A stretch of 64,000 nt of DNA from Uliginosibacterium gangwonense DSM 18521 (GTDB lineage: Bacteria > Pseudomonadota > Gammaproteobacteria > Burkholderiales > Rhodocyclaceae): contig NZ_KB892837.1 of the NCBI RefSeq assembly GCF_000373965.1, positions 124,904-188,903 on the forward strand. The letters are read 5' to 3'. Of this stretch, positions 1-64,000 are shown piece after piece. Under the pieces are notes generated by a model, which saw only the letters and a program-made list of their open reading frames with translations, had not been told where the DNA came from and searched no databases. Each line of letters opens with the position of its first letter. Positions within the stretch are counted from its first letter, which is position 1. Made by a program: the position numbers and the translations under genes.

Positions 1-1
1 C

Positions 2-652
2 GTCAACAGCGGCATGCAACGCTATCGCATTGAAGTAGGCCGTGAGCATGGCGCCACACCAAAGGAAATCGTAGGCGCCATTGCTAATGAAGGCGGCATA
101 GAAGGTCGCAACATCGGGCAGATCAACCTCTTTGATACGTATAGTACGGTGGAATTGCCGGAGCTACCTGCTGAATTGCTCAACTTCCTCAAATCCACCC
201 GGGTACGGCAAATCCCTATCAATATCCGCCTGGCCCTTACAGGGGAAGGCGATGAAGCACGCGGGCGTGGCGGTGATCGTGACGGACGTTTTGCCAAACC
301 TGCACATGCAGACCGCAATGACAGACACGAACGTGAACGCTCTACAGGTAACGGCTTCTCTGATCGCCCCTACAAGAAGCCGTATGAATCGCGTAACCGT
401 AGGGAGGATGCGCCAACACCCCCACGCGCCAGCACCAAACCACCTTATTCAAGTGAGCGTGAACGCAGCACCCAGGACCGGCCCAGTTGGCACAAGGATG
501 AAACCCGCACCGAACGGGACACCCCACGCCACGGTGACGCCCCGCTGAAACGCGGCTTTGCCGATCGCAAAGCCCCACCCCGCCCTGCCTCTACCGGCCC
601 ATCTCGCTTCGCTGGAAGCAAGCCTGCCAAGACTGGCAAACGAGGGCACTGA
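2..652 (+). CDS. DEAD-box RNA helicase, C-terminal part (5' end outside window)
   Basis: The reading frame is open to the left window edge, so the helicase core is missing and only the tail is seen. The first ~75 visible residues match the DbpA-type RNA-binding domain found at the C-terminus of DeaD/CsdA-class helicases (YRIEVGREHG, then IVGAIANEGG and a Y-S-T-V-E-LP core). A long basic, low-complexity tail rich in R, D, K, P and S follows and ends GSKPAKTGKRGH; such tails are usual in bacterial helicases that unwind rRNA or mRNA structure in the cold or in ribosome assembly. The ATG at position 14 is internal, not the start. A hairpin terminator follows. Which DeaD-family paralogue this is cannot be told without the core. 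Confidence 0.85.
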   Translation, partial: VNSGMQRYRIEVGREHGATPKEIVGAIANEGGIEGRNIGQINLFDTYSTVELPELPAELLNFLKSTRVRQIPINIRLALTGEGDEARGRGGDRDGRFAKPAHADRNDRHERERSTGNGFSDRPYKKPYESRNRREDAPTPPRASTKPPYSSERERSTQDRPSWHKDETRTERDTPRHGDAPLKRGFADRKAPPRPASTGPSRFAGSKPAKTGKRGH

Positions 653-679
653 ACAAACACTTGAGAAGCACACTTTACT

Positions 680-711
680 GCACCCGCCCGCCCAGGGCGG
701 GTTGTGCTTTT
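680..711 (+). terminator. Rho-independent terminator after the helicase gene
   Basis: An 8-bp GC stem (ACCCGCCC paired with GGGCGGGT, loop GCCCA) starts 30 nt after the helicase stop codon and is followed by TTGTGC and a short T4 run. The U-tract is short and set off from the stem, so strength is uncertain. Confidence 0.6.
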
Positions 712-718
712 ATGCCGT

Positions 719-1090
719 TCACGACATGCCGGCTATTTTCTCCAGTGAATGGAACACCTGCTTGCCTAATTGTCGGGCGGTGGACACCATGCGATCCGCA
801 CCTGCGGATGGCCCACCGATACGCAAACACGCATCACACATGGCCAGCAGGCGCTCAGCGCTTGGATGGAAGATTTCCTCGAATACAGCATCCCCTACCA
901 CCTCTGAACCCGCAGCTTCAATCAAAGGCAGCGCCAGCCATTCGCCCAACATAGGGACGTGTCCCAGGCGGTAGACAGCCAATGCTGCATCGGTCATGGC
1001 CTGTACATTGGCGGCGATACGCACCGGATCACCATCCGTACCACTGCGGTAAGGCCCGGCAACCAGAATCATCATGGGCTCATTCTTCAT
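719..1090 (-). CDS. DUF4406 / nucleoside 2-deoxyribosyltransferase-like protein
   Basis: A 123-residue single-domain protein. The N-terminus ILVAGPYRSG, followed by an N-rich helix and GHVPMLGEWLALP, is the pattern of the small Rossmann-like proteins grouped as DUF4406 and related to nucleoside 2-deoxyribosyltransferases. The later segment CDACLRIGGPSAGADRMV resembles the part of that fold that carries the nucleotide-binding loop. There is no signal peptide, so it should be cytoplasmic. A purine-rich ribosome-binding site (GGGAGA) lies upstream of the ATG. It stands alone between the convergent helicase gene and the amino-acid transporter. Substrate and activity are unknown. Confidence 0.7.
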   Translation of the reverse strand: MKNEPMMILVAGPYRSGTDGDPVRIAANVQAMTDAALAVYRLGHVPMLGEWLALPLIEAAGSEVVGDAVFEEIFHPSAERLLAMCDACLRIGGPSAGADRMVSTARQLGKQVFHSLEKIAGMS

Positions 1091-1204
1091 TATGTCTCCC
1101 CTACCTTAATGGATATCACGCCACGCCTGCCAAAACACCGCCATCTGGCAGGAAGTCTGGGCTTGCCGCGCTGAAAATGGAACAATTATCCGCTCTATTT
1201 TTGA

Positions 1205-1891
1205 TCAGCGTGCGCGGCCTTCATGACGACGCAAGGTCTGTCTCGCCAGAAGATCCAGCCCACAACAAATGGTAAAGTAGATCATACCAACAAACAGGAA
1301 AACCTCAGCCGGATAGACCATTGTCCGACTATTGACCTGTGCAGCCAGAAAAGACAACTCCCCCACCCCAACGATATATGCCAAAGATGTATCCTTGATC
1401 AAAGATACCCATTGATTAATGAAGGAAGGCAACATCATTCGCAACGCCTGCGGCAACACTACATGTCGCAGCACAGCACCCCTCGTGAGCCCGACAGACA
1501 ACCCAGCCTCCCACTGCCCTTTGGCAATGCCGCGAATCCCCGCATAGACCGAATGGGATAGATACGCACCACCAATAAGCGATAACGAGAACATCACCGA
1601 TAGCACACCCGGCACATCAATCCCAAACGCCAGCGGCAACAAAAAGTAGGTCCAGAAAATCAGCATCAACACAGGGATTGCCCGAAAAAAACCGAGCACG
1701 GCGGTCAGTACAATACGCAAGCGCTGACTGCTCATCGCCAAAGCCACGCCCAACCCCAAGCCCAACACGCCAGAAACCAAGGCGGAACCGACGCTTAATA
1801 TCAGCGTGAGTGCGGCACCGCCAATCGGGCCATCCGGCCAGGTGCCCCACAACAGGTAGGCCAGATTGCTACGGATAATTGTAAAGTCCAT
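1205..1891 (-). CDS. Polar amino-acid ABC transporter permease (second)
   Basis: A 228-residue inner-membrane protein with about five hydrophobic segments and the HisM/GltK-type permease core; the coupling region AGLSVGLTRGAVLRHVVLPQALRMMLP contacts the ATPase. It begins two bases after the stop of the partner permease, so the two are translated together. The pair would form the heterodimeric channel of an importer for a polar amino acid such as glutamate, aspartate or histidine, fed by the binding protein upstream. No ATP-binding subunit follows: the next gene downstream is unrelated, so the ATPase must be encoded elsewhere. Substrate is not predictable from sequence alone. Confidence 0.88.
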   Translation of the reverse strand: MDFTIIRSNLAYLLWGTWPDGPIGGAALTLILSVGSALVSGVLGLGLGVALAMSSQRLRIVLTAVLGFFRAIPVLMLIFWTYFLLPLAFGIDVPGVLSVMFSLSLIGGAYLSHSVYAGIRGIAKGQWEAGLSVGLTRGAVLRHVVLPQALRMMLPSFINQWVSLIKDTSLAYIVGVGELSFLAAQVNSRTMVYPAEVFLFVGMIYFTICCGLDLLARQTLRRHEGRAR

Positions 1892-1892
1892 G

Positions 1893-2636
1893 TCAGCGCC
1901 TTGCTCCTGCCACCGGGAAATGACGCTGGAGAAATTGCGCCAACACCTCTATCACCGCAATAATCATGATATAAAACAGTGTCGCCATACCAAACGCCTG
2001 AAACGTCTTGAACGTCACGCTCTCAACTTGTCGTGATGCATAAGATATCTCCATCACGCCTATTGCCATGGTCAGTGAGGAGTTCTTGACGATGTTCATG
2101 TACTGCCCCATCAGCGTTGGCAAAGAAATCCGGAATGCCTGGGGCAAAATGACATAGCGAAATACCTGCACAGGCCGCAATCCCAGCGCTTGCGCTGCGT
2201 AGCGCTGAGACTTCGGCACCCCTCGCATCCCCGCACGGATTTCCTCAGACACATAAGCAGCGGAATACAGCACAAGGCCAAAAACGCCGCATACGAATTC
2301 GTAAGAGGGCCATTCGATCGGCACCCCAAACAAAACAGCTACATGTGTGTCATTCAACCAATCGCGCACGCCATCGGGCAATACGGCTGAGGCACCAAAG
2401 TACCAAAAGAACAACTGCACCAACAGTGGGGAATTACGAAGCAGGGATACCAGACTCGCAGTGCCCCAGGCCAACGCTCGCCAGCGGCTGTTACGGGCAA
2501 TAGCGGTGAGAAACCCTAAAAAGCTTGCTGCGGGGATCACCAGTACAGTCACTTCCAAGGTTACCAAAAACCCCTTGAGCAACCAGATCTGATATTGCGT
2601 CTGCAACAGATCACCAAAAATAGATTGAGGATTCAT
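1893..2636 (-). CDS. Polar amino-acid ABC transporter permease (first)
   Basis: A 247-residue membrane protein of the HisQ/GltJ family. Visible marks are the N-terminal hydrophobic helix (LLKGFLVTLEVTVLVIP), the conserved LLRNSPLLVQLFFWYFG segment typical of amino-acid permeases, and the ATPase-coupling loop AAQALGLRPVQVFRYVILPQAFR. It is the middle gene of a binding protein-permease-permease operon. A hairpin with a T-run separates it from the binding-protein gene, which should lower permease expression relative to binding protein. Confidence 0.88.
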   Translation of the reverse strand: MNPQSIFGDLLQTQYQIWLLKGFLVTLEVTVLVIPAASFLGFLTAIARNSRWRALAWGTASLVSLLRNSPLLVQLFFWYFGASAVLPDGVRDWLNDTHVAVLFGVPIEWPSYEFVCGVFGLVLYSAAYVSEEIRAGMRGVPKSQRYAAQALGLRPVQVFRYVILPQAFRISLPTLMGQYMNIVKNSSLTMAIGVMEISYASRQVESVTFKTFQAFGMATLFYIMIIAVIEVLAQFLQRHFPVAGARR

Positions 2637-2650
2637 GCCTTGCCAGAATA

Positions 2651-2683
2651 GGAAAAAGCTGGCAACCGCAATGCGGTGCCAGC
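2651..2683 (-). terminator. Intercistronic hairpin with T-run, binding protein to permeases
   Basis: Read on the minus strand, a stem built on GCTGGC/GCCAGC with an inner CCGC/GCGG pairing is followed by TTTTTCC. It lies between the stop of the binding-protein gene and the first permease and looks like a partial terminator that would let the binding protein be made in excess. Confidence 0.6.
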
Positions 2684-2718
2684 ATAAGTAGGAGGAGAAT
2701 CAACGATGCAGGGACGAT

Positions 2719-3534
2719 TTACTTCTCACGAATATGCGATTCACCTATCTTGAACAGGCGAGGCAGCGGTGATTTACTCTTCGGGCCAAAATATTTATCG
2801 TAGATTTTTTGCGCAGTGCCATCTTTCTCCGCCTCTCGCAGCCAATCATTGATGTAGCTCACCAGACGGGTTTCACCCTTCGGAATCCCCACCCCTTCAA
2901 GTTCTTCAGAAATGGCAAATGGCGACACCTCATACTTGCTCTTGTCCGGCAGATTGGCCAGCAGGGCCACCAGCTTGGTGCCGTCTTGGGTGATCGCCTG
3001 TACGTTGCCATTACGCAGGGCGGCCAATGCAAACGGCGTATCATCATAGGAAATCACTTTGGCGCTAGGATACTTCTCGCGCAGTGTGCTTTCCATGGTC
3101 GTACCCTTGTCGGCCCCCACTTTCAGGCCACCAATCTGGTCCGGGCTTTTGAGGAAACCCTTGCGAGCCAGGAATTGCTGGCCGGATGCGATATAGGGAA
3201 TCGAAAAATCGACGACCTTGGCACGTTCTTCGGTAATCGTGAAATTGGCAAACACCAGATCAACCTTGTTGGAGGTCAGCAACGGAATCCGGTTGGCGGG
3301 GTTGGTCGGCACTAACTCCAATTTAACGCCGAGTTTCTTGGCAAAGGCTTCGGCATAATCGACATCCAGGCCGACAATCTTCTTGCTTTGTTCGTCGATA
3401 TAGCCAAACGGTGGGTTGCCATCAAAGGCAGCCACACGCAATACCCCAGCTTTCTTGATGTCGTCCAAGCGATCTGCGTGAGCAAGCCCCGATACCAAAA
3501 GCAATCCCAACAATGCAAGTGAGCGTAATTTCAT
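2719..3534 (-). CDS. Amino-acid ABC transporter substrate-binding protein
   Basis: A 271-residue periplasmic protein of the SBP_bac_3 family. It has a signal peptide (KLRSLALLGLLLVSGLAHA, cleavage after AHA), then the typical start DRLDDIKKAGVLRVA, the ligand-contact region NPPFGYID, GLDVDYAEAFAKKLG, and the central TNKVDLVFANFTIT-like hinge region (here SNKVDLVFANFTITEER). It delivers a polar amino acid to the two permeases encoded downstream. The ligand cannot be named from sequence. It is the first gene of the operon. Confidence 0.9.
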   Translation of the reverse strand: MKLRSLALLGLLLVSGLAHADRLDDIKKAGVLRVAAFDGNPPFGYIDEQSKKIVGLDVDYAEAFAKKLGVKLELVPTNPANRIPLLTSNKVDLVFANFTITEERAKVVDFSIPYIASGQQFLARKGFLKSPDQIGGLKVGADKGTTMESTLREKYPSAKVISYDDTPFALAALRNGNVQAITQDGTKLVALLANLPDKSKYEVSPFAISEELEGVGIPKGETRLVSYINDWLREAEKDGTAQKIYDKYFGPKSKSPLPRLFKIGESHIREK

Positions 3535-3706
3535 GATGTATTCTTCGCGGTGTATGTAATGAAAGTGATCTACAGGAAGATCAATGAAACCAGATTACCC
3601 GCTTCGTTTTGAGAAGGGAAATACGCATTCCTGAATTACTTATGCATGAAAATCGCAAGGTTTCATAGAAACCGCAGGTTGATATTGCTTTGCAAGAACC
3701 TACGCG

Positions 3707-3750
3707 CAAAATAAAATCCCCTTGCCGCCCACCACGGGCGGCAAGGGGAT
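3707..3750 (-). terminator. Strong terminator downstream of metQ
   Basis: A perfect 15-bp inverted repeat (ATCCCCTTGCCGCCC with its complement, 5-nt loop ACCAC) occupies 3716-3750. On the minus strand it is followed by TTTATTTT. It lies 77 bp beyond the metQ stop and should end the metNIQ transcript. Confidence 0.85.
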
Positions 3751-3826
3751 CAATATATGCGCTATAGCTACATCAGCCAGAAGAGTTGTAATTCAATCTG
3801 GCCAACACACAAAAGCGAGCTTGCGA

Positions 3827-4600
3827 TTAGAACGCCGGTACAACCGCGCCTTTGTACTTTTCCTCAATGAATTTCTTTACTGCCGGGGAATTCAACGCAG
3901 CGGCCAATTTCTTGATGGCTGCGGAATCCTTGTTGTCAGCACGCGTCACCAGCACATTGACATACGGAGACTTTGCCCCCTCGATAGCCAAAGCATCCTT
4001 GGTCGGAACCAGTTTGGCTTCCAGTGCATAGTTGGAATTGATGGCAGCCAGATCCACTTGGTTGAGCACGCGCGGCAGCGTGGCGGCTTCCAGTTCCTTG
4101 AAATCCAGCTTCTTGGGGTTGCTGGTGATGTCCTTCACTGTCGCCTGGATATTGGTGTTGTCTTTAAGCTTGATGATGCCCGCCTTGTCCAACAACAGCA
4201 GTGCCCGCCCGCCGTTGGTAGGATCGTTAGGAATCGCTACGACCGCACCAAACTTAAGTTCCTTCAACGACTTGATCTTCTGGCTATAGACACCAAAAGG
4301 CTCAACGTGCACGCCAGCCACGGGCACAAGGTGGGTGCCCTTTTCCTTGTTGAAACTATCCAGATACGGTTTGTGCTGGAAAAAGTTGGCATCCAAACCC
4401 TTTTCTTCCAATTGCGTATTGGGTTGCACGTAATCGGTGAACACCTTGATGTTCAGGTTAATCCCTTGCTTGGCCAACTCGGGTTTAACGAACTCCAGGA
4501 TTTCAGCATGCGGCACTGGGGTAGCACCCACATTCAGCGTGGTGGCAGCCTGGGCTGAGAACGCAAAGGCGGCAGCAACAAACGCAATAATTTTTTTCAT
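3827..4600 (-). CDS. metQ: Methionine ABC transporter substrate-binding protein MetQ
   Basis: A 257-residue NlpA/MetQ-family protein. It starts with a signal peptide (KKIIAFVAAAFAFSAQA); no lipobox Cys follows, so it appears to be a soluble periplasmic form and not the usual lipoprotein. Family marks are LNVGATPVPHAEILEFVKP near the N-terminus, NPTNGGRALLLLDKAGII-type segment (here NDPTNGGRALLLLD), and the C-terminal VLVTRADNKDSAAI. It binds D- and L-methionine for MetNI. Last gene of metN-metI-metQ, 58 bp after metI. Confidence 0.93.
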   Translation of the reverse strand: MKKIIAFVAAAFAFSAQAATTLNVGATPVPHAEILEFVKPELAKQGINLNIKVFTDYVQPNTQLEEKGLDANFFQHKPYLDSFNKEKGTHLVPVAGVHVEPFGVYSQKIKSLKELKFGAVVAIPNDPTNGGRALLLLDKAGIIKLKDNTNIQATVKDITSNPKKLDFKELEAATLPRVLNQVDLAAINSNYALEAKLVPTKDALAIEGAKSPYVNVLVTRADNKDSAAIKKLAAALNSPAVKKFIEEKYKGAVVPAF

Positions 4601-4658
4601 ATCTCATAACCTTTCAATTATTTGGAATAGCCTGCAAGGGTTGTGAAGATCACTTAAA

Positions 4659-5324
4659 TCAGGCCCGACTGAAACGGTGGACCAATTTATCTCCAACCAT
4701 CTGCAAAAGCTGAACAAGGATCAGCAGGAGTGTGACAGTGACGATCATCACATCGGTGCGGAAACGCTGATACCCGAACCTCACTGCCAGATCACCCAGC
4801 CCACCCCCACCAACCACGCCGGACATGGCCGTACAGGAAACCAGCGTGATCGCCGTTACCGTCACCGCCGCAATGATGCCCGGCAGGGCTTCTGGCAACA
4901 GCGCCCACATCACAATCTGGCGAATCGTTGCACCACTGGCCTGCATGGCTTCCACCACGCCCCGGTCCACCTCGCGCAAGGCCGTTTCCACCAATCGGGC
5001 GAAGAACGGAGTTGCGGCAACCACCAAGGGCGGAATCGCCCCTGCCACACCAAGCGAAGTGCCGATCAGGCGGACCGTCAGCGGAATCATCACGATCAGC
5101 AAAATGATAAAGGGCAAAGAGCGCAGCACATTGACGACAACCGACAGCACCCCATAGAAAACCGAGTGCTCCAGCAACTGACGCTTGCTGGTCAGGAACA
5201 AAAGCACGCCCAGCGGCAAGCCCAGCAATACGGTAAACAGCAAGGATGCTCCGAGCATGGATAGAGTATCCAGCCCAGCCATGCCGATATCATTCCAATC
5301 TAGGTTGCTGAAAAAATCGTTCAT
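4659..5324 (-). CDS. metI: Methionine ABC transporter permease MetI
   Basis: A 221-residue inner-membrane permease with about five hydrophobic segments (for example [20 protein letters not shown]) and the family segment [17 protein letters not shown], with [25 protein letters not shown] as the ATPase-coupling loop. I take the ATG whose first bases overlap the metN stop as ATGA, with GGAG nine bases upstream; a GTG three codons earlier is possible. It pairs with MetN and MetQ. Confidence 0.93.
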
Positions 5325-6334
5325 TGCAGCCACTCCACAGTCACGCCATTTTTCTCCAGATGCGCCAGCGCCTGTTGTTGCGTGGCTTCATCTCCCTGCA
5401 CGGCAAGCGTCAGCTGCCCACAGGGCGTGTTCTTGATGCGCTCAATACGGCCAGCCAGGATGGTGAAATCCAGCCCATGATCACGCACAGCGCGCGCCAA
5501 ATGAGGGGCATAGGCGTCGTTACCCACAAAGGTCAGCCGCACGATACGCCCTGAAGTACGCGCCGTCGCAAGCACCTCATCCAAGCCTTCAAAGTGCTCG
5601 GCTTCCTGCACAAACATACGCGTTGTCGGATGCTTGGGATGCAGGAATACTTGCGCCACCTCACCAGACTCCACCACCTCGCCACTGTCCATCACCGCAA
5701 CCCGGTCACAGATCGTGCGTACCACATCCATTTCGTGGGTAATCAGAACAATCGTCAGCCCCAGCTTCTGATTGATCTGCAAAAGCAGTTCCAGCACCGA
5801 CCGCGTGGTCTGCGGGTCCAATGCACTGGTTGCCTCATCGCACAGCAGAACCTTGGGGCTGTTGGCGAGCGCTCTGGCAATCCCTACCCGCTGCTTTTGC
5901 CCACCGGAGAGTTGCCCCGGATATTTGTTACGCTGGTCAGCCAAACCCACAAGCTCCAGCAGTTCATCGATCCGTGCATTGATCTTGGCGGCATCCTTCC
6001 AGCCTGCCACCCGCAGCGGGATCGCCACATTCTGCGCAACGGTACGTGAGCCCAACAGATTGAAGTGCTGGAAGATCATGCCGACCCGCATGCGTAGGGC
6101 GCGCAAGCCCTCAGCATCAAGCGAGCCCACCTGCTCGCCATCTACCACTACGTTACCGGATTCAGCTGACTCCAGCCGATTGATGAGCCGAACCAGGGTC
6201 GACTTCCCCGCGCCCGAATGCCCCACCACCCCAAACACCTCGCCTGCCTTGATATGCAAGCTCACATCGCGCACAGCGGCTACCTGACGATCTGCAATGT
6301 GGTACGTTTTATAAACATGCTCCAGGCGAATCAT
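5321..6334 (-). CDS. metN: Methionine ABC transporter ATP-binding protein MetN
   Basis: A 337-residue ATPase. Walker A is GHSGAGKST (around residue 38), the ABC signature LSGGQKQR (around 140), Walker [12 protein letters not shown], and the switch His sits in ITHEMD. Residues after ~260 form the NIL domain ([17 protein letters not shown], then [18 protein letters not shown]), which in MetN binds methionine and inhibits transport when the cell is replete. First gene of metNIQ. Confidence 0.95.
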
Positions 6335-7059
6335 TTCGAATTCATGTACCGAATACTTGTTACAGACAAGACGGAGCCTTCTGCTCCCTCATACCAAAGC
6401 GTCCGCTTTGCCACAGAGTGCCTGTTCAAAAATTGTGGTGGAGCGAGATTTGCACACGGGTGAACTTGCAAGATTCATCTATGTTCCGCTTGCGCTGGAC
6501 GTGCGCCAGCCTAAAGCCCAAAAAACGGCTCACAGCCAGCGACCAAATCAGGGTGACAAACTCAACATCAACAACATGGGTTACAGCATGCCCGACAGCA
6601 CTGGCGCATGACCACCAAGCAAGGTCAGCCATACGGAGTCAGGTTACTGCGCAAAGTGGACGTCTACCGATGTTGCCAGCCACTGGCAAAGCTTGTCAAC
6701 GTTCTTGGCCTTGAAGATGAAATCAGACCTATTGACCACGCTGCCTCAAAGGCCGCTTGGCTTTCGCCTCTACGCTGCGCCCCCTATCCACGCTAGGCTC
6801 TATTTGTGAGGAGATCAGAGGCATCACCCCTTCCGACACCTCAGCAGTTTTTCGTAGCTCCGTTTTGCCCAATCATCAATCAGCGTCTGGCACCCACTCT
6901 AACCGATGAGCACACAAGGCCCTACCAAGCATTTATTCTGAGCTTCTAAGAAAATCCTATGACCAAAACGCCGCCAAAATATGCTAAAAGCATATTTTGG
7001 CGGTAAATGGAATTCACACTGAATCTAGCCGTATTTCACATCCCTTTATATAGAGATAA
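6335..7059. other. Intergenic region without recognisable gene (725 bp)
   Basis: No open frame here has a convincing start, codon pattern or family resemblance. It contains the promoter region of metNIQ at its left side and the large palindrome at 6971-7003 at its right side. The middle could be decayed coding sequence, but nothing is identifiable. Confidence 0.5.
6971..7003 (-). terminator. Perfect palindrome, likely terminator of the binding-protein gene
   Basis: A 14-bp perfect stem (CCGCCAAAATATGC and complement) with loop TAAAA, followed on the minus strand by CGTTTTGG. It lies about 57 bp after the stop of the branched-chain type binding protein. The T-run is weak, so another role is possible. 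Confidence 0.5.
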
Positions 7060-8259
7060 CTATTGTTTGTTCCGCATAATCAGGGAGGAATTCTCATCTT
7101 CCTTGTATGCATATGTCAATTTGTGACCGCGAATTTCCCCCATTACAACCATGTTTCCACTGATCGCCTCGTGATCTGCTGCAGAAAAAGGCTGGTCGTA
7201 ACGCGTCACCACGGTAGACCGCACCGAATACTGCAGATTTTCCAATGCAGAACGGATACGGTCGCCATCCGTACAGTTGCACTGGTACATTGCCAGATAC
7301 ACCAGACGTAGCGCATCATAGGTTTGCGCTGCAGCAACCCCCGATGGAATGCGATCCACTTTGTTCACACGGCGATAAGCAACAGCAAAATCGTGTCGCG
7401 CCCCGCGCCAGTCATCTTCAATAAAAGTAACAGCAGTTCGTGCGCCGTCACCCGCAGGGCCAGCCAGATCCGCAAAGGAGGCCTGGGACATCGTCCATGT
7501 CCCCACGAGAGGAACTTTCCAACCCATTTTGGCAAGGCTCTTGGCTACCATGGCGTCCTCTGCCGCCAACCCGTATAGGGCAATTGCTTTGGCGCCTGCA
7601 GCCCGGGCACGGCCCAACTGGGCAGTCATGTCCTGATCGCCGATCTTGAAACTCTCAACCACGAGAGGCTTCAGATTGCGTGACTTCATTTCAGTCAGCG
7701 CATTATCCCGACCAGATGTTCCATACAAGGTTTCGTCGTGCAAGACTGCAATTTCTGTGATCTTGCGTCGATCTACCAAATCCTTGAACATCGCCTGCGT
7801 TTGCAGCCAATCACGCCCCGCCACCCGGAAGATATAATTTTCCTTGCCTAGTGGCAGATTGGGCTGTTTGGTAATCTCTCCGCCTGCGGCTGCGGATACC
7901 ACCAGTGGAATTTTTGCCTGTTGGAACAGAGGCGCCGCCTTGCTTGCCACGCCAATGTTGGCAAACCCAACGGCAGCAACCACCTTATCTTTGCTGATCA
8001 AATCCGTAGCCTGCTGCACACCCACATCAGCCTTGGCCTGGTCGTCTTTTTCCACCAATTCGATTTTGTGGCCTAAAACGCCCCCCAAACGGTTGACTTC
8101 TTCAAGAAAAACGCGTGCCCCGCCCCGGATACTCTCGCCCATGTCGGCGGAAGATTGACCGGTAAAAGGGCCAATTACCCCGATCCGAATAGTGGGTTCC
8201 TGCGCATGCACAGCGCCCACGGAACATACAGCCAACGCCAGGATTGTTTTCTTTATCAT
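7060..8259 (-). CDS. Branched-chain amino-acid type ABC substrate-binding protein (orphan)
   Basis: A protein of about 399 residues of the Peripla_BP_6/LivJ class. A signal peptide (ILALAVCSVGAVHA) is followed by IRIGVIGPFTGQSSADMG, the usual opening of this family, then KIELVEKDDQAKADVGVQQATDLI and VAAVGFANIGVASKAAPLFQQ. It would bind an amino acid, amide or small aromatic acid in the periplasm. No LivHMGF permease or ATPase genes lie next to it, so it serves a transporter encoded elsewhere or is a sensor. An ATG preceded by GGAGGAGG with 5-nt spacing is chosen; a GTG one codon earlier is possible. Confidence 0.88.
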   Translation of the reverse strand: MIKKTILALAVCSVGAVHAQEPTIRIGVIGPFTGQSSADMGESIRGGARVFLEEVNRLGGVLGHKIELVEKDDQAKADVGVQQATDLISKDKVVAAVGFANIGVASKAAPLFQQAKIPLVVSAAAGGEITKQPNLPLGKENYIFRVAGRDWLQTQAMFKDLVDRRKITEIAVLHDETLYGTSGRDNALTEMKSRNLKPLVVESFKIGDQDMTAQLGRARAAGAKAIALYGLAAEDAMVAKSLAKMGWKVPLVGTWTMSQASFADLAGPAGDGARTAVTFIEDDWRGARHDFAVAYRRVNKVDRIPSGVAAAQTYDALRLVYLAMYQCNCTDGDRIRSALENLQYSVRSTVVTRYDQPFSAADHEAISGNMVVMGEIRGHKLTYAYKEDENSSLIMRNKQ

Positions 8260-8262
8260 CAC

Positions 8263-8785
8263 GACCTCCTCCAGAGTTACGCATTTCTCTTAAACTTTCT
8301 TGTTATTCTTGTCCCTTATCTTTGTATGAGACATGAACAGGGCCAGCCTGAATCAAAACCCTGTCTCCCTGTGTGGGCATTTAATGATGTTGCGGTTTTC
8401 CAACTCAATGCAATGCCGTTTATCGGCTTTTCAAACTGACATGCTCTAGAACATATGCAAGTCAAGCCCGCGCAATTTGGCCTGACCACCAGCCACATTA
8501 CATGATTATGGCATCAGCATCAATACCAACTATCGCATGGGGGGGCTCCCCGATTGACGGAAACCACAAACAGAAACGCGTACTGGGACAAAAGGGAGTT
8601 TGGCTAAAAAAATCTGGCTACAGCACATACACTTAGATAAAGTTATCCGTTGTGGGCTTGTGAAACCTTGTATCCATACCAGAGCCCGGATAGAAAAAAG
8701 AGCGGCAGCCCAAGGTTTGGCTGGACATCTATCGCCGCCTGTTTGTGCAGTAACGACTAACCCCCCAAGTCGAAGGAGAGTAGCC
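8263..8785. other. Intergenic region (523 bp)
   Basis: Divergent promoter region between the binding-protein gene and the small acidic protein gene. No open frame with coding character is seen. Confidence 0.5.
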
Positions 8786-9004
8786 ATGAGCAGCATGAAT
8801 ACATTGGAAATGGAAGAGCGGACTGAAACCATTGAGGAACTAGCCGACCTTATCGTCGTGGTTCAGGAAATGGGTCATCGCCTGGCCTACGAAACCCATG
8901 GAGATGACTATTGCCAAGTGCAGGAACTTAACGAGCTTTTGCACCAGGTCCGCATAACAATCACCCAGATCAAGCAAAACGCCGGCATTCCCACCAGCCT
9001 ATAG
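8786..9004 (+). CDS. Small acidic protein of unknown function
   Basis: A 72-residue protein beginning MSSMNTLEMEER, chosen because the ATG is preceded by GAAGGAGAG at good spacing; an upstream in-frame ATG would add 62 residues of non-coding-like sequence. It is predicted all-helical and acidic (TIEELADLIVVVQEMG, then ELNELLHQVRITITQIKQNAG), without signal peptide or membrane helix. I do not recognise a family. Its stop codon directly abuts the stop of the convergent REC-GGDEF-EAL gene. Confidence 0.6.
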   Translation: MSSMNTLEMEERTETIEELADLIVVVQEMGHRLAYETHGDDYCQVQELNELLHQVRITITQIKQNAGIPTSL

Positions 9005-11269
9005 TCAGATTCTCGGCTGTAGCCAACTATCGAGCTGCTCTGCACTCAAGGGGCGGCATAGGTGGAAGCCCTGCATGGTATGACATTCAATACCAATCAG
9101 GGCTTGCATCTGCTCGGCAGTTTCAACCCCTTCGGCTACGACCTCAATACCACTCTCGCATGCAAGTTCAACCATCGAACGAACAATGGCCAGATTCATT
9201 CGGGAGGCTCCGATTCTCTGCACAAAAGATTGATCAATTTTGATGATATCCAGCGGCAACTCCATCAACTGATCAAGCGAAACGCCCCCTGTACCGAAGT
9301 CATCCAGGGCAATTTTCACTCCGATATGCCTCAAGCGCTGCAGGTGTTTAAGCACCTTGGGGCGATCCTCCACGTAGATCGATCCATTGACTTCCAGTAC
9401 CAAAGAACTGGGCGCCACATCGTTATCCTCAAGGGCATGCCTGACTTTGTCGACCAAGTCATCTTCACGAAACTGTACTGATGAGACGTTCACAGAAATA
9501 TAGAACCCCTTGTGCCCCAGGCTCTGCCACAAAGCCAGCCGCGATAGGGCAGATTCCAGCACCCAGCGCCCCAGTTCGCAGATCATGCCGGTTCGCTCTG
9601 CCAGGGGGATGAAGCGTGCAGGCACGACCATCTGCCCACTCTCATTCCGCCAGCGCAGCAGGGCCTCTACCCCCCGTATTGTGTTGCCAGGGATCTCAAC
9701 CAAGGGTTGGAACTGTAGCGACAAACCACGCTGAAAATCGATTGCGGCACGCAGGCTATGCAAAATGCCAATCCGCAGCTGCGCATCTTCAGACAACTCA
9801 GTGGTGTAGTGGGCACACGCGCTTCCAATCGAAAGATGGGCCTCCCCCAATGCCATATTGGCGTTACGGAGCAATTCCAGAGCGTTGCCCTTGCCATCGT
9901 CAACACTGGCCATGCCCAGGCGAATCTGCATCTGCAGAGAATGCCCATGGACAAAAAATGGGGCCTCAAACGCATGGCGCAGAACATTGAAATCAATCCA
10001 CGCTTCTTGGCCAAAGATACCGAAGGAATCTCCAGACAAGCGCGCCAGAAGCGTTCCTGGCCCAAGCGCCGTGCGCAGGCGCTTGGCAACCAGCACCAAG
10101 AGCGAATCACCGCATCGGTATCCAAGTGCATCATTGACTTCGGAAAAACGCACCAAATCGGCCACAGCCAGCACCCTGGGGTTTTCTCGATGCGCCAACA
10201 GATCTTCATTGACCTGATCCAGAAAACGGCCACGGTTTGGCAAGCGCGTAAGAGGATCGTAATGGGCGAAGAAATTCAAGCGCTCAATCAGATCAACGTT
10301 CTCAAAACCCACCGTCAAGTTGGCGGCAAACATCTCAACCAGCTTGCGCACGGTCGGGGATAAAGCCTCCCCCGGGTTAAAGACAGCGATTGCATCTGTT
10401 TTGGATGCGCCAAGCCACAGTAGAAAGCGATCAGCCTCAAAAATGTGGGTACGCGCTGCGATACACCGCCGAATGGAGCGCAGCATATCTGCATTCAGCC
10501 TCTGGGTAACGGTGCATCCCATCAAGGGCGCATACTGACCTGTACCGTAATGTATTTTGAGCCCGGAGTCATCGTCATCACCATTGAAATCTGGGCGCTC
10601 GATGCACAACAAGCCAGAAACCGATGTACCCAGGATTTCTGCCATATGGGCAAACAAACCTTGGGCAAAGTCCTGCATCCGATGCAGCCGGAAGAGCTTG
10701 TTGGCGGCTCTGGAAATAGAGTCCATCCCCCGGTTGACGGCCTGGATCTCCTCCAATTGCTGATAGGCACGCACCGCTGAGGTCAGCGTAGTCACCATGC
10801 GGGTCTGGGTGAGTTCGGACTTGGTCCGGTAATCGTTGATGTCATACGCCTTGATGACATCAAGTTCAGGCGCATAGCCGGGTTGCCCGGTTCGCAAAAC
10901 GATCCGCAAATTCCGCAGCCCCAGTTTGGTGCGGATCACATCCACCAGCTTGAGCCCTGCATCCGGGGTTTCCATCACCACATCCAGCATTGCAACGGCA
11001 ACGTTGGGATGGGCTTTAAGCATAGATTCGGCCTCTGTCGCACTATACGCACGCAGCAAACGTATGGGCCGTGTATCAATCATGACGCCGCGAAGCGCAA
11101 AGGCAGTCGCGTGGTGAACTTCTTCATCGTCGTCTGCGATCAGAACATACCAAGCCTTTTTGTCAGAGGATATCTCATCAATCCGTGGCTGCTCATCTAT
11201 AAATGACAAAATCTCGTCATTACGATCTGATACCAAGGTGTTATCAGGATCGATGGTGTCTGTCACCAC
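9005..11269 (-). CDS. REC-DUF3369-GGDEF-EAL cyclic-di-GMP signalling protein
   Basis: A 754-residue cytoplasmic protein in four parts. A response-regulator receiver domain (~45-165) has its phosphoacceptor Asp in VAMLDVVME, Thr in LRTGQPG and Lys in RTKSEL. A DUF3369 region follows (~190-330, GTSVSGLLCIERP). A GGDEF domain (~335-490) contains the usual FFAHYDPLTRLPNR entry, but the active-site motif reads SGDSF instead of GGDEF, so cyclase activity is doubtful. The EAL domain (~505-750) keeps VEALLRW, NVSS, DDFGTG, IKIDQSF and AEGVE, but the usual LEITES reads LEVNGS, losing the second Glu. It may be a phosphodiesterase or a c-di-GMP sensor controlled by phosphorylation. Start is GTG after GGAGGG. 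Confidence 0.9.
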   Translation of the reverse strand: MVTDTIDPDNTLVSDRNDEILSFIDEQPRIDEISSDKKAWYVLIADDDEEVHHATAFALRGVMIDTRPIRLLRAYSATEAESMLKAHPNVAVAMLDVVMETPDAGLKLVDVIRTKLGLRNLRIVLRTGQPGYAPELDVIKAYDINDYRTKSELTQTRMVTTLTSAVRAYQQLEEIQAVNRGMDSISRAANKLFRLHRMQDFAQGLFAHMAEILGTSVSGLLCIERPDFNGDDDDSGLKIHYGTGQYAPLMGCTVTQRLNADMLRSIRRCIAARTHIFEADRFLLWLGASKTDAIAVFNPGEALSPTVRKLVEMFAANLTVGFENVDLIERLNFFAHYDPLTRLPNRGRFLDQVNEDLLAHRENPRVLAVADLVRFSEVNDALGYRCGDSLLVLVAKRLRTALGPGTLLARLSGDSFGIFGQEAWIDFNVLRHAFEAPFFVHGHSLQMQIRLGMASVDDGKGNALELLRNANMALGEAHLSIGSACAHYTTELSEDAQLRIGILHSLRAAIDFQRGLSLQFQPLVEIPGNTIRGVEALLRWRNESGQMVVPARFIPLAERTGMICELGRWVLESALSRLALWQSLGHKGFYISVNVSSVQFREDDLVDKVRHALEDNDVAPSSLVLEVNGSIYVEDRPKVLKHLQRLRHIGVKIALDDFGTGGVSLDQLMELPLDIIKIDQSFVQRIGASRMNLAIVRSMVELACESGIEVVAEGVETAEQMQALIGIECHTMQGFHLCRPLSAEQLDSWLQPRI

Positions 11270-11506
11270 AACGCGCCCTCCGCCAGATGCAGTTGTCTTC
11301 GACTACAAAATCATCGCAAACCGTTTGGTGATCTGTTCCGGTCTCTCATCATCCATGCTCTGCTTTTGCGGCAAGAGTCATAACGGGGCTGTTCAATACA
11401 GATATTCTTACCATTCCAAATAAGCGAAATGGGCCAAGCCGAGACGATCAACCTGATCTCTTCGCTTATCGGCAGCGCCGGTTCAAAGCTTGAACCAACA
11501 AATCAA

Positions 11507-11527
11507 TGGCCGACGAACGGTCGGCCA
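11507..11527 (-). terminator. Terminator-like hairpin after the DUF748 gene
   Basis: Perfect 8-bp stem TGGCCGAC/GTCGGCCA with 5-nt loop, 11 bp past the DUF748 stop and followed on the minus strand by TTGATTTGTT. A second small hairpin (GGTTCAA/TTGAACC, 11480-11496) lies just beyond. Confidence 0.5.
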
Positions 11528-11537
11528 CTCCAGATCA

Positions 11538-14500
11538 CTACCTTAAGGAAAACAAAGCGCGAGGCGCTGGCGCCTGATGCGTCTCTCCCTTCTCGAGGGC
11601 TTCGTCGTCACCCAGCAGGAAAAGCCGTTCGGCCCCGATCTGACCTTCGGTCACCAACCAGTCGCTCGCAGCCCTGGCGCGCTGAGCAGCAAGCGACTGC
11701 AAATCTGGCGCCTGCTTGGCAAAGTGGTGCAGCAACAACTTTTCCATTTCCTCCGTTGGCAGCGATTTCGCAAGCCCCAATGCATTGCGCGGCTTGTCGG
11801 CAACCTTCTCGCTCGCATAGACTTCCGCCAAGAGCTTAGGGTATTCGGCTGCATCAATACTCACTGCGTCAACATCAGCCACGGACTCCCCTGCTTTAAC
11901 CATACGCTCCGCTTTAACGGCGCGCATCCGCTCAGCCAGTCGAGCGCGATTCACACCATCCAGATCGGCAACAGGATCAGCCTGACCTCGGATTTCAAGC
12001 CGCAGTGCGGGTCTCTCGGTCAGCGCTTTTGCCAGGGTTTTGAGCTTCTCGACTGCCGCTGGCGTCAGCTCTGCCTTGCCTGGTGCAAAATCCAGGTAGG
12101 AGAGTTCCTCCCCACTGCTGTGCCCAAACATTGAGCCGATCAATGTAAACGGCGCTGAAATCGCTTTGGTGACCATGTTGACCAGCAGCCTCACCACAAT
12201 GCCACCTACGCTGAATTGCGGATCGTCCAACGAACCACTGACGGGCAGATTGACGTTGATCTCCCCTTGGCTGTTCTTAAGCAAGGCAACGGCGAACAGA
12301 ACAGGAAGCTTGGTGGCATCCGGGCTGTCGACACGTTTGCCAAAAGTGAGTTGATCAAGAAATATCTGATTCTCTGCGGTGAGCTTACGATCCCGAATCT
12401 GGTATTTCAGGTTCATCGACAACTTGCCCTTGTCAATGCCGTAGCCAACATATTTGCCTGAGTATGAGGACACACCTGTCAGATCCACGCCTTTGACCTG
12501 TGCCTGGATATCCAGGAACTTATCCTGTCGCAGTGGATTGAGCTGCCCAGTGATCTGCAGGGGCGCAGTACCATCAACAGCGCCTTTCAAATCAAGCTGG
12601 GCAACAGAGTTCTGCTCCGAAGACAAGCCTGTCAGACTACCTGTCAGTGCAGCAATCTTGGCATCGTAATTGGGCTTGACGAAGCGATCACTGTAATTGA
12701 TGCTGCCGCCACTAAACAGGACCTTGTCGATACGGATCTTGGGTAGTGTGCTGCCAGAGGGCGAAGCGCTTGGAATAGATGCCGCACTGCTAACCGAGGA
12801 ACTTTCCCCAGCAGTCAATTCGCGCAAATTGAAGCGCCCTTCCGCATCCAAAATGAGGCGGGAGTAGAAATTGTCCAGTCGCACTTCTCTGGCATTCAAG
12901 GCCAACGGCGCGAGCTGAAAGTTGAAGCCTTCAATCCCAAAGTGTCTCCACTGCAGGAAATCCGCATCGTTGAGCTGATCCAGTGAGCTAAACTCATCTA
13001 CAGCCACGTTGCCTGCAAAATTCATTACAGGCCGGTCAGGCTTGGCAAAGCTGAAATCCAGCGTTCCTTTGGTACTTAAGCGCCCGCGCGTAACCAGAAT
13101 CCTGAAGTATTGGTCGACATAGGGCTGGATCGCCAGCATATCCACATCGCGGATATCCAGCTTCACATTACCCTGCAACGGCATGGTGACGATTTTACCT
13201 GCCAAATCGATTTTACCGGCCCGGTTGGCCTTGGACGTGATCTCAAAGCTGGCCGAATGGGCGTCTTGGTTGCTCCAATCCACGACATGGATGCCAAGAT
13301 CCCGCAGTTCGACGCTCACAGGATTCGCACCGGAACGGTCTTCAAATTTCACATTCCAGCCGGTCAGTTGTGCTTGGGCAAGACTCAGCTTCCAGGCTTC
13401 CTCAGAGGCTGGCGTACTCTGCTGTACATGCGATGTCTTTGCAGGAGCGGGTTTGAGCAAGTCCAGCAAATCCAACTGCCCTTGTTTGTCTTTAGCAATG
13501 TTCCAATGGGCGCTACCTAGTGCAAGTTTTGCCAAACGGGCCTCTCGCTTGGCGATGTCTACATCGATACCTTCCAACTGAACATCAGACACTTCCACCA
13601 GCGTCTTATGCGTCTTGGGGTCGGCCAGCGCCAGTTGTGACAATCCCAGTTTCGCGTCAGAAAGGCTCATCTGCACAGACGGAGAAGTCTCGATCCTAAG
13701 CTTGGCTTCTGTCTCAAGGCGACCACTGAGCAAGCCGGAACCCATGGCTGTCTGGTAGTACGGGCGCAAATCTTCGAGTTTGATGTCCTTTAACGCCAAC
13801 AAGCCTTGATGGACTCCACGTTTAAGATTCAAATCCCCCTCAAAGCTGAAGTTTTCTCCTCCCTTTCCCTGTGCATTCAGATTTACTTTGGCAGGCTTGT
13901 CCGCGAGCAGATTGAAGTCTTGAACAGCAATATTGACGGGGTCCAGCACCAAGGCATATGTCCCTGGCACAGCTCGGTCCTGCCAATGAACCACGCCGCG
14001 ATTCACCTCCAGGCGTCGAACCGAAATAGCAGGCAAGGCGGTCTGTTCCGCAGCGGCGCCTGACGGATGCGCATCCTCTGCCAAAGCGAAATTGATCTTG
14101 CCATCAGCATTGCGAACCACATCCACATCGGGTGCATCAATCTTCAGCAGCCCTATTTGGGCCTTGATTGGGCTAGCCAAAGGCTCAAGAGAGTCCAATC
14201 CAACGCTAAGATCCTGGATGCTGATGAGGTGTGCCCCATTGGAATCCTGTACGGCAAGTTTTTGTACCCCGAGCTGCCCCGCCAGAAAGAGCCTCTGCCC
14301 CCCTGGCCCGCCTTGGTTCCATACCAGTTTGAGATCGCAGCCGAACAGACCCTGTTTGAATACAACGGGCAACTTGGTCGGCGCGTACCCCAGGTACTGG
14401 GTCACATCAAAAGGAGCAAGATTGATATCCAGCATGGCCTCATGATGAGAACCAAACGGCTTCACCTGCCCTGCCAATTGCAGCTTGCTACCATTGACCC

Positions 14501-15128
14501 AAGCCTCAAGATAAGGGGCAACCGCCAGATCAAGCTTGGCGGGCAGGTTGGAAACAAAGGGAATGCCCAGCTTGATATGCTCTATATGGTGTTGCTTGGA
14601 AACCGGCTGATCGTCGAAGCTGACACTGCCTTCACTGATCTGGATGTTGTTGACCGAAAACAGAAACGGTTTGCCGTCTGATGTCGATTTGGGCTGCGCG
14701 TTCAGGCGCTCAATGATGTCGGTAAAATTGTATTGGTCCTTGCCAGTCCGCGCAAAATTCACTTGTGGATGCCTAATCAGCAAGCCATCCAGCACGGGGC
14801 TGCGATACCAGATTGATTGCAAAGACAGATTCAAGCCAAGCTCATCGACCAACAGCAAGGCGCCCTTGCCATCGGCAGTCGCCACCCGCAACCCATTGAT
14901 GCGGGTATTGAGCGTGAAGGGATTAAAGCGTACCTGCTCAACCCTGACAGTGCGCCCCAATGCCTCGCTGGCCTTGCTCTCCAACGCCCAACGCACCAGC
15001 ATGGGCACACCCAACCACATTGCCAAGACGCAGACAATGCTTGCCGCGAGCAGGCCCACACCCCATTTCCTCAGCCGGGGATGTGCTGCCAAAGGGAGCC
15101 GAAACACAGTCTTGATCAAGGCAAACAC
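11538..15128 (-). CDS. DUF748 family large envelope protein (AsmA-like)
   Basis: A 1196-residue protein. One N-terminal membrane anchor (~22-45, VGLLAASIVCVLAMWLGVPMLVRWAL) is followed by RVEQVRFNPFTLNTRINGL, the hallmark start of DUF748 proteins, then a very long beta-rich periplasmic region with the recurring DVTQYLGYAPTKLP and VDMLAIQPYVDQYFRI type segments. Near the C-terminus YLDFAPGKAELTPAAVEKLKTLAKAL and RLEIRGQADPVADLDGVNRARLAERR-like sequence resembles an OmpA-type domain. DUF748 proteins are distant relatives of the AsmA/TamB/YhdP group proposed to bridge the periplasm for lipid traffic; that role here is inference. The start is a GTG with a weak ribosome site, so the exact N-terminus is uncertain. 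Confidence 0.85.
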   Translation of the reverse strand: MFALIKTVFRLPLAAHPRLRKWGVGLLAASIVCVLAMWLGVPMLVRWALESKASEALGRTVRVEQVRFNPFTLNTRINGLRVATADGKGALLLVDELGLNLSLQSIWYRSPVLDGLLIRHPQVNFARTGKDQYNFTDIIERLNAQPKSTSDGKPFLFSVNNIQISEGSVSFDDQPVSKQHHIEHIKLGIPFVSNLPAKLDLAVAPYLEAWVNGSKLQLAGQVKPFGSHHEAMLDINLAPFDVTQYLGYAPTKLPVVFKQGLFGCDLKLVWNQGGPGGQRLFLAGQLGVQKLAVQDSNGAHLISIQDLSVGLDSLEPLASPIKAQIGLLKIDAPDVDVVRNADGKINFALAEDAHPSGAAAEQTALPAISVRRLEVNRGVVHWQDRAVPGTYALVLDPVNIAVQDFNLLADKPAKVNLNAQGKGGENFSFEGDLNLKRGVHQGLLALKDIKLEDLRPYYQTAMGSGLLSGRLETEAKLRIETSPSVQMSLSDAKLGLSQLALADPKTHKTLVEVSDVQLEGIDVDIAKREARLAKLALGSAHWNIAKDKQGQLDLLDLLKPAPAKTSHVQQSTPASEEAWKLSLAQAQLTGWNVKFEDRSGANPVSVELRDLGIHVVDWSNQDAHSASFEITSKANRAGKIDLAGKIVTMPLQGNVKLDIRDVDMLAIQPYVDQYFRILVTRGRLSTKGTLDFSFAKPDRPVMNFAGNVAVDEFSSLDQLNDADFLQWRHFGIEGFNFQLAPLALNAREVRLDNFYSRLILDAEGRFNLRELTAGESSSVSSAASIPSASPSGSTLPKIRIDKVLFSGGSINYSDRFVKPNYDAKIAALTGSLTGLSSEQNSVAQLDLKGAVDGTAPLQITGQLNPLRQDKFLDIQAQVKGVDLTGVSSYSGKYVGYGIDKGKLSMNLKYQIRDRKLTAENQIFLDQLTFGKRVDSPDATKLPVLFAVALLKNSQGEINVNLPVSGSLDDPQFSVGGIVVRLLVNMVTKAISAPFTLIGSMFGHSSGEELSYLDFAPGKAELTPAAVEKLKTLAKALTERPALRLEIRGQADPVADLDGVNRARLAERMRAVKAERMVKAGESVADVDAVSIDAAEYPKLLAEVYASEKVADKPRNALGLAKSLPTEEMEKLLLHHFAKQAPDLQSLAAQRARAASDWLVTEGQIGAERLFLLGDDEALEKGETHQAPAPRALFSLR

Positions 15129-15237
15129 CTATCCATAATTTGCAAACGCGCCAAGCAATAGCAAGGCATTACCGCAATGCCGGAAAAAGCTGACCCTTGA
15201 GAGAATCCTAGCACCCCTTTCCGCGTGGCACACCACC

Positions 15238-15909
15238 CTAAGTATCCAAATGGCCAGCACGCAGCCGGATACTCCGCCCGCAACGCGCAGCCAAGGATTC
15301 ATCATGTGTTACCAAAATCATGGTAGTACGGGTTTCCCGGTTGAGTTCAAACATCAACTCGATGATCTGATGCCCAGTATCGCTATCCAGGTTTCCCGTT
15401 GGCTCATCCGCCAGGAGCAACGAGGGGCTGGTCGCAAATGCCCGGGCCAGGGCTACGCGTTGCTGTTCCCCACCAGACAGATGCTTGGGGTAGTGCGAAA
15501 GGCGTTGCTCCAACCCCACCCGCACGAGGCATTGCCGGGCAATATCGCGTGCCTGCTCACGCCCTGCCAGTTCCAAGGGCATCATCACGTTCTCAAGCGC
15601 GGTCAGCGCAGGCAGAAGCTGGAAAGACTGGAAGACAAAGCCAATATAGGCCCCCCGCACCTGGGCACGTGCGTCTTCGCTCAGGATAGACAAGTCCTTC
15701 CCCTGTACAGAAACCTGACCCGAGGTGGGAACATCCAGCCCGGCCAGCAGTCCCAGGAGCGTCGACTTTCCCGACCCCGAAGCCCCTACAATCGCAACTG
15801 TTTCTGCAGGCGCCACAGAAAAGGAGATATCTTGCAAAATGGTGAGCCTGCCGCCATCTGCAAGATTGACCGTCTTCTCCAAACGCTCAACTTTTATCAC
15901 TGCATCCAT
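15238..15909 (-). CDS. LolD/YbbA-like ABC transporter ATP-binding protein
   Basis: A 223-residue ATPase of the LolD/YbbA class. It has Walker [11 protein letters not shown]-loop [10 protein letters not shown], signature [14 protein letters not shown], Walker [13 protein letters not shown] and switch region VTHDESLA. I take the start [12 protein letters not shown]; an in-frame ATG four codons earlier overlaps the tesA start codon in the palindrome CATG. It is divergent from tesA with only 10 bp between starts, the same arrangement as ybbA/tesA in E. coli. The partner permease (YbbP-like) is not in the window. Whether it handles lipids or detoxification is unknown. Confidence 0.85.
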
Positions 15910-15919
15910 GCCATTTACC

Positions 15920-16525
15920 ATGAAACGTTTCCTGACCTTTCTTCTGCTTTTGATGCTGCCTGGCTTAAGTTTTGCGGCCACCATCCTGGTGTGGGGTGAC
16001 AGCTTGTCCGCCGGTTACGGTCTTCCCCAGGGTACAGCATGGCCGACCCTGCTGGAGCAGCGCTTGCAGCGCGAAGGCTACCGCTATCAGATGGTCAATG
16101 CCAGCATCAGCGGCGAAACCACCGCTGGTGGGTTGGCAAGGTTGCCAGAAGCGTTGGGCCGCCACAAGCCTGCTGTCATCATCATTGAGCTTGGTGCCAA
16201 TGATGGCCTCAGAGGCCAGGCGCTGACCCAAATGAAGGAAAACCTCGCCAAGATGATCACCAGTGCCCAGACAAACCATGCCAAGGTGCTGCTACTGGGT
16301 ATGCGTCTGCCGCCCAACTTCGGCCCTGTCTATACGCAAAAGTTCCAATCCACTTACAGCGAGTTGGCAAGCGAGTACAAAACTGGGCTTGTGCCCTTTT
16401 TTCTGGAAAAAATCGCAGCCCAACCTGAGATGTTCCAGGCTGACACCATTCACCCGATTGCGCAGGCGCAGCCCATCATCCTGGATACGATCTGGCCGGG
16501 TATCAAACCCTTTCTAAAGAAATAG
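15920..16525 (+). CDS. tesA: Arylesterase / thioesterase I (TesA), GDSL hydrolase
   Basis: A 201-residue SGNH hydrolase. A signal peptide (KRFLTFLLLLMLPGLSFA) exports it to the periplasm. The four blocks are visible: GDSLSAGYG with the nucleophile Ser (block I), Gly in NASISGETTAGG (II), GANDGLRG (III, with Asn) and DTIHP (V) with catalytic Asp and His. Family members hydrolyse acyl-CoA thioesters, aryl esters and lysophospholipids. It is divergent from the ABC ATPase gene, so its promoter must lie inside the start of that gene. Confidence 0.93.
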   Translation: MKRFLTFLLLLMLPGLSFAATILVWGDSLSAGYGLPQGTAWPTLLEQRLQREGYRYQMVNASISGETTAGGLARLPEALGRHKPAVIIIELGANDGLRGQALTQMKENLAKMITSAQTNHAKVLLLGMRLPPNFGPVYTQKFQSTYSELASEYKTGLVPFFLEKIAAQPEMFQADTIHPIAQAQPIILDTIWPGIKPFLKK

Positions 16526-16613
16526 CCCACCAACATGTGCAAGGCTACTGACATGACGCTGTCAGCAGCCTCTAGGCATGATGTCTCCTGCGCGTTCCCC
16601 AAACACCGACATC

Positions 16614-17084
16614 ATGACCGAACAACATCTCACAGCGCTGCATGTCTTTATTGTCCAGGCCAAACGGGCCTGTTACGTGGGCGATGGCCATAAGTTGTTG
16701 CCATACCGGCTGGCCTCACATGACCTACAGTATGCGGAAGGCCCCTGGGTCTATCACGACAGCTACTTGGCCGAAAGAGATTTTATCGGGCAGGAGATTG
16801 TCTATGCGGACAGCAAACCCGTCTGGGGCATGAATTACTACGGATGCATTCTCAAGCCAGAACTGATCAGTTCTGCTCAGGCAGGTTCGATCATCAAGGA
16901 AAGCCTTGCTGCCATGTATGCGGAAAACCGCTTTTTGGGCGGTTTCAGGCATCAAACGCAGGGAATGCAATACGTCGATACCAGCAGCGGGGACTTCTGC
17001 GGTTTTGCCGGTATCGAATGGATTGTGTGCAGCGGACAGCGTGTGTATGAACTGCACTACCACGGTGGCCTGCTCCGCGCATAG
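16614..17084 (+). CDS. DUF5680 family protein
   Basis: A protein of about 156 residues without signal peptide. The pattern LTALHVFIVQAKRACYVGDG, RLASHDLQY, DSYLAERDFIGQEIVY, VWGMNYYGC, and the closing G-VYELHYHGG is that of DUF5680, a small domain also found attached to XRE regulators. Function is unknown. I use the second ATG (MTEQHL), which matches the usual family start; an ATG 12 codons earlier is also in frame and neither has a strong ribosome-binding site. Confidence 0.7.
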   Translation: MTEQHLTALHVFIVQAKRACYVGDGHKLLPYRLASHDLQYAEGPWVYHDSYLAERDFIGQEIVYADSKPVWGMNYYGCILKPELISSAQAGSIIKESLAAMYAENRFLGGFRHQTQGMQYVDTSSGDFCGFAGIEWIVCSGQRVYELHYHGGLLRA

Positions 17085-17112
17085 ACAGCAGGCCATTGGA
17101 GATGTCAGCACC

Positions 17113-17403
17113 TCATTTTGGCTTGGGGGGCGGAGCGCTGTTTGAAGCCCCGGGAGGTGGCCCGTCGGGCCGTGCAGCAAGCTTGCCATTACCAGGAAAG
17201 ACCTCGCAAGTGGCCTGCATGCTGTGATCTCCCATCTTGACTGTCACCTTGTCCCCCGCCTTCTTGCCATTGCAAGCCGTAAATGCCTCGGCGGGCGGGC
17301 CTGGGGGATTGGCACCATTGGCCGGCGGAGGGCCATTTTCCGCGCCAGCCAATGTGCTTGCCACACAAAAGGCTGACACAAGCATCCAATGCAATCTTGT
17401 CAT
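17113..17403 (-). CDS. Small secreted Pro/Gly-rich protein
   Basis: A 96-residue protein preceded by AGGAG seven bases before the ATG. A signal peptide (TRLHWMLVSAFCVASTLAGA) is followed by a Pro-rich linker, a core with two Cys (EAFTACNGKKAGDKVTVKMG and MQATCEVFPGNG) that could form one disulphide, and a second Pro-rich tail. The layout matches a recurring family of small periplasmic proteins of unknown function. Convergent with the DUF5680 gene. Confidence 0.7.
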   Translation of the reverse strand: MTRLHWMLVSAFCVASTLAGAENGPPPANGANPPGPPAEAFTACNGKKAGDKVTVKMGDHSMQATCEVFPGNGKLAARPDGPPPGASNSAPPPKPK

Positions 17404-17520
17404 ACACAACTCCTAATCTATCCAAGTGTGATAGGCCAATCCTGCCTTGGGCAGAGCCCCTCTTCCAAGTTATTTTGCCAGCCTTTACCCGAGTTTGCGA
17501 ACTTGAACCATGGAATTCAT

Positions 17521-18831
17521 CTACGGGGTGGCAACAAACTCCAGCCGTGCCATTGAGCGGCCTGGAATACGGGCACTTGTGGCGGATTCAAGCGCAACAA
17601 CAGGCGATTCATTTTCCACCACCCCGACGTCAAACCACTGTCCCTTCACAAATATCCATCCCGGCATCATCAAAGACAAACTACGCTCCTCCTTGCTGGT
17701 ATTCATGACAATAAGGTTAAGCTTATTTCCATCCTGCACAGCATTTGCCCAAACTTCTTTGTCATTGCAAGCAAGCTCAACAAAATGCCCCTTCAAATCA
17801 TGAATCATACGAAAACCGTAATAACTGGGTCGAGGGAACCCGTCTTGATCCAGCAGGCCATGAAAGCCCACGCCTTGATAGGCAAAATAGTAAGCTGCAT
17901 GCATTCCCGCGCGAGCCATGCGCAAGGCGGTTTCAACAGCGAACATGGCTGCTGGCATATCAGCCAGTAAATTGGACTTGTTCGTGCTCCACGACAGACC
18001 ATATTCGGTCATTCCGAATTCGATCTTGCGCTGATAACCCAGGGGGTTTTTAGCTGGGTCCTCCCAGTTTTTCCGGTACTCTGCCAACCAGTACTCAGGT
18101 TCTGAAATTTTTGCCAAAGCCGATTCTTCTGCCCCCGTACCGTCCGTTGGGTAGATATGCCAAGTCAGCATATCCACCACATCTCCGCAGTGCTTGACAA
18201 ATGTCTTCAGGTAATCGGAGGCTGCTGGCACGGCCCCTGAAACTCCAGGCCCGGCGAATTTCGCGCTCGGATCAACTGCCTTGATCGCCATTGCTTGGGC
18301 ACGAAATACCTCACAGTAATGCTCTGCCGTCCAGCTTGGGTCGCCCCGGGTCACCGGATACAGGTCCGGCTCATTGCCAACCTGCCAATATGCAACGTTG
18401 ATCTTGCGCTCTGCCGCCAAGCGGGCTGCCGTAGCGGCGTCTTCGGGACGATTCTTGGGCACCGAACTCCCCCGTCCGGGGAAAGTTCTTGTCTGGATAA
18501 TGACAGGAATGTTCTCGGCATGAAGCAGTTTAAGATTGGTGGCAAAAAGATCCAGCACAGGTTCATTCATGTCCTGGTCATCACCCACGTTTCCGCCGGG
18601 GAAGCGCAAGGTGGCAGGCGGCACATTCGCACTCATTACCTGCCCAAACTCCGCCATGTTCATCCAGTTGCCGAAGTTGAATCCCGCAGTCACCTGCCGA
18701 TTCACCTCTACCCCAGGATGGAGGGTGTCGACCTGAAAATTTACACTCTTAGGCGCCTCTGCATGCGCCCAAGGGCCAACACATAGCAAGGCAAACCCCA
18801 GGCAGCTTGCCAACTGTTTGCAGATCAACAC
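17521..18831 (-). CDS. Secreted clan GH-A glycoside hydrolase (GH51/GH39-like)
   Basis: A protein of about 436 residues. I place the start at a GTG with GAAGGAG ten bases upstream, giving an immediate signal peptide (LICKQLASCLGFALLCVGPWAHA). The mature protein is a TIM barrel of clan GH-A: LRFPGGNVGDDQD near strand 1-2, acid/base Glu in YWQVGNEPDLYP, HIYPTDG, and the nucleophile Glu in GMTEYGLSW. A C-terminal beta domain follows (LNLIVMNTSKEERSLSL). Overall it resembles arabinofuranosidase and xylosidase families, but I cannot assign the exact GH family or sugar. It lies apart from the pectin cluster and upstream of the sigma factor gene, from which it is divergent. Confidence 0.75.
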   Translation of the reverse strand: MLICKQLASCLGFALLCVGPWAHAEAPKSVNFQVDTLHPGVEVNRQVTAGFNFGNWMNMAEFGQVMSANVPPATLRFPGGNVGDDQDMNEPVLDLFATNLKLLHAENIPVIIQTRTFPGRGSSVPKNRPEDAATAARLAAERKINVAYWQVGNEPDLYPVTRGDPSWTAEHYCEVFRAQAMAIKAVDPSAKFAGPGVSGAVPAASDYLKTFVKHCGDVVDMLTWHIYPTDGTGAEESALAKISEPEYWLAEYRKNWEDPAKNPLGYQRKIEFGMTEYGLSWSTNKSNLLADMPAAMFAVETALRMARAGMHAAYYFAYQGVGFHGLLDQDGFPRPSYYGFRMIHDLKGHFVELACNDKEVWANAVQDGNKLNLIVMNTSKEERSLSLMMPGWIFVKGQWFDVGVVENESPVVALESATSARIPGRSMARLEFVATP

Positions 18832-19121
18832 GGTAAAAGTCTCCTTCGTTGGTTTTGTTGTAGGCACAAGATGCACCAGCGTCACATTTTCATCCGCTCA
18901 ATGTTAGCGCTCCATGCCCTGAGCCGATCTGGATTTGCCCTGCTATCCAGAAAACCCACCGCGAATTCCCAAACAAGGGAAGACCCTGACCCAATTGCTA
19001 CGAGACGCTCGTTCAAACGATAAGCCCCACGTAAACGATTGAATACAAGTGCAGATGTCGTCGTTTTCCCTGATCCTTCTGACGCCACGATCACGCCCCT
19101 GGCAGTCTATACTGATGCCTC

Positions 19122-19697
19122 ATGACACCCGCCACCAGAACATTGACTGAACTGCCTGACGAAGACTTGATGGTGCTTGTCGCCAACGGCATCGTCGAAC
19201 AACCTGCCACGGAATTGTTCCGTCGTCACAACCGTGCACTGTTCAACTTCATTGCCTGGCAGTGCCAGGGCAATACTCATGAGGCGGAAGACATCACCCA
19301 GAAAACCTGGGTCAAACTCATGACCCGGTGCGCGGACTATCGCCCTGAGGCGGCCTTCCGTACCTATTTGTTCCAAATTGCGCGCAACACGCTCATCGAC
19401 CAAAGAAAAAGTGCTGCCGAGCAGCGCAGGGAAGATCTGGATGAAAGCCACCTGGAAATTCCCGCCGAGGACATGTCGCCCGAACAGGAACTACGCCTGC
19501 GGCAAAATCTCAACTTGGTTCGGCAAGCCTTGCTAAGTTTGCCGCAAGCCCAGCGTGAGGTGGTGGTACTACGTTTTTTCAGCGAGATGTCTCTGGAGGA
19601 AATCGCCCATACGGTTGGAGAAGGCTTTGAAACCGTCAAAAGCCGCCTGCGCTATGCCTTTACACGCCTGCGGCGTGAGCTGGAGGCGCTTGGATGA
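19122..19697 (+). CDS. ECF-type RNA polymerase sigma factor
   Basis: A 191-residue sigma factor. Region 2 (~30-95) shows LFRRHNRALFNFIAWQ, DITQKTWVKLM and FRTYLFQIARNTLIDQ; region 4 (~130-185) shows LSLPQAQREVVVLRFFSEMSLEEIA and ETVKSRLRYAFTRLRREL. Region 3 is missing, as in all ECF sigmas. Its stop overlaps the start of the following gene (ATGA), so sigma and putative anti-sigma are translationally coupled. Targets are unknown; the neighbouring glycosidase and TonB-like genes are candidates. Confidence 0.92.
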   Translation: MTPATRTLTELPDEDLMVLVANGIVEQPATELFRRHNRALFNFIAWQCQGNTHEAEDITQKTWVKLMTRCADYRPEAAFRTYLFQIARNTLIDQRKSAAEQRREDLDESHLEIPAEDMSPEQELRLRQNLNLVRQALLSLPQAQREVVVLRFFSEMSLEEIAHTVGEGFETVKSRLRYAFTRLRRELEALG

Positions 19698-20929
19698 GCG
19701 CAGCCTTCGAACATTTCCTGACCGGCAAGGATCGTTTGTCGGCCTTGCTGAACAAGCTACCTGTGCATGAAGCACCGGCGGGGTTTGAACACGCCGTATT
19801 TGAGGCAATCCGCGCACAACGCAATACCGACCTGCCAAGTTTTGAGCCTCCGGCAAGCCTGGAGAGTTCATTCCTGCAGGAAGCCAGCAAGATTGATGCA
19901 GCCCAGGAGGTACGCCGTAATGCGGTACTGGCTGCGCTGGCAGACGGACAACGCAGCCAGGATGTACTGGGCAGCCCACTTTCCGATGCGTCGGAGGCGT
20001 GGCTGAAGACACAACTCACCACCAAGGATGAGCCCACGCCTGCCCACAAACCGGCCAAAAAGCAAAAAACGTTTTGGCACGATTTTGGGCTGGTGGCGGC
20101 CACCGCGTTGGTCGCCACCATTGCAACCAGCCTTTATCTTCACCTAGGCAAGCCTACTGTTACGACCCAGGTGGCCCTAGCACCGGCGCCAGCAACTGAA
20201 CCTCAGCCTGTTGCAAGCGATACACCGCCAAATGACTTGGCCACTGCTACTTTTGCCGAAAAAAACCTGTCCAGAGAAGCCGCTCCCGTAGCGTCGGCAA
20301 CAGATGAAAAAAAACACGGTAAGGCATCCGCCTTAAACGGACACAGCGCCATAAACGCCCAACCTGCACAACAGGATACCGCCCCCCTCCCACTTGCAAG
20401 CCCCGCCCCGGCTCCACAAGTAGAGAACCGCCGTGCTGTTCAAATCGCTGAAGCGGAAGCCCCCGCTTCCCCTCCGCCCGTTGCAGTCAAACCCAGCCTG
20501 GCGATGGCTCCTCCGCCCCGCGCAGCAGACAACGCTGCCGAAGGGGGCAGCAAGGTAACACCTCCTGCAGCCCTCGCAGTGGCGCCTGCTCCAGAAAAAG
20601 CTGATCTGGCTGGCGCGGTCAACAAAGCCAAACGAAGCAAGGCACTCACTTCTTTGCACGACAATGGGGGAGTGGCACAAAGCTGTCTGGTGGTGGCGCT
20701 CAAATACGATCCACGCCTGATCGCCCAACACCTGGAAATGACCCATTGCGGGCAGATCATTGCGCTTAAAACGGCGATCCCGGATGCGCCTGAAACTCAG
20801 GAGTGGGCAGAACGCTTTCGCCTTGCCTTGCCAGAGAACAGGCGTCCGGCCACATTGCCACTGGAAAAAGACAGCCAAGTCCCCTTCAACCTGATCAGCA
20901 TTGAAGCCTTGCCAGCCCAGAGTGATTAG
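19694..20929 (+). CDS. Putative membrane anti-sigma factor
   Basis: A 411-residue protein coupled to the sigma gene by a 4-base overlap. The N-terminal ~125 residues are hydrophilic and cytoplasmic (RLSALLNKLPVHEAPAGFE), with no zinc-binding HXXXCXXC. One membrane helix follows (~136-155, GLVAATALVATIATSLYLHLG). The periplasmic part starts with ~180 residues rich in Ala and Pro and ends in a compact ~90-residue domain with two Cys (AQSCLVVALKYD and EMTHCGQIIALK). Position and topology argue for an anti-sigma role; no recognised anti-sigma domain is seen, so this is inference. Confidence 0.6.
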   Translation: MSAAFEHFLTGKDRLSALLNKLPVHEAPAGFEHAVFEAIRAQRNTDLPSFEPPASLESSFLQEASKIDAAQEVRRNAVLAALADGQRSQDVLGSPLSDASEAWLKTQLTTKDEPTPAHKPAKKQKTFWHDFGLVAATALVATIATSLYLHLGKPTVTTQVALAPAPATEPQPVASDTPPNDLATATFAEKNLSREAAPVASATDEKKHGKASALNGHSAINAQPAQQDTAPLPLASPAPAPQVENRRAVQIAEAEAPASPPPVAVKPSLAMAPPPRAADNAAEGGSKVTPPAALAVAPAPEKADLAGAVNKAKRSKALTSLHDNGGVAQSCLVVALKYDPRLIAQHLEMTHCGQIIALKTAIPDAPETQEWAERFRLALPENRRPATLPLEKDSQVPFNLISIEALPAQSD

Positions 20930-21630
20930 CGCGGCATGGTGCGTCGCTCAGGGACTGCGGCCTGCACGGTAAATTCCAAACGGTACAGCGCTTTGCTTGC
21001 AACACCGTTCAGTTGGCCCGGTTCCAGGTGTAAGCTGCTCAGGCGCTGAATGAATTGACGTGTGCCTACTGTACTCAATTCGCTGCTCTGCACGAGTACG
21101 CTATCCACCCCACCCTCTGTATTCACCAGCAACTGCACGATTACGCTGCCATGCTCGTCCGTTGCCAGGTCAGCAGGGAGAATGGTCTCTGGCTCGTCCA
21201 GGATTCGCGGCTTCACACTCAAAAGCTCCGCAGGAACATAGGCGGAGACTGCCTCGGTATCCGCCGTAGCACGACTTTGAGCCGGGGAGGAAAGCATCCC
21301 GTGTGCAACTTTTGGATAGTCAGCAGACATCGATCTATCAGCGGGCTTTGCGGACTTGGCTGGCTCCGGCGCCCGGGGCAAGAGGATGTGGGCAGGCGCC
21401 TCCTTGGGGTGTTCTACAGGCGCTTCCAGGCGGGCATTCACGCGCTCGGTGGCAAGGCCCTTTCCACGCAGCCGATCACCATAGTCACTGGTGATCGCAA
21501 CAATAAAGACATGACACATTATTGATGCCATCAAACAAGGCCACAACGCGTGCCCGAGGGCATCTCGGGCGTTGTAGCGATCTGCCATGCTGGCTTGATT
21601 GTCGTATGGTAAGTGGTCTGCGCGTGTCAT
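20926..21630 (-). CDS. TonB-like energy transducer protein
   Basis: A 234-residue protein with one N-terminal hydrophobic helix (HALWPCLMASIMCHVFIVAI), a Pro/Lys-containing linker (LLPRAPEPAKSAKPAD) and a C-terminal TonB-like domain (HGSVIVQLLVNTEGGVDSVLVQSS, then ALYRLEFTV). TonB proteins carry proton-motive energy from ExbBD to outer-membrane receptors; ExbB and ExbD are not adjacent. It converges on the anti-sigma gene with overlapping stops. An internal ATG (MADRYNA) 14 codons on is an alternative start. Confidence 0.75.
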   Translation of the reverse strand: MTRADHLPYDNQASMADRYNARDALGHALWPCLMASIMCHVFIVAITSDYGDRLRGKGLATERVNARLEAPVEHPKEAPAHILLPRAPEPAKSAKPADRSMSADYPKVAHGMLSSPAQSRATADTEAVSAYVPAELLSVKPRILDEPETILPADLATDEHGSVIVQLLVNTEGGVDSVLVQSSELSTVGTRQFIQRLSSLHLEPGQLNGVASKALYRLEFTVQAAVPERRTMPR

Positions 21631-21893
21631 CTATACATTAGGGCCCAAGATGATTCGCGCCCATTCGTCATTGTACGTCGCCTGAGGCATTGACGATGAC
21701 TACCTTCTGGCAGGACAATAGCTGGGCTTCTAGAAGTGGGGACCTTCTTCGTCATGTTACCAACCGCATCCATTTCGCTTAATATCCACCCAGCCCAAAC
21801 TGTGGTGGAAGGGATGCGTCCGGCCATGCCGAATACGCCGGTTACCAGCAATAAAGCCAAAAAACGACTGCTCACCTGACGGGCATGTCGCAT
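21627..21893 (-). CDS. Candidate small exported protein upstream of tonB-like gene
   Basis: An 88-residue open frame starting MRHARQVSSRF. It has a signal-like hydrophobic stretch (FLALLLVTGVFGMAG) and ends in a stop that overlaps the TonB-like start as ATGA, as in a coupled operon. No family is recognised, and the tail is basic and low in coding character. It could be a chance open frame in the 380-bp gap between the TonB-like gene and the DapA-family gene. Confidence 0.3.
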   Translation of the reverse strand: MRHARQVSSRFLALLLVTGVFGMAGRIPSTTVWAGWILSEMDAVGNMTKKVPTSRSPAIVLPEGSHRQCLRRRTMTNGRESSWALMYR

Positions 21894-22011
21894 CCCGTCG
21901 GGCTTGTCAGCCAGACGGGAGGAAATGCCAAATGCTTGATCTATCTTCCTGTGACTCGCTGGCCTGTTTGCCGACGGAATCGTTCCTTTCCACGTTTCAG
22001 CGAGACACACT

Positions 22012-22887
22012 ATGGATCAACAATTCGAAGGTATCTGGGTTCCCATCGTCACCCCGTTCAGCCAGGGGAAGATCAATCACGAAGCGTTGGGCAAGCTGGC
22101 CCAGCACCTTGTCAGCAAGGGCGTTCGTGGCCTGATCCTTGCAGCCACCACGGGAGAAGGCGCCTTTCTGTCGCTTGATGAACGCCTGCAGATGACAGAG
22201 AGCCTACGCAGCGCGCTCCCGAAAGGCGTCCCTCTGGTCATCGGCCTCAATGGCATGGATACCGCAAGCACGGCAGCCCAGGCCAAGACCCTGAAGGCAG
22301 TCAATCCGGCAGGCTTGCTGATCACCGCCCCACCCTATGTACGCCCGGCCCAGGATGGCTTGAAGCGCCACTTTGAGGCGATTGTTGAAGCCGCCGACCT
22401 TCCACTGATCATCTACGATATCCCCTATCGCACGGGGGTCGATATTGCCATCGAAACCCTGCAAGAGTTAGCGGCCGATCCGCGTATCGTCGGCATCAAG
22501 AGCTGTGGCGCCACCGTTGACCGCTTGATGCGCCTGGTTCACGAAACCCCGCTGCGTGTGCTCATTGGTGAAGACACCCAGTTCTTTGCAGCACTTGCCA
22601 TTGGCGCACATGGGGCCATTGCCGCATCGGCTCATTACCGCCCGGAACTCTGGGTACGCATCCACGAACTGATCCAGCACGAAGAGCTGAAGGCAGCACG
22701 CGAGCTGGCCGTACCCCTGCAATCGATGATCCGCGCCTTATTCGCGGAACCCAACCCGGCCCCCATCAAGGCCTGGCTCGCCAACGTTGGAATGCTGGAC
22801 AACGAGTTGCGCCTGCCCTTCGTGCCGGCCAGCGCAAAAACCCTGGCCCGCATTCTGAGCATTGCCAACCGCCTGAACGAGCTTTAA
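22012..22887 (+). CDS. 4-Hydroxy-tetrahydrodipicolinate synthase family protein (DapA-like)
   Basis: A 291-residue TIM-barrel lyase of the DapA/NanA family. It has AATTGEGAFLS (pyruvate carboxylate binding), IIYDIPYRTG with the catalytic Tyr (the usual YN reads YD), and the Schiff-base Lys in VGIKSCGA. DapA condenses pyruvate with aspartate semialdehyde in lysine synthesis; paralogues act on other keto acids. The C-terminal NPAPIKAWL segment is typical of true DapA. Placed just upstream of cimA but separated by a hairpin. Confidence 0.82.
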   Translation: MDQQFEGIWVPIVTPFSQGKINHEALGKLAQHLVSKGVRGLILAATTGEGAFLSLDERLQMTESLRSALPKGVPLVIGLNGMDTASTAAQAKTLKAVNPAGLLITAPPYVRPAQDGLKRHFEAIVEAADLPLIIYDIPYRTGVDIAIETLQELAADPRIVGIKSCGATVDRLMRLVHETPLRVLIGEDTQFFAALAIGAHGAIAASAHYRPELWVRIHELIQHEELKAARELAVPLQSMIRALFAEPNPAPIKAWLANVGMLDNELRLPFVPASAKTLARILSIANRLNEL

Positions 22888-22907
22888 TTGTGGTAACTTT
22901 CTAGATC

Positions 22908-22947
22908 CCGCCTCATGCGCACGCAAGTGGCGGATTTTTTGCCACTT
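22908..22947 (+). terminator. Terminator with an overlapping alternative hairpin, dapA-like to cimA
   Basis: A CCGCC/GGCGG stem (22908-22912 with 22929-22933) is followed by ATTTTTT. A second stem, AAGTGGC (22925-22931) with GCCACTT (22941-22947), uses the same GGC bases and cannot form at the same time. This fits a terminator after the DapA-like gene; the exclusive pair might attenuate cimA. Confidence 0.5.
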
Positions 22948-22963
22948 TATTATTTGCCCAGCC

Positions 22964-24535
22964 ATGAAAAAGGTATTTGCCTACGACACGACCCTGCGCG
23001 ACGGCGCGCAGGCTCAGGGAATCTCATTCTCAGTGGAAGACAAGCTCAAGATCGTGCGTAAGCTCGATGAGCTGGGCATTGCTTATATTGAAGCGGGAAA
23101 CCCAGGTTCCAACCCGAAAGACCTTGAGTTCTTCCACCGTCTGAGTGAATTGCGCCTGAAGCACGCCAAAATCATTGCTTTTGGCAGCACATGCAAGGTC
23201 GGCGCCAAACCAGAGGAAGACCATCAACTGGCATCCTTGCTTTCGGCCGAGACCTCTGCCGTGGCGATTTTTGGCAAAACCTGGGATTACCACGTTACCG
23301 ACATCCTGCGCACAACCCTGGATGAGAACCTGCGCATGATCCGGGATACCCTGGCTTTCCTGAAGGGCCAAGGCAAAGAGGTGGTGTTCGATGCCGAACA
23401 CTTCTTCGATGGATTCAAAGCCAATCCAGACTACGCCATGCTGGCACTCTCCGCTGCGGTGGAAGGCGGTGCAGACAGCTTGGTATTGTGCGACACAAAC
23501 GGGGGGCGCTTCCCGGACGAAATCTTCGAAATCACCCACAAGGTGGTTGAAAGCTTCCCCGGCACGGCGGTTGGCATCCACTGCCATAACGACTGCGAAC
23601 TCGCCGTGGCCAATTCGGTTCGTGCCGTGCAGGCGGGGGCAACCCAGGTACAAGGGACCATCAACGGCATTGGCGAGCGCTGTGGCAACGCCAATCTATG
23701 CGCCATCATCCCCAACCTGCAATTCAAGCTGGGCTACAAGCTCATCCCCACCCAGGCGATGCAGCAACTCACCCCCATTGCCCGCTTTGTATCGGAAACG
23801 GCCAATGTCGTGCATAACGATAAGGCTGCCTATGTTGGGGCAGACGCCTTCACCCACAAAGGTGGCATGCACATCGACGCAGTCAACAAAAACCCCGTTT
23901 CCTACGAACACGTTACACCGGAATCTGTCGGTAACGCCCGCAAGGTGCTGATGAGTGAGGTCGCCGGACGCTCCACCATTCTGGGCAAGATCAAGGAAGT
24001 CGACGCCAGTCTGGACAAGGATTCGCCCCAGACCCACGCCATCATCGACCGCCTCAAGGCCCTGGAGCATGATGGCTACCAGTTTGAAAGCGCGGAGAGC
24101 AGCTTTGAGCTACTCGTGCGCAAGATGCTGGGCAAGTTCTCGCCCTCGTTCATACTCAAGGACTTCAAAGTCATCGTCAATGAGCCTGCCCCTGGCGGCA
24201 GCAACTCTTCGGCCATGGTCAAGATTCATGTAGATGGCGAAGACGAAATCACCGCGGCAGAAGGGGATGGGCCCGTCAACGCGCTGGACCGAGCCTTGCG
24301 CCGTGCATTGGACCGCTTCTACCCGGAGCTGCGTGAAATCCGCCTTACCGACTACAAGGTGCGCGTGCTGGATTCCAACCTGGCTTCTGCCGCCAAGGTC
24401 AGAGTTCTGATTGAAACGTCGGACGCAGAAAATTCCTGGACCACCATCGGGGTGTCTTCCGACATCATCGACGCCTCATGGCGCGCCCTGGTCGACGCCA
24501 TCGAGTACAAACTTGCCAAAACCAGGCGCCACTGA
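22964..24535 (+). CDS. cimA: (R)-citramalate synthase
   Basis: A 523-residue enzyme of the isopropylmalate/homocitrate synthase family in the CimA branch. The barrel starts YDTTLRDGAQAQGISFS, with the metal-binding region GIHCHNDCELAVANS and GTINGIGERCGNANL. The second half has the linker FTHKGGMHIDAV, and the C-terminal LeuA-type regulatory domain (~385-520) has NSSAMVKIHVDGEDEITAAEG. It condenses pyruvate and acetyl-CoA to citramalate, giving a threonine-independent route to isoleucine. The domain set predicts feedback inhibition by isoleucine. Confidence 0.95.
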   Translation: MKKVFAYDTTLRDGAQAQGISFSVEDKLKIVRKLDELGIAYIEAGNPGSNPKDLEFFHRLSELRLKHAKIIAFGSTCKVGAKPEEDHQLASLLSAETSAVAIFGKTWDYHVTDILRTTLDENLRMIRDTLAFLKGQGKEVVFDAEHFFDGFKANPDYAMLALSAAVEGGADSLVLCDTNGGRFPDEIFEITHKVVESFPGTAVGIHCHNDCELAVANSVRAVQAGATQVQGTINGIGERCGNANLCAIIPNLQFKLGYKLIPTQAMQQLTPIARFVSETANVVHNDKAAYVGADAFTHKGGMHIDAVNKNPVSYEHVTPESVGNARKVLMSEVAGRSTILGKIKEVDASLDKDSPQTHAIIDRLKALEHDGYQFESAESSFELLVRKMLGKFSPSFILKDFKVIVNEPAPGGSNSSAMVKIHVDGEDEITAAEGDGPVNALDRALRRALDRFYPELREIRLTDYKVRVLDSNLASAAKVRVLIETSDAENSWTTIGVSSDIIDASWRALVDAIEYKLAKTRRH

Positions 24536-24760
24536 CGCACGCCTGTATAGCAAGATGACCACCTGGGAAGCCCCATGGTAGTCGTCTTGCTTGATTTGGT
24601 CCCACAAGCACACGCGGTTTGCACAAATCCCGAGTATTGCAAACTGCTTGTCAGCTTTGTTGTTTAGACTCCGCAGGCGGATTCTGACGGATCTACCTTT
24701 TGGACCTTGTGCTGCGGTAACAGCCTGTGCTGCCTGCAACACGCCTTTGCGACCCTGTTG

Positions 24761-26491
24761 ATGGCCAACTTCAAACAATATCTTCCCCGCCAAATTGTAG
24801 ATTCGGGGGGTAACCGCTGGGACCTGCTGCTCCTGCCCCTGGTACTGGCAGTGATCATCCTGCTGGCTTTCGGTGCTAAGCAGATGGCGCGCCCTTACCA
24901 TGTTGGTGAGACCATTCCACTGTCGCTTGACGCATGGATGCTGCCCTATTACCTCTTGCGCACCACCCTGCGGATGTTCATTGCGCTGGGCGCCTCTTTG
25001 CTTTTCAGCTGCGCCTTTGCAGCGCTAGCAGCCAAGAACAAGGCAGCAGAAAAAATCATGCTGCCTCTGCTGGATATTCTTCAATCCATCCCGATCCTGG
25101 GATTCCTCTCAATTACCGTAACAGGCTTCATCGCCTTGTTTCCAGGCAATCTACTTGGCGTGGAATGTGCCGCGATCTTTGCGATTTTCACTTCCCAAGC
25201 CTGGAACATGGCATTCAGCCTGTACCAGTCGATCAAAACGGTTCCCGGAGAACTCGTTGAGGCAGCACACGTTTTTCAGCTTTCCAGCTGGCAACGGTTC
25301 TGGCGGCTGGAGCTACCCTACGCCATGCCAGGTCTGTTGTGGAACATGATGATGTCAATGTCCGGGGGCTGGTTCTTTGTGGTGGCCTCTGAAGCAATTT
25401 CGGTTTCCAACCAGAACATCAAGCTCCCCGGCATGGGCTCCTACATCGCCATGGCGATTGAGGCACGCAACCTCGGTGCCATTGCCTGGGCCATTGGCGG
25501 CATGCTTGTCGGTATCCTGCTTTACGATCAACTGTTTTTCCGCCCCCTGCTGGCGTGGGCTGACAAATTCCGTTTCGAAACCTCGGGCGGCGATACTGCG
25601 CAACCCTCCTGGCTGCTGACGTGGTTGCGCCGCACAGATCGCATCCAGGCAGTTGGCCTTAAAGCAATCGCCTTGCTGGAGCGGTCGTTTACCGTTTTCC
25701 GGCGCGAATATGATGGCACATCGATTCGCGCCCGCCCCAGCCCGCCTTCGGCCAACGCCATGCGCATCTGGGATGCCGTCATTGCCGCACTGGTTCTGTT
25801 TGCCGCATGGCGCCTGCTAACATTCATCCATGGTGAAGTGGGCTGGCACGAAGTAGGTAACGTGCTGCTTCTCGGCAGCTACACCCTGATCCGGGTCATG
25901 GTCCTGATCGCGTTATCAGCCTTGCTCTGGGTTCCTATTGGCGTGTGGGTGGGCATGAATCCTCGCTGGGCAGGCCGTTTGCAGGCCATTGCCCAATTCA
26001 TGGCGGCCTTCCCTGCCAACCTGATGTTCCCGATAGCCGTGATTCTGATCCATCACTGGCATCTGAACACCGAGATCTGGCTCTCTCCCCTGATGGTTCT
26101 TGGCACCCAGTGGTACATCCTGTTCAATGTCATTGCCGGGGCTTCCAGCATTCCCACTGAACTGCGATACGCCGCGCAAAACCTGGGGCTGTCGGGCTGG
26201 CTCAAATGGCGTCGCTATCTGCTGCCAGCGGTATTTCCAAGCTTTGTCACAGGCGCCATTACAGCAAGTGGCGGCTCCTGGAACGCCAGCATCGTGGCTG
26301 AATATGTCACTTGGGGTGACACGACCTTGCAGGCTCATGGGATCGGCAGCTATATCGCACAAATGACGGCACAAGGTGATTTCCCACGCATCGCTCTAGG
26401 CATTGGCGTGATGTGCATTTTTGTGATGGGATTGAATAACTTCGTTTGGCGCAAGCTCTATGAACTTGCCGAAAACCGGATGCATTTTTGA
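24761..26491 (+). CDS. ABC transporter permease, tandem fused type (nitrate/sulfonate class)
   Basis: A protein of about 576 residues containing two complete BPD_transp_1 permease units in one chain. Each has the ATPase-coupling EAA-type loop: first AAHVFQLSSWQRFWRLELPYAMPGLLWN, second AAQNLGLSGWLKWRRYLLPAVFPSF. About 11-12 membrane segments are visible. Fused permeases like this serve anion or carboxylate importers and are followed, as here, by an ATPase with an extra C-terminal domain. No periplasmic binding protein is nearby. The start MANFKQY lacks a clear ribosome-binding site. Confidence 0.85.
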   Translation: MANFKQYLPRQIVDSGGNRWDLLLLPLVLAVIILLAFGAKQMARPYHVGETIPLSLDAWMLPYYLLRTTLRMFIALGASLLFSCAFAALAAKNKAAEKIMLPLLDILQSIPILGFLSITVTGFIALFPGNLLGVECAAIFAIFTSQAWNMAFSLYQSIKTVPGELVEAAHVFQLSSWQRFWRLELPYAMPGLLWNMMMSMSGGWFFVVASEAISVSNQNIKLPGMGSYIAMAIEARNLGAIAWAIGGMLVGILLYDQLFFRPLLAWADKFRFETSGGDTAQPSWLLTWLRRTDRIQAVGLKAIALLERSFTVFRREYDGTSIRARPSPPSANAMRIWDAVIAALVLFAAWRLLTFIHGEVGWHEVGNVLLLGSYTLIRVMVLIALSALLWVPIGVWVGMNPRWAGRLQAIAQFMAAFPANLMFPIAVILIHHWHLNTEIWLSPLMVLGTQWYILFNVIAGASSIPTELRYAAQNLGLSGWLKWRRYLLPAVFPSFVTGAITASGGSWNASIVAEYVTWGDTTLQAHGIGSYIAQMTAQGDFPRIALGIGVMCIFVMGLNNFVWRKLYELAENRMHF

Positions 26492-26500
26492 GAGGTTGAT

Positions 26501-27802
26501 GTGACTTCACCAATCGTGGAACTCAAGCGCGTAGGCAAGTCCTTCCGCTCCGCCGATGGCACCGCACGCTCCGTGCTGGAAGATGTTGACTTCACCTTGC
26601 GCGAAGGTGAAATTGTGGCGCTGCTCGGGCAGTCTGGCTCAGGCAAATCTACGCTGCTACGGATCATGGCCGGGCTGATTCCTGCCGATGATGGCGACGT
26701 TCGCTACCGCAACCAACCCTTGTATGGGCCTGCCCGCGGTATCGCCATGGTATTCCAATCCTTTGCGCTCTTCCCTTGGCTGACGGTACAACAAAATGTG
26801 GAGTTAGGGCTCGAAGCCCGTGGCATTTCTCCTGAAGAGCGCGCAGTGCGTGCAGAAAAAGCCATCGAACTGATTGGACTATCAGGCTTCGAGGGCGCCC
26901 TGCCCCGTGAGCTTTCCGGCGGGATGCGCCAGCGGGTCGGGATTGCGCGTGCACTGGTTGTCGAGCCCGAAGTCCTACTGATGGATGAAGCTTTTTCCGC
27001 TCTTGATGTACTCACTGGCGAACGACTGCGGGAAGACATCCTTGAACTGTGGCAAGGTGGACAGATGCCGACCAAGGCTATCCTGGTCGTCTCCCATAAC
27101 ATTGAAGAAGCCGTGGTAATGGCAGACCGGGTACTGGTATTTGCCAGTGACCCTGGGCGAGTGCGCTCCGAACTGGCCATCAATCTGCCACGCCCACGTG
27201 ACCCGAACAGCCCGGCCATTCGTAGCCTAATCGACGAAGTCTATGCATTGATGACCGCAAGCCGTGCCGGGCTTCCTACCGAAGAACCGGCTTACAGTCC
27301 TTACGCAGCCCGCCTGCCCGAAGCCGGTGTCAGCAGCATGGAAGGGGTATTGGAACTCCTTGCCGCCCATCCATTCTCAGGCCGTGCCGACTTGCCACAA
27401 CTGGTGGAAGAATCAGAGCTGACCGACGAAGAACTGCTTCCCATCGTCAATGCACTACACATGCTGGAATTCGCCATTGTTGCCCACGGGGATATTCAAC
27501 TCTCCTCGCTGGGGCAGCACTATGTTGACGGCAACAACGCGCTACGCCACGAGCTGTTTGGTCAGCAGCTCTTGACGCACGTTCCACTGGCTGCCCACAT
27601 CCGACACAGTCTGGAACAGGAGGAATCAGGGGAGTTGCCTGAAGAGGCTTTCCTCAAACTGCTGCGCGAGAGCATGAACACCGAAGAGGCTGAACGGGTG
27701 CTGAATGTCGCCATTGAATGGGGACGCTACGGCGAAGCCTTTGAATACAACTATCATACCGGCACCATCCACTTACCCGACGGCAGTACAGACGGTCAAT
27801 AG
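26501..27802 (+). CDS. ABC transporter ATP-binding protein with C-terminal AAA-associated domain
   Basis: A 433-residue ATPase. Residues 1-250 are a nitrate/taurine-type nucleotide-binding domain: Walker [11 protein letters not shown]-loop FQSFALFPW, signature [14 protein letters not shown], Walker [12 protein letters not shown], switch VSHNIEEA. Residues ~285-430 match the AAA-associated C-terminal domain ([20 protein letters not shown], then [10 protein letters not shown]) that may sense substrate or regulate the pump. Starts with GTG after GAGAGG, nine bases past the permease, so the two are cotranscribed. Confidence 0.88.
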
Positions 27803-27817
27803 ACCATCATCCTAAAT

Positions 27818-28015
27818 TGTGTGATTCATAGACATCATTTCAATTAAAATGGCGTCATGAATGACGAGATCCGAAAGCGGGTTCTAAGGCTTGTGGATGT
27901 TAGCCACGCGACTGAACATGAAGGTTGGACACGCCCCCGATCAGCGACAGCTGCAAGGTTCCGTCGTTTCTATAGATCTGACCATAATCTACAGCAATCT
28001 AGGCGGAGTGCTATG
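27818..28015 (+). mobile_element. IS481-family element, left-end remnant (IR copy 1)
   Basis: Bases 27818-27880 are identical to the reverse complement of 48189-48251 (63 bp). The shared stretch contains a TGTGTGATTCA end, a short leader and the first transposase codons (MNDEIRKR). The following ~130 bp resemble, through frameshifts, the N-terminal helix-turn-helix of the same transposase class and then stop. No intact transposase remains. Confidence 0.75.
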
Positions 28016-28043
28016 GCAACACTATAAATACTAAAACCAAATA

Positions 28044-30746
28044 TCACTTGGCACCGACAGCTGATTGTATCTCTGGAGCATGAGCCAGTAAGCTAATAGC
28101 CGCCAGCCCCCACTGTGCTACAGCGTTTGTTGAAATCGCAGGCGCTTCATCCACAGGGCTCAGAACTTGTGGTACATCGATGCGGGTATGCACAAAATCC
28201 GATCCCACCAAGCCCGCATTCCCTTGAAAAAATAGCCGCCATGCCTGCTGTTTCATTGTTTCATCCTCTAGCAATTTGCCCGCATAACCCAGTAGCTTTG
28301 AGTGCCCCTGCCCGAGATTAAGTGACCCCAGCGCCTTGCCAAGGGCTTCTATTTGAGTGTCTGCATCAGCATTGTAGAGTACGCAGTAGTCAAGCCAAAC
28401 TTTACGAAAAGCTTGGTCTGGAATGGCTCGGATCAATTCGCTGCATATTTCCGGAAGGCCAAAAGCGGCACTTAAATGCGATACGGCAATACGGCCATCT
28501 TCGTTGATAATGAAAGCACCGTTACGCAAATCCATATAACCAGCACCGGTGAAAAAACCATGAGGCTGGGCAGCAATCGTCGCCATGCTGGTGATGAGCT
28601 TGTCACGGTACGCGGTGTTGCCGGTGCGTTCCCATTCGGTCAACCAGGCTGCGGCAGTGGCGCCCCAGTCGGTACCAAAGCCCACTTCAGCGCTATGCTC
28701 CTCGGTTATTTTTGGCCCGAGCTTGCGGCCGGGCACGATCTGTACCAGGCGATTAACTGCATCGGCCTGCTCATGCAGTAGGTCGCCAACCCGTTCATCC
28801 GCACTCAGATAGTAGAGGAAGCGTCGATTGATTGCTGTAGAGATGCGGAGTTGTTTGGCACTGTCACCCCAGTGCTGCACGTTGTGACGCGAGCCCAAGG
28901 GACTGAATGGGCCAATGTGGTGGACATCGACTTCGCCAACATGTCGCGTCATAGCCTCGGCCAAGCGGAACACATCGGCACGTCCAGAGTGCAGAAAGTA
29001 GTGCCAGAGCCAGATTTCAGTGCTCAACTCGGAATTGTCCCAAGCGAAACCGCCCACATCGTAGCGCCAGACGTGCCGCGTGGTGTCGTAAGTGTGCATG
29101 ACATCGCCGTAATCCCAGAAGCCATACCATTTGCGCTGCTCGACCTGTTCGCGGTAATAATCAAAGCTCCATGCCAGTTGGCGTTCTAGCTCGCTGTTTG
29201 TCGGGGTGGCAGTGGCTGGCGACCACATCTCACTAAAGGCTTGGCCTTGGAAAAGCCGTTTGGACGAGGTGATGAGTTGCGGCGGATTCTGGACGCGCTG
29301 GCTCAGGATGACCAGTTGTTCTGCCGACGGTGTTTGTGCCGTAAGCTGTAGCTCAAGCTCGCTGGTTCGGGCAATACCGTAGGGGCGGCCAAAACCTGGT
29401 TCGTAGTCCTCATAGGTAATGTCCAGGCCTTCGAGTTGCTTGGCATAGTCCGTTTCGCCCATTCCATCGTGGTAAAAACGCAAATCCATGCCCGGAGCAT
29501 TTGGCGCCCATAACCATAGCGTAACCCTTCCCAACTCAGTTGCAGCACCTTGAATATCGAGTTGGCCAGGATAGCTTTGCCAGAAATTGCGCACGCCGAA
29601 GAATACCCCACCCTTGGCAGTGCCTAGGTAACCAGTACCAGCCGAACGGCTGCCGGTGGCGGCATGAATCCAGCCTGCGTTGGTACCCGTACGTTTGCTG
29701 ATGGAAAAGCCGTCCGGATGGGGTTGCAATAGTGAATAATCGCCAAACGAAGGGACGTAGCCGAGGTTTTTCTCTATCTGATGCTTGATGGCAGTCAGGT
29801 GTTCGCCGCGCAATTGTGCTTCCATAACGACCTTGCCAGAGTCGCGTCGCAGACCGGAGAGCCCCCGCACGGCTTCTGCGAAGACGCCACCGTTGTCCCC
29901 CACAAAGCGCACATACCGTTCGTGTAGCGGCCCTTCGAGCGGCACATCAAATCGCAATCCAATGCCACGCACACATTCGCGCTGCTCATCCAGGTCGTAG
30001 ATAAAATTATGGATAATGCGTACCGAGTCAGAATTTCGGTAAAAATAGATGCGAATTGTGAAGGGCAGAATAGCGCGGCCATCAGGATGCTGGTGGGTGC
30101 CGCAGGCTTTGATGAGTACCCGGGCAGGACCCGCGTTTTCGATCACCACGCTTTCGAATTCAGATGTGTAGCGACAGCGTACCGGGGTGTCGCCCTCGCC
30201 TTGCTCATTTTCCTTGCCTTCATCAACCAAGGCGATCAGTGTGGCATTAGTGGCTTGCGAGGACCCCGGCCTCTGAAGAGATTCAAACAAATGCTTGCCA
30301 CGACGTTTAAGTGTGCAACACAATTTTCCCGTGTCGACGCGGATTTCATCATGCGATTCTACGACGAAAGTGGGAGTTTTTTTGGGGGCGCCTATGGACT
30401 TAAGTTCAAATACTGCACCTATGCTTTTATCATCGATAGGCGCTAGTGCGTGCGCCGACCATTTAATAGAGCCATCTGGCCAAAAAGCTAGGGGCCAGGA
30501 TTGCAGGGGGTGATCTGTGTCGATTGCAAAGGTTTGATCTGCTCCAGCCCGTAATGCACCCTGGGGCCAGGGAATCCCCCAGGTCGTACCCTGGAAGCTC
30601 CTCGGCACCACACCCCCCAACCACAGTAAGGGTGTAGTGAGGGGTGCTGCCGACGGGGTAATCATTGCGAGAGCTTGCCTTGCAAAGATCGCCGATGCAG
30701 GCGATGCAAGAAACGAAGCCTTCAGAAAATTACGTCTATCCATCAT
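28044..30746 (-). CDS. Exo-rhamnogalacturonan lyase family protein (YetA/PL26-like), Tat-exported
   Basis: A 900-residue protein. A twin-arginine signal (DRRNFLK, then a hydrophobic stretch ending in ALA) sends it folded across the inner membrane. The N-terminal RIFT-like domain starts with GTTWGIPWPQGALRAGAD, and SWPLAFWPDGSIKWSAHALAP follows: this opening is the mark of the PcRGLX/YetA family, which includes the PL26 exo-rhamnogalacturonan lyase. The long C-terminal half is alpha-rich (WDYGDVMHTYDTTRHVWRYD, then HHIGPFSPLGSRHNVQHW) as in the (alpha/alpha) barrel of that family. Predicted to remove terminal units from the RG-I backbone by beta-elimination. Last gene of the four-gene operon, four bases after the receptor gene. 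Confidence 0.78.
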   Translation of the reverse strand: MMDRRNFLKASFLASPASAIFARQALAMITPSAAPLTTPLLWLGGVVPRSFQGTTWGIPWPQGALRAGADQTFAIDTDHPLQSWPLAFWPDGSIKWSAHALAPIDDKSIGAVFELKSIGAPKKTPTFVVESHDEIRVDTGKLCCTLKRRGKHLFESLQRPGSSQATNATLIALVDEGKENEQGEGDTPVRCRYTSEFESVVIENAGPARVLIKACGTHQHPDGRAILPFTIRIYFYRNSDSVRIIHNFIYDLDEQRECVRGIGLRFDVPLEGPLHERYVRFVGDNGGVFAEAVRGLSGLRRDSGKVVMEAQLRGEHLTAIKHQIEKNLGYVPSFGDYSLLQPHPDGFSISKRTGTNAGWIHAATGSRSAGTGYLGTAKGGVFFGVRNFWQSYPGQLDIQGAATELGRVTLWLWAPNAPGMDLRFYHDGMGETDYAKQLEGLDITYEDYEPGFGRPYGIARTSELELQLTAQTPSAEQLVILSQRVQNPPQLITSSKRLFQGQAFSEMWSPATATPTNSELERQLAWSFDYYREQVEQRKWYGFWDYGDVMHTYDTTRHVWRYDVGGFAWDNSELSTEIWLWHYFLHSGRADVFRLAEAMTRHVGEVDVHHIGPFSPLGSRHNVQHWGDSAKQLRISTAINRRFLYYLSADERVGDLLHEQADAVNRLVQIVPGRKLGPKITEEHSAEVGFGTDWGATAAAWLTEWERTGNTAYRDKLITSMATIAAQPHGFFTGAGYMDLRNGAFIINEDGRIAVSHLSAAFGLPEICSELIRAIPDQAFRKVWLDYCVLYNADADTQIEALGKALGSLNLGQGHSKLLGYAGKLLEDETMKQQAWRLFFQGNAGLVGSDFVHTRIDVPQVLSPVDEAPAISTNAVAQWGLAAISLLAHAPEIQSAVGAK

Positions 30747-30750
30747 CTAT

Positions 30751-33267
30751 TTAGTAGGTATATTTGAACGTTGCACCTACCGTGCGCGGATCACCTACAT
30801 AGCCGACAACGGCACCGCTACCCACGAGACGCGTATAGTAGAGCTTGTTGAAGGCGTTGTTGACCCAAAGCGAAACATCCCAAGTGCCGCTAAAACTCTG
30901 CCTGCTGATACCCGTGGAAAAGGAGGCAATGCCGTAACCGGGGATACGGTCACTGACAGAGTCGTCCACTGTGCCAAAAGTCCAGCTACGATAGGAGTAA
31001 CGTGCGCTAACGTACTCCTTGTAGTCATTGAATATGTTCCAATCATAACTGCCATCGAACACAAATATCCGTTTGGGGGCATTGAAAACCCGATAACCAG
31101 TCAGGTCGCATGACGTTTGCCCGGTGACTTCAGGTGGACAAATAGCACTTTTGTAATTCACATAGCGCGCATCGTTGATGACCATAGACAAATTTATCTT
31201 CAAATCTTTAAGCGGGGTGAACCCCAGCCCTGCTTCGATGCCTTGTGAGCGGAAGCTACCCGCATTCATGAGATAGGTTTGTTGATTGGCTTCGTCATAG
31301 CCCTGGGTCTGAAAATTCTTGACCTTTGAACGAAACACATCGGCGGTCAGTGTTACAAGATTTGGAATCAGAATCCCTTGCACGCCCGCTTCAATGCCGG
31401 TGGTACTTTCCGGTCGGAGCATCAACGAGTCGTAGCCCGCTTTCTTAGCTGCCCCAGCCGATGTGTTAATGCCACCGGATTTACGACCATTACCGTAGGC
31501 GACATAGGGCTTCCAATTCTCGGTCAACCGATATTTGAGGCTGGCGCTGAAGGATGGCAACAGATGGTATTCTCGCAGATTGCCAGAGTCGAAATTTGCC
31601 TTATTGTAGCGGATGAAACGCCCTTGCTTTTCTTCGTAGGTTTCGCGAAAACCAGCTAGAAAGTCCAGCCGATCAGTAACATGGAAGGTACTGTTAAAGT
31701 ATGTAGAATACATTTCGTCATTGAGACTGCCAAAGCGGATGATATCCAGGCCGCTTGACCCGCTTCCCGCATATGTATTGACGATTGATCCCTTCGCATA
31801 TCGGGTATGGGCTTCAGTATTCTGTTTTTGGTGGAAGTAGCCTATACCCGCAACGTAGTCGAACCACTTGCCGCGAGCAGACTCTAAACGCACGTCCTGT
31901 GACAGATCCTTGTCAGTTACCCTAGTCCCGCTGTTGGTGTAAATACGCACACTCAAGTTATCGTCTAGACTGGGCGAGTAGCGATACTGGCGATACGAGC
32001 TGATCGAGCGGATCGTATTGCCATTATCAAACGTCCATAGCGCCACTGCGGAGGCCCCACCTTGTTCTGTGTGCGTCTTGGTGACGTCATCCAGTATCAC
32101 CTGACGCTTGCCAGTAACATACTGGTTGCCGATACTCTTGGATATCGTTGCGAAGGATGATGTGCTGTCCACAGAGTTCAAGATGCTGGTTGGCGTAGCG
32201 TATTCATTCGCGTAATCAACACTTAGATTGAGCTGGAACTTTTCGTCCGGTTTAACCTGGATTTGGGCACGAGCGCCGTTACGCTGATAGCCATTGACCC
32301 AGTTGTTGTCGGTGAGGTTTTTCACATTACCATGGCTCTCGGCGCGTAGCACGTTGAGACGATAGGAAACGACATCATTAACAGGGGCCGACAACATCGC
32401 TGTGGTTTTGAAGGTATCGCGCTGCGCAGCGGAAAGACCAACTGCAGCTTCAGGTGTAGAGGACGGTGCCCGGGTATGGATGTCGATTGCGCCACCAGTG
32501 GTATTAAGCCCAAAGGTAGTGCCGGAGGCCCCCTTGAAAACGTCAACGTAGTCAATATCGGTCAATGCCCGAATAATGCCGGGGCGGGGATAATAGACGT
32601 TGTCGACGAAGACTGAGACACTGCTTGGCATGCCAATGTTCTGATCGCCACTGGTTTGTCCTCCTCCGTCTCCAATGCCGCGTATCGAGATTTGCGTATC
32701 ATTCGATTCCGTACTCTGGACAAATAGGCCCGGCACTACGTATTGCAGATCCTGAATATCTTCTATGTGTAGGGCTTCAAGTTCTTTTCCACCACGACGT
32801 AAGACAGCCGTGGGTGGTTGCTGCGGGTTGCCCTTGGTCTTGCGTTCGCCAGTAACAGTTACAGAATCCAAGCTCGTCGCTTCGGCAGATGCAACTTTGG
32901 GCGCGGCATGAAAGATTGTAATGGCACCCTCGCCAACAACAGCCTCTAGACCGCTTCCCGCCAATGCTTGTTTTAAAGCTTCATTAGCGGTCAATATGCC
33001 ATTGATCTCTGGCGCAGTCAGCTTGGAGACTACGGTTACATCATAATCGACAGTGACGCCCGCCTGTTTGCTGATTAATTGTAGCGTTGCATCAAGTGGT
33101 CCCTTGGGTAACTGATAGGCAATCTTCTCATTAGCGCTCGCGAGTGCAAATGTGGTAGTAACCAGCAGGCTCGTTGCAAAAAGCAATTGAGGTAGTGCTC
33201 GGAGCTTCTTTCTGAAAACATCGTGCTTCAATTTCTGGACTCCCTGAAACAAATTTGTTAATTTCAA
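30751..33267 (-). CDS. TonB-dependent receptor with N-terminal STN signalling domain
   Basis: An 838-residue outer-membrane receptor. After a signal region comes an STN domain (~48-115: YQLPKGPLDATLQLISKQAG, ANEALKQALAGSGLEAV), then a TonB box-like LDSVTVTG, the plug (LEALHIEDIQDLQYVVPGLF, ISIRGIGDGGG) and a 22-stranded barrel ending in VGATFKYTY. STN receptors take up a ligand and also signal to a FecR-type anti-sigma factor. Between lyase genes, its likely cargo is a rhamnogalacturonan oligosaccharide. It overlaps the DUF6250 gene by 4 bases. No FecIR pair is adjacent. Confidence 0.92.
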   Translation of the reverse strand: MKLTNLFQGVQKLKHDVFRKKLRALPQLLFATSLLVTTTFALASANEKIAYQLPKGPLDATLQLISKQAGVTVDYDVTVVSKLTAPEINGILTANEALKQALAGSGLEAVVGEGAITIFHAAPKVASAEATSLDSVTVTGERKTKGNPQQPPTAVLRRGGKELEALHIEDIQDLQYVVPGLFVQSTESNDTQISIRGIGDGGGQTSGDQNIGMPSSVSVFVDNVYYPRPGIIRALTDIDYVDVFKGASGTTFGLNTTGGAIDIHTRAPSSTPEAAVGLSAAQRDTFKTTAMLSAPVNDVVSYRLNVLRAESHGNVKNLTDNNWVNGYQRNGARAQIQVKPDEKFQLNLSVDYANEYATPTSILNSVDSTSSFATISKSIGNQYVTGKRQVILDDVTKTHTEQGGASAVALWTFDNGNTIRSISSYRQYRYSPSLDDNLSVRIYTNSGTRVTDKDLSQDVRLESARGKWFDYVAGIGYFHQKQNTEAHTRYAKGSIVNTYAGSGSSGLDIIRFGSLNDEMYSTYFNSTFHVTDRLDFLAGFRETYEEKQGRFIRYNKANFDSGNLREYHLLPSFSASLKYRLTENWKPYVAYGNGRKSGGINTSAGAAKKAGYDSLMLRPESTTGIEAGVQGILIPNLVTLTADVFRSKVKNFQTQGYDEANQQTYLMNAGSFRSQGIEAGLGFTPLKDLKINLSMVINDARYVNYKSAICPPEVTGQTSCDLTGYRVFNAPKRIFVFDGSYDWNIFNDYKEYVSARYSYRSWTFGTVDDSVSDRIPGYGIASFSTGISRQSFSGTWDVSLWVNNAFNKLYYTRLVGSGAVVGYVGDPRTVGATFKYTY

Positions 33268-34055
33268 TTATTTAAAAGCAACTCAGATGCAGAATATGGA
33301 ATAACCCTAAAATCTGAAATTTTGAAATGGCTGGTCGTGGTGCGTAGTGCAAACCACCCCTCCAGATACGCAGCCGGATCACAGCCTGAAAATACTAGTA
33401 TTTTATTTGCATAGAACTTTAGCGTAGATTCGTCTTCCGGGGTCGCCGTGCGCGAGATAACCTTGATTTCGACTGGGGCATTTGCCGTGAGACGCGCAAA
33501 GGGGGGTGGCGCCCCCAGCGCGTCAGCAGGAGTAGCCTCACCTTTATCTGCGTAGCCCTGAATCTGAGGGCGGGCCGAGCTGCCGTCGTAGCGGCGCAAA
33601 CGAGTGGTTTTATTTCCATTAGCTCCAAAACCAACGTAGTACAGGTGGAGCGGGTTATACGAATTCAAAGCCCCATCTAAGTTCAAAGTAGTAGGGTCCG
33701 AACCCTCTGCCGTTGTCGCGTTCCAAAACAGGTTGAGATCAGAAATACGCTCTGGGAGATTTGGGAAAGATACGGGGACTGGCGTTGCGGTAAAGTGAAT
33801 CTCGTAGTCGCCCTGCAATTTCTGGCGAAACCATATTGTGACGCCCGCAGGAGAGATGATGTCGAGTACGCCATCTTTGGCAATAACGGAGCCAGAAACA
33901 TCTTGTTGCTCGACTTTCCACTGATCAAGACCGTGACGGAAGTCGTCGCTGGCAATATCCGTGGCCTCACTTTGCAGAGGCGATAGCAATCCAACTGTAA
34001 AGCCTGCTAAGGTAACAGCATAACGCCAGTAGACCATTTTTCTTGTCTTATTCAA
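33264..34055 (-). CDS. DUF6250 protein (lectin-like fold, pectin locus)
   Basis: A 263-residue exported protein. A signal peptide (LAGFTVGLLSPLQSEA) is followed by FRHGLDQWKVEQQ and GVTIWFRQKLQGDYEIHFTATPV, ISDLNLFWNAT, YYVGFGANGNKTTRLRRYDG and a C-terminal WFALRTTTSHFKISDFRVI. This is the pattern of DUF6250, a jelly-roll domain that recurs in bacterial polysaccharide loci. Its role may be carbohydrate binding or lyase activity. It sits nine bases after the PL9-like gene and overlaps the receptor start. Confidence 0.72.
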   Translation of the reverse strand: MNKTRKMVYWRYAVTLAGFTVGLLSPLQSEATDIASDDFRHGLDQWKVEQQDVSGSVIAKDGVLDIISPAGVTIWFRQKLQGDYEIHFTATPVPVSFPNLPERISDLNLFWNATTAEGSDPTTLNLDGALNSYNPLHLYYVGFGANGNKTTRLRRYDGSSARPQIQGYADKGEATPADALGAPPPFARLTANAPVEIKVISRTATPEDESTLKFYANKILVFSGCDPAAYLEGWFALRTTTSHFKISDFRVIPYSASELLLNN

Positions 34056-34064
34056 TACAGATGC

Positions 34065-35378
34065 TTATTGACGTTCAAAGGCTCCCAGGTCAGGCGCTGA
34101 TCCCAGGTAGCTCAGGCCAACATTGATGCCTTTGTTAATGAGTTGGCTACCCGCAGCTAGATGCAGGCTGGCGATTACAGGCAGACTACCATCAGCCTGA
34201 CGCGGTGCATCCCAACCCGTGGTGGAGACACCCTCAAAATCTGCATTGGTGACGGTCAGATTCAGATTCCATGAGTTGTAGGCTGCGTCTGTACCAGTTA
34301 TGTTCGAAAGCAATACGCCACCATAAGAAACGTTGTTACGCAGAACACCCAGGTTGACAGCTTGGCCTGCTGAATTAATTCCCAGCATATTAAAGTTAGG
34401 GTGATTCTGAAAACCGATGTTATTGAAGTAATCGTTTGCAATCGTGTGATGATTGGCATAGAAACCTGATGCCTTATTCAAGAAGGCAACGGAAAATCGT
34501 ATGGTATGCTTGGCACCATCCGCCACATAGACGCCACTATAACCGCCCGCTTTGAACCCATTCCCATTGCCATAAGGCAGCGCTGTAGTGGTGCCCGGCA
34601 AGTAGCCTGACAGCCATGCCCAAGAGTTCTCGATGGTTACAGACGAGTTTGCGTTAATTAAATCAAATCCGTCGTCTGAGTTCGACCACGCACGGCAACC
34701 ACGAAACACGTTACCTGGGTGATTGGACCCGACGTGTGCCCCGAAACCATCGCCACTTTGCCCCGCACCGTTTGACGTGTATGGGTCATAATTGTGGTGA
34801 GAGTCCGAATTGAGAACCAGGTTGTAACCGCCGTTGTTCAGGTAAAAGCCTGGGCCCATGTTGTGGTGCAGGTTCAACCGTTCGAACACGTTATAGCTGC
34901 CTTTTACCCAAATTCCCCACGATTCGTGATTAAGCGTGTTGCCGGGTTGCTGCGGTACCCCCGTGACTTCAATGCCTTTCAAGTAGATCCAGTCGGCTAC
35001 TACGTTGAAGCCCTTTACTCGACAATTATCCGTCATCTTGCTGAAATCAAATACGGGAGTTTCACCATCATAAGCCCAATATTTTATGGGGTTAGAAGGC
35101 GAGCCACTCTTGTATAGAGTGATCGCGTTGACGATGTCCGTCTTGCTTGCACATGTGTTCAGGCCAGAGGTTATGGTGTACGTGCCACCACGAATCAGCA
35201 GCAGATCTCCTTCTTGAAGAGACGATTGGGCGCGCGTGATGGTTTTCCATGGAGCAGCCAAGGTTCCAGCCGAACTATCGTCACCATTGGGTGCAATGTA
35301 ATAGGTGCTTGCAAAACAAGGGGTAACCGAGCAAGCCAAAAGAACGTGAAGGAATAAATTCAGTAGTCTATTTGTCAT
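34065..35378 (-). CDS. PL9-like right-handed beta-helix polysaccharide lyase
   Basis: A protein of about 437 residues from the start MTNRLLNL, which leads directly into a signal peptide (FLHVLLACSVTPCFA). The mature part opens TYYIAPNGDDSSAGTLAAPWKTITRA, the usual start of parallel beta-helix lyases, and contains GDGFGAHVGSNHPGNVFRGC and SNSDDGFDLI, the segment that in PL9 enzymes carries the calcium ligands and the catalytic Lys region. PL9 includes pectate and rhamnogalacturonan lyases. First gene of the pectin operon. Its base composition is more AT-rich than the flanking chromosome. Earlier in-frame ATGs exist at 35399 and 35429. Confidence 0.75.
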   Translation of the reverse strand: MTNRLLNLFLHVLLACSVTPCFASTYYIAPNGDDSSAGTLAAPWKTITRAQSSLQEGDLLLIRGGTYTITSGLNTCASKTDIVNAITLYKSGSPSNPIKYWAYDGETPVFDFSKMTDNCRVKGFNVVADWIYLKGIEVTGVPQQPGNTLNHESWGIWVKGSYNVFERLNLHHNMGPGFYLNNGGYNLVLNSDSHHNYDPYTSNGAGQSGDGFGAHVGSNHPGNVFRGCRAWSNSDDGFDLINANSSVTIENSWAWLSGYLPGTTTALPYGNGNGFKAGGYSGVYVADGAKHTIRFSVAFLNKASGFYANHHTIANDYFNNIGFQNHPNFNMLGINSAGQAVNLGVLRNNVSYGGVLLSNITGTDAAYNSWNLNLTVTNADFEGVSTTGWDAPRQADGSLPVIASLHLAAGSQLINKGINVGLSYLGSAPDLGAFERQ

Positions 35379-35429
35379 GTAAAATTTTATGCTTGGCATA
35401 GTGATTAGCCCAAATAAGGCGTTTCTCAA

Positions 35430-36065
35430 TTAGGGAAACACTGTATGGATTGATCAGATTCTGAAGTATTTCTGTCCAGACACAACAAATGAATCTAAAT
35501 ATTGATATTCATTCTGATAGGAACTTGACCCTGAATGCATCAGAGTGGGCGGGCGGGAAGAGATAAAACTAGTCGACCGAATTCACAGTTAAAGATGCAC
35601 GGGTCTCACCACTCGAAGCAGTGGTGTAGCTCGCAGGGGGTATCTACGACACCATGCAGACGATTGTGACAAACAGCGTGATGTGTGAATCCACGCATCT
35701 ATACGCAGTGCCGTTACTGGCTGTTTGTCCCAGAGTTCTGCAATCACACAGATGGATGGGAGGAAAACAACGCCCCTCACTTTGACAACGTTGGATTGAA
35801 TTATTTCAGACCACCACGCTCACAATACTATCCTGTTCGACATTATCGCCATGCAATCAGCAAAAATTCTATTTGCATGACCGAGGCAAGAAAAATATTT
35901 TGATCTCATCTGTCTTTCTGCGAATTAGATAATAGATTTTTCGTCTTTGTCAGATTGAACAGTCTCGGCGACTTTTGAAGAACACAGAACGTCAAATCAA
36001 TACCAACCTGCAGTTCATACACTTGGCATTTCTGAACTTACTGTTAAAAAGATCGTGAACAGCCT
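35430..36065. other. AT-rich upstream region of the pectin operon (about 640 bp)
   Basis: No gene is recognisable. It should hold the promoter of the PL9-like operon. Near its right end (about 35998-36079) one frame reads HTLGISELTVKKIVNSLLEPT and then a stop. This resembles the last helices of a LuxR/sigma-type helix-turn-helix and may be a relic. Confidence 0.4.
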
Positions 36066-36518
36066 CTTAGAACCAACATAGACCAAGTGCTGGCGACCGG
36101 TCTGGAGACTACGAAAGTCCGCCCCTTGAGCAATCGCTACACCACAGCGCTGACCATAGGCATTGGTGTTGCAGTGCTGTTGATGTGGGCTGTAGCGGCC
36201 TGGATGTTGATCGCCGCAGATCCTGAGCAGCGGATGCGTATGTTTCTGGGTGATACGTAGAAAGTGTGCCCCTTCCTGATCGCAATGCTGTCGACGCCTA
36301 TTTTCGCGGGGGTAATGTGGGCAATGAAGGGGCTTGCACCGACCCGCCCGCGGATCGCAGGTGCCGTCGCAGGCTTGCTCGCGGGGGCAACTGCGGCTCT
36401 AGTTTATTGCTTGCACTGCCCAGAGATCGAAGCTCCCTTCATCGCATTTTGGTATGTGCTTGGGATGCTGATTCCTGTTGGTGTCGGAGCCTTGTTGGGG
36501 GGCGTACTGTTGCGCTAG
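36066..36518 (+). pseudogene. NrsF-like (DUF1109) anti-sigma factor, decayed
   Basis: Two segments in one frame are separated by a single TAG at 36258. Upstream reads NIDQVLATGLETTKVRPLSNRYT plus one hydrophobic stretch and ends FLGDT. Downstream reads KVCPFLIAMLSTPIFAG, RGLAPTRPRIAGAVAG-like sequence (here KGLAPTRPRIAG) and YCLHCPEIEAPFIAFWYVLG, the strongly conserved C-terminal part of NrsF-family multi-helix anti-sigma proteins. Family sequences have a Trp where the TAG stands, so TGG to TAG is the likely lesion. The upstream part is too short for the normal six-helix protein, indicating an internal deletion, and no start codon is evident. Read-through or a short product from GTG at 36264 cannot be excluded. 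Confidence 0.6.
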
Positions 36519-36844
36519 TGATGCTTGCCTCGCGTAGCAGTGCAGATAGGCCGAGAGAGGAACACCGGTGGTTGTGCAGTGAGCGGCAACTCCTTGGGCA
36601 TTGCTAACCTAGGAGGGCCCGTACGCGAACAACTGGAATGGCCGATACTGCGGCATTCAGAATCTAAAACAGTTGTGCCCCGTCGATCTCATAACGACAC
36701 CTGCGGCTTGCAGTGCCTTGAATACGGCAGCAGGCAGAACGGGGGGTGTTGCGCCAGATCGCGCAGGTGGCCGAGAATCATGGAAAGCTCCTGACAGGAA
36801 GGAGGATCGCCACAGGCTTGTGACGATCCCTAAGCGATGCGCGT
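36519..36844. other. Intergenic region (326 bp)
   Basis: No gene recognised. It holds the hairpin at 36804-36829 that may terminate the catabolic operon arriving from the right. Confidence 0.45.
36804..36829 (-). terminator. Possible terminator of the catabolic operon
   Basis: Stem GGATCG/CGATCC with an inner CACA/TGTG and one mismatch, 16 bp past the aldolase stop. The downstream minus-strand sequence is only mildly T-rich (CTCCTTCCTGTC). Confidence 0.4.
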
Positions 36845-37741
36845 TTACGGTACCGGGCAGTGGCGGTATTTCTCGGCAATGGCCTGAATGGTGGCCAGAT
36901 CCTGCGCCGAAAAATGAATCGGGTAACGGCTCTCACCCACATCATCCCCCAGCAGCACGACAGCCTTTTTCACCGCTGCGGGCGAAAAGGCCACGGCGTA
37001 GAGCTCCTTGCGCAGCCCGGCAATGAATTCCTGTGCGGCTTCGGCCTTGGCCAGATCACCCGCATGGAAGTTCTTCCAGATGCGGCTGACGCCTTCGGGC
37101 TGGACGTTCGCCAGACCGGAGATGCAGGCGCAGCAGCCTTCCACAAAACCACGGTAGGCCAGATGATCCGGGCCGCTCAGCACATCAAAGCCTTCAATCC
37201 CTTTGACGGCAGCAAGGAAGCCTTGCAGGCTTTCGTAGCTGCCTGCGCTGTCCTTAATCCCGATGATGTTCGGGTGCTCGGCCAGCTTGCGGGCCGTCTC
37301 CGGTTCAATCGTGTTGCCGGTGCGGCCCGGTATGTTATACAGATAAACGGGAACCGGCACGGCATCCGCTACAGCGGTGTAATGTGCAATCACTTCGCTT
37401 TGCTTGAGCGGCACAAAATAAGGGGTAATGGCTGACACCGCATCCACCCCCAGGCGTGCCGCTTCCTTGCCCAGGCGGATGGTCGCGGCCGTTGAGATTT
37501 CACCGATATGTGCCACCACCGGCACGCGGCCAGCGACTTCGTCCACACAAATGCCCGTAACGCGAATCTTTTCGGCCATATCCAGCACGAAGAATTCACC
37601 ATTCGTGCCATTGCAGAAAATGCCATTGTCGTGGGCCAGCTGGCGCTGGATCTGTTTGCGCAAGCGTTGCTCACAGACTTCGCCTTGCGGATTGAAAGGG
37701 GTGACGATAGCGGTCAGCACGCCCTGGACTTTCTTGCTCAT
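36845..37741 (-). CDS. DapA/NAL-superfamily 2-keto-3-deoxy acid aldolase
   Basis: A 298-residue class I aldolase-fold protein. It opens GVLTAIVTPF, with NGTNGEFFVLD in the position of the GTTGE loop, catalytic Tyr in YLYNIPGRTGN and Schiff-base Lys in GIKDSAGSYES. The family cleaves or forms bonds to pyruvate through that Lys. The GTTGE Thr pair is altered (TNGE), and the context is catabolic, so a 2-keto-3-deoxy sugar acid aldolase is more likely than lysine synthesis. Last gene of the DeoR-kinase-PdxA2-sialidase-ADH-aldolase operon. Proposed products are pyruvate and a short aldehyde acid (inference). Confidence 0.82.
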   Translation of the reverse strand: MSKKVQGVLTAIVTPFNPQGEVCEQRLRKQIQRQLAHDNGIFCNGTNGEFFVLDMAEKIRVTGICVDEVAGRVPVVAHIGEISTAATIRLGKEAARLGVDAVSAITPYFVPLKQSEVIAHYTAVADAVPVPVYLYNIPGRTGNTIEPETARKLAEHPNIIGIKDSAGSYESLQGFLAAVKGIEGFDVLSGPDHLAYRGFVEGCCACISGLANVQPEGVSRIWKNFHAGDLAKAEAAQEFIAGLRKELYAVAFSPAAVKKAVVLLGDDVGESRYPIHFSAQDLATIQAIAEKYRHCPVP

Positions 37742-37769
37742 GTAGTCTGTCTCCTGTCGCAGTCTCTAC

Positions 37770-38927
37770 TTAGATTAAGTGCTTGTAGATTGTGCGAATA
37801 TCATCTTTGTTCATGCAGCGGGGATTGTTATCCAGCAGGCGGGTGACTTTTGCTGCGCCCTCAACCAGCCCTTCCAGATCCGCTTCAGTAATGTTCCAGC
37901 GCTTCAGGTCAGCGGGAATCTGCAAATCACGGTTGAGCGCAAACAAGGCTTCCACCACGGCTTCGGCCGCCTGCTGCGGGCTCAGTCCGGCAATCTCCAA
38001 CCCCATCGCTTGGGCGATCTGGCAAAACTGCGCTTCATTACCCACAGCGTTGAAACGCATCACATAGGGCAGCAAAATGGCATTAGAGATGCCGTGGGGC
38101 ATGCGGTACTTGCCACCCAAGGGATAGGCTAGCGCATGCACGGCAGTCGTGCTGGAGGTGGCAATACAGATGCCGCCATACATGGCCCCCAGCAGCATGT
38201 CGTGCCGAGCCTCCAGATCCTGCCCATTGCTCCACGCACGGCGGATGCTGCCTGCAATCAGCGCGATGGCTTTGAGTGAGAACAACTCGCTGAAAGGATT
38301 GGCTTTTTTCGAGGTGAAGCATTCAATGGCGTGGCACAGTGCATCCATACCCGTGGAAGCCGTAATGGCCGGGGGCAAGCTGATGGTCATCTTGGGGTCA
38401 AGAATCACACAGTCCGGCATCAGGCGGGCGCTGACGATCCCGACTTTCAGCTCATCCTCAGGCACCAGTACGATGCTGTTTGGCGTCGCTTCAGAGCCTG
38501 TCCCAGCGGTGGTGGGCACCATCAGGGTCGGCACACCACGCTTGGGAATCGGCGCCTTGGCCAGCAGGGCACGCAAAGACAAGTCAGGGTTGCTCAGCAG
38601 CACAGCAACAATCTTGGCCACATCCATGGCGCTGCCACCGCCGATCCCGACGATCAGGTCGGTAGCATATTGGCGGGCAGCGGCGAGAATGGTTTCGACC
38701 TGCTCCACGGTAGGTTCCGGCGGGGTGTCGTCGAGCACCTGCACTTTGACGCCTGCGGCTTCCAGTACCGCTTTGGGCTGCTGCAGCAAACCTGCACCAG
38801 CCACCCCTTTGTCGCTGATGATCAGCACCTGAGTGGCGCCAAAATCGGCCACCAGTTCCTTCAGGCTTTCGACACTGCCCGGCCCGGCCACCACGCGACC
38901 TACGTTCAACAGGGAATAAGTATTCAT
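37770..38927 (-). CDS. Iron-containing alcohol dehydrogenase
   Basis: A 385-residue group III alcohol dehydrogenase. The dinucleotide-binding GIGGGSAMDVAK (~100) is followed by the metal-binding Asp/His set in MDALCHAIECF and HALAYPLGGKYRMPHGISNAILLP, and VPTTAGTGSEAT. It should interconvert an aldehyde and an alcohol with NAD(P)H. Between the aldolase and the sialidase-like gene, its natural task would be reduction of the aldehyde released by the aldolase. Cytoplasmic. Confidence 0.9.
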   Translation of the reverse strand: MNTYSLLNVGRVVAGPGSVESLKELVADFGATQVLIISDKGVAGAGLLQQPKAVLEAAGVKVQVLDDTPPEPTVEQVETILAAARQYATDLIVGIGGGSAMDVAKIVAVLLSNPDLSLRALLAKAPIPKRGVPTLMVPTTAGTGSEATPNSIVLVPEDELKVGIVSARLMPDCVILDPKMTISLPPAITASTGMDALCHAIECFTSKKANPFSELFSLKAIALIAGSIRRAWSNGQDLEARHDMLLGAMYGGICIATSSTTAVHALAYPLGGKYRMPHGISNAILLPYVMRFNAVGNEAQFCQIAQAMGLEIAGLSPQQAAEAVVEALFALNRDLQIPADLKRWNITEADLEGLVEGAAKVTRLLDNNPRCMNKDDIRTIYKHLI

Positions 38928-38954
38928 CTTTCTTTTCTCCAGAAGGTGGCGGGC

Positions 38955-40139
38955 TCAGTTCGCCTTGATCCAGTCTTCTTCAATGCGTACGTACTTGATG
39001 TACTGCCGGTAATAGGTGTAGGCAATATGAATCGCGCCGTCTTCACCCTGCTTGATAGAGGGGTAGGAAAACTCGCGGTTCAGCTGTTTTTCCGAGTTAT
39101 TGCTCATGCAGTACCCGTCGCCCACCTCCAGATTGCGCTTGTAGGGCCAGGTTTTGCCACCGTCTTCCGAAATGGCGACCGTCATGGGCGCACGCGGCGT
39201 GCCCCAGAATGCCGTACGTGTACCTTCGACGGGCTTGGCCTCGACCTTGGCGGCGCCTTCAGGGGTATCGTCTTCAATTTCGTCATACAGCGATGCGCGG
39301 CGTTCGGTGGCCTGCTTGGAGCTGATGTTGTTGAACACAATGGCCAGATGGTTATTGCGCAGACGCACAAACTGAATGGAGGAGTTGTTGTTGGGCAACT
39401 CGGTCGGCACCGGCTTGGTCCAATGGCGGCCATTATCGGTGGAATGGCTCGTGTAGATGAAGTCGGCCCAGCGGCTGCGGAACAGCGCCAGCAAAGACCC
39501 ATCCGGCATTTTTTCCACATTCATGTGCACACAGCCCAAACTGGCCGGTACTGCGAACTCTTGCCAGTTCTTGCCATGGTCTGCACTGATCATCACCGCA
39601 CTGGTGTCGTAATTGCCAACCCATTTTTCGCCTTCGCAGGTATGGCAATGGAACACCGGAATCAGCCATTCGCCATTGTCGAGGACGACCACCGGCTGGC
39701 GCACGAAGGTGCCTTCCTGATTGAACAATACCCCAATCGGCCCCCAAGTCTGGCCATTATCGGGCGAGACACGGTAACGCACAATGGCGGTATCCTGATT
39801 GCCGAATTTCTGCGCGGTGTAGATCAGCCACAGTTGCCCGTCCGGCGTGGGGAACAGAATCGGGTTCTGTTCCGAGCGGGTCGGGTCTTCCGAAAGCTTG
39901 ACCGCCTCGGTCCAGCAATCCTGCCCAGCAGGCAGGCGCGAGAAATAAATCGAGATATCGGCAATCCCTTCCTGCGTGCCACCGAACCAGACGCAGCCCA
40001 GATCGCCATTGGGCAAGGGCATCACATTGGCCGCGTGATTCTGTATACATGCCGAAGGAATGTTGGCATCGATGCGCTGCGCATCATCAGGGACCGTTAT
40101 GAGTTTTCCTGCAAGCGCTTTTTCCACCTTGGTCTCCAC
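38955..40139 (-). CDS. Sialidase-fold (BNR repeat) protein, cytoplasmic
   Basis: A 394-residue protein with a six-bladed propeller pattern. Four Asp-boxes are visible: SPDNGQTW, SADHGKNW, STDNGRHW and SEDGGKTW. Other marks are NPILFPTPDGQLWLIYTAQ and MPDGSLLALFRSR. There is no signal peptide, so it would act on an imported substrate. Sialidase-fold enzymes include hydrolases of 2-keto-3-deoxy sugar acid ketosides (sialic acid, Kdn, Kdo). No sialic acid kinase or epimerase is nearby, so a sialic acid role is unlikely. The catalytic Arg triad cannot be assigned by eye. It may also be a non-hydrolytic propeller such as a lactonase or mutarotase. Confidence 0.75.
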   Translation of the reverse strand: METKVEKALAGKLITVPDDAQRIDANIPSACIQNHAANVMPLPNGDLGCVWFGGTQEGIADISIYFSRLPAGQDCWTEAVKLSEDPTRSEQNPILFPTPDGQLWLIYTAQKFGNQDTAIVRYRVSPDNGQTWGPIGVLFNQEGTFVRQPVVVLDNGEWLIPVFHCHTCEGEKWVGNYDTSAVMISADHGKNWQEFAVPASLGCVHMNVEKMPDGSLLALFRSRWADFIYTSHSTDNGRHWTKPVPTELPNNNSSIQFVRLRNNHLAIVFNNISSKQATERRASLYDEIEDDTPEGAAKVEAKPVEGTRTAFWGTPRAPMTVAISEDGGKTWPYKRNLEVGDGYCMSNNSEKQLNREFSYPSIKQGEDGAIHIAYTYYRQYIKYVRIEEDWIKAN

Positions 40140-40167
40140 CCGAAATCGTGTTTAAAATCCGCCGGAA

Positions 40168-41193
40168 TCAGGCCAGCGCTTTTTGTTCGGCCTGACGCTT
40201 TTGCCCGGCCAGAAGTTTCATTGCGTACAGGGCGGCATCCACCAGACTGTCGGCATTGGCAATCCCCTTGCCGGCAATATCAAACGCCGTGCCGTGATCC
40301 ACCGAGGTACGCAGGATCGGCAATCCCAAGGTAATATTCACTCCACTGATGGCCTGCCATTTGCCAGTGACCGGGTCCACATTGAAGCCCAGCAGCTTCA
40401 CCGGGATATGGCCTTGGTCATGGAACATGGCGACCACGGCATCAAATTGCTCGGCACGCAGCTTGATGAACACGGTGTCCCCCGGAACCGGGCCGATGAC
40501 CTGATGCCCTTGGGCCACATATTCATTGATCACCGGGGTGATGATTTCATTTTCTTCCTTGCCCAGAATACCGCCCTCGCCCGCATGCGGGTTAAGGCCT
40601 GCAATCGCCAGCCGGGGCTTTTCAATCCCCAGACATTCCAGTGCATTCAGGGTCACGTCGATCACCCGGCGCAGGCGAGTCGGGGTGAGGCGTGCGGGCA
40701 CATCTGCAATCGCGCAGTGGGTGGTGACGTGGCTGACGCGCATCGGCCCGTGGGCAAGCATCATCACGGCATCCCGTTGCCCGGTCAGGTGGGCGAGCAA
40801 CTCGGTATGCCCTTCAAAGTGGTGGCCTGCCATATGCAGGGCTTCTTTGGACAGAGGCGCGGTCACGATGGCATCAGCCTCTCCGGCCTGTACCATTTCC
40901 GTAGCACGCTTGACGGCCTGATAAGCCCACTCGCCGCCCACGGCGCTGATCTCGCCTACCTTGATATCCCCTGCCACCGGGCCCACGTCAATCATGCGCA
41001 AAGGCAAATCCTTGACGCTTACACCCAACAGGCTGCCGGCGCGGTCCAGTGCAGCGGCACTCCCCAGTACCAGCAGTTCCATGCGCTTTGTGCTTGTCTC
41101 TTCGCGCATCAATTGCGCTGCCTTGACGATGATTTCCGGGCCGATTCCTGCCGGATCTCCCATCGTGATTGCCAAACGAATAGCTTTGCTCAT
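40168..41193 (-). CDS. pdxA2: PdxA2-type 4-phospho-tetronate 3-dehydrogenase
   Basis: A 341-residue PdxA-family metal-dependent dehydrogenase: MGDPAGIGPEI at the N-terminus, IVTAPLSKEALHMAGHHFEGHTE, the GLNPHAGEGG motif, and metal ligands in MFHDQGHIPVKLLGF. PdxA makes a vitamin B6 precursor. PdxA2, always linked to a DUF1537 kinase as here, oxidises and decarboxylates 4-phosphothreonate or 4-phosphoerythronate to dihydroxyacetone phosphate. The kinase gene ends three bases upstream of its start. The neighbours decide for PdxA2 over PdxA. Confidence 0.88.
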   Translation of the reverse strand: MSKAIRLAITMGDPAGIGPEIIVKAAQLMREETSTKRMELLVLGSAAALDRAGSLLGVSVKDLPLRMIDVGPVAGDIKVGEISAVGGEWAYQAVKRATEMVQAGEADAIVTAPLSKEALHMAGHHFEGHTELLAHLTGQRDAVMMLAHGPMRVSHVTTHCAIADVPARLTPTRLRRVIDVTLNALECLGIEKPRLAIAGLNPHAGEGGILGKEENEIITPVINEYVAQGHQVIGPVPGDTVFIKLRAEQFDAVVAMFHDQGHIPVKLLGFNVDPVTGKWQAISGVNITLGLPILRTSVDHGTAFDIAGKGIANADSLVDAALYAMKLLAGQKRQAEQKALA

Positions 41194-41196
41194 CGC

Positions 41197-42342
41197 TTAT
41201 GAGTCCTTGTGAAATAGGGCGCCGACTTTGATCATCTGCACCATGGTTAATAAGTCATCGTCCTTGCCAAATGCGCCAGACCGGGAGTGGCAACGCACGC
41301 CATCCCAGGTCCCGCCATTGAGCCATGAGCAGCCCCAGCCGCTACGCAGTGGGGTATCTGCCAGAAAACCTTTGGCACCGGTGGCTTTGCACAATGCCAG
41401 GAGGGTATCGCCACCAATGGCGACCAGCGTACCCGGGCGTGGCAAGCCACTGACAAGTTGTTCAACTTGCTGCTGCAAGCGCTGGGCAGCCTCGGCAGGC
41501 GCGAGCCATTCCGTGGCCGAGAGATCAAACATTGCAAAGCCGGGCTGAGCCTGAAACTTCTTCATCGCTGCTGCCACAGCTTCGTACTGTCCGGCTTCTG
41601 CAAACACAGGAGCAGTTAGCGCCGCTTTGAGGATTTGCCATTGGCGTTTGAAACTGGGCTGAAAACTGGCGCTGATCAGAATGCCCGGCGCATGATCAGC
41701 CAGGTTTTGTGCTACGGCGGTCTGCTGCAGTGAATACTTTTGCGCCAAGGCAAACGCCAAACCAGCACTGCCGCACCACATCCATGAGGAGAGCTTATCT
41801 ACCTGTGCGGCAAGCGCGAGCAGATCAGCTTCGGTACGGATTTCCGGAATCCATACACGTGACCCCTGCCCCGCCATTGCAGTTTCATCCGATGTACCGA
41901 CGTTGTACAGCCCGTGTGCGGCAAAGGCTTCGCTCAAAGTCTGGGTGCCGATCTGTTCAAACTGATCCGCTGCCGTCTGGCGCCAATGCCGGTTGCCATA
42001 GCTCACACGCCCCTGCGCCGGGAAAGCTGGCGCAAAGACCACGCCAGGAAATCCGCCTTCGCGTGCCAGCAACGCGACTTCTGCAAAGGTATTGCCACGC
42101 AGCAGGCTATCGACCTTCTTGAAGGCCAGACAGTTCTGCTTGAACCAGTCGATACTGGGCTGCAATACATCCAGCAGGCACGAGGCGGGAATATCACGGC
42201 TCTCGGTCGCCACGCATTCCACCGGTGCCCGAGGGGCGGTCTGATCTGGGCGCTCCATCCATACGGAGACGCCCCTACCAAAAGCAGCTGCGCTATCCAG
42301 TGCGCCAGTCAAATCATCGGCCAGAAGGTGAATGGGTTTCAT
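41197..42342 (-). CDS. Four-carbon acid sugar kinase (DUF1537; threonate/erythronate kinase)
   Basis: A 381-residue kinase of the OtnK/DtnK family. The N-terminal substrate domain starts HLLADDLTGALDSAAAFGRG, with FKKVDSLLRGN as the second conserved stretch. The C-terminal ATP domain has GTLVAIGGDTLLALCKATGAKG and closes SRSGAFGKDDDLLTM. DUF1537 kinases phosphorylate O4 of D-threonate, L-threonate or D-erythronate. The start codon overlaps the stop of the DeoR gene (ATGA), so kinase and regulator are coupled. Which tetronate is used cannot be read from sequence; D-threonate fits the pathway proposed in the findings. Confidence 0.87.
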   Translation of the reverse strand: MKPIHLLADDLTGALDSAAAFGRGVSVWMERPDQTAPRAPVECVATESRDIPASCLLDVLQPSIDWFKQNCLAFKKVDSLLRGNTFAEVALLAREGGFPGVVFAPAFPAQGRVSYGNRHWRQTAADQFEQIGTQTLSEAFAAHGLYNVGTSDETAMAGQGSRVWIPEIRTEADLLALAAQVDKLSSWMWCGSAGLAFALAQKYSLQQTAVAQNLADHAPGILISASFQPSFKRQWQILKAALTAPVFAEAGQYEAVAAAMKKFQAQPGFAMFDLSATEWLAPAEAAQRLQQQVEQLVSGLPRPGTLVAIGGDTLLALCKATGAKGFLADTPLRSGWGCSWLNGGTWDGVRCHSRSGAFGKDDDLLTMVQMIKVGALFHKDS

Positions 42343-43181
42343 GCCAGATGCTCCGCCAGGGTGAGTCTGGGTGAGGCTGCACGCAAACGCTCCAGATCCT
42401 CGTGGGAAATTCCATCATCAGTAAAAACTTCGTCAATATCTGCCAAGGTGCACACACTGGCAAATGCACGCGGGCGGAATTTGGAGGAATCCACCAGCAG
42501 GCAACGGCGGTTGGCGGCCTGAATCAACGCTTGTTTCACGCTGGCCAATTCAGGGGAGGTTTCGGACAAAACATCTTCAGTCACCGCATGCACCCCCATC
42601 AGCAGCACATCGGCACGCAGGGCGCGCGAGGCCTGAATCACGGCGTCGCCCAACAGGGTATTGGTATTGCAGCGCATGCGTCCACCCAACACATGCACTT
42701 GCATAAGCGAGCTGCTGCCCAGCACTTTGGCAATCTCAACATCATTGGTCACGCACACCAGCGGTATGTTGCGGGCAAGCACGGCACGTGCGGCTTCAAG
42801 CGTGGTGCTGCCACTATCAAAGATCACACTTTGATTGGGCTTGATCATGGCCGCTGCGGCATGGGCAATGGCTCGTTTCTCACGCATCGATAATTCCGCT
42901 GCCGCATGGGCATCAGGCTCAAACGTGCTGTATTGGGGGTGACGCAGAATGGCGCCACCGTGGGTGCGATCCAGTACCCGTTCTTCTGCCAAGGCATCCA
43001 GATCACGACGCAAGGTCGACACGGATACACCTAATGCATACGCCAGTTGTTGCAAGGTTGCCGCACCGTGCCGCTGCAGGAACTCCAGAATATGCTGACG
43101 CCGCTGTACGGGCAGCAATGCCTGCGCAGGTGGAACGATGACCGCAGGATGATCGACAAGGGCTTCAGCGGGGGTTCCCAT
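42339..43181 (-). CDS. DeoR/GlpR-family transcriptional regulator 1
   Basis: A protein of about 280 residues from MGTPAEAL, preceded by AAAGG. The winged helix-turn-helix (~28-85) reads RRQHILEFLQRHGAATLQQLA and VSTLRRDLDALAEE with the family signature RTHGGAI. The DeoRC effector domain follows: VIFDSGSTTLEAARAV, VTNDVEIAKVL, VHVLGGRMR, DVLLMGVHAV, LLVDSSKFRPRAFA. These regulators usually respond to a phosphorylated sugar intermediate, here plausibly the 4-phospho-tetronate. First gene of the catabolic operon and divergent from the symporter, so it can control both promoters. Confidence 0.9.
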   Translation of the reverse strand: MGTPAEALVDHPAVIVPPAQALLPVQRRQHILEFLQRHGAATLQQLAYALGVSVSTLRRDLDALAEERVLDRTHGGAILRHPQYSTFEPDAHAAAELSMREKRAIAHAAAAMIKPNQSVIFDSGSTTLEAARAVLARNIPLVCVTNDVEIAKVLGSSSLMQVHVLGGRMRCNTNTLLGDAVIQASRALRADVLLMGVHAVTEDVLSETSPELASVKQALIQAANRRCLLVDSSKFRPRAFASVCTLADIDEVFTDDGISHEDLERLRAASPRLTLAEHLA

Positions 43182-43540
43182 TACAAACGACCTTTGTACA
43201 TTTGAAAGAATTTGATTTGTTATGAAAGATTCTGGCACGCAGATTGAGGGATTGCAAACTTTTCCACACCGCAAACAGCTAGGCGTAAACCACTATAAAA
43301 GCGCGAAATCTAGCAGCCTCAAGCGATTTACGGCCATTTATACTTTCTTAACCTTCCATTTTTTGTGACGCTGTTTGATTGGTATTGACGTTTTGTGAAT
43401 CATTGTTCAATATGAATTAGCGTGATCGATTTTGAAATAAACAGATTCAATCGATACCGGTATGACTGGGCGAGTCCCAACAAACCAATACCAGGCAATC
43501 ACAGGTCTTGCACCAAGACCCGTATGCGGAGGAGACACAC
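43182..43540. promoter_or_regulatory. Divergent control region between DeoR 1 and symporter
   Basis: A 359-bp AT-rich gap that must contain both the catabolic operon promoter and the symporter promoter. On the plus strand TTGACG (43385-43390) is followed after 17 bp by CAATAT, a weak sigma-70 candidate. The palindromic ATCGAT/GATCGAT words near 43425-43460 are possible operator half-sites. A strong GGAGGAG sits before the symporter ATG. Confidence 0.4.
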
Positions 43541-44956
43541 ATGAAAGAGTTCAGTTCGGCGGACACCTTGATCATCATCGGTGTCATCATTGCTTATATC
43601 CTGGGTACAGGATGGCTCACCCTGAAGCTACGTTCCAAAACCAATGATCAGTTCATGGTGGCTTCCCGCGCCATGCCGGTTGCAGTGGTCGGTGTCTTGC
43701 TGATGTCGGAGTTCATTGGCGCCAAATCCACGGTGGGTACGGCCCAAGCCGCCTTCGGGCAAGGGATCGCCGCCTCCTGGTCGGTACTGGCGGCCGGGAT
43801 TGGTTATTTGCTCTTCGGCCTGTTCTTCGTGCGCAAAATTTATGGCTCGGGTGAATTCACCATTTCAGGGGTGATGGCGCAGAAATATGGCCGCGCCACT
43901 ATGACAGTTGTTTCGCTGGTCATGGTTTATGCGCTATTTCTCGTCAATGTGGGGAACTACATTTCCGGGGCCGCCGCACTATCGACCATCCTGAAAATCA
44001 ATATCCCCGTGGCCATGATCATCATCGGGGTGATCAGCACCTTTTACTTCACGCTGGGTGGCTTGAAAGGGGTTGCCTACGTTACCTTGCTGCACAGTGC
44101 CATCAAGCTGGTCGGGATTGGCGTCTTGGCATGGGTTGCGCTGAATATGACGGGCGGTTTCGCCCCGATGATCGAGAAAATGCCAGCAGAATACTTTACC
44201 GCCACCGGTAAAGTGAGCGCATCTACCGTCATCGCATGGATCATCGGTACAGTGGGTGCAATTTTCTCCACCCAGTTCGTGATTCAAGCCATCTCCTCCA
44301 ACAAGTCGGCCGATGATGCGCGCAAGTCCTGCCTGTTCGCCGCTGGCCTGTGCATTCCTGTCGGTCTGGGTCTGGGCATCATCGGCGTGTGTGCCAAGTT
44401 CCTCTTCCCGGATATGAAGAGCATCTACGCGCTGCCGGTCTTCCTGCAATACATGAACGTGGGCTGGGCCTCACTGGTGGCCACCTCGCTGGTCGCGTCC
44501 GTGTTCGTTTCGGTTGCTACGGTTGCGCTGGCCATGGCCTCCTTGCTGATCAAGGACTTCTACGTGCCTTACGCCAAGCCGACGCCGGAACGCCAAATGC
44601 GCATGACCCACATCCTGTCGGTCGTCATTGGCTTGTCTCCGCTGGTGTTCTGCCTGTTCCTACCGGAAATCTTGAAGCTCTCGTTCTTTACCCGTGCAAT
44701 CCGCCTATCGATCTCCATTGTTGCCCTGATCGGCTTCTACCTGCCCTTCTTCCGCAGCAATGCGGGCGCCATCATCAGCCTGCTGGGATCCACCGTGCTG
44801 ACCAGCCTGTGGTACTACTGGGGTGACCCGTACGGCATCGACAACATGTACGTTGCGCTGGCCGTACCCATGGTGGTGATGGTGGTGGAAACGCTGGTGC
44901 GCAATGTACTGGGCCTGGGGAAAGCTGAGCAGAAACAGAACGCCCCTGCCGCATAA
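43541..44956 (+). CDS. Sodium:solute symporter family (SSS) transporter
   Basis: A 471-residue inner-membrane protein with 13 or so hydrophobic helices, starting MKEFSSADTLIIIG after a GGAGGAG ribosome site. SSS marks are ASRAMPVAVVGVLLMSEFIGAKSTVGTAQ (helix 1 and the Na2 region), GGLKGVAYVTLLHSAIKLVG and TQFVIQAISSNKSADDARK. It would import an organic acid, sugar acid or similar solute with Na+. It faces away from the catabolic operon, shares its control region, and probably brings in the operon's substrate or a tetronate. A strong terminator follows. Confidence 0.9.
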   Translation: MKEFSSADTLIIIGVIIAYILGTGWLTLKLRSKTNDQFMVASRAMPVAVVGVLLMSEFIGAKSTVGTAQAAFGQGIAASWSVLAAGIGYLLFGLFFVRKIYGSGEFTISGVMAQKYGRATMTVVSLVMVYALFLVNVGNYISGAAALSTILKINIPVAMIIIGVISTFYFTLGGLKGVAYVTLLHSAIKLVGIGVLAWVALNMTGGFAPMIEKMPAEYFTATGKVSASTVIAWIIGTVGAIFSTQFVIQAISSNKSADDARKSCLFAAGLCIPVGLGLGIIGVCAKFLFPDMKSIYALPVFLQYMNVGWASLVATSLVASVFVSVATVALAMASLLIKDFYVPYAKPTPERQMRMTHILSVVIGLSPLVFCLFLPEILKLSFFTRAIRLSISIVALIGFYLPFFRSNAGAIISLLGSTVLTSLWYYWGDPYGIDNMYVALAVPMVVMVVETLVRNVLGLGKAEQKQNAPAA

Positions 44957-44998
44957 AGACGATCCGAATACCTCCCTCCATGCGTTTGCATGACTCCA

Positions 44999-45023
44999 CA
45001 GGCCCTTAACGGGCCTGTTTTTT
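44999..45023 (+). terminator. Rho-independent terminator after the symporter
   Basis: Perfect 7-bp stem CAGGCCC/GGGCCTG, 5-nt loop TTAAC, then T6. It lies 43 bp after the symporter stop and 16 bp before the end of the convergent DeoR 2 gene. Confidence 0.9.
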
Positions 45024-45038
45024 ACTTGTAGGCGAAGC

Positions 45039-45866
45039 TCAAAAACCGTTGCCCGGTGCGATGCATACCGTCTTGCCCGCTCGGTTGAACCACGCCAGCT
45101 CGTCTTCAGGCGCAGCCTGATCGGTGATCAGCTCATCTACATCCGCTGCCTCACAGACGGACATGAAGACACGAGGCCGGAATTTCGAGGAATCCACCAG
45201 CAGGCGCCGGGAACTGGCAGCATTGAGCAAAGCACGTTTGACGGCTGCCACCTCTGGCGAGGTTTCCGAGATCACCCCGGCGGTGACGGCATGGGCGCCC
45301 AGCAGCAACACATCAGCCTTGATGCTTTGCAAGGCGCTCAACACGCTGGGGCCAAGCAAAGTGTTGCTCCCTGGACGCAAATGACCGCCCAGCACATAAA
45401 TCTGGATCTGTTTGCTCGTCCCCAATATCTGGGCAATCGCCAGATCGTTCGTCACCGCAAACAGCTCAATGTTTCGGGCCGCAACAACCTTGGCAGCTTC
45501 CATCACGGTACTGCCGCTATCAAAAATCACACTTTGCCCCGCTTGCAACGCCTCAGCTGCACACGTGCCAACCAGCCGTTTTTCTGCGTGGGAGAGTTCA
45601 GAAGCCGCCACAATATCCGGCTCGAATGTGGAGTACTGCTGCTGGCGCAACAGGGCACCGCCATGGGTACGGTCAATCATGCCTTCATCGGCCAAACCAT
45701 CTAGGTCACGACGCAGCGTGGAGATTGAGACCTGCAAGACCTGTTCGAGTTGTTGCAGAGTCACGGCGCCATAACGATGCAGCAGCTCGACAATGCGCTG
45801 CCGCCGTTGCGCAGGCAGGAGTACCGCGCCCAAAGGGACCTGCTGCTCACCAGATTCGAGGGACAT
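45039..45866 (-). CDS. DeoR/GlpR-family transcriptional regulator 2 (paralogue)
   Basis: A protein of about 275 residues from MSLESGEQ; an upstream in-frame start would add 23 residues and neither has a strong ribosome site. The domain order and much of the sequence match regulator 1: RRQRIVELLHRYGAVTLQQLE, STLRRDLDGLADE, RTHGGALLR, YSTFEPDIVAASELS, FDSGSTVMEAAKVV, VLGGHLRPGSNTLLG, LLVDSSKFRPRVFM. The pair probably arose by duplication. It stands alone and could repress the same promoters with a different effector. Confidence 0.88.
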   Translation of the reverse strand: MSLESGEQQVPLGAVLLPAQRRQRIVELLHRYGAVTLQQLEQVLQVSISTLRRDLDGLADEGMIDRTHGGALLRQQQYSTFEPDIVAASELSHAEKRLVGTCAAEALQAGQSVIFDSGSTVMEAAKVVAARNIELFAVTNDLAIAQILGTSKQIQIYVLGGHLRPGSNTLLGPSVLSALQSIKADVLLLGAHAVTAGVISETSPEVAAVKRALLNAASSRRLLVDSSKFRPRVFMSVCEAADVDELITDQAAPEDELAWFNRAGKTVCIAPGNGF

Positions 45867-46079
45867 ACCAACTGTACGGGATGTAAAAGACGAAGAATAC
45901 CGCCTATCCCGTGCATCCGGAATGCCCAGAAGCATTGAGCCTGTACCTGGGCAAGGCGACTAGATGCCGGAAAATTGGCTTTGCAGAACATGCGACATAC
46001 AGTCTCCCCTGTTCATCACTCAACAATCGTCTGTCCATGCGCAACATCCAAATTCCAGGATGAAAACACAAATTAGCAA

Positions 46080-46742
46080 CTGTGAACAGGCCCTAGTCAG
46101 TGCGGAACAGTTCGATGTCTGGATGCGGCCGGAACGAATGGGATGAGGCAACTCAGGCGTCTGGCATTGATCAGGGCAAAGATCGCGCTCAACGCGGCCC
46201 GTGGCAATTGCGTATCGGGGGCACTGGCTGATTTCGCTACGCAAGATATGGGCTGTATATCGCGCCCCTCGCCCATCAACACGCCGCAAAACCTCAAAAA
46301 TCTCTGGCGCCGTGATTTCAGTCATCGGGCGAGGTCTCTACCAAGGGATCGCGTCCTTATTCATCCGGGCAAAAGCCTTGAGGTATTGGCCTTCCACTAC
46401 GGTACTTCCTTTGTGCTCCAGCCACTCCAGGCAGATGACTTCAAAAGAATTGGCTGCACGCCCTTCTATGGCCCGCTTTTGGGCTTTGCGTTGCTCGCCC
46501 GGATCACCCCCCTTGTGCAATTAACTTGCGGGCCTGATCGCGCCGCTCTCGGGCATTTTTCAGCCCCACCTCTGGATAAACTCCAAGGGAGAGCGTTTTG
46601 CACGTACCGTAAACCGATAATCTAGCCACCACCATTTCGACCCATTGGGGTTCAACAAGAGATAAAGCCCTTTCTCATCCAACAGCCTTTGCGGCTTATC
46701 GGTAGGCTTTGCGTTACGAATAGCCGTGTCAGTAAGTGCCAT
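46080..46742 (-). pseudogene. P4-type tyrosine integrase remnant
   Basis: The N-terminus MALTDTAIRNAKPTDKPQRL and GLYLLLNPNGSKWWWLDYRF are typical of P4-family integrases. A frameshift near 46590 moves the next piece (SLGVYPEVGLKNARERRDQA) into another frame, which runs through QGGDPGEQRKAQKRA and NSFEVICLEWLEHKGSTV and stops at IPW. A third frame holds TEITAPEIFEVLRRVDGRGARYTAH and ISQCPRYAIATGRVERD. The catalytic R-H-R-Y domain is absent, so it is dead. It lies 143 bp past the tRNA-Leu 3' end and points away from it, as expected for an island integrated there. Confidence 0.85.
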
Positions 46743-46884
46743 GACAGTAACTCCTGTGACAGTGGACGACTTACTGTCGGATTGCAACGGTTTTACTCGG
46801 AACACTCTGGGCGTAAAAAAGCCGCAACCCTTGATTTATATAGGTGTTACGGCCTTCTCTGGACTGCTTTGGAAGTGTTCTTAA

Positions 46885-47185
46885 TGCGCCCAGCCGGAAT
46901 CGAACCGGCATGACCAAAGGTCGAGGGATTTTCTTACCACTTCGGCTTTTGCCGCCATGCCAAGGCATGTTCGTGGTCTGGACTTTGTCTTGGCCATGGC
47001 CCCAAGGGGGCTACAGGCCGGCGCCGTCAAGTCTCTGCACGTTCCCATTGCTGGGCTTCGCTCAGCGTTGCCTCGCCTAACGGCAGGGGGTTCGCTGAAT
47101 TTGACGCCATTCACACAGGCACTTTCGCCTCCTGGTGCTCAAATTGTTTTAAGTCCCTTGTGTCTACCTATTTCACCATGGGCGC
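46885..47185 (-). tRNA. tRNA-Leu(UAA) interrupted by a group I intron
   Basis: Exon 1 (47151-47185, 35 nt) and exon 2 (46885-46932, 48 nt) join to an 83-nt class II tRNA. The acceptor is GCGCCCA/TGGGCGC (7 bp) with discriminator A73. The D arm contains AATAGGTAGA. The anticodon stem is AGGGA/TCCCT (5 bp) around the loop CTTAAAA, giving anticodon TAA. The variable arm is GACC-TTT-GGTC, and the T arm is GCCGG-TTCGATT-CCGGC. CCA is not encoded. The intron sits after the first anticodon base, the same place as in cyanobacterial and plastid tRNA-Leu(UAA). The 3' end also appears to have served as an integration site. Confidence 0.93.
46933..47150 (-). ncRNA. Group I self-splicing intron (218 nt) in the tRNA-Leu anticodon loop
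   Basis: The intron begins AAAACAATTTGAGC and ends in G. Core pieces in order on the minus strand are: GAG of the internal guide pairing with exon CTT (U-G at the 5' splice site); GCGTCAAATTCAGCGAA (P3/P4 region); CAACGCTGAG (P4/P5-P6 side); GTGCAGAGACTTGACGGC (P7/P3' region, GTCAA pairing with TTGAC); AAGACAAAGTCCAGA (P7' and P8 region); a CATGCC/GGCATG hairpin; and GGC/GCC before the 3' end. These match the order and wording of the Azoarcus and Anabaena tRNA introns as I remember them. No homing endonuclease frame is present. Confidence 0.92.
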
Positions 47186-47208
47186 ATAGTCGATTATTAT
47201 CGCATGCT

Positions 47209-47900
47209 ATGCGCCTTCTGGGAACCCGCTTTGCGCGTAGCAACGTATCAAAGGCGTGCAATTTGATGGGCTTGTCCCTGGACACCTTCTCTCGCTACCA
47301 GAATTCAGTTGCCGAAGGCAGCGTCGAGGCTCTGTTCGATAGCAACCGGCGTAAGCCGAACCCAAAGAATCGGGTGGAGGAAGCCACAGAAACGGCGGTT
47401 CTCGCCTACGCCATCAAGCAACCCGCTCACGGGCAAGTGCGCACCAGCAATGAACCGCGTCAGCGGGGCATTCTCGTTTCGCCATCTGGTGTTCGCTCCA
47501 TCTGGCTACGCAATGATCTGGCCTCCTTCACAAGCAGCGCCCGGCTGCTTTAGAAAAGCAGGTGGCTGAGCAAGCCATCCTGCTGACCGATGCTCAGGTG
47601 GCAGCGCTGGAGCGCAAGCAGAACGATGACGTGGCTCATGGTGAGATCGAAACCGTCCATCCAGGCGATCTCGAGTCACAGGACACCTTTTATGACGACA
47701 CCCTCAAAGGCGTTGGCCGGATCTATCAGCAGACCTTCGTCTATACCTCTACAGCAAGGTCGCCATAGCCAAGCTCTATATGACCAAGACGCCGATCACT
47801 GCGGCCGATTTACTCAATGACCGCGTCTTGCCATTCTTTGAGGGGCACGTAAGGAGCACGGCATGGGCATAATCCATATGCTGACCGACCGTGGCACAGA
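47209..47900 (+). mobile_element. IS481-family transposase remnant (plus strand)
   Basis: Transposase sequence is spread over at least three frames. The first holds LLGTRFARSNVSKACNLMG, NPKNRVEEATETAVLAYAI and GVRSIWLRNDLAS. The second, after a shift near 47553, holds VAEQAILLTDAQVAALERK and TLKGVGRIYQQTFV. Then come AKLYMTKTPITAADLLNDRV and GIIHMLTDRGTEYW, where the catalytic Asp-containing DRGTEY is reached and the sequence ends. The C-terminal third is missing. It abuts the opposite-strand remnant next to it. Confidence 0.75.
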
Positions 47901-48251
47901 GTATTGGCAAACCTGAACGCCATGCCGTTCTATGGTGGTAGAGGTGTAGCACATTGTAGCGTGTGCAGTCATCAATGGCCGTGTACTGGTAAATCCAGGC
48001 GCGATCTTGCAAACGTCCATCTGTACACGGTCGCCAGGTGTGGGTAGGCTGTATCTGATGACCTGTTTCCTGTAAGCGCGTTTGTGATTCAGTATTGGCT
48101 TGCCAATGCGCTCCAGGACTTTATAGATCCGTCGATGCCCCAATTTACGCTTGCATAGATCCGCAATCAGCTGTTCGTGCCATCGTAGCCGCTTTCGGAT
48201 CTCGTCATTCATGACGCCATTTTAATTGAAATGATGTCTATGAATCACACA
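47776..48251 (-). mobile_element. IS481-family element remnant (IR copy 2) with decayed transposase
   Basis: The end 48189-48251 is the exact inverted copy of 27818-27880. From MNDEIRKRLRW the frame jumps by internal deletion to EQLIADLCKRKLGHRRIYKVLE and GDRVQMDVCKIAPG, then shifts frame to IYQYTAIDDCTRYNVLHLYH before dissolving. DRVQMD and AIDDCTR are the first catalytic-domain segments of an IS481-type DDE transposase. Only one end of the element is preserved. Confidence 0.8.
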
Positions 48252-48282
48252 CCTCCATTTCGCATCACGACTCTGCAAACAT

Positions 48283-48957
48283 CTACGCGCTGATTGATAA
48301 GCTGGAACTCGTGATAGCGTCTTCATTGGTCGCGTAGGTACGCACCAGATCCATCACCTGCTGTACCAGGCTGGCATTGAGGCTGTTGCTGGACGTGGAA
48401 TCCGAATTGCTGGTCGAATGGGTCTCCAAAGACTTGTTGTACGCCATCGACTCCTGGAAGCTTACTTTGCCATCGCCATTCGTGTCAGCCTTGTCAAAAT
48501 TATTGATGACGTTGCTGATAAATGTTGAGCGCTTGCTATCAGAACCTCCAATTTCATTCAATTGGCTGCTCAGTTCATCCTTTGTAAATCCCGTGTCATC
48601 CGCAGGCGGAGCACTGGACATTCCCACCTGCATACGCAAGGCATTGAACTGGCTATCAATCTGATCTGCAACCGTTTGCAGCGTGGTCTTCAACTCGCGC
48701 TCTGTAACCTTTCCATCGTTGTTTGAATCCATGGCAGAAAACAACGCTTTGGCGTCACTTGGGGAACTGCTGCTGCCAGAGTCAGAGATCGAACTCAACG
48801 CTGAAGTCAAATCCGATTCGCTGATATAGCCCTGCCCCGTTGTATCCAGACTGGAAAACAACTGTTCCGCCAAATCCGACACATTCGTTTTTTTCTTGCT
48901 CTCCTGCAAGATCAACAACAAGCTTGATGTGCTTTGCAAACTACTGAGAGTGCTCAT
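48283..48957 (-). CDS. EF-hand calcium-binding protein
   Basis: A 224-residue Ser-rich hydrophilic protein with no signal peptide. Two canonical EF-hand loops are seen: DSNNDGKVTERE (77-88) and DTNGDGKVSFQE (158-169). A third is weaker, DTTGQGYISESD (38-49), and a fourth site is degenerate near residues 120-130 (ADDTGFTKDEL). Similar Ser-rich proteins with four EF-hands occur in plant-associated proteobacteria, some of them secreted effectors; a role here is unknown. It begins just outside the IS481-type end. Its start follows GAGCTGAGC without a strong ribosome site. Confidence 0.8.
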   Translation of the reverse strand: MSTLSSLQSTSSLLLILQESKKKTNVSDLAEQLFSSLDTTGQGYISESDLTSALSSISDSGSSSSPSDAKALFSAMDSNNDGKVTERELKTTLQTVADQIDSQFNALRMQVGMSSAPPADDTGFTKDELSSQLNEIGGSDSKRSTFISNVINNFDKADTNGDGKVSFQESMAYNKSLETHSTSNSDSTSSNSLNASLVQQVMDLVRTYATNEDAITSSSLSISA

Positions 48958-49334
48958 GCTCAGCTCCTTACCCTACCGGTACAATGACATTGAACGTATC
49001 CGGTCGGCTTTTACCTATTGGTTGCCTACCGACAAGCTATCAGCTGCCGCGATCTAAAACCCAAGAAACAACAGCTTTAAAGAAACACGGGATCACCTTC
49101 CCCACTTGAGTTTTCGACCAAAAAGCATGGAAATTCAACGCCATACGCGTAAATACCCGTAAATGACAGTAAAACCCCTCCAAAAGCCTTCCCGAAGGTC
49201 TGTACGGATGATTTTGATCAAAAAAAAGCCGTCTCACCTTACAGTGATGACGGCCAAACGGGGAACATCAAAAATCAACGCAATATCATAAACCGTTTCC
49301 ACATGACATAATCGTCATGAGTGCAATCCTTTGC
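48958..49334. other. Intergenic region (377 bp)
   Basis: No gene recognised. It contains the terminator of the Spy-like gene and the promoter region of the EF-hand gene. Confidence 0.5.
49220..49254 (-). terminator. Terminator of the Spy-like gene
   Basis: On the minus strand, GCCGTC/GACGGC with inner TCAC/GTGA pairing (one bulge) is followed by T8. It lies 81 bp after the stop. Confidence 0.8.
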
Positions 49335-49841
49335 TCATTTCTTGTGTGCACCCATATCACAGTCTGGAGTAGGCGGCAACTCGCGGTGATTCTCTTCCTT
49401 TGCCATTTCGGCCTTTTGTTCAGTTGTCAGTAACGCATAAAGTTGGGCATCCTTCTTTGACAGGAGCAATTGCAGATCAGCCATGGCATTGGCAAGATTC
49501 GTCGAAACTTCCTTGGCCTTGGCTTCATCATATTTTTCTGCCCGGCTTAAATCATGTAGGGCAATCGACAGCTTGTGCACCAGACGTTGCTTCTCATGGA
49601 TGGGTAATTCAAACTGATGATTGATGACAAAAGACTTTTCAAACTGATCTTCTGACATATGGGGAAATCTTCCCATCATTGGCATCGGTGGGCGCCCATC
49701 CATCTCATGCATCATGGGTGGCAGATTGTCGTGCGCCTCTCTCGCCTCCATAGGCGGATTGGCTAGAGCAAACGTCGGAACCCCCATCATTGCACAAAGA
49801 GCAACACCCGCCACCGTTCTTAGAATCATCTTTGAGTTCAT
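49335..49841 (-). CDS. Spy/CpxP-like periplasmic protein, Met/His-rich
   Basis: A 168-residue protein from MNSKMILRT, directly after AGGAGG. A signal peptide (MILRTVAGVALCAMMGVPTFALA) precedes a Met/His/Pro-rich stretch (MHEMDGRPPMPMMGRFPHM). A helical Spy/CpxP-type region follows, with LPIHEKQRLVHKLSIALHDL and QLYALLTTEQKAEMAKE in place of the LTxxQ motifs. Spy and CpxP proteins are periplasmic chaperones and negative regulators of stress sensor kinases. The Met/His clusters suggest metal contact. It is divergent from the two-component system, its likely regulator. Confidence 0.75.
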   Translation of the reverse strand: MNSKMILRTVAGVALCAMMGVPTFALANPPMEAREAHDNLPPMMHEMDGRPPMPMMGRFPHMSEDQFEKSFVINHQFELPIHEKQRLVHKLSIALHDLSRAEKYDEAKAKEVSTNLANAMADLQLLLSKKDAQLYALLTTEQKAEMAKEENHRELPPTPDCDMGAHKK

Positions 49842-50430
49842 GCAAAACCTCCTGTAGCAATCGTGATGAAGGGAATGGTATGCGCTATGACTGTGAAATG
49901 TGGTCAATAGCTTGTAAAGCGAGGAAAACGCTCCACCGCTGCTCCAATGGCATAAAGTACATCAGGAGTGCCTATCCTTGATGAATCCATGCCATCACAA
50001 AGCCCTCGCCACAAGCCAGACAACAAATACGCCACCATTATCAAATCCTTACGTTTTTTAACACCGCGCAAGCCCTGCTTTACATGGCGACAAGGCAGAC
50101 TTTGTTCATGGCTAAATAAAGAAGCGACGAGATGCTCTGGCCCAAAGAGTCTGATTCCTATACTCTTATCTGGCGCCTAATGACGGCATGTAGTCAGGAT
50201 TGCACAGAGGATGGCACTGCACTGTTTTGGCGGAGGGCTCCGCATTCGGCACACTGTAAATTGGCGCACGACGGATTCAAGCCGGGCATTATGTAATACG
50301 CCCCTTGCTGTAACGCTGATCTTGATCCTGCAATCAAACTCACAGCAGTGGAAAGACAATCGGGGATCGTCTTTCACACTGCACCGATCCACCTCTCGCA
50401 ACAAGACTTGACGCAACGTACTCGATAAAA
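49842..50430. other. Divergent intergenic region (589 bp)
   Basis: Lies between the Spy-like gene and the response regulator and must hold both promoters. No convincing open frame or RNA structure was found. Confidence 0.5.
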
Positions 50431-51120
50431 ATGGATAAACCTGGAATTTTGCTGGTTGACGACGACAAGGACTTGGTCGAGATGCTTGAAGAGTATCTCA
50501 CCAATGAAGGCTATGCTGTTTCTACCGCCCACGACGGCGCAGTGGGCGCGGCTGAAGCACTACGCAGCAATCCGGCCTTGGTGGTCATGGACGTCATGAT
50601 GCCCAAGCTGGGTGGAATTGACGCGCTCAAGATCATCCGTGCCAGCAGCCGTGTCCCCATCATCATGCTCACCGCCAAAGGGGATGACCTGGATCGTATA
50701 CTGGGCCTGGAGTTGGGTGCCGATGATTACGTCCCCAAGCCTTGCACACCCAGAGAACTTGCGGCCCGTATTCGTGCCATCCTTCGGCGCAGCGCTCCAC
50801 TTTCCGACACCATGCCCGAAGTCCTCCAGGTGGGGGACTTGAGCCTGTGGCCCCAGCAACGCCGTGCAGAACTCGCGGGTGTTGGGCTCGAATTGACCAG
50901 TACGGAATTCAGTCTCCTAGAACTGCTGGTTCGCAATGCAGGACGGCCGGTCAGCAAGGATGAATTGTCTGAGCACGCCCTGGGCCGCTCACTGGCCCGC
51001 TTTGATCGCAGCATTGATGTACACATGAGCAGTATCCGCAAAAAAATCGGCACGCTGGCCGATGGACGTTCCCGCATCCAGACGGTGATCCGCATCGGCT
51101 ATCAGTACCTGCGCGAGTGA
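50431..51120 (+). CDS. OmpR/CpxR-type response regulator
   Basis: A 229-residue regulator. Receiver domain (1-120): acidic pair in ILLVDDDKD, phosphoacceptor Asp in LVVMDVMMPK, Thr in IIMLTAKGD and Lys in DDYVPKPCTPREL. C-terminal winged helix (~135-229): ELTSTEFSLLELLVRNAGRPVSKDEL and SIDVHMSSIRKKIG. The closest familiar match is CpxR. Its stop overlaps the GTG start of the kinase gene. Confidence 0.92.
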   Translation: MDKPGILLVDDDKDLVEMLEEYLTNEGYAVSTAHDGAVGAAEALRSNPALVVMDVMMPKLGGIDALKIIRASSRVPIIMLTAKGDDLDRILGLELGADDYVPKPCTPRELAARIRAILRRSAPLSDTMPEVLQVGDLSLWPQQRRAELAGVGLELTSTEFSLLELLVRNAGRPVSKDELSEHALGRSLARFDRSIDVHMSSIRKKIGTLADGRSRIQTVIRIGYQYLRE

Positions 51121-52328
51121 TACGAATGGGGCGCTTGTTCTGGAAATTTTTCCTGGCCTTCTGGCTGTCACAACTGGTCACCATGATTGGGATCGGCATT
51201 GCCGTCGACCTCAAACATCGTGCAGACGGCAATACCCGGCTGGAGCACTATGCGGAACATCCACCACGGGAAAACATGCCGCCTCCACACCCTGAGGATA
51301 AACGTGATGGTGCCATACCTCCTCCTCCCCCTGGCGAGTCACGGCTAGCGAATACCCAACTCCCCCCACGACCGCAGGCTTTTGCCCCGCCACACCGTTT
51401 CTTTTTTATTCCCTGGGAGCCCTTGGTTGCAGGATTGATCGTCAGTTTCATTTTTGCAGCAACCCTGGCTTGGCTTTTCTCCAGGCCCATCCGTAGCTTG
51501 CTAGAAGGTTTTGCCACCTTGGCAGAGGGTAAGTTGGATACTCGCATGGGACATGTCCTGGGCAAGCGAAATGATGAGTTTGGCGATCTGGGAAGAGCTT
51601 TTGATGGCATGGCCAGCAAGCTGGGAGGCTTGATGGCGGCGCAAAAGCGCTTATTACACGATGTGTCTCACGAGTTGCGCTCCCCTTTGGCACGATTACA
51701 AGCAGCAACCGGGCTGGCAAGGCAGCAGCCGGAAAATCTTGAAGTCAGCATGTCACGCATAGAGCGTGAAGCACAGCGGATGGACCGCTTGATCGATGAA
51801 CTCCTGACCTTATCCCGGCTGGGAGTCGACGCACAGCAAGTGGCCCAGTTCGAAGAAATCAACTTCGGGGAATTGTTGGAGGGCATTGTAGAAGACGCCC
51901 GCTTTGAGACGACCAAAGCAGAGCTGAGCATCAAGCTTGAAGGAAATTTTGCGCCCCAACTCCGCTGCCAACCCGCCTTGCTACACCGTGCAGTGGAAAA
52001 TCTGGTCAGGAATGCGATCAAATTCTCCCCTGCCCACAGCCTGGTGCGGCTCGTGGTAGAACAACCGGAATCCGGCCACTTTGCCTTGCGTATTGAAGAT
52101 GAAGGCCCCGGCATCCCGCCAGAAGACCTGGAATCGGTATTCGAGCCGTTTGTACGCGGCCGCACAAGCCACACCATCACCGGTTACGGCTTGGGACTTG
52201 CCATTGCACGGAGTGTGATTCAGGCACATGGCGGCACCCTGGAGGCGAGCAACCGCATGCAAGGGGGGCTATGTGTACGGGCGCAACTGCCCACATCACT
52301 GATCGTTCAAGCCAAACACACGTCTTAA
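51117..52328 (+). CDS. Sensor histidine kinase, partner of the upstream regulator
   Basis: A 403-residue membrane kinase. Helix 1 (~8-28) and helix 2 (~102-122) enclose a short periplasmic loop of ~75 residues that is very rich in Pro, with scattered His and acidic residues (HPPRENMPPPHPEDK). Then come a HAMP domain (SRPIRSLLEGFATLAEGKLDTRMG), HisKA with the phosphorylated His in LLHDVSHELRSPLARL, and HATPase_c with N-box LVRNAIKFSP, G1 EDEGPGIP and G2 GYGLGLAIARSV. The loop is much shorter than in E. coli CpxA. It starts with GTG overlapping the regulator stop; ATG at 51126 is an alternative. Confidence 0.92.
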   Translation: MIRMGRLFWKFFLAFWLSQLVTMIGIGIAVDLKHRADGNTRLEHYAEHPPRENMPPPHPEDKRDGAIPPPPPGESRLANTQLPPRPQAFAPPHRFFFIPWEPLVAGLIVSFIFAATLAWLFSRPIRSLLEGFATLAEGKLDTRMGHVLGKRNDEFGDLGRAFDGMASKLGGLMAAQKRLLHDVSHELRSPLARLQAATGLARQQPENLEVSMSRIEREAQRMDRLIDELLTLSRLGVDAQQVAQFEEINFGELLEGIVEDARFETTKAELSIKLEGNFAPQLRCQPALLHRAVENLVRNAIKFSPAHSLVRLVVEQPESGHFALRIEDEGPGIPPEDLESVFEPFVRGRTSHTITGYGLGLAIARSVIQAHGGTLEASNRMQGGLCVRAQLPTSLIVQAKHTS

Positions 52329-52350
52329 CTTGAGTTTGGCAACGCCAAGC

Positions 52351-52385
52351 AAAAGGCCTGTCTGGGCAACCCAGACAGGCCTTTT
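52351..52385. terminator. Bidirectional terminator between kinase and bactofilin genes
   Basis: A perfect 16-bp stem (AAAAGGCCTGTCTGGG and complement) with loop CAA, flanked by A and T runs, sits between two convergent genes and can serve both. Confidence 0.92.
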
Positions 52386-52395
52386 CACTGATTTT

Positions 52396-52818
52396 TTACT
52401 TATCAGTACCGGTAGAGGCAATTTCCACCACATTCGAGCCTGTACCAGATTCAGACAGCTTGGTCAGTTTGCCCTCGACCGATGCGCCACAATCCATTTT
52501 GAGTTGCCGATAGCTGATGTTGCCCACAACGTGGGCATTCGACTGCAACTCAAGGAAATGCGTCACTTCCACATCCCCCCGGATCGTGCCGTTGATCACA
52601 GCATCATAGGCACTCACGTTACCCGTGACACAGCCTTGATCGCTTAACACGATCAGGCTTTTCTCGCCATCTTTGGCCTTCACATTGCCTTTGATGCGGC
52701 CATCAACACGCAAACCTTCCACATACTGGATATCGCCTGTGATATCCATGTTGTTGGCGATCAAGCTGGAAAGCTTGGTCAGTTCAATGGTCGAATCCTT
52801 TTTCTTTGCAAACATCAT
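52396..52818 (-). CDS. Bactofilin family cytoskeletal protein
   Basis: A 140-residue protein with a short N-terminal tail, then a beta-helical bactofilin core (~20-115): SSLIANNMDITGDIQYVEGLRVDGRIKGNV, GCVTGNVSAYDAVINGTIRGDVE, NAHVVGNISYRQLKMDCGASVEGKL. Bactofilins polymerise without nucleotide into filaments that place cell-wall enzymes. The gene overlaps its upstream neighbour and is cotranscribed with an M23 endopeptidase gene, the partner seen in other bacteria. Confidence 0.92.
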   Translation of the reverse strand: MMFAKKKDSTIELTKLSSLIANNMDITGDIQYVEGLRVDGRIKGNVKAKDGEKSLIVLSDQGCVTGNVSAYDAVINGTIRGDVEVTHFLELQSNAHVVGNISYRQLKMDCGASVEGKLTKLSESGTGSNVVEIASTGTDK

Positions 52819-53174
52819 TTCACTCCCACAGGAACTTTCCGATTCTTTTGGAAGAAAGCCAGCTGGCCGGTCAGCCGCTTGATCTCTTCAGACTGCTCCG
52901 CCAACTGCCGCTCCAACGACTCGCGTGTGGAGACTTCATGCTTGGTCTGCAATTGCGCTTGCTCCAAAGCTTGCGTCAGACGTTGATTCTCTTGCAACAA
53001 CGCCACTTCACGCGCCTGACTATTATTGTTGCCCCCCTGGTTCAGTATCCAGCCATAGCACAAGCCGGCCCCCAGCAACAGAGAACAGATGGCCACCAAT
53101 AGCCCCCGGAAATACCGGCGCCTGGGAGCGGCCAATGTATACGAAACCTCTGACAGTTTGTGGGTATCAATCAT
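52815..53174 (-). CDS. Single-pass membrane coiled-coil protein (DUF6776-like)
   Basis: A 119-residue protein: a short cytoplasmic basic N-terminus, one membrane helix (~24-44, GLLVAICSLLLGAGLCYGWIL) and a ~55-residue coiled coil (VALLQENQRLTQALEQAQLQTK, then LERQLAEQSEEIKRLTGQL). Its size and layout resemble the N-terminal part of DUF6776 proteins found beside bactofilins in betaproteobacteria. It overlaps the genes on both sides by 4 bases, so all three are coupled. Likely an adaptor between the bactofilin and the periplasmic peptidase (inference). Confidence 0.75.
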   Translation of the reverse strand: MIDTHKLSEVSYTLAAPRRRYFRGLLVAICSLLLGAGLCYGWILNQGGNNNSQAREVALLQENQRLTQALEQAQLQTKHEVSTRESLERQLAEQSEEIKRLTGQLAFFQKNRKVPVGVK

Positions 53175-54133
53175 GATGCACCCGCAACTTGCGTATCAAG
53201 GTTGAGGTACTGCATCGGGTCAACAAACATGCCATCCTTGAGAATTTCGAAATGCAAGTGAGGCCCGGTCGAGCGGCCAGTCGACCCCACTTCGGCAATC
53301 AATTGCCCAGGTATGACCACATCGCCCTGCGTAACCAAGATTCTGGAAGTGTGCGCGTAACGGGAAAGCAGACCATTACCGTGGTCAATTTCCAACACAT
53401 TCCCCAATTCCGACACAAAACCCGCAAAAGCAACTTTTCCCCCGCCTGCGGCGTGAATCGGTGTCCCTGTTGCAGTAGAGAAATCGATCCCGGAGTGGAA
53501 AGCCAAACGCCCGGTAAACGGATCACTTCGATTTCCAAAGGTCGAGCCCAGACGGTAGGTTGCCACAGGCTGGCGTGTGGGCAAGGACATCAGGGCCACG
53601 CTGCGATCTGTGGTAACCGACTCCATATGCCCGATCAACTGTTGCAGACACTCAATTTTCTTCTCGGTGGCAACCAGCTTCTCCCCGGTTCCTAGCGCCT
53701 GAGCGGGAACATTCGCGCACGTCTGCGGCGGATACGCTTGCCCGCCAGCATTGGCCCCATTTGGCAAGGACTTGGCAGGCGTTACGCCCTTGGAAGCCCG
53801 GATGGCATCCAAATTCTTTTCCAAGGATTCAAGCGCGGTGAGTTTTTTCACCAAGGTTCGGGCATCAGACTCCAGCTTGACCAAGCGACCAGCCATGTCG
53901 CCCAGCTTGTCAAACGTGAATTTTTCTTCCGCCCGATCAGCAGGATTGGCGGCCTGACTTACTGCGACTGGCGTAGCGGCACCAAAACGCTGTCCAACCA
54001 CCACGCCAACCCCAAAGCCAAGCACAAGTGTGCACACACCGCAGACAAGCCCACCGACAGCCACCTGGCGCATGGTCACGGCCCGGATTCCGGAGCGTGT
54101 CATCGATTTGGTAGAAAGCAGTAACAGAGCCAT
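53171..54133 (-). CDS. M23-family membrane-anchored peptidoglycan endopeptidase
   Basis: A protein of about 320 residues from MALLLLST, which follows AAAGGGA. One membrane anchor (~22-45, VAVGGLVCGVCTLVLGFGVGVVVG) is followed by a coiled coil (KFTFDKLGDMAGRLVKLESDARTLVKKL) and a LytM domain at the C-terminus. Zinc-site motifs are intact: HSGIDFSTATGTPIHAAG and GPHLHFEI. It should cut cross-links in peptidoglycan. With bactofilin it would shape the cell or build curvature, as known for bactofilin-M23 pairs. Confidence 0.9.
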   Translation of the reverse strand: MALLLLSTKSMTRSGIRAVTMRQVAVGGLVCGVCTLVLGFGVGVVVGQRFGAATPVAVSQAANPADRAEEKFTFDKLGDMAGRLVKLESDARTLVKKLTALESLEKNLDAIRASKGVTPAKSLPNGANAGGQAYPPQTCANVPAQALGTGEKLVATEKKIECLQQLIGHMESVTTDRSVALMSLPTRQPVATYRLGSTFGNRSDPFTGRLAFHSGIDFSTATGTPIHAAGGGKVAFAGFVSELGNVLEIDHGNGLLSRYAHTSRILVTQGDVVIPGQLIAEVGSTGRSTGPHLHFEILKDGMFVDPMQYLNLDTQVAGAS

Positions 54134-54355
54134 TCTGTCCCTTTTATTGGCACACGAAAAAGGCCGAACCCCTACGGCATGACCAAAATGGTCGAAAATG
54201 GGCTGGATATGATGCAAAGTCACCGCATAATTGCGGTTTTTACGAACGCGCAGCGCCCATAGGCTGCATTGAAGCAGAATGGTAACACCTCTACCCCCGA
54301 TTTCAGCAAGCCAAAATCAGGGGCAGCCGCCCAAAGGCAGAGTTGCAGGTTTATC

Positions 54356-56731
54356 TTAACTTTGTTTTGCTTCAGATGCCAATTGCCACCACGTTTCCAC
54401 CACCGTGTCAGGATTCAGGGAAATGCTTTGAATGCCTTGTGCCATCAACCATGCCGCAAAATCCGGGTGATCTGACGGCCCCTGCCCACAAATCCCGACA
54501 TATTTACCCAGACGATTGCAGCTCTGGATCGCCAAGGAAAGCAGTTTCAAGACAGCGGGGTTGCGTTCATCAAACGAATGCGCCACCAAGCCCGAATCAC
54601 GGTCCAGGCCCAGCGTAAGCTGGGTCAGATCGTTTGAGCCAATCGAGAAACCATCAAAATAGTTCAAGAACTCATCGGCCAGCAACGCGTTGGAGGGGAT
54701 TTCGCACATCATGATCACCCGTAAGTCATCCACGCCCCGCTTCAACCCGTGAGAGGCCAACAATTCAACCACTTCCCGTGCTTCATCCAAAGTACGCACA
54801 AACGGCACCATGAGTTGCACATTACTCAGGCCCTTGCGATTGCGGACAATCTTCATTGCCTCGCATTCCAACTCGAAGCAATCTCTGAAGCTCCCCGCAA
54901 TGTAGCGTGACGCACCACGAAAACCGATCATGGGGTTTTCTTCTTCAGGCTCAAAGATCATGCCCCCAATCAGCTTGCGGTATTCGTTGGACTTGAAGTC
55001 AGACAAGCGGACGATCACCGGCTTGGGCCAGAAAGCGGCTGCAATGGTTGCCACGCCTTCAGCCAGACGCTCGACAAAAAAGCTGCGGGCGTTAGCGTAA
55101 CCGCGAGAACGGCGGACGATTTCCTCTTGCACACTGGCGGGCACCAACTCTGGCTGCAAAATGGCCTTGGGGTGAATGCCGATCATATTGTTGATCACGA
55201 ATTCCAGGCGTGCCAAACCCACTCCGCCACTGGGAATCTGGGAGAACTCAAAGGCCAGTTCCGGATTCCCAACGTTCATCATCAATTTGACAGGGATAGC
55301 CGGCAACTCACCCACTTCGCTCGTGACGACCTCGTACTCCAGGCGCCCACGATAGACCATCCCGGTATCCCCTTCGGCGCAGGATACAGTGACTGAATCG
55401 CCATCCAAAAGTACGTCTGTGGCATCTCCACACCCCACCACGGCAGGAATCCCCAATTCACGTGCAATGATGGCGGCATGACAGGTGCGCCCGCCACGAT
55501 TGGTCACGATCGCGGCGGCACGCTTCATCACCGGTTCCCAATTCGGGTCCGTCATGTCGGTGACAAGCACCTCGCCATCCTGAACACGCCACATCTCACT
55601 GGCATCCGCCACAATACGTACCGGGCCCGCAGCAATCTTCTGACCAATCGCCCGCCCCGATACCAACACTTTGCTGTGTTGTTTGATGCGGTACTTTTCG
55701 GTCTTTTGTCCATGTTTTTCACGTGACTTGACCGTTTCTGGACGCGCCTGGAGGATGTAGAGCAATCCATCCTTTCCATCTTTTCCCCATTCGATATCCA
55801 TCTGGCGGCCATAATGCCTCTCGATGATCAAAGCATATTTTGCAAGGCCTAATACTTCGTCATCCGTAAGGGAGAACTGATGGCGTTCCTGCTCATCCAC
55901 CGCGACCACGCGGGTAGCATCCTTGCTGCTTACTCCACTGCCGTAGATCATCTTTTCCAGTTTGGAACCCAGGCTGCGCCGAACAATGGCATCTTTCCCG
56001 GCTTCCAGCATGGGCTTATGCACATAGAATTCATCCGGATTCACGGCCCCCTGCACCACCGATTCACCCAAACCATAGGCTGAAGTAATGAAGACCACAT
56101 CCTGAAAGCCTGACTCGGTATCCAAGGTAAACATGACCCCGGACGCTCCCAGATCAGAACGCACCATCCGCTGGATGCCAACGGAAAGTGCGACCTCTGC
56201 ATGAGCGAACCCCTGGTGGCAGCGATAGGAAATCGCGCGATCGTTATACAAGGACGCAAACACTTCGCGTACGGCATGCAGCACATTGTCGATCCCAGAG
56301 ATATTCAGCATCGTCTCCTGCTGCCCCGCAAAGGACGCATCAGGCAGATCTTCCGCCGTGGCCGAAGAACGCACAGCCACCGAATCAGCGCCAGAGGCAC
56401 TCAGGCGCGCGTAGTGGCTGCGAATCTCATCTTCCAACGCGGGTGGCAGAGGCGTGTCTACAATCCATTGTCGGATGATAGCGCCGGTCTTGACCAATGC
56501 ACGAACATCCTGAGTATCCAGACGTGCGAGTTCTGCTTCAATGCGCGCTGCCAGCCCCTGGTGTGCCAAAAACAAGCGGAAGGCTTCCGCAGTTGTTGCA
56601 AAGCCACCAGGCACACGAACTCCGGCAGCAGAGAGCTGACTGATCAATTCGCCCAAAGACGCATTCTTTCCGCCGACTTTATCCACGTCCGTCATCCGCA
56701 GGGACTCAAACGGGATCACATATGCACTCAT
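54356..56731 (-). CDS. ppsA: Phosphoenolpyruvate synthase
   Basis: A 791-residue enzyme. The N-terminal ATP-grasp part shows [14 protein letters not shown] and [22 protein letters not shown]. The swivelling phosphohistidine domain (~370-450) has the catalytic His in [17 protein letters not shown]. The C-terminal PEP/pyruvate barrel has [19 protein letters not shown] and [16 protein letters not shown] with FDERNPAV and [11 protein letters not shown]. It makes PEP from pyruvate with ATP, needed for growth on pyruvate or similar substrates. Start chosen at the ATG after AGAGG. Divergent from its regulator gene. Confidence 0.96.
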
Positions 56732-56852
56732 GGGCACCTCTCCTTGTTGGTAAGCTTTTTAATTTAGGGTCTGCTGCACAGCAACAAGATTGTATAAATC
56801 TTTGGATACGCCTTTAAACTCATGTTTTCCCTTAGAAGAGATAGTTGATTTA

Positions 56853-57680
56853 ATGAACAATAATTCTCGTCGGTCAGTATTTTTCATCTCGGATGGCACT
56901 GGCATCACCACCGAAACGCTGGGGCATAGCTTCTTGGCACGCTTTCCCGAGTTTTCCTTCAGGCAGATCCGCCATCCATTTATAGACAGTATTGAAAAGG
57001 CGCGCGCTTGTGCCGAAGAAATCCGCCTGGAAGCCGCGCGCACCAACTTGCGCCCAATCGTCTTCAGCACCTTGGTAGACAAGGATATCTCCGCCACTAT
57101 CCGGGTCCATGAAGCACTCTGCATTGATCTATTCGAAGCCTTTCTCGGCCTACTTGAAGATGAACTGGGCACCCCTTCAAGCCGGGTGATCGGACGTTTC
57201 CACGGCACAGCCGAAAGCCAGGCCTACATGGCACGCATAGAAGCCATCAATTACTCTCTGGCACACGATGATGGGCAAACGGACGTCAAACTGGCCGAAG
57301 CCGAAGTCATCCTGGTGGGGGTTTCCCGTTCGGGCAAGACGCCTACCAGCCTTTATCTGGCCATGCAGTTTGGCGTAAAGGCAGCCAACTATCCGCTTAT
57401 TCCAGAAGACTTTGAACGTGATGCCCTTCCGGGCCGCCTGACCGTGTATCGCAACAAGCTTTATGGTCTGACAATCACCCCGGCCAGATTGGCCGAAATC
57501 CGCCAGGAGCGCCGCCCCAACAGCCGTTACGCCGCCCTTGAGAATTGCGAATATGAAGTCGAGGCAGCCATGCGGCTGATGCGTCGGGAACATATACCTT
57601 TCGTCGAATCAACCTCACTGTCGATCGAGGAAATTTCAGCCCGAATCCTGGATAACATCCGCAGCATTCCAAAGCTCTAA
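56853..57680 (+). CDS. PEP synthase regulatory protein (PSRP, DUF299)
   Basis: A 275-residue bifunctional kinase/phosphorylase that inactivates PEP synthase by ADP-dependent phosphorylation of a Thr next to the catalytic His and reactivates it with phosphate. Marks are RSVFFISDGTGITTETLGHSFLARFP at the N-terminus, the P-loop-like VGVSRSGKTPTSLYLA (~155) and NYPLIPEDFERDALP. I use the ATG before NNNSRR, preceded by AGAAGAGA; an upstream in-frame ATG would add 21 residues. Divergent from ppsA with a gap of about 120 bp. Confidence 0.94.
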   Translation: MNNNSRRSVFFISDGTGITTETLGHSFLARFPEFSFRQIRHPFIDSIEKARACAEEIRLEAARTNLRPIVFSTLVDKDISATIRVHEALCIDLFEAFLGLLEDELGTPSSRVIGRFHGTAESQAYMARIEAINYSLAHDDGQTDVKLAEAEVILVGVSRSGKTPTSLYLAMQFGVKAANYPLIPEDFERDALPGRLTVYRNKLYGLTITPARLAEIRQERRPNSRYAALENCEYEVEAAMRLMRREHIPFVESTSLSIEEISARILDNIRSIPKL

Positions 57681-57926
57681 AAGCAAAAACAGTGCCGATC
57701 TTCACCACAAAAAATGCCTTGCAAATATGGCAAAAAGAGTATTCTTGCGCTTACACAAATTTGTTCGACTATCGAAGCATTTCTTTGAGCACCGTCAACC
57801 CGTCTAGGCAGATTCGTGCAAACAATGTGACTGTCCCGAACGTTTTGTTAAAAAAAGACGTAGGACATGCAGCACTGAATCCCCCGCTAGAGGTGGCTAT
57901 CATTGCAACAAAAAAAGGAGGCAGGT

Positions 57927-60440
57927 ATGTCGTTAGCAAGTAGAGCCGGCGTGGCTCAATCACGTCTGCTCCAGTGCTTGGTGGGCATGGCACTGGGCAT
58001 TGGATCAGTATCCGTTCACGCTTCAGTTGGTGAGGCCAATTTGAAGTTGCCTGATCTGGGTGACACGAATTTGGCCTCGTTCCTGGGGGGCATCAGTGGC
58101 TCCCATCTACTCATGTTCGGTTTGCTGATCTGTCTGGCTGGGCTGATATTTGGCGCAATCGTGTATAGCCAGATCAAAAAGCTCCCGGTTCATCGCTCGA
58201 TGGCCGAAGTCAGCGAATTGATCTACGAAACCTGCAAGACCTACATGCTCACGCAGGGCAAATTCCTCCTCATCCTGGAAGCCTTCATCGCAGTCATCAT
58301 CGTGGCCTATTTTGGCTGGGTGCAGGAAATGGCAGCCGGCGAGGTCATCTTGATCCTGGCTTTCTCCCTAGTGGGGATCGCCGGTTCCTTTGGCGTAGCC
58401 TGGTTCGGCATCCGCATCAACACGCTGGCCAACAGCCGTACCGCATTTGCCTCGCTTGAAGGCAAGGCTTATCCGGTATATGCCATTCCAATGAAATCCG
58501 GCATTTCCATCGGTATGCTGCTGATTTCCACTGAGTTGTTCATCATGTTGTGCATCCTGCTCTTTGTCTCCCCGGCACTGGCAGGCAAGTGCTTCATCGG
58601 TTTTGCCATTGGGGAGTCGCTGGGTGCTGCTGCGCTGCGTATTGCAGGGGGCATCTTCACCAAGATTGCCGACATCGGCTCTGACCTGATGAAGATCGTC
58701 TTCAAGGTAAAGGAAGACGATGCGCGCAACCCTGGCGTGATCGCTGACTGTACGGGCGACAACGCGGGCGACTCGGTCGGCCCCACCGCTGACGGCTTTG
58801 AAACCTACGGCGTAACAGGCGTGGCCCTCATCAGCTTCATCATGCTGGCAGTGCCAGACGCTTCTGTGCAAGTGCAATTGCTGGTATGGATCTTCGTGAT
58901 GCGTGTGATGATGATCATCGCTTCCGGCATCTCCTACCTTGGTAATGAAGTGGTCATGAAGGCCAAATACAGCAAGGTGGAAAAATTCAACTTCGAAGCC
59001 CCGCTGACATCCCTTGTCTGGGTGACTTCCGTTGTCTCCTTGATCCTGACATTTATCGTTTCCAAGGTTTTGATTGGCAACATCACCATCGGTGGTCACA
59101 TGTATTCCAACCTGTGGTGGCAACTATCCATCATCATCACCTTTGGTACGCTGGCTGGCGCCATCATCCCTGAAGTCGTCAAGGTCTTTACCTCCACGAG
59201 TTCCGGGCACGTTCGGGAAGTTGTCACAGCCTCTCGTGAAGGCGGTGCGAGCCTGAACATCCTGGCAGGGCTGACTGCAGGTAACTTCTCTGCATTCTGG
59301 ATGGGCGTGGTGATCGTCGCTTTGATGACTGGCGCATACCTTGTCTCGCAAGGCGATCTCTCTTTGGTGATCAACCCCGATCCGGCCAAGGCCACAGTCA
59401 TGGCTGCTGTGTTCTCGTTTGGCTTGGTTGCCTTTGGCTTCCTGGGCATGGGGCCGGTGACCATTGCCGTGGATAGCTACGGCCCCGTCACCGACAACGC
59501 ACAATCCGTGTATGAGCTTTCAACCATTGAGCAAATCTCTGGTATCGAAGCCGAGGTGAAGAAAGATTTTGGCATCACCGTCAATTTCGACAAAGCCAAG
59601 GATCTGCTTGAAGAAAACGATGGCGCCGGCAACACTTTCAAGGCAACAGCCAAGCCGGTGTTGATTGGTACTGCAGTGGTTGGGGCCGCCACGATGGTGT
59701 TCTCCATCATCATGCTGCTCACCGATGGTCTCTCGACTGGTCTGCAAAACCTCTCGGTTCTGCACCCGCCGTTCCTGTTGGGCCTCATCTCCGGTGGCGC
59801 TACGATCTTCTGGTTCTCCGGCGCATCGACTCAAGCTGTGTCGACCGGTGCTTATCGTGCGGTAGAGTTCATCAAGCGCAACATGAAGCTGGATGGTGCT
59901 GCCAAAGCTTCGGTGGAAGACAGTAAGAAGGTGGTTGAAATCTGCACGCAGTATGCGCAGAAAGGCATGTTCAACATCTTCCTGGCGGTGTTCTTCGGCA
60001 CCCTGGCCTGTGCATTCATTGAGCCGTTCTTCTTCATCGGCTACCTATTCTCGCTGGCGATCATCGGCCTGTATCAAGCTGTCTTCATGGCCAATGCTGG
60101 TGGCGCATGGGACAACGCAAAGAAGATTGTGGAGACCGAGTTGCGCTCCAAGGGGACGGATCTTCATGCGGCCGCTGTGATTGGCGATACGGTGGGCGAC
60201 CCGTTCAAGGACACGTCTTCCGTGGCCATGAACCCGATCATCAAGTTCACCACCCTGTTTGGTCTGCTCGCAGTGGAAATGGCCGTTGGCCTGCATGAAC
60301 GTGGCAACACCACGATTCAATATGTGCTGTCTGCCGTATTCCTGGCGCTGAACCTAATCTTCGTGTATCGCAGCTTCTATGGCATGCGGATCGAAGTCCT
60401 GAAGGCTGATAGCACAGAAACCGCCGCACAAATACAGTAA
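57927..60440 (+). CDS. hppA: Membrane-bound proton-pumping pyrophosphatase
   Basis: An 837-residue, ~16-helix integral membrane enzyme starting after AGGAGG. It hydrolyses pyrophosphate and pumps ions out of the cytoplasm. The active site is intact: DCTGDNAGDSVGPTADGFETYG and the C-terminal DTVGDPFKDTSSVAMNP. The K+-dependence determinant reads GNTFKA, with Lys in the place where K+-dependent enzymes have Ala, so the K+-independent class is predicted; these are H+ pumps. The extended N-terminus (SVHASVGEANLKLPDLGDTN) resembles a cleavable leader. Single gene with its own terminator. Confidence 0.95.
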   Translation: MSLASRAGVAQSRLLQCLVGMALGIGSVSVHASVGEANLKLPDLGDTNLASFLGGISGSHLLMFGLLICLAGLIFGAIVYSQIKKLPVHRSMAEVSELIYETCKTYMLTQGKFLLILEAFIAVIIVAYFGWVQEMAAGEVILILAFSLVGIAGSFGVAWFGIRINTLANSRTAFASLEGKAYPVYAIPMKSGISIGMLLISTELFIMLCILLFVSPALAGKCFIGFAIGESLGAAALRIAGGIFTKIADIGSDLMKIVFKVKEDDARNPGVIADCTGDNAGDSVGPTADGFETYGVTGVALISFIMLAVPDASVQVQLLVWIFVMRVMMIIASGISYLGNEVVMKAKYSKVEKFNFEAPLTSLVWVTSVVSLILTFIVSKVLIGNITIGGHMYSNLWWQLSIIITFGTLAGAIIPEVVKVFTSTSSGHVREVVTASREGGASLNILAGLTAGNFSAFWMGVVIVALMTGAYLVSQGDLSLVINPDPAKATVMAAVFSFGLVAFGFLGMGPVTIAVDSYGPVTDNAQSVYELSTIEQISGIEAEVKKDFGITVNFDKAKDLLEENDGAGNTFKATAKPVLIGTAVVGAATMVFSIIMLLTDGLSTGLQNLSVLHPPFLLGLISGGATIFWFSGASTQAVSTGAYRAVEFIKRNMKLDGAAKASVEDSKKVVEICTQYAQKGMFNIFLAVFFGTLACAFIEPFFFIGYLFSLAIIGLYQAVFMANAGGAWDNAKKIVETELRSKGTDLHAAAVIGDTVGDPFKDTSSVAMNPIIKFTTLFGLLAVEMAVGLHERGNTTIQYVLSAVFLALNLIFVYRSFYGMRIEVLKADSTETAAQIQ

Positions 60441-60466
60441 CAAACCAACACGTAGTAAGTCTCTTG

Positions 60467-60497
60467 ATCAAGCCGACCATGTGTCGGCTTGATTATT
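60467..60497 (+). terminator. Terminator after hppA
   Basis: Perfect 11-bp stem ATCAAGCCGAC/GTCGGCTTGAT, loop CATGT, followed by TATTTGT. It lies 27 bp past the stop. Confidence 0.7.
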
Positions 60498-60560
60498 TGT
60501 CTGACAACTCTTTGCACCCTTCATTACAATAGCCATACCCTCACCCATTCGGGCTTCACA

Positions 60561-61460
60561 ATGACTATTGCAGCCACACCAAGTACCCAAGAAATACGCC
60601 TCTGGCCTGCCAAGGCACCGGGTAGTTTGTCAGACGACACCGAACCCAAGCTTGTGCATAGCCCAGATGGTCGTCTGATCAGTTCAATCCACACCCCTTC
60701 CATGGAGATGTACCGCCCCGCCAAGCCCAATGGCACGGGTATCCTGATCCTGGCAGGCGGAGCCTACACCAAGCTGGTTTATGACAAGGAGGGTGTCGAG
60801 TTTGCACAGTGGCTCAACGGCATGGGGATTACCGCCTTTGTGCTCAAATACCGCCTGCCCTGTGAGGGGCACATTGATGGACACCTCGTCCCCATGCAAG
60901 ACGCTCAACGAGCGCTGCGCATCCTGCGCAGCCGGGCAAATGAACTAGGGCTGAACCCATCACGGATCGGCGTACTCGGCGCATCATCAGGCGGACACCT
61001 TGCTGCCAGCCTTGCCACCAACTTTGCGCGCAGCACATACGCCCCTGTGGATGCCCATGATGCGCTCAGCACCCGCCCTGACTTTCTGATCGCGCTCTAC
61101 GGCGCCTATACTGGCAACCGTTTCTTCACCCATGCCAGCCAGGAACAGTTGTTCTTCCCTGAACCTGAAAAAACCCGCCTATACGCCGAGTTCCCCACGC
61201 ATGAGCAGGTGAGCGCAGATACGCCAACAAGCTTCCTCGTCGCGAGTGAAGACGACACCCAAGTCTCACCAGAGAACTCAACCGCGTTCTATTTAGCGTT
61301 GAGGCGCGCAGGCGTGAGTGCAGAGTTGCACATCTTTCACGATGGAGGCCACGGATTTGCATTGCGTCGCGCAGCGCCACAGTGCATTGCTGCATGGCCA
61401 ACGCTGTGCGCCAACTGGCTGCAATCCCATCAATTTCTGGCCGAACAGCAAAAATCCTGA
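60561..61460 (+). CDS. Alpha/beta hydrolase (BD-FAE / esterase-like)
   Basis: A protein of about 299 residues. Hydrolase marks are GILILAGGAYTKLVYDKEG (oxyanion-hole loop, GGAY), the nucleophile elbow GVLGASSGGHLAAS with the Ser at the centre, and the catalytic His in IFHDGGHGFA; the acid is probably in SEDDTQVSP. The opening EIRLWPAKAPGSLSDD is typical of the xylan-esterase-like group often annotated as endo-1,4-beta-xylanase B-like esterases. No signal peptide is clear from the chosen start; an upstream start would add 24 residues. Substrate unknown. Confidence 0.82.
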   Translation: MTIAATPSTQEIRLWPAKAPGSLSDDTEPKLVHSPDGRLISSIHTPSMEMYRPAKPNGTGILILAGGAYTKLVYDKEGVEFAQWLNGMGITAFVLKYRLPCEGHIDGHLVPMQDAQRALRILRSRANELGLNPSRIGVLGASSGGHLAASLATNFARSTYAPVDAHDALSTRPDFLIALYGAYTGNRFFTHASQEQLFFPEPEKTRLYAEFPTHEQVSADTPTSFLVASEDDTQVSPENSTAFYLALRRAGVSAELHIFHDGGHGFALRRAAPQCIAAWPTLCANWLQSHQFLAEQQKS

Positions 61461-61506
61461 CAAGCTGCCCTAAAATCGGGTTGGTACACTAGCTCCATAC
61501 CCATAC

Positions 61507-63408
61507 ATGGCACATCTCAAGCAGCGAGTATTGTCCGTCATCCCCCCGATGACGCAGTTGAACACGCCCTACCCCTCCACGGCCTACCTTACCGGCTTCC
61601 TGCGCTCGCGTGGCATTGATGCCGTGCAGGAAGATCTGGCACTGGCGCTTGTGCTGAAACTCTTTTCAGTCTCAGGTCTAGAGGCGCTCCGTACTTTGGC
61701 TGACGCACTAGCCCCCAACAAACGTTCCCCCTCCACGCGGGTGTTTCTTGAACAGTACCCGCGTTATACGGCCACCATCACTGCGGTCATTGCCTTTCTA
61801 CAAGGCAAGGATTCCACCCTGGCTCATCGCATCTGTGGCGGCAACTTTCTGCCTGAAGGCCCGCGTTTTGATTCGCTGGATGTCTACATTGATCCCGACG
61901 GAGGCGATCCCCTGGCCTGGGCATTTGGCGCCTTGGGTCTGCAGGACCGTGCGCGACACCTGGCCACGCTATATCTGAACGACCTAGCCGATGTACTACG
62001 CGAAGTGGCCGATCCACGTTTCGAGTTTGTGCGCTACGCCGAATCACTGGCTCAAAGCCAACCGAGTTTTGATCCACTGGCTCAGGCGCTGGCAGCCCCA
62101 TGCACATTGGTGGATGAAACGCTGCACGCACTTACCCTGGCCGCACTAGCCAAGCATGAACCACAGGTCGTACTCATCTCGGCCCCCTTCCCCGGCAATG
62201 TGTATGCAGCGTTTCGCATGGCCCAAACCATCAAGACCCACAACCCGGCGATTATCACGGTGCTGGGCGGTGGTTTCGTCAATACAGAACTACGTGAGCT
62301 TGGCGAAGCACGAGTCTTTGATTTCTTTGATTACATCACACTGGACGATGGCGAACGCCCCACCCTAGCGCTGCTGGAACACTTGCGCGGAGAGCGCTCA
62401 GCAGAACACTTGATACGCACCTATCTGCGTGAGCATGGCAAGGTACACTACATCCACCATCCCGAACCTGATATTGCTTTTGCCGAAGTCGGCACTCCCA
62501 CCTGGGATGGTCTGCCAATCGACAAATACCTGTCGATTCTCGACATGCTCAACCCGATGCACAGGCTCTGGTCCGATGGCCGCTGGAACAAGCTGACCGT
62601 AGCCCATGGCTGCTATTGGAAAAAATGCAGTTTCTGCGATACCAGTCTGGACTACATTTCGCGTTATGACGGTGTCGCCGCCAGCACCTTGGTTGACCGC
62701 ATGGAAACTATCATCGCCGAAACCGGCCAGACCGGCTTCCATTTTGTAGACGAAGCCGCGCCCCCAAAAGCACTACGAGCCATGGCCAATGAATTGTTGG
62801 CACGCAACCGGGCCATTTCATGGTGGGGCAATATCCGTTTCGAGAAGTCCTTCACCCCTGAACTGTGCCAGCTCCTGGCTGAGAGTGGCTGTATCGCCAT
62901 TTCCGGCGGCCTGGAGGTCGCCTCGGATCGCTTGCTCAAGCTGATGAACAAGGGCGTTTCAGTGGATCAGGTTGCACGCGTCACCCACGCCTTCAGCGAG
63001 GCAGGTATCCTGGTCCACGCCTATCTGATGTATGGCTTCCCTACCCAAACCGTGCAAGATACGGTGGATGCACTGGAATACGTGCGTCAGCTATTTGAAG
63101 CTGGCTGCATCCAGTCCGGATTCTTTCACCGTTTCGTATGCACAGTGCATTCACCTGTCGGCAAAGACCCACAAGCCTACGGAGTGGAACTCATCCCTTT
63201 GCCCCCAGGCAATTTCGCCAAAAATGACGTCGGGTTTATCGACCCCACGGGCGTCGATCACGACGAGCTGGGGCGCGCCCTCAACAAGGCACTCTACAAT
63301 TTCATGCATGGCATCGGTTTGGAAGAAGATGTACGCAGCTGGTTTGCCCAGCATGTTCCCAAACCGCGCGTATCACGTCATTTCATCACCAAGGCGCTCC
63401 AGGCATGA
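61507..63408 (+). CDS. B12-binding-domain radical SAM protein
   Basis: A 633-residue protein. The N-terminal half has a cobalamin-binding-type fold (MTQLNTPYPSTAYLTGFLRSRG near the start; VVLISAPFPGNVYAAFRMAQTIK and TVLGGGFVNTELREL later). The radical SAM half starts KLTVAHGCYWKKCSFCDTSLDY, where Cys 369, 374 and 377 form a CX4CX2C cluster instead of the usual CX3CX2C. It continues with HFVDEAAPPKAL and SGGLEVASDRLLKLMNKGVS. Members of this B12-radical SAM class modify unreactive carbon atoms; the substrate is unknown. It overlaps the DUF3820 gene by 4 bases. Confidence 0.87.
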   Translation: MAHLKQRVLSVIPPMTQLNTPYPSTAYLTGFLRSRGIDAVQEDLALALVLKLFSVSGLEALRTLADALAPNKRSPSTRVFLEQYPRYTATITAVIAFLQGKDSTLAHRICGGNFLPEGPRFDSLDVYIDPDGGDPLAWAFGALGLQDRARHLATLYLNDLADVLREVADPRFEFVRYAESLAQSQPSFDPLAQALAAPCTLVDETLHALTLAALAKHEPQVVLISAPFPGNVYAAFRMAQTIKTHNPAIITVLGGGFVNTELRELGEARVFDFFDYITLDDGERPTLALLEHLRGERSAEHLIRTYLREHGKVHYIHHPEPDIAFAEVGTPTWDGLPIDKYLSILDMLNPMHRLWSDGRWNKLTVAHGCYWKKCSFCDTSLDYISRYDGVAASTLVDRMETIIAETGQTGFHFVDEAAPPKALRAMANELLARNRAISWWGNIRFEKSFTPELCQLLAESGCIAISGGLEVASDRLLKLMNKGVSVDQVARVTHAFSEAGILVHAYLMYGFPTQTVQDTVDALEYVRQLFEAGCIQSGFFHRFVCTVHSPVGKDPQAYGVELIPLPPGNFAKNDVGFIDPTGVDHDELGRALNKALYNFMHGIGLEEDVRSWFAQHVPKPRVSRHFITKALQA

Positions 63409-63617
63409 ACCCGGAATTGCTGGAAGCCCTGCTGACACAAACCATGCCCTACGGCAAATACAAAGGACGCCTTCTGGCCGACCTGCCGGGGCATTACCTC
63501 GGTTGGTTCGCCCGCGAAGGCTTCCCCAAGGGCAAACTCGGGCAACTGCTTGCCCTGATGTACGAGCTGGATCACAACAACCTGCGCGGTCTGCTCGACC
63601 CATTGCGCGCGCACTAA
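63405..63617 (+). CDS. DUF3820 family small protein
   Basis: A 70-residue protein translationally coupled to the radical SAM gene (ATGA overlap). The motif TMPYGKYKGRLLADLPGHYL followed by WFAREGFPKGKLGQLLALM is that of DUF3820, small cytoplasmic proteins related to the PA-type putative virulence regulators and to a fold seen in exonuclease-associated modules. Function is unknown. Confidence 0.87.
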   Translation: MNPELLEALLTQTMPYGKYKGRLLADLPGHYLGWFAREGFPKGKLGQLLALMYELDHNNLRGLLDPLRAH

Positions 63618-63620
63618 AAC

Positions 63621-64000
63621 TAAATAAGGGATAGAATTGAGTTTTTTGTGTGAATCCAGGCAAAATGTGCTGACTTTCAGCTCTTGTATCAAGAATGCTC
63701 CCCAGTTCAAAAGCAGCCTCCCCACTCCCCTGAGTATAGGCACACTCCAACATCTTGAATTGAATAGGTTGGTTTGCCCATTCTCCTGGGAATTTAGATT
63801 CCCTTAATCTATCGTTTACGCCCAAAACTTTACCAATATGTGTCTGCGCCCGTGCGCTTCCCATGTCAGCCGCCAATTCCCAAAACGCCCAGGCACGACT
63901 GGTATTTTGCTTCACACCATAACCCCGGTCATGGTAGTCGCCCATCATAAAGAAAGCATCGGGTATGCCTTGTCGCATCAGTACTTCGGTACGTGCAACC
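63621..64000 (-). CDS. Sel1/TPR-like protein, truncated (start outside window)
   Basis: The frame is open to the right window edge. Visible sequence reads EVLMRQGIPDAFFMMGDYHDRGYG and NTSRAWAFWELAADMGSARAQTHIGKVLG, a Sel1-type helical repeat, then ANQPIQFKMLECAYTQGSGEAAFELG, a pattern like DUF6396 lipoproteins. After AAFELGSILDT the family resemblance ends, and the frame continues antisense through the DUF3820 gene, so the real end near 63620-63700 is probably truncated or frameshifted. Confidence 0.6.

Follow-up and report, generated by a model that had tools for sequence, protein, structure and literature searches.

In Uliginosibacterium gangwonense DSM 18521, the gene for tRNA-Leu(UAA) is confirmed to be split in its anticodon loop by a predicted self-splicing group I intron. 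The gene lies in a window of 64,000 nt (the whole stretch of DNA that was analysed, on contig NZ_KB892837.1 of assembly GCF_000373965.1). From comparison with related genomes, it appears rather probable that the gene was acquired sideways and replaced a native intronless tRNA-Leu(UAA), that it most likely came in as the tRNA by which an integrative element makes good the host gene it breaks, and that its intron shields this spare copy.

In the mechanism proposed here, the element would recombine into the anticodon loop of the host tRNA-Leu(UAA) at the core CTTAAAATC, breaking the host gene, and would bring in another tRNA-Leu(UAA), complete and preceded by an upstream region of its own. The group I intron would split the core in DNA, so that the spare copy is no target for the integrase of the element, and splicing would restore the anticodon loop in RNA. 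The insertion into the host tRNA, the complete tRNA carried along, the core split in the carried gene and the core made whole in the predicted RNA can all be read from the DNA of relatives, whereas the shielding of the spare tRNA from the integrase is what we infer from this arrangement.

The split tRNA-Leu(UAA) gene and its intron

The gene occupies positions 46885..47185 on the minus strand, as do all the parts named below. Its 5′ exon (47151..47185) ends with U34 (..GGGACTT), the group I intron of 218 nt (46933..47150) closes with a terminal G at 46933, and the 3′ exon (46885..46932) begins with A35 (AAAATCCC..). The limits of the gene (47185..46885), the intron size and the insertion after U34 had been given correctly by the first-pass annotation, which also held that the spliced tRNA folds with anticodon UAA. 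Indeed, ARAGORN, when run with the intron option, calls the 83-nt spliced sequence tRNA-Leu(taa), with a class II fold and the loop CTTAAAA; the intron thus separates U34 from A35, and its removal leaves a tRNA-Leu(UAA). No CCA is encoded (..GGGCGCA is followed by TTA). When the intron option was omitted, ARAGORN made no call for the split tRNA-Leu(UAA) in the window, and cmscan at the gathering threshold returned no match there. Genes of this kind, overlooked here by tools in their default settings, may thus be missing from many annotations.

Under permissive settings, the intron matches the whole of the Rfam model RF00028 (Intron_gpI) with 43.5 bits and an E value of 9.7e-10 (1.6e-9 genome-wide), and it is the sole RF00028 match listed for its genome by permissive cmscan. 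The Infernal search that had been proposed as a check gave a full-model match at a score under the gathering score of 50 bits; this cut-off is a database rule and not a structural one. On the opposite strand of the 3′ part of the tRNA, at window positions 46884-46955 (+), a match of 28.5 bits to Plastid-ycf2 (RF04354) was also observed, perhaps because antisense tRNA sequence is part of that model. At 218 nt, the intron leaves no room for an endonuclease gene, in agreement with the earlier statement that it has none. Its alleged closeness to the lower size limit finds no support, as 147 Leu(UAA) introns (3 duplicates) span 206-739 nt with a median of 228.

A secondary structure running from P1 to P9b was drawn on the window sequence, with P7 as a pseudoknot and the register of P3 taken from RNAalifold, and was examined in a MAFFT alignment of 16 Leu(UAA) introns, namely that of the window and relatives from the tree or from a BLAST list. 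In P1 (47138..47153), the exon bases CTT and the intron start AAA pair with TTTGAG, placing a U-G wobble (47151 with 47140) at the 5′ splice site; this wobble and the terminal G are both present. P2 (47112..47137) as well as P4 and P5 (47062..47098) were placed by structure and alignment. The 5′ strand of P3 (47103..47108) pairs with 47025..47020, the 3′ strand at 47020..47025 following the RNAalifold register, with both-side changes in 3/6 pairs. P8 (46992..47019) has such changes in 2/4 stem pairs. The 5′ strand of P7, GACTT (47029..47033), pairs with AAGTC at 46985..46981 (3′ strand, 46981..46985), and P9 with its P9a and P9b hairpins covers 46936..46977. The core helices P3-P8 and the P7 pseudoknot are therefore all represented.

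All 63 drawn intron pairs are standard pairs in the window sequence, and, once P3 had been put in its corrected register, pairing was kept in 96.4% of 1004 cells across the 16 aligned introns; in a control in which the partners were slid by 1-3 columns, only 34-39% were paired. Both-side changes affect 23 pairs and 72 cells, whereas 500 shuffles averaged 11.4 and 18.9 and never reached any of the measures. Pairing is poorest on the loop side of P1, at 79.7% of cells, partly on account of misplacement by MAFFT. At the splice site, the alignment has U-G in 12 introns, C-G in 1 and an unpaired position in 3 (again in part a misalignment). The last P7 pair is U-A in the window intron and in that of locus L074 and A-U in the other 14/16, a change that, read from the alignment, is compensatory. 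The earlier description of a group I intron with its core pieces is borne out by the RF00028 match, the 63 standard pairs and the covariation, and the window precursor is predicted to be spliced.

Elements inserted in the tRNA-Leu(UAA) of relatives

Elements were sought in 297 genomes of the family with a junction pattern which makes no use of the intron (CTTAAAAYC-N5-TGTCAARTC, one mismatch). The pattern occurs in 8 of these genomes, each time (8/8) in the anticodon loop of tRNA-Leu(UAA). A complete tRNA-Leu(UAA) with an intron of 226-233 nt at 34/35 is present at 7/7 readable element ends, while the eighth runs off its contig. Set against 6 cases with and 135 without the intron outside elements, this gives a Fisher p of 6e-9, a rough value because the elements are related; the 7 ends are one element family and not independent. 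The baseline also leaves 148/297 family genomes unclassified, and its 135 intronless cases were assigned by pattern with up to 3 mismatches, 13 of the genes being fully read (5 of them in congeners). They are the 140 pattern genomes minus 5 junction halves (G028, G057, G070, G152 and G153); one of the intronless pattern matches, G218, has an odd 3′ stem.

Permissive cmscan (E up to 0.1) reported the intron in 3/7 element loci (L304, L309 and L310) with 28-36 bits, below gathering, and listed no RF00028 match in L305, L306, L307, L311 or L198. On the strength of 82-88% identity to the insert of L304, those of L305, L306, L307 and L311 are counted as group I introns. TrbI is encoded in 5/8 junction loci, none of them much longer than 3 kb. 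In the two single-contig genomes, G248 and G088, the host tRNA resumes with its other half 33.0 and 28.4 kb away, respectively, and the joined flanks are called as an intronless tRNA-Leu(taa). In both, the core is found at the two ends only and on neither strand elsewhere in the element, and the far end encodes a tyrosine integrase of 400 aa that has an Arm-DNA-bind_3 domain. The same pattern gave no second host-tRNA half in the other genomes tried. In IMG/VR, 14 junction-pattern matches were considered as elements and rejected; they have no tRNA half and look like chance matches.

A broader set of 232 loci was used for the assignment of host tRNAs, from which 23 loci without an ARAGORN intron call and L148, to which no rule applied, were dropped; the duplicates L195, L204 and L226 were removed from the half-tRNA, T-arm and core counts. 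One tRNA body recurs in 12 Leu-intron loci of several orders. Flanks of up to 7.6 kb are common to records of Burkholderiales and Lysobacterales at 88-99.9% identity, as in Ottowia and Stenotrophomonas (7.6 kb, 89.9%) or in Eoetvoesiella and Dokdonella (5.9 kb, 99.6%). In L198, genes for DUF2274, TrbI, CagX (TrbG), VirB8 (TrbF) and TrbL proteins adjoin the tRNA, and TrbI was matched in 22/150 loci, L198 included; as the DUF2274 frame of L198 overlaps the tRNA, loci matching DUF2274 alone were excluded from this count.

Upstream of the complete tRNA, a host 5′ half ending in ..GACTTAAAATC or ..GGTAGACACAGCGGACTTAAAATC is followed by element DNA; by its sequence, this half stems from a host tRNA-Leu(UAA) that was severed in the anticodon loop, where the insertion core CTTAAAATC lies. 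One trb locus, L260 (Sphingobium), is at a CTTAAAATC outside any tRNA. A host 5′ half is present 156-298 bp upstream in 28/147 non-duplicate Leu loci, and none of the 28 has a T-arm; an inverted 3′ half is present in 4/147, and neither half was found downstream in any. In the control set of intact intronless genes, the T-arm was present in 13/13 and an extra half in 0/13. The status of a half was judged by this T-arm test and not by stem pairing, which is confounded. The core is whole in 147/147 spliced Leu sequences as compared to 1/147 genes (L128), a difference that largely follows from the rule by which hosts were assigned. Taken together, these observations suggest that Tn4371-type conjugative elements insert in the anticodon loop of the host tRNA-Leu(UAA) and carry a complete replacement tRNA-Leu(UAA).

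The four inverted 3′ halves of tRNA-Leu(UAA) (L266, L254, L227 and L170) lie about 165-195 bp from the intron-bearing tRNA; L266 is near a terminase-like gene, which falls under the Pfam cut-off, and loci of this kind are possibly prophages. For another tRNA, a layout similar to that of the Leu elements was seen: in 3/49 tRNA-Ile(CAU) loci (L056, L059 and L079), a tRNA-Ile(CAU) half stands 150-220 bp upstream of the intron-bearing tRNA-Ile(CAU), and the gene ahead of this half is one that we take to be rpoD-like.

Origin of the gene in U. gangwonense

The genome is a draft of 5.02 Mb in 35 contigs with a completeness of 100. All of its 48 tRNA matches were read and no second tRNA-Leu(UAA) is among them, in answer to the earlier suggestion that an intact copy be looked for; the list is also without tRNA-Ile(GAU) and tRNA-Ala(UGC), so that the draft is tRNA-incomplete. 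The tRNA-Leu genes with CAA, CAG, GAG and UAG anticodons are present. A search of the genome with the tRNA-Leu(UAA) of a congener returned only the split gene and four short matches. By the decoding rules, UUA codons should here be read by the spliced tRNA-Leu(UAA) alone. If the proposed mechanism is true, an essential tRNA of U. gangwonense would depend on a ribozyme of foreign origin. Most of the tRNAs listed for the genome have an encoded CCA; besides the split gene, tRNA-Leu(CAA), tRNA-Arg(CCU) and, from the look of its tail, tRNA-Gln(UUG) seem to be without one.

An intronless tRNA-Leu(UAA) was matched in 5/7 congeners, and no match was obtained in G002 and G003. The congener bodies have the acceptors GCCCGGG or GCCCGGA and an encoded CCA. 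The spliced tRNA of the window is 73-78% identical to the five congener tRNAs, whereas the other four are 89-96% identical to that of G001. Its nearest bodies, at 91%, are those of Leu-intron tRNAs of L164 and L189 (Variovorax and Hydrogenophaga records), beside trbI. In G001, G004 and G005, the tRNA-Leu(UAA) gene is within about 1 kb of minD; U. gangwonense has kept minC and minD, but ARAGORN found no tRNA in the surrounding 10.5 kb. The window and the congener tRNA-Leu loci share nothing at E 1e-8, and with L298 the window has only the gene itself in common (312 bp, 84.3%). The tRNA thus looks foreign to the genus, as far as the congeners that gave a tRNA-Leu to compare are concerned (G002 and G003 gave none), and the native copy is absent from the draft assembly. 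Unlike the window gene, 142/147 Leu-intron genes encode CCA.

On the 3′ side, a remnant of the N-terminus of a tyrosine integrase (46560..46742, minus strand; Arm-DNA-bind_3, E 2.5e-10) starts 142 bp after the tRNA 3′ end and runs for 60 codons to a stop. On the 5′ side, a transposase-like HTH_29 domain (47236..47391, plus strand; E 2.7e-12) lies in the open frame 46957-47553, which in our reading is a broken transposase. Integration at the 3′ end of the tRNA would explain both the integrase remnant and the missing CCA.

The core is split in the window gene and restored in its spliced tRNA, a weak indication, as almost every tRNA-Leu(UAA) interrupted behind U34 would show the same. The searched parts of the U. 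gangwonense genome and of the window contain no tRNA half, core or junction, and beside the tRNA only the integrase remnant and the transposase-like fragment were found. With no broken half and no transfer or phage genes beside the tRNA, the locus was not filed as a current member of the element group. Its intron falls outside the clade of the trb-element introns, to which it is 66-70% identical, and four of its better matches are tied to an inverted half (L170, L227, L254 and L266, the tree holding only L170 and L254). The locus was graded as a probable relic of such an element because the tRNA is foreign, no native copy was found, the core is split and an integrase remnant is present, but neither half nor junction remains and the intron belongs to a different branch.

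Among the other explanations that were weighed, acquisition of the whole intron-bearing gene by ordinary means (island, plasmid, phage or IS), with the intron as a neutral or selfish passenger that shields nothing, is considered unlikely, although there are points in its favor: an intron-bearing tRNA-Leu(UAA) is also carried by a resistance plasmid, a tRNA-Leu(UAA) with a long insert occurs in a 595-kb phage genome, and the integrase remnant beside the window tRNA would fit such a history. Against it stand the 7/7 readable ends of elements found by a pattern blind to the intron, all of which have it exactly in the attachment core, and the association (p 6e-9, from related elements and a rough baseline). 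Ancient vertical retention, in which the intron would be old in the family and lost by the congeners, is quite improbable. Leu(UAA) introns do occur in several genera of the family, but the window exons are unlike those of the five congeners, the gene is in a different place from theirs and the intronless gene was matched by pattern in 135/297 family genomes. Of the two origins offered by the first-pass annotation, transfer therefore gains support from the deviating tRNA body and the lack of synteny with congener loci, whereas ancient retention fits poorly with five congeners that have an intronless tRNA-Leu(UAA) of different body.

Movement of the intron alone, by reverse splicing or recombination into a resident tRNA-Leu gene, would find a parallel in introns of the same kind after U34 in tRNA-Ser(UGA) and tRNA-Thr(UGU); as the exon body of the window gene itself differs from the type of the five congeners read, this course is very improbable. 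It is hardly credible that the gene has decayed and is no longer spliced while a functional copy escaped detection: the draft is in 35 contigs with some tRNAs not found, and P7 departs from the common form, but the exons give a tRNA fold, none of the 63 intron pairs is broken and the P7 change is compensatory.

Sideways acquisition of an element's replacement tRNA is the reading preferred here for the window, and it may be extended. Bacterial group I introns of tRNA anticodon loops in general may be kept as attachment-site shields, and the resident ones, perhaps including the Azoarcus tRNA-Ile ribozyme, may be relics of elements (conjugative ones, perhaps also prophages) that break tRNA-Leu(UAA) or tRNA-Ile(CAU); we regard this wider proposal as evenly balanced between right and wrong. 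If true, a relic origin would explain the intron position, the spread without homing endonucleases and the patchy distribution. In this context, there would be a testable reason for group I introns to sit in anticodon loops and to spread without endonucleases: they would keep a rescue tRNA safe from the very integrase by which the first one was broken.

Known systems and distribution of the introns

The tRNA-Leu(UAA) introns of cyanobacteria and plastids lie between U34 and A35 and belong to subgroup IC3. The window intron resembles them in gene and small size; the host lineage differs, and the window intron groups with proteobacterial Leu introns in a tree that was built without cyanobacterial sequences. 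The Azoarcus tRNA-Ile(CAU) intron has the same small architecture as the window intron, but it is located after U36 of another tRNA, and two introns of this type are 57-61% identical to that of the window. Three introns of the same genus as the window (L033-L035), presumably of the Azoarcus tRNA-Ile(CAU) type, are near the window intron in the tree with a support of 82/83, which is not firm. A gammaproteobacterial tRNA-Leu intron was reportedly described by Vepritskiy in 2002. As far as the accessible text of the sources goes, the tRNA-Leu(UAA) group I intron is common to cyanobacteria and plastids in gene and position (PMC4033280), and the known bacterial tRNA group I introns include the cyanobacterial one in tRNA-Leu(UAA) and those in tRNA-Ile2 of Acidovorax and Burkholderia (PMC4033280, PMC8450103, PMC3984707).

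It has been reported that, in actinobacteriophages, a tRNA broken by integration is rescued by an element-borne tRNA (Guerrero-Bustamante and Hatfull 2024, PMC10865867). According to the parts of that paper available, this tRNA-dependent lysogeny has in common with the present case the integration in a short tRNA core that breaks the gene, its targets including tRNA-Ile2(CAT) and tRNA-Leu(CAA); it concerns phages of Actinobacteria, in contrast to the conjugative elements of Proteobacteria described here, and the word "intron" appears there once, in the reference list. For archaea, there is the idea of Randau and Soell that an intron in a tRNA gene stands in the way of integration, and a case of introns gained through a mobile element has been described (Sugahara 2012, PMC3293823). 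There too, judging from the portion of the paper at hand, a tRNA intron interrupts the attachment site, but the archaeal introns are spliced by protein and come with an attP-derived part of the tRNA, in contrast to a ribozyme that is borne by a replacement tRNA of its own.

Tn4371-family ICEs carry trb transfer genes (PMC2789088) and are stated to have tRNA-Leu as main target, at tRNA-Leu 3′ ends (PMC9960961), while some Tn4371-like elements have their att site given as TTTTTCAT; these statements come from partial texts. ICEKKS102Tn4677, with 9-bp direct repeats GATTTTAAG, is placed upstream of a Gly-tRNA gene in the consulted part of PMC11448139. Read in reverse complement, these repeats give the core CTTAAAATC, so that the elements in relatives have both trb genes and core in common with the family. 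The word "intron" is absent from the available text of PMC11448139 and PMC9960961. Bacterial tRNA group I introns, element-borne tRNA rescue and the blocking of integration by archaeal introns are thus already known; among the literature matches listed, in which subscription journals are thinly covered, no title or abstract joined a replacement tRNA and the blocking of integration with a group I intron.

Within the family, RF00028 was matched in 33/297 genomes with 37 matches, of which 7 are in tRNA-Leu(UAA) at 34/35, 24 in tRNA-Ile(CAU) at 36/37 or 33/34, 3 in tRNA-Ser(UGA) and 2 in tRNA-Thr(UGU), all at 34/35, and 1 is without host at a contig end. Within the class, 56/369 genomes gave 70 matches; tRNA-Leu(UAA) is the host of 15, with that of the window excluded, and 20/67 fetched loci were left without an assigned host. 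Both counts are underestimates, as the family scan missed 6/7 readable element introns. The named pattern scan yielded at least 118 matches, at least 116 of which are tRNA-Leu(UAA) intron genes, mostly of beta- and gammaproteobacteria; the genera among the listed matches include Achromobacter, Cupriavidus, Variovorax, Ottowia, Pseudomonas, Stutzerimonas, Lysobacter and Stenotrophomonas, among others, and a few are labelled Planctomycetia, Blastocatellia, Chloroflexi, Desulfobulbus and Sphingobium. The first view, that an intron of this sort is out of place in a betaproteobacterium, therefore finds no support, and taken by itself that of the window is nothing unusual within a proteobacterial set that is widespread. 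The cyanobacterial-type pattern gave no match in viral contigs.

The tree contains 135/211 introns, near-copies and introns of more than 330 nt having been removed. The nearest relative of the window intron is L074, within L298, with 82.7% identity. Jumping of introns among Leu, Ser, Thr and Ile tRNAs was considered and set aside; the tree has 10 host changes, the least possible being 7, but AU tests of one clade per host tRNA gave p 0.08-0.23 and did not reject single-host clades. In the parts of the literature consulted, tRNA-Thr and tRNA-Ser are not named as bacterial hosts of group I introns. Such introns were also observed in tRNA-Thr(UGU) at two positions (34/35 in L032 and L076; 36/37 in L085, L087, L090 and L093), in tRNA-Ser(UGA) (L057, L063 and L069) and in tRNA-Lys(CUU) (L096).

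Part of the window pre-tRNA matches 1269/72,556 plasmid records and 625/5426 Escherichia coli genomes, in neither case over more than 80% of the query; Mycetohabitans accounts for 7 of the 25 plasmid matches listed, and the gene was read in L279 only. On this resistance plasmid (NC_004464.2, 61823-62121), an unannotated tRNA-Leu(UAA) interrupted by a group I intron of 213 nt is located in the vicinity of aac(3)-IId and ISCfr1. In an uncultured phage genome of 595 kb (LR756511.1, L281), where cmscan listed no intron, a tRNA-Leu(UAA) has a 700-nt insert, and its 3′ part is 83% identical to the window gene over 72 positions.
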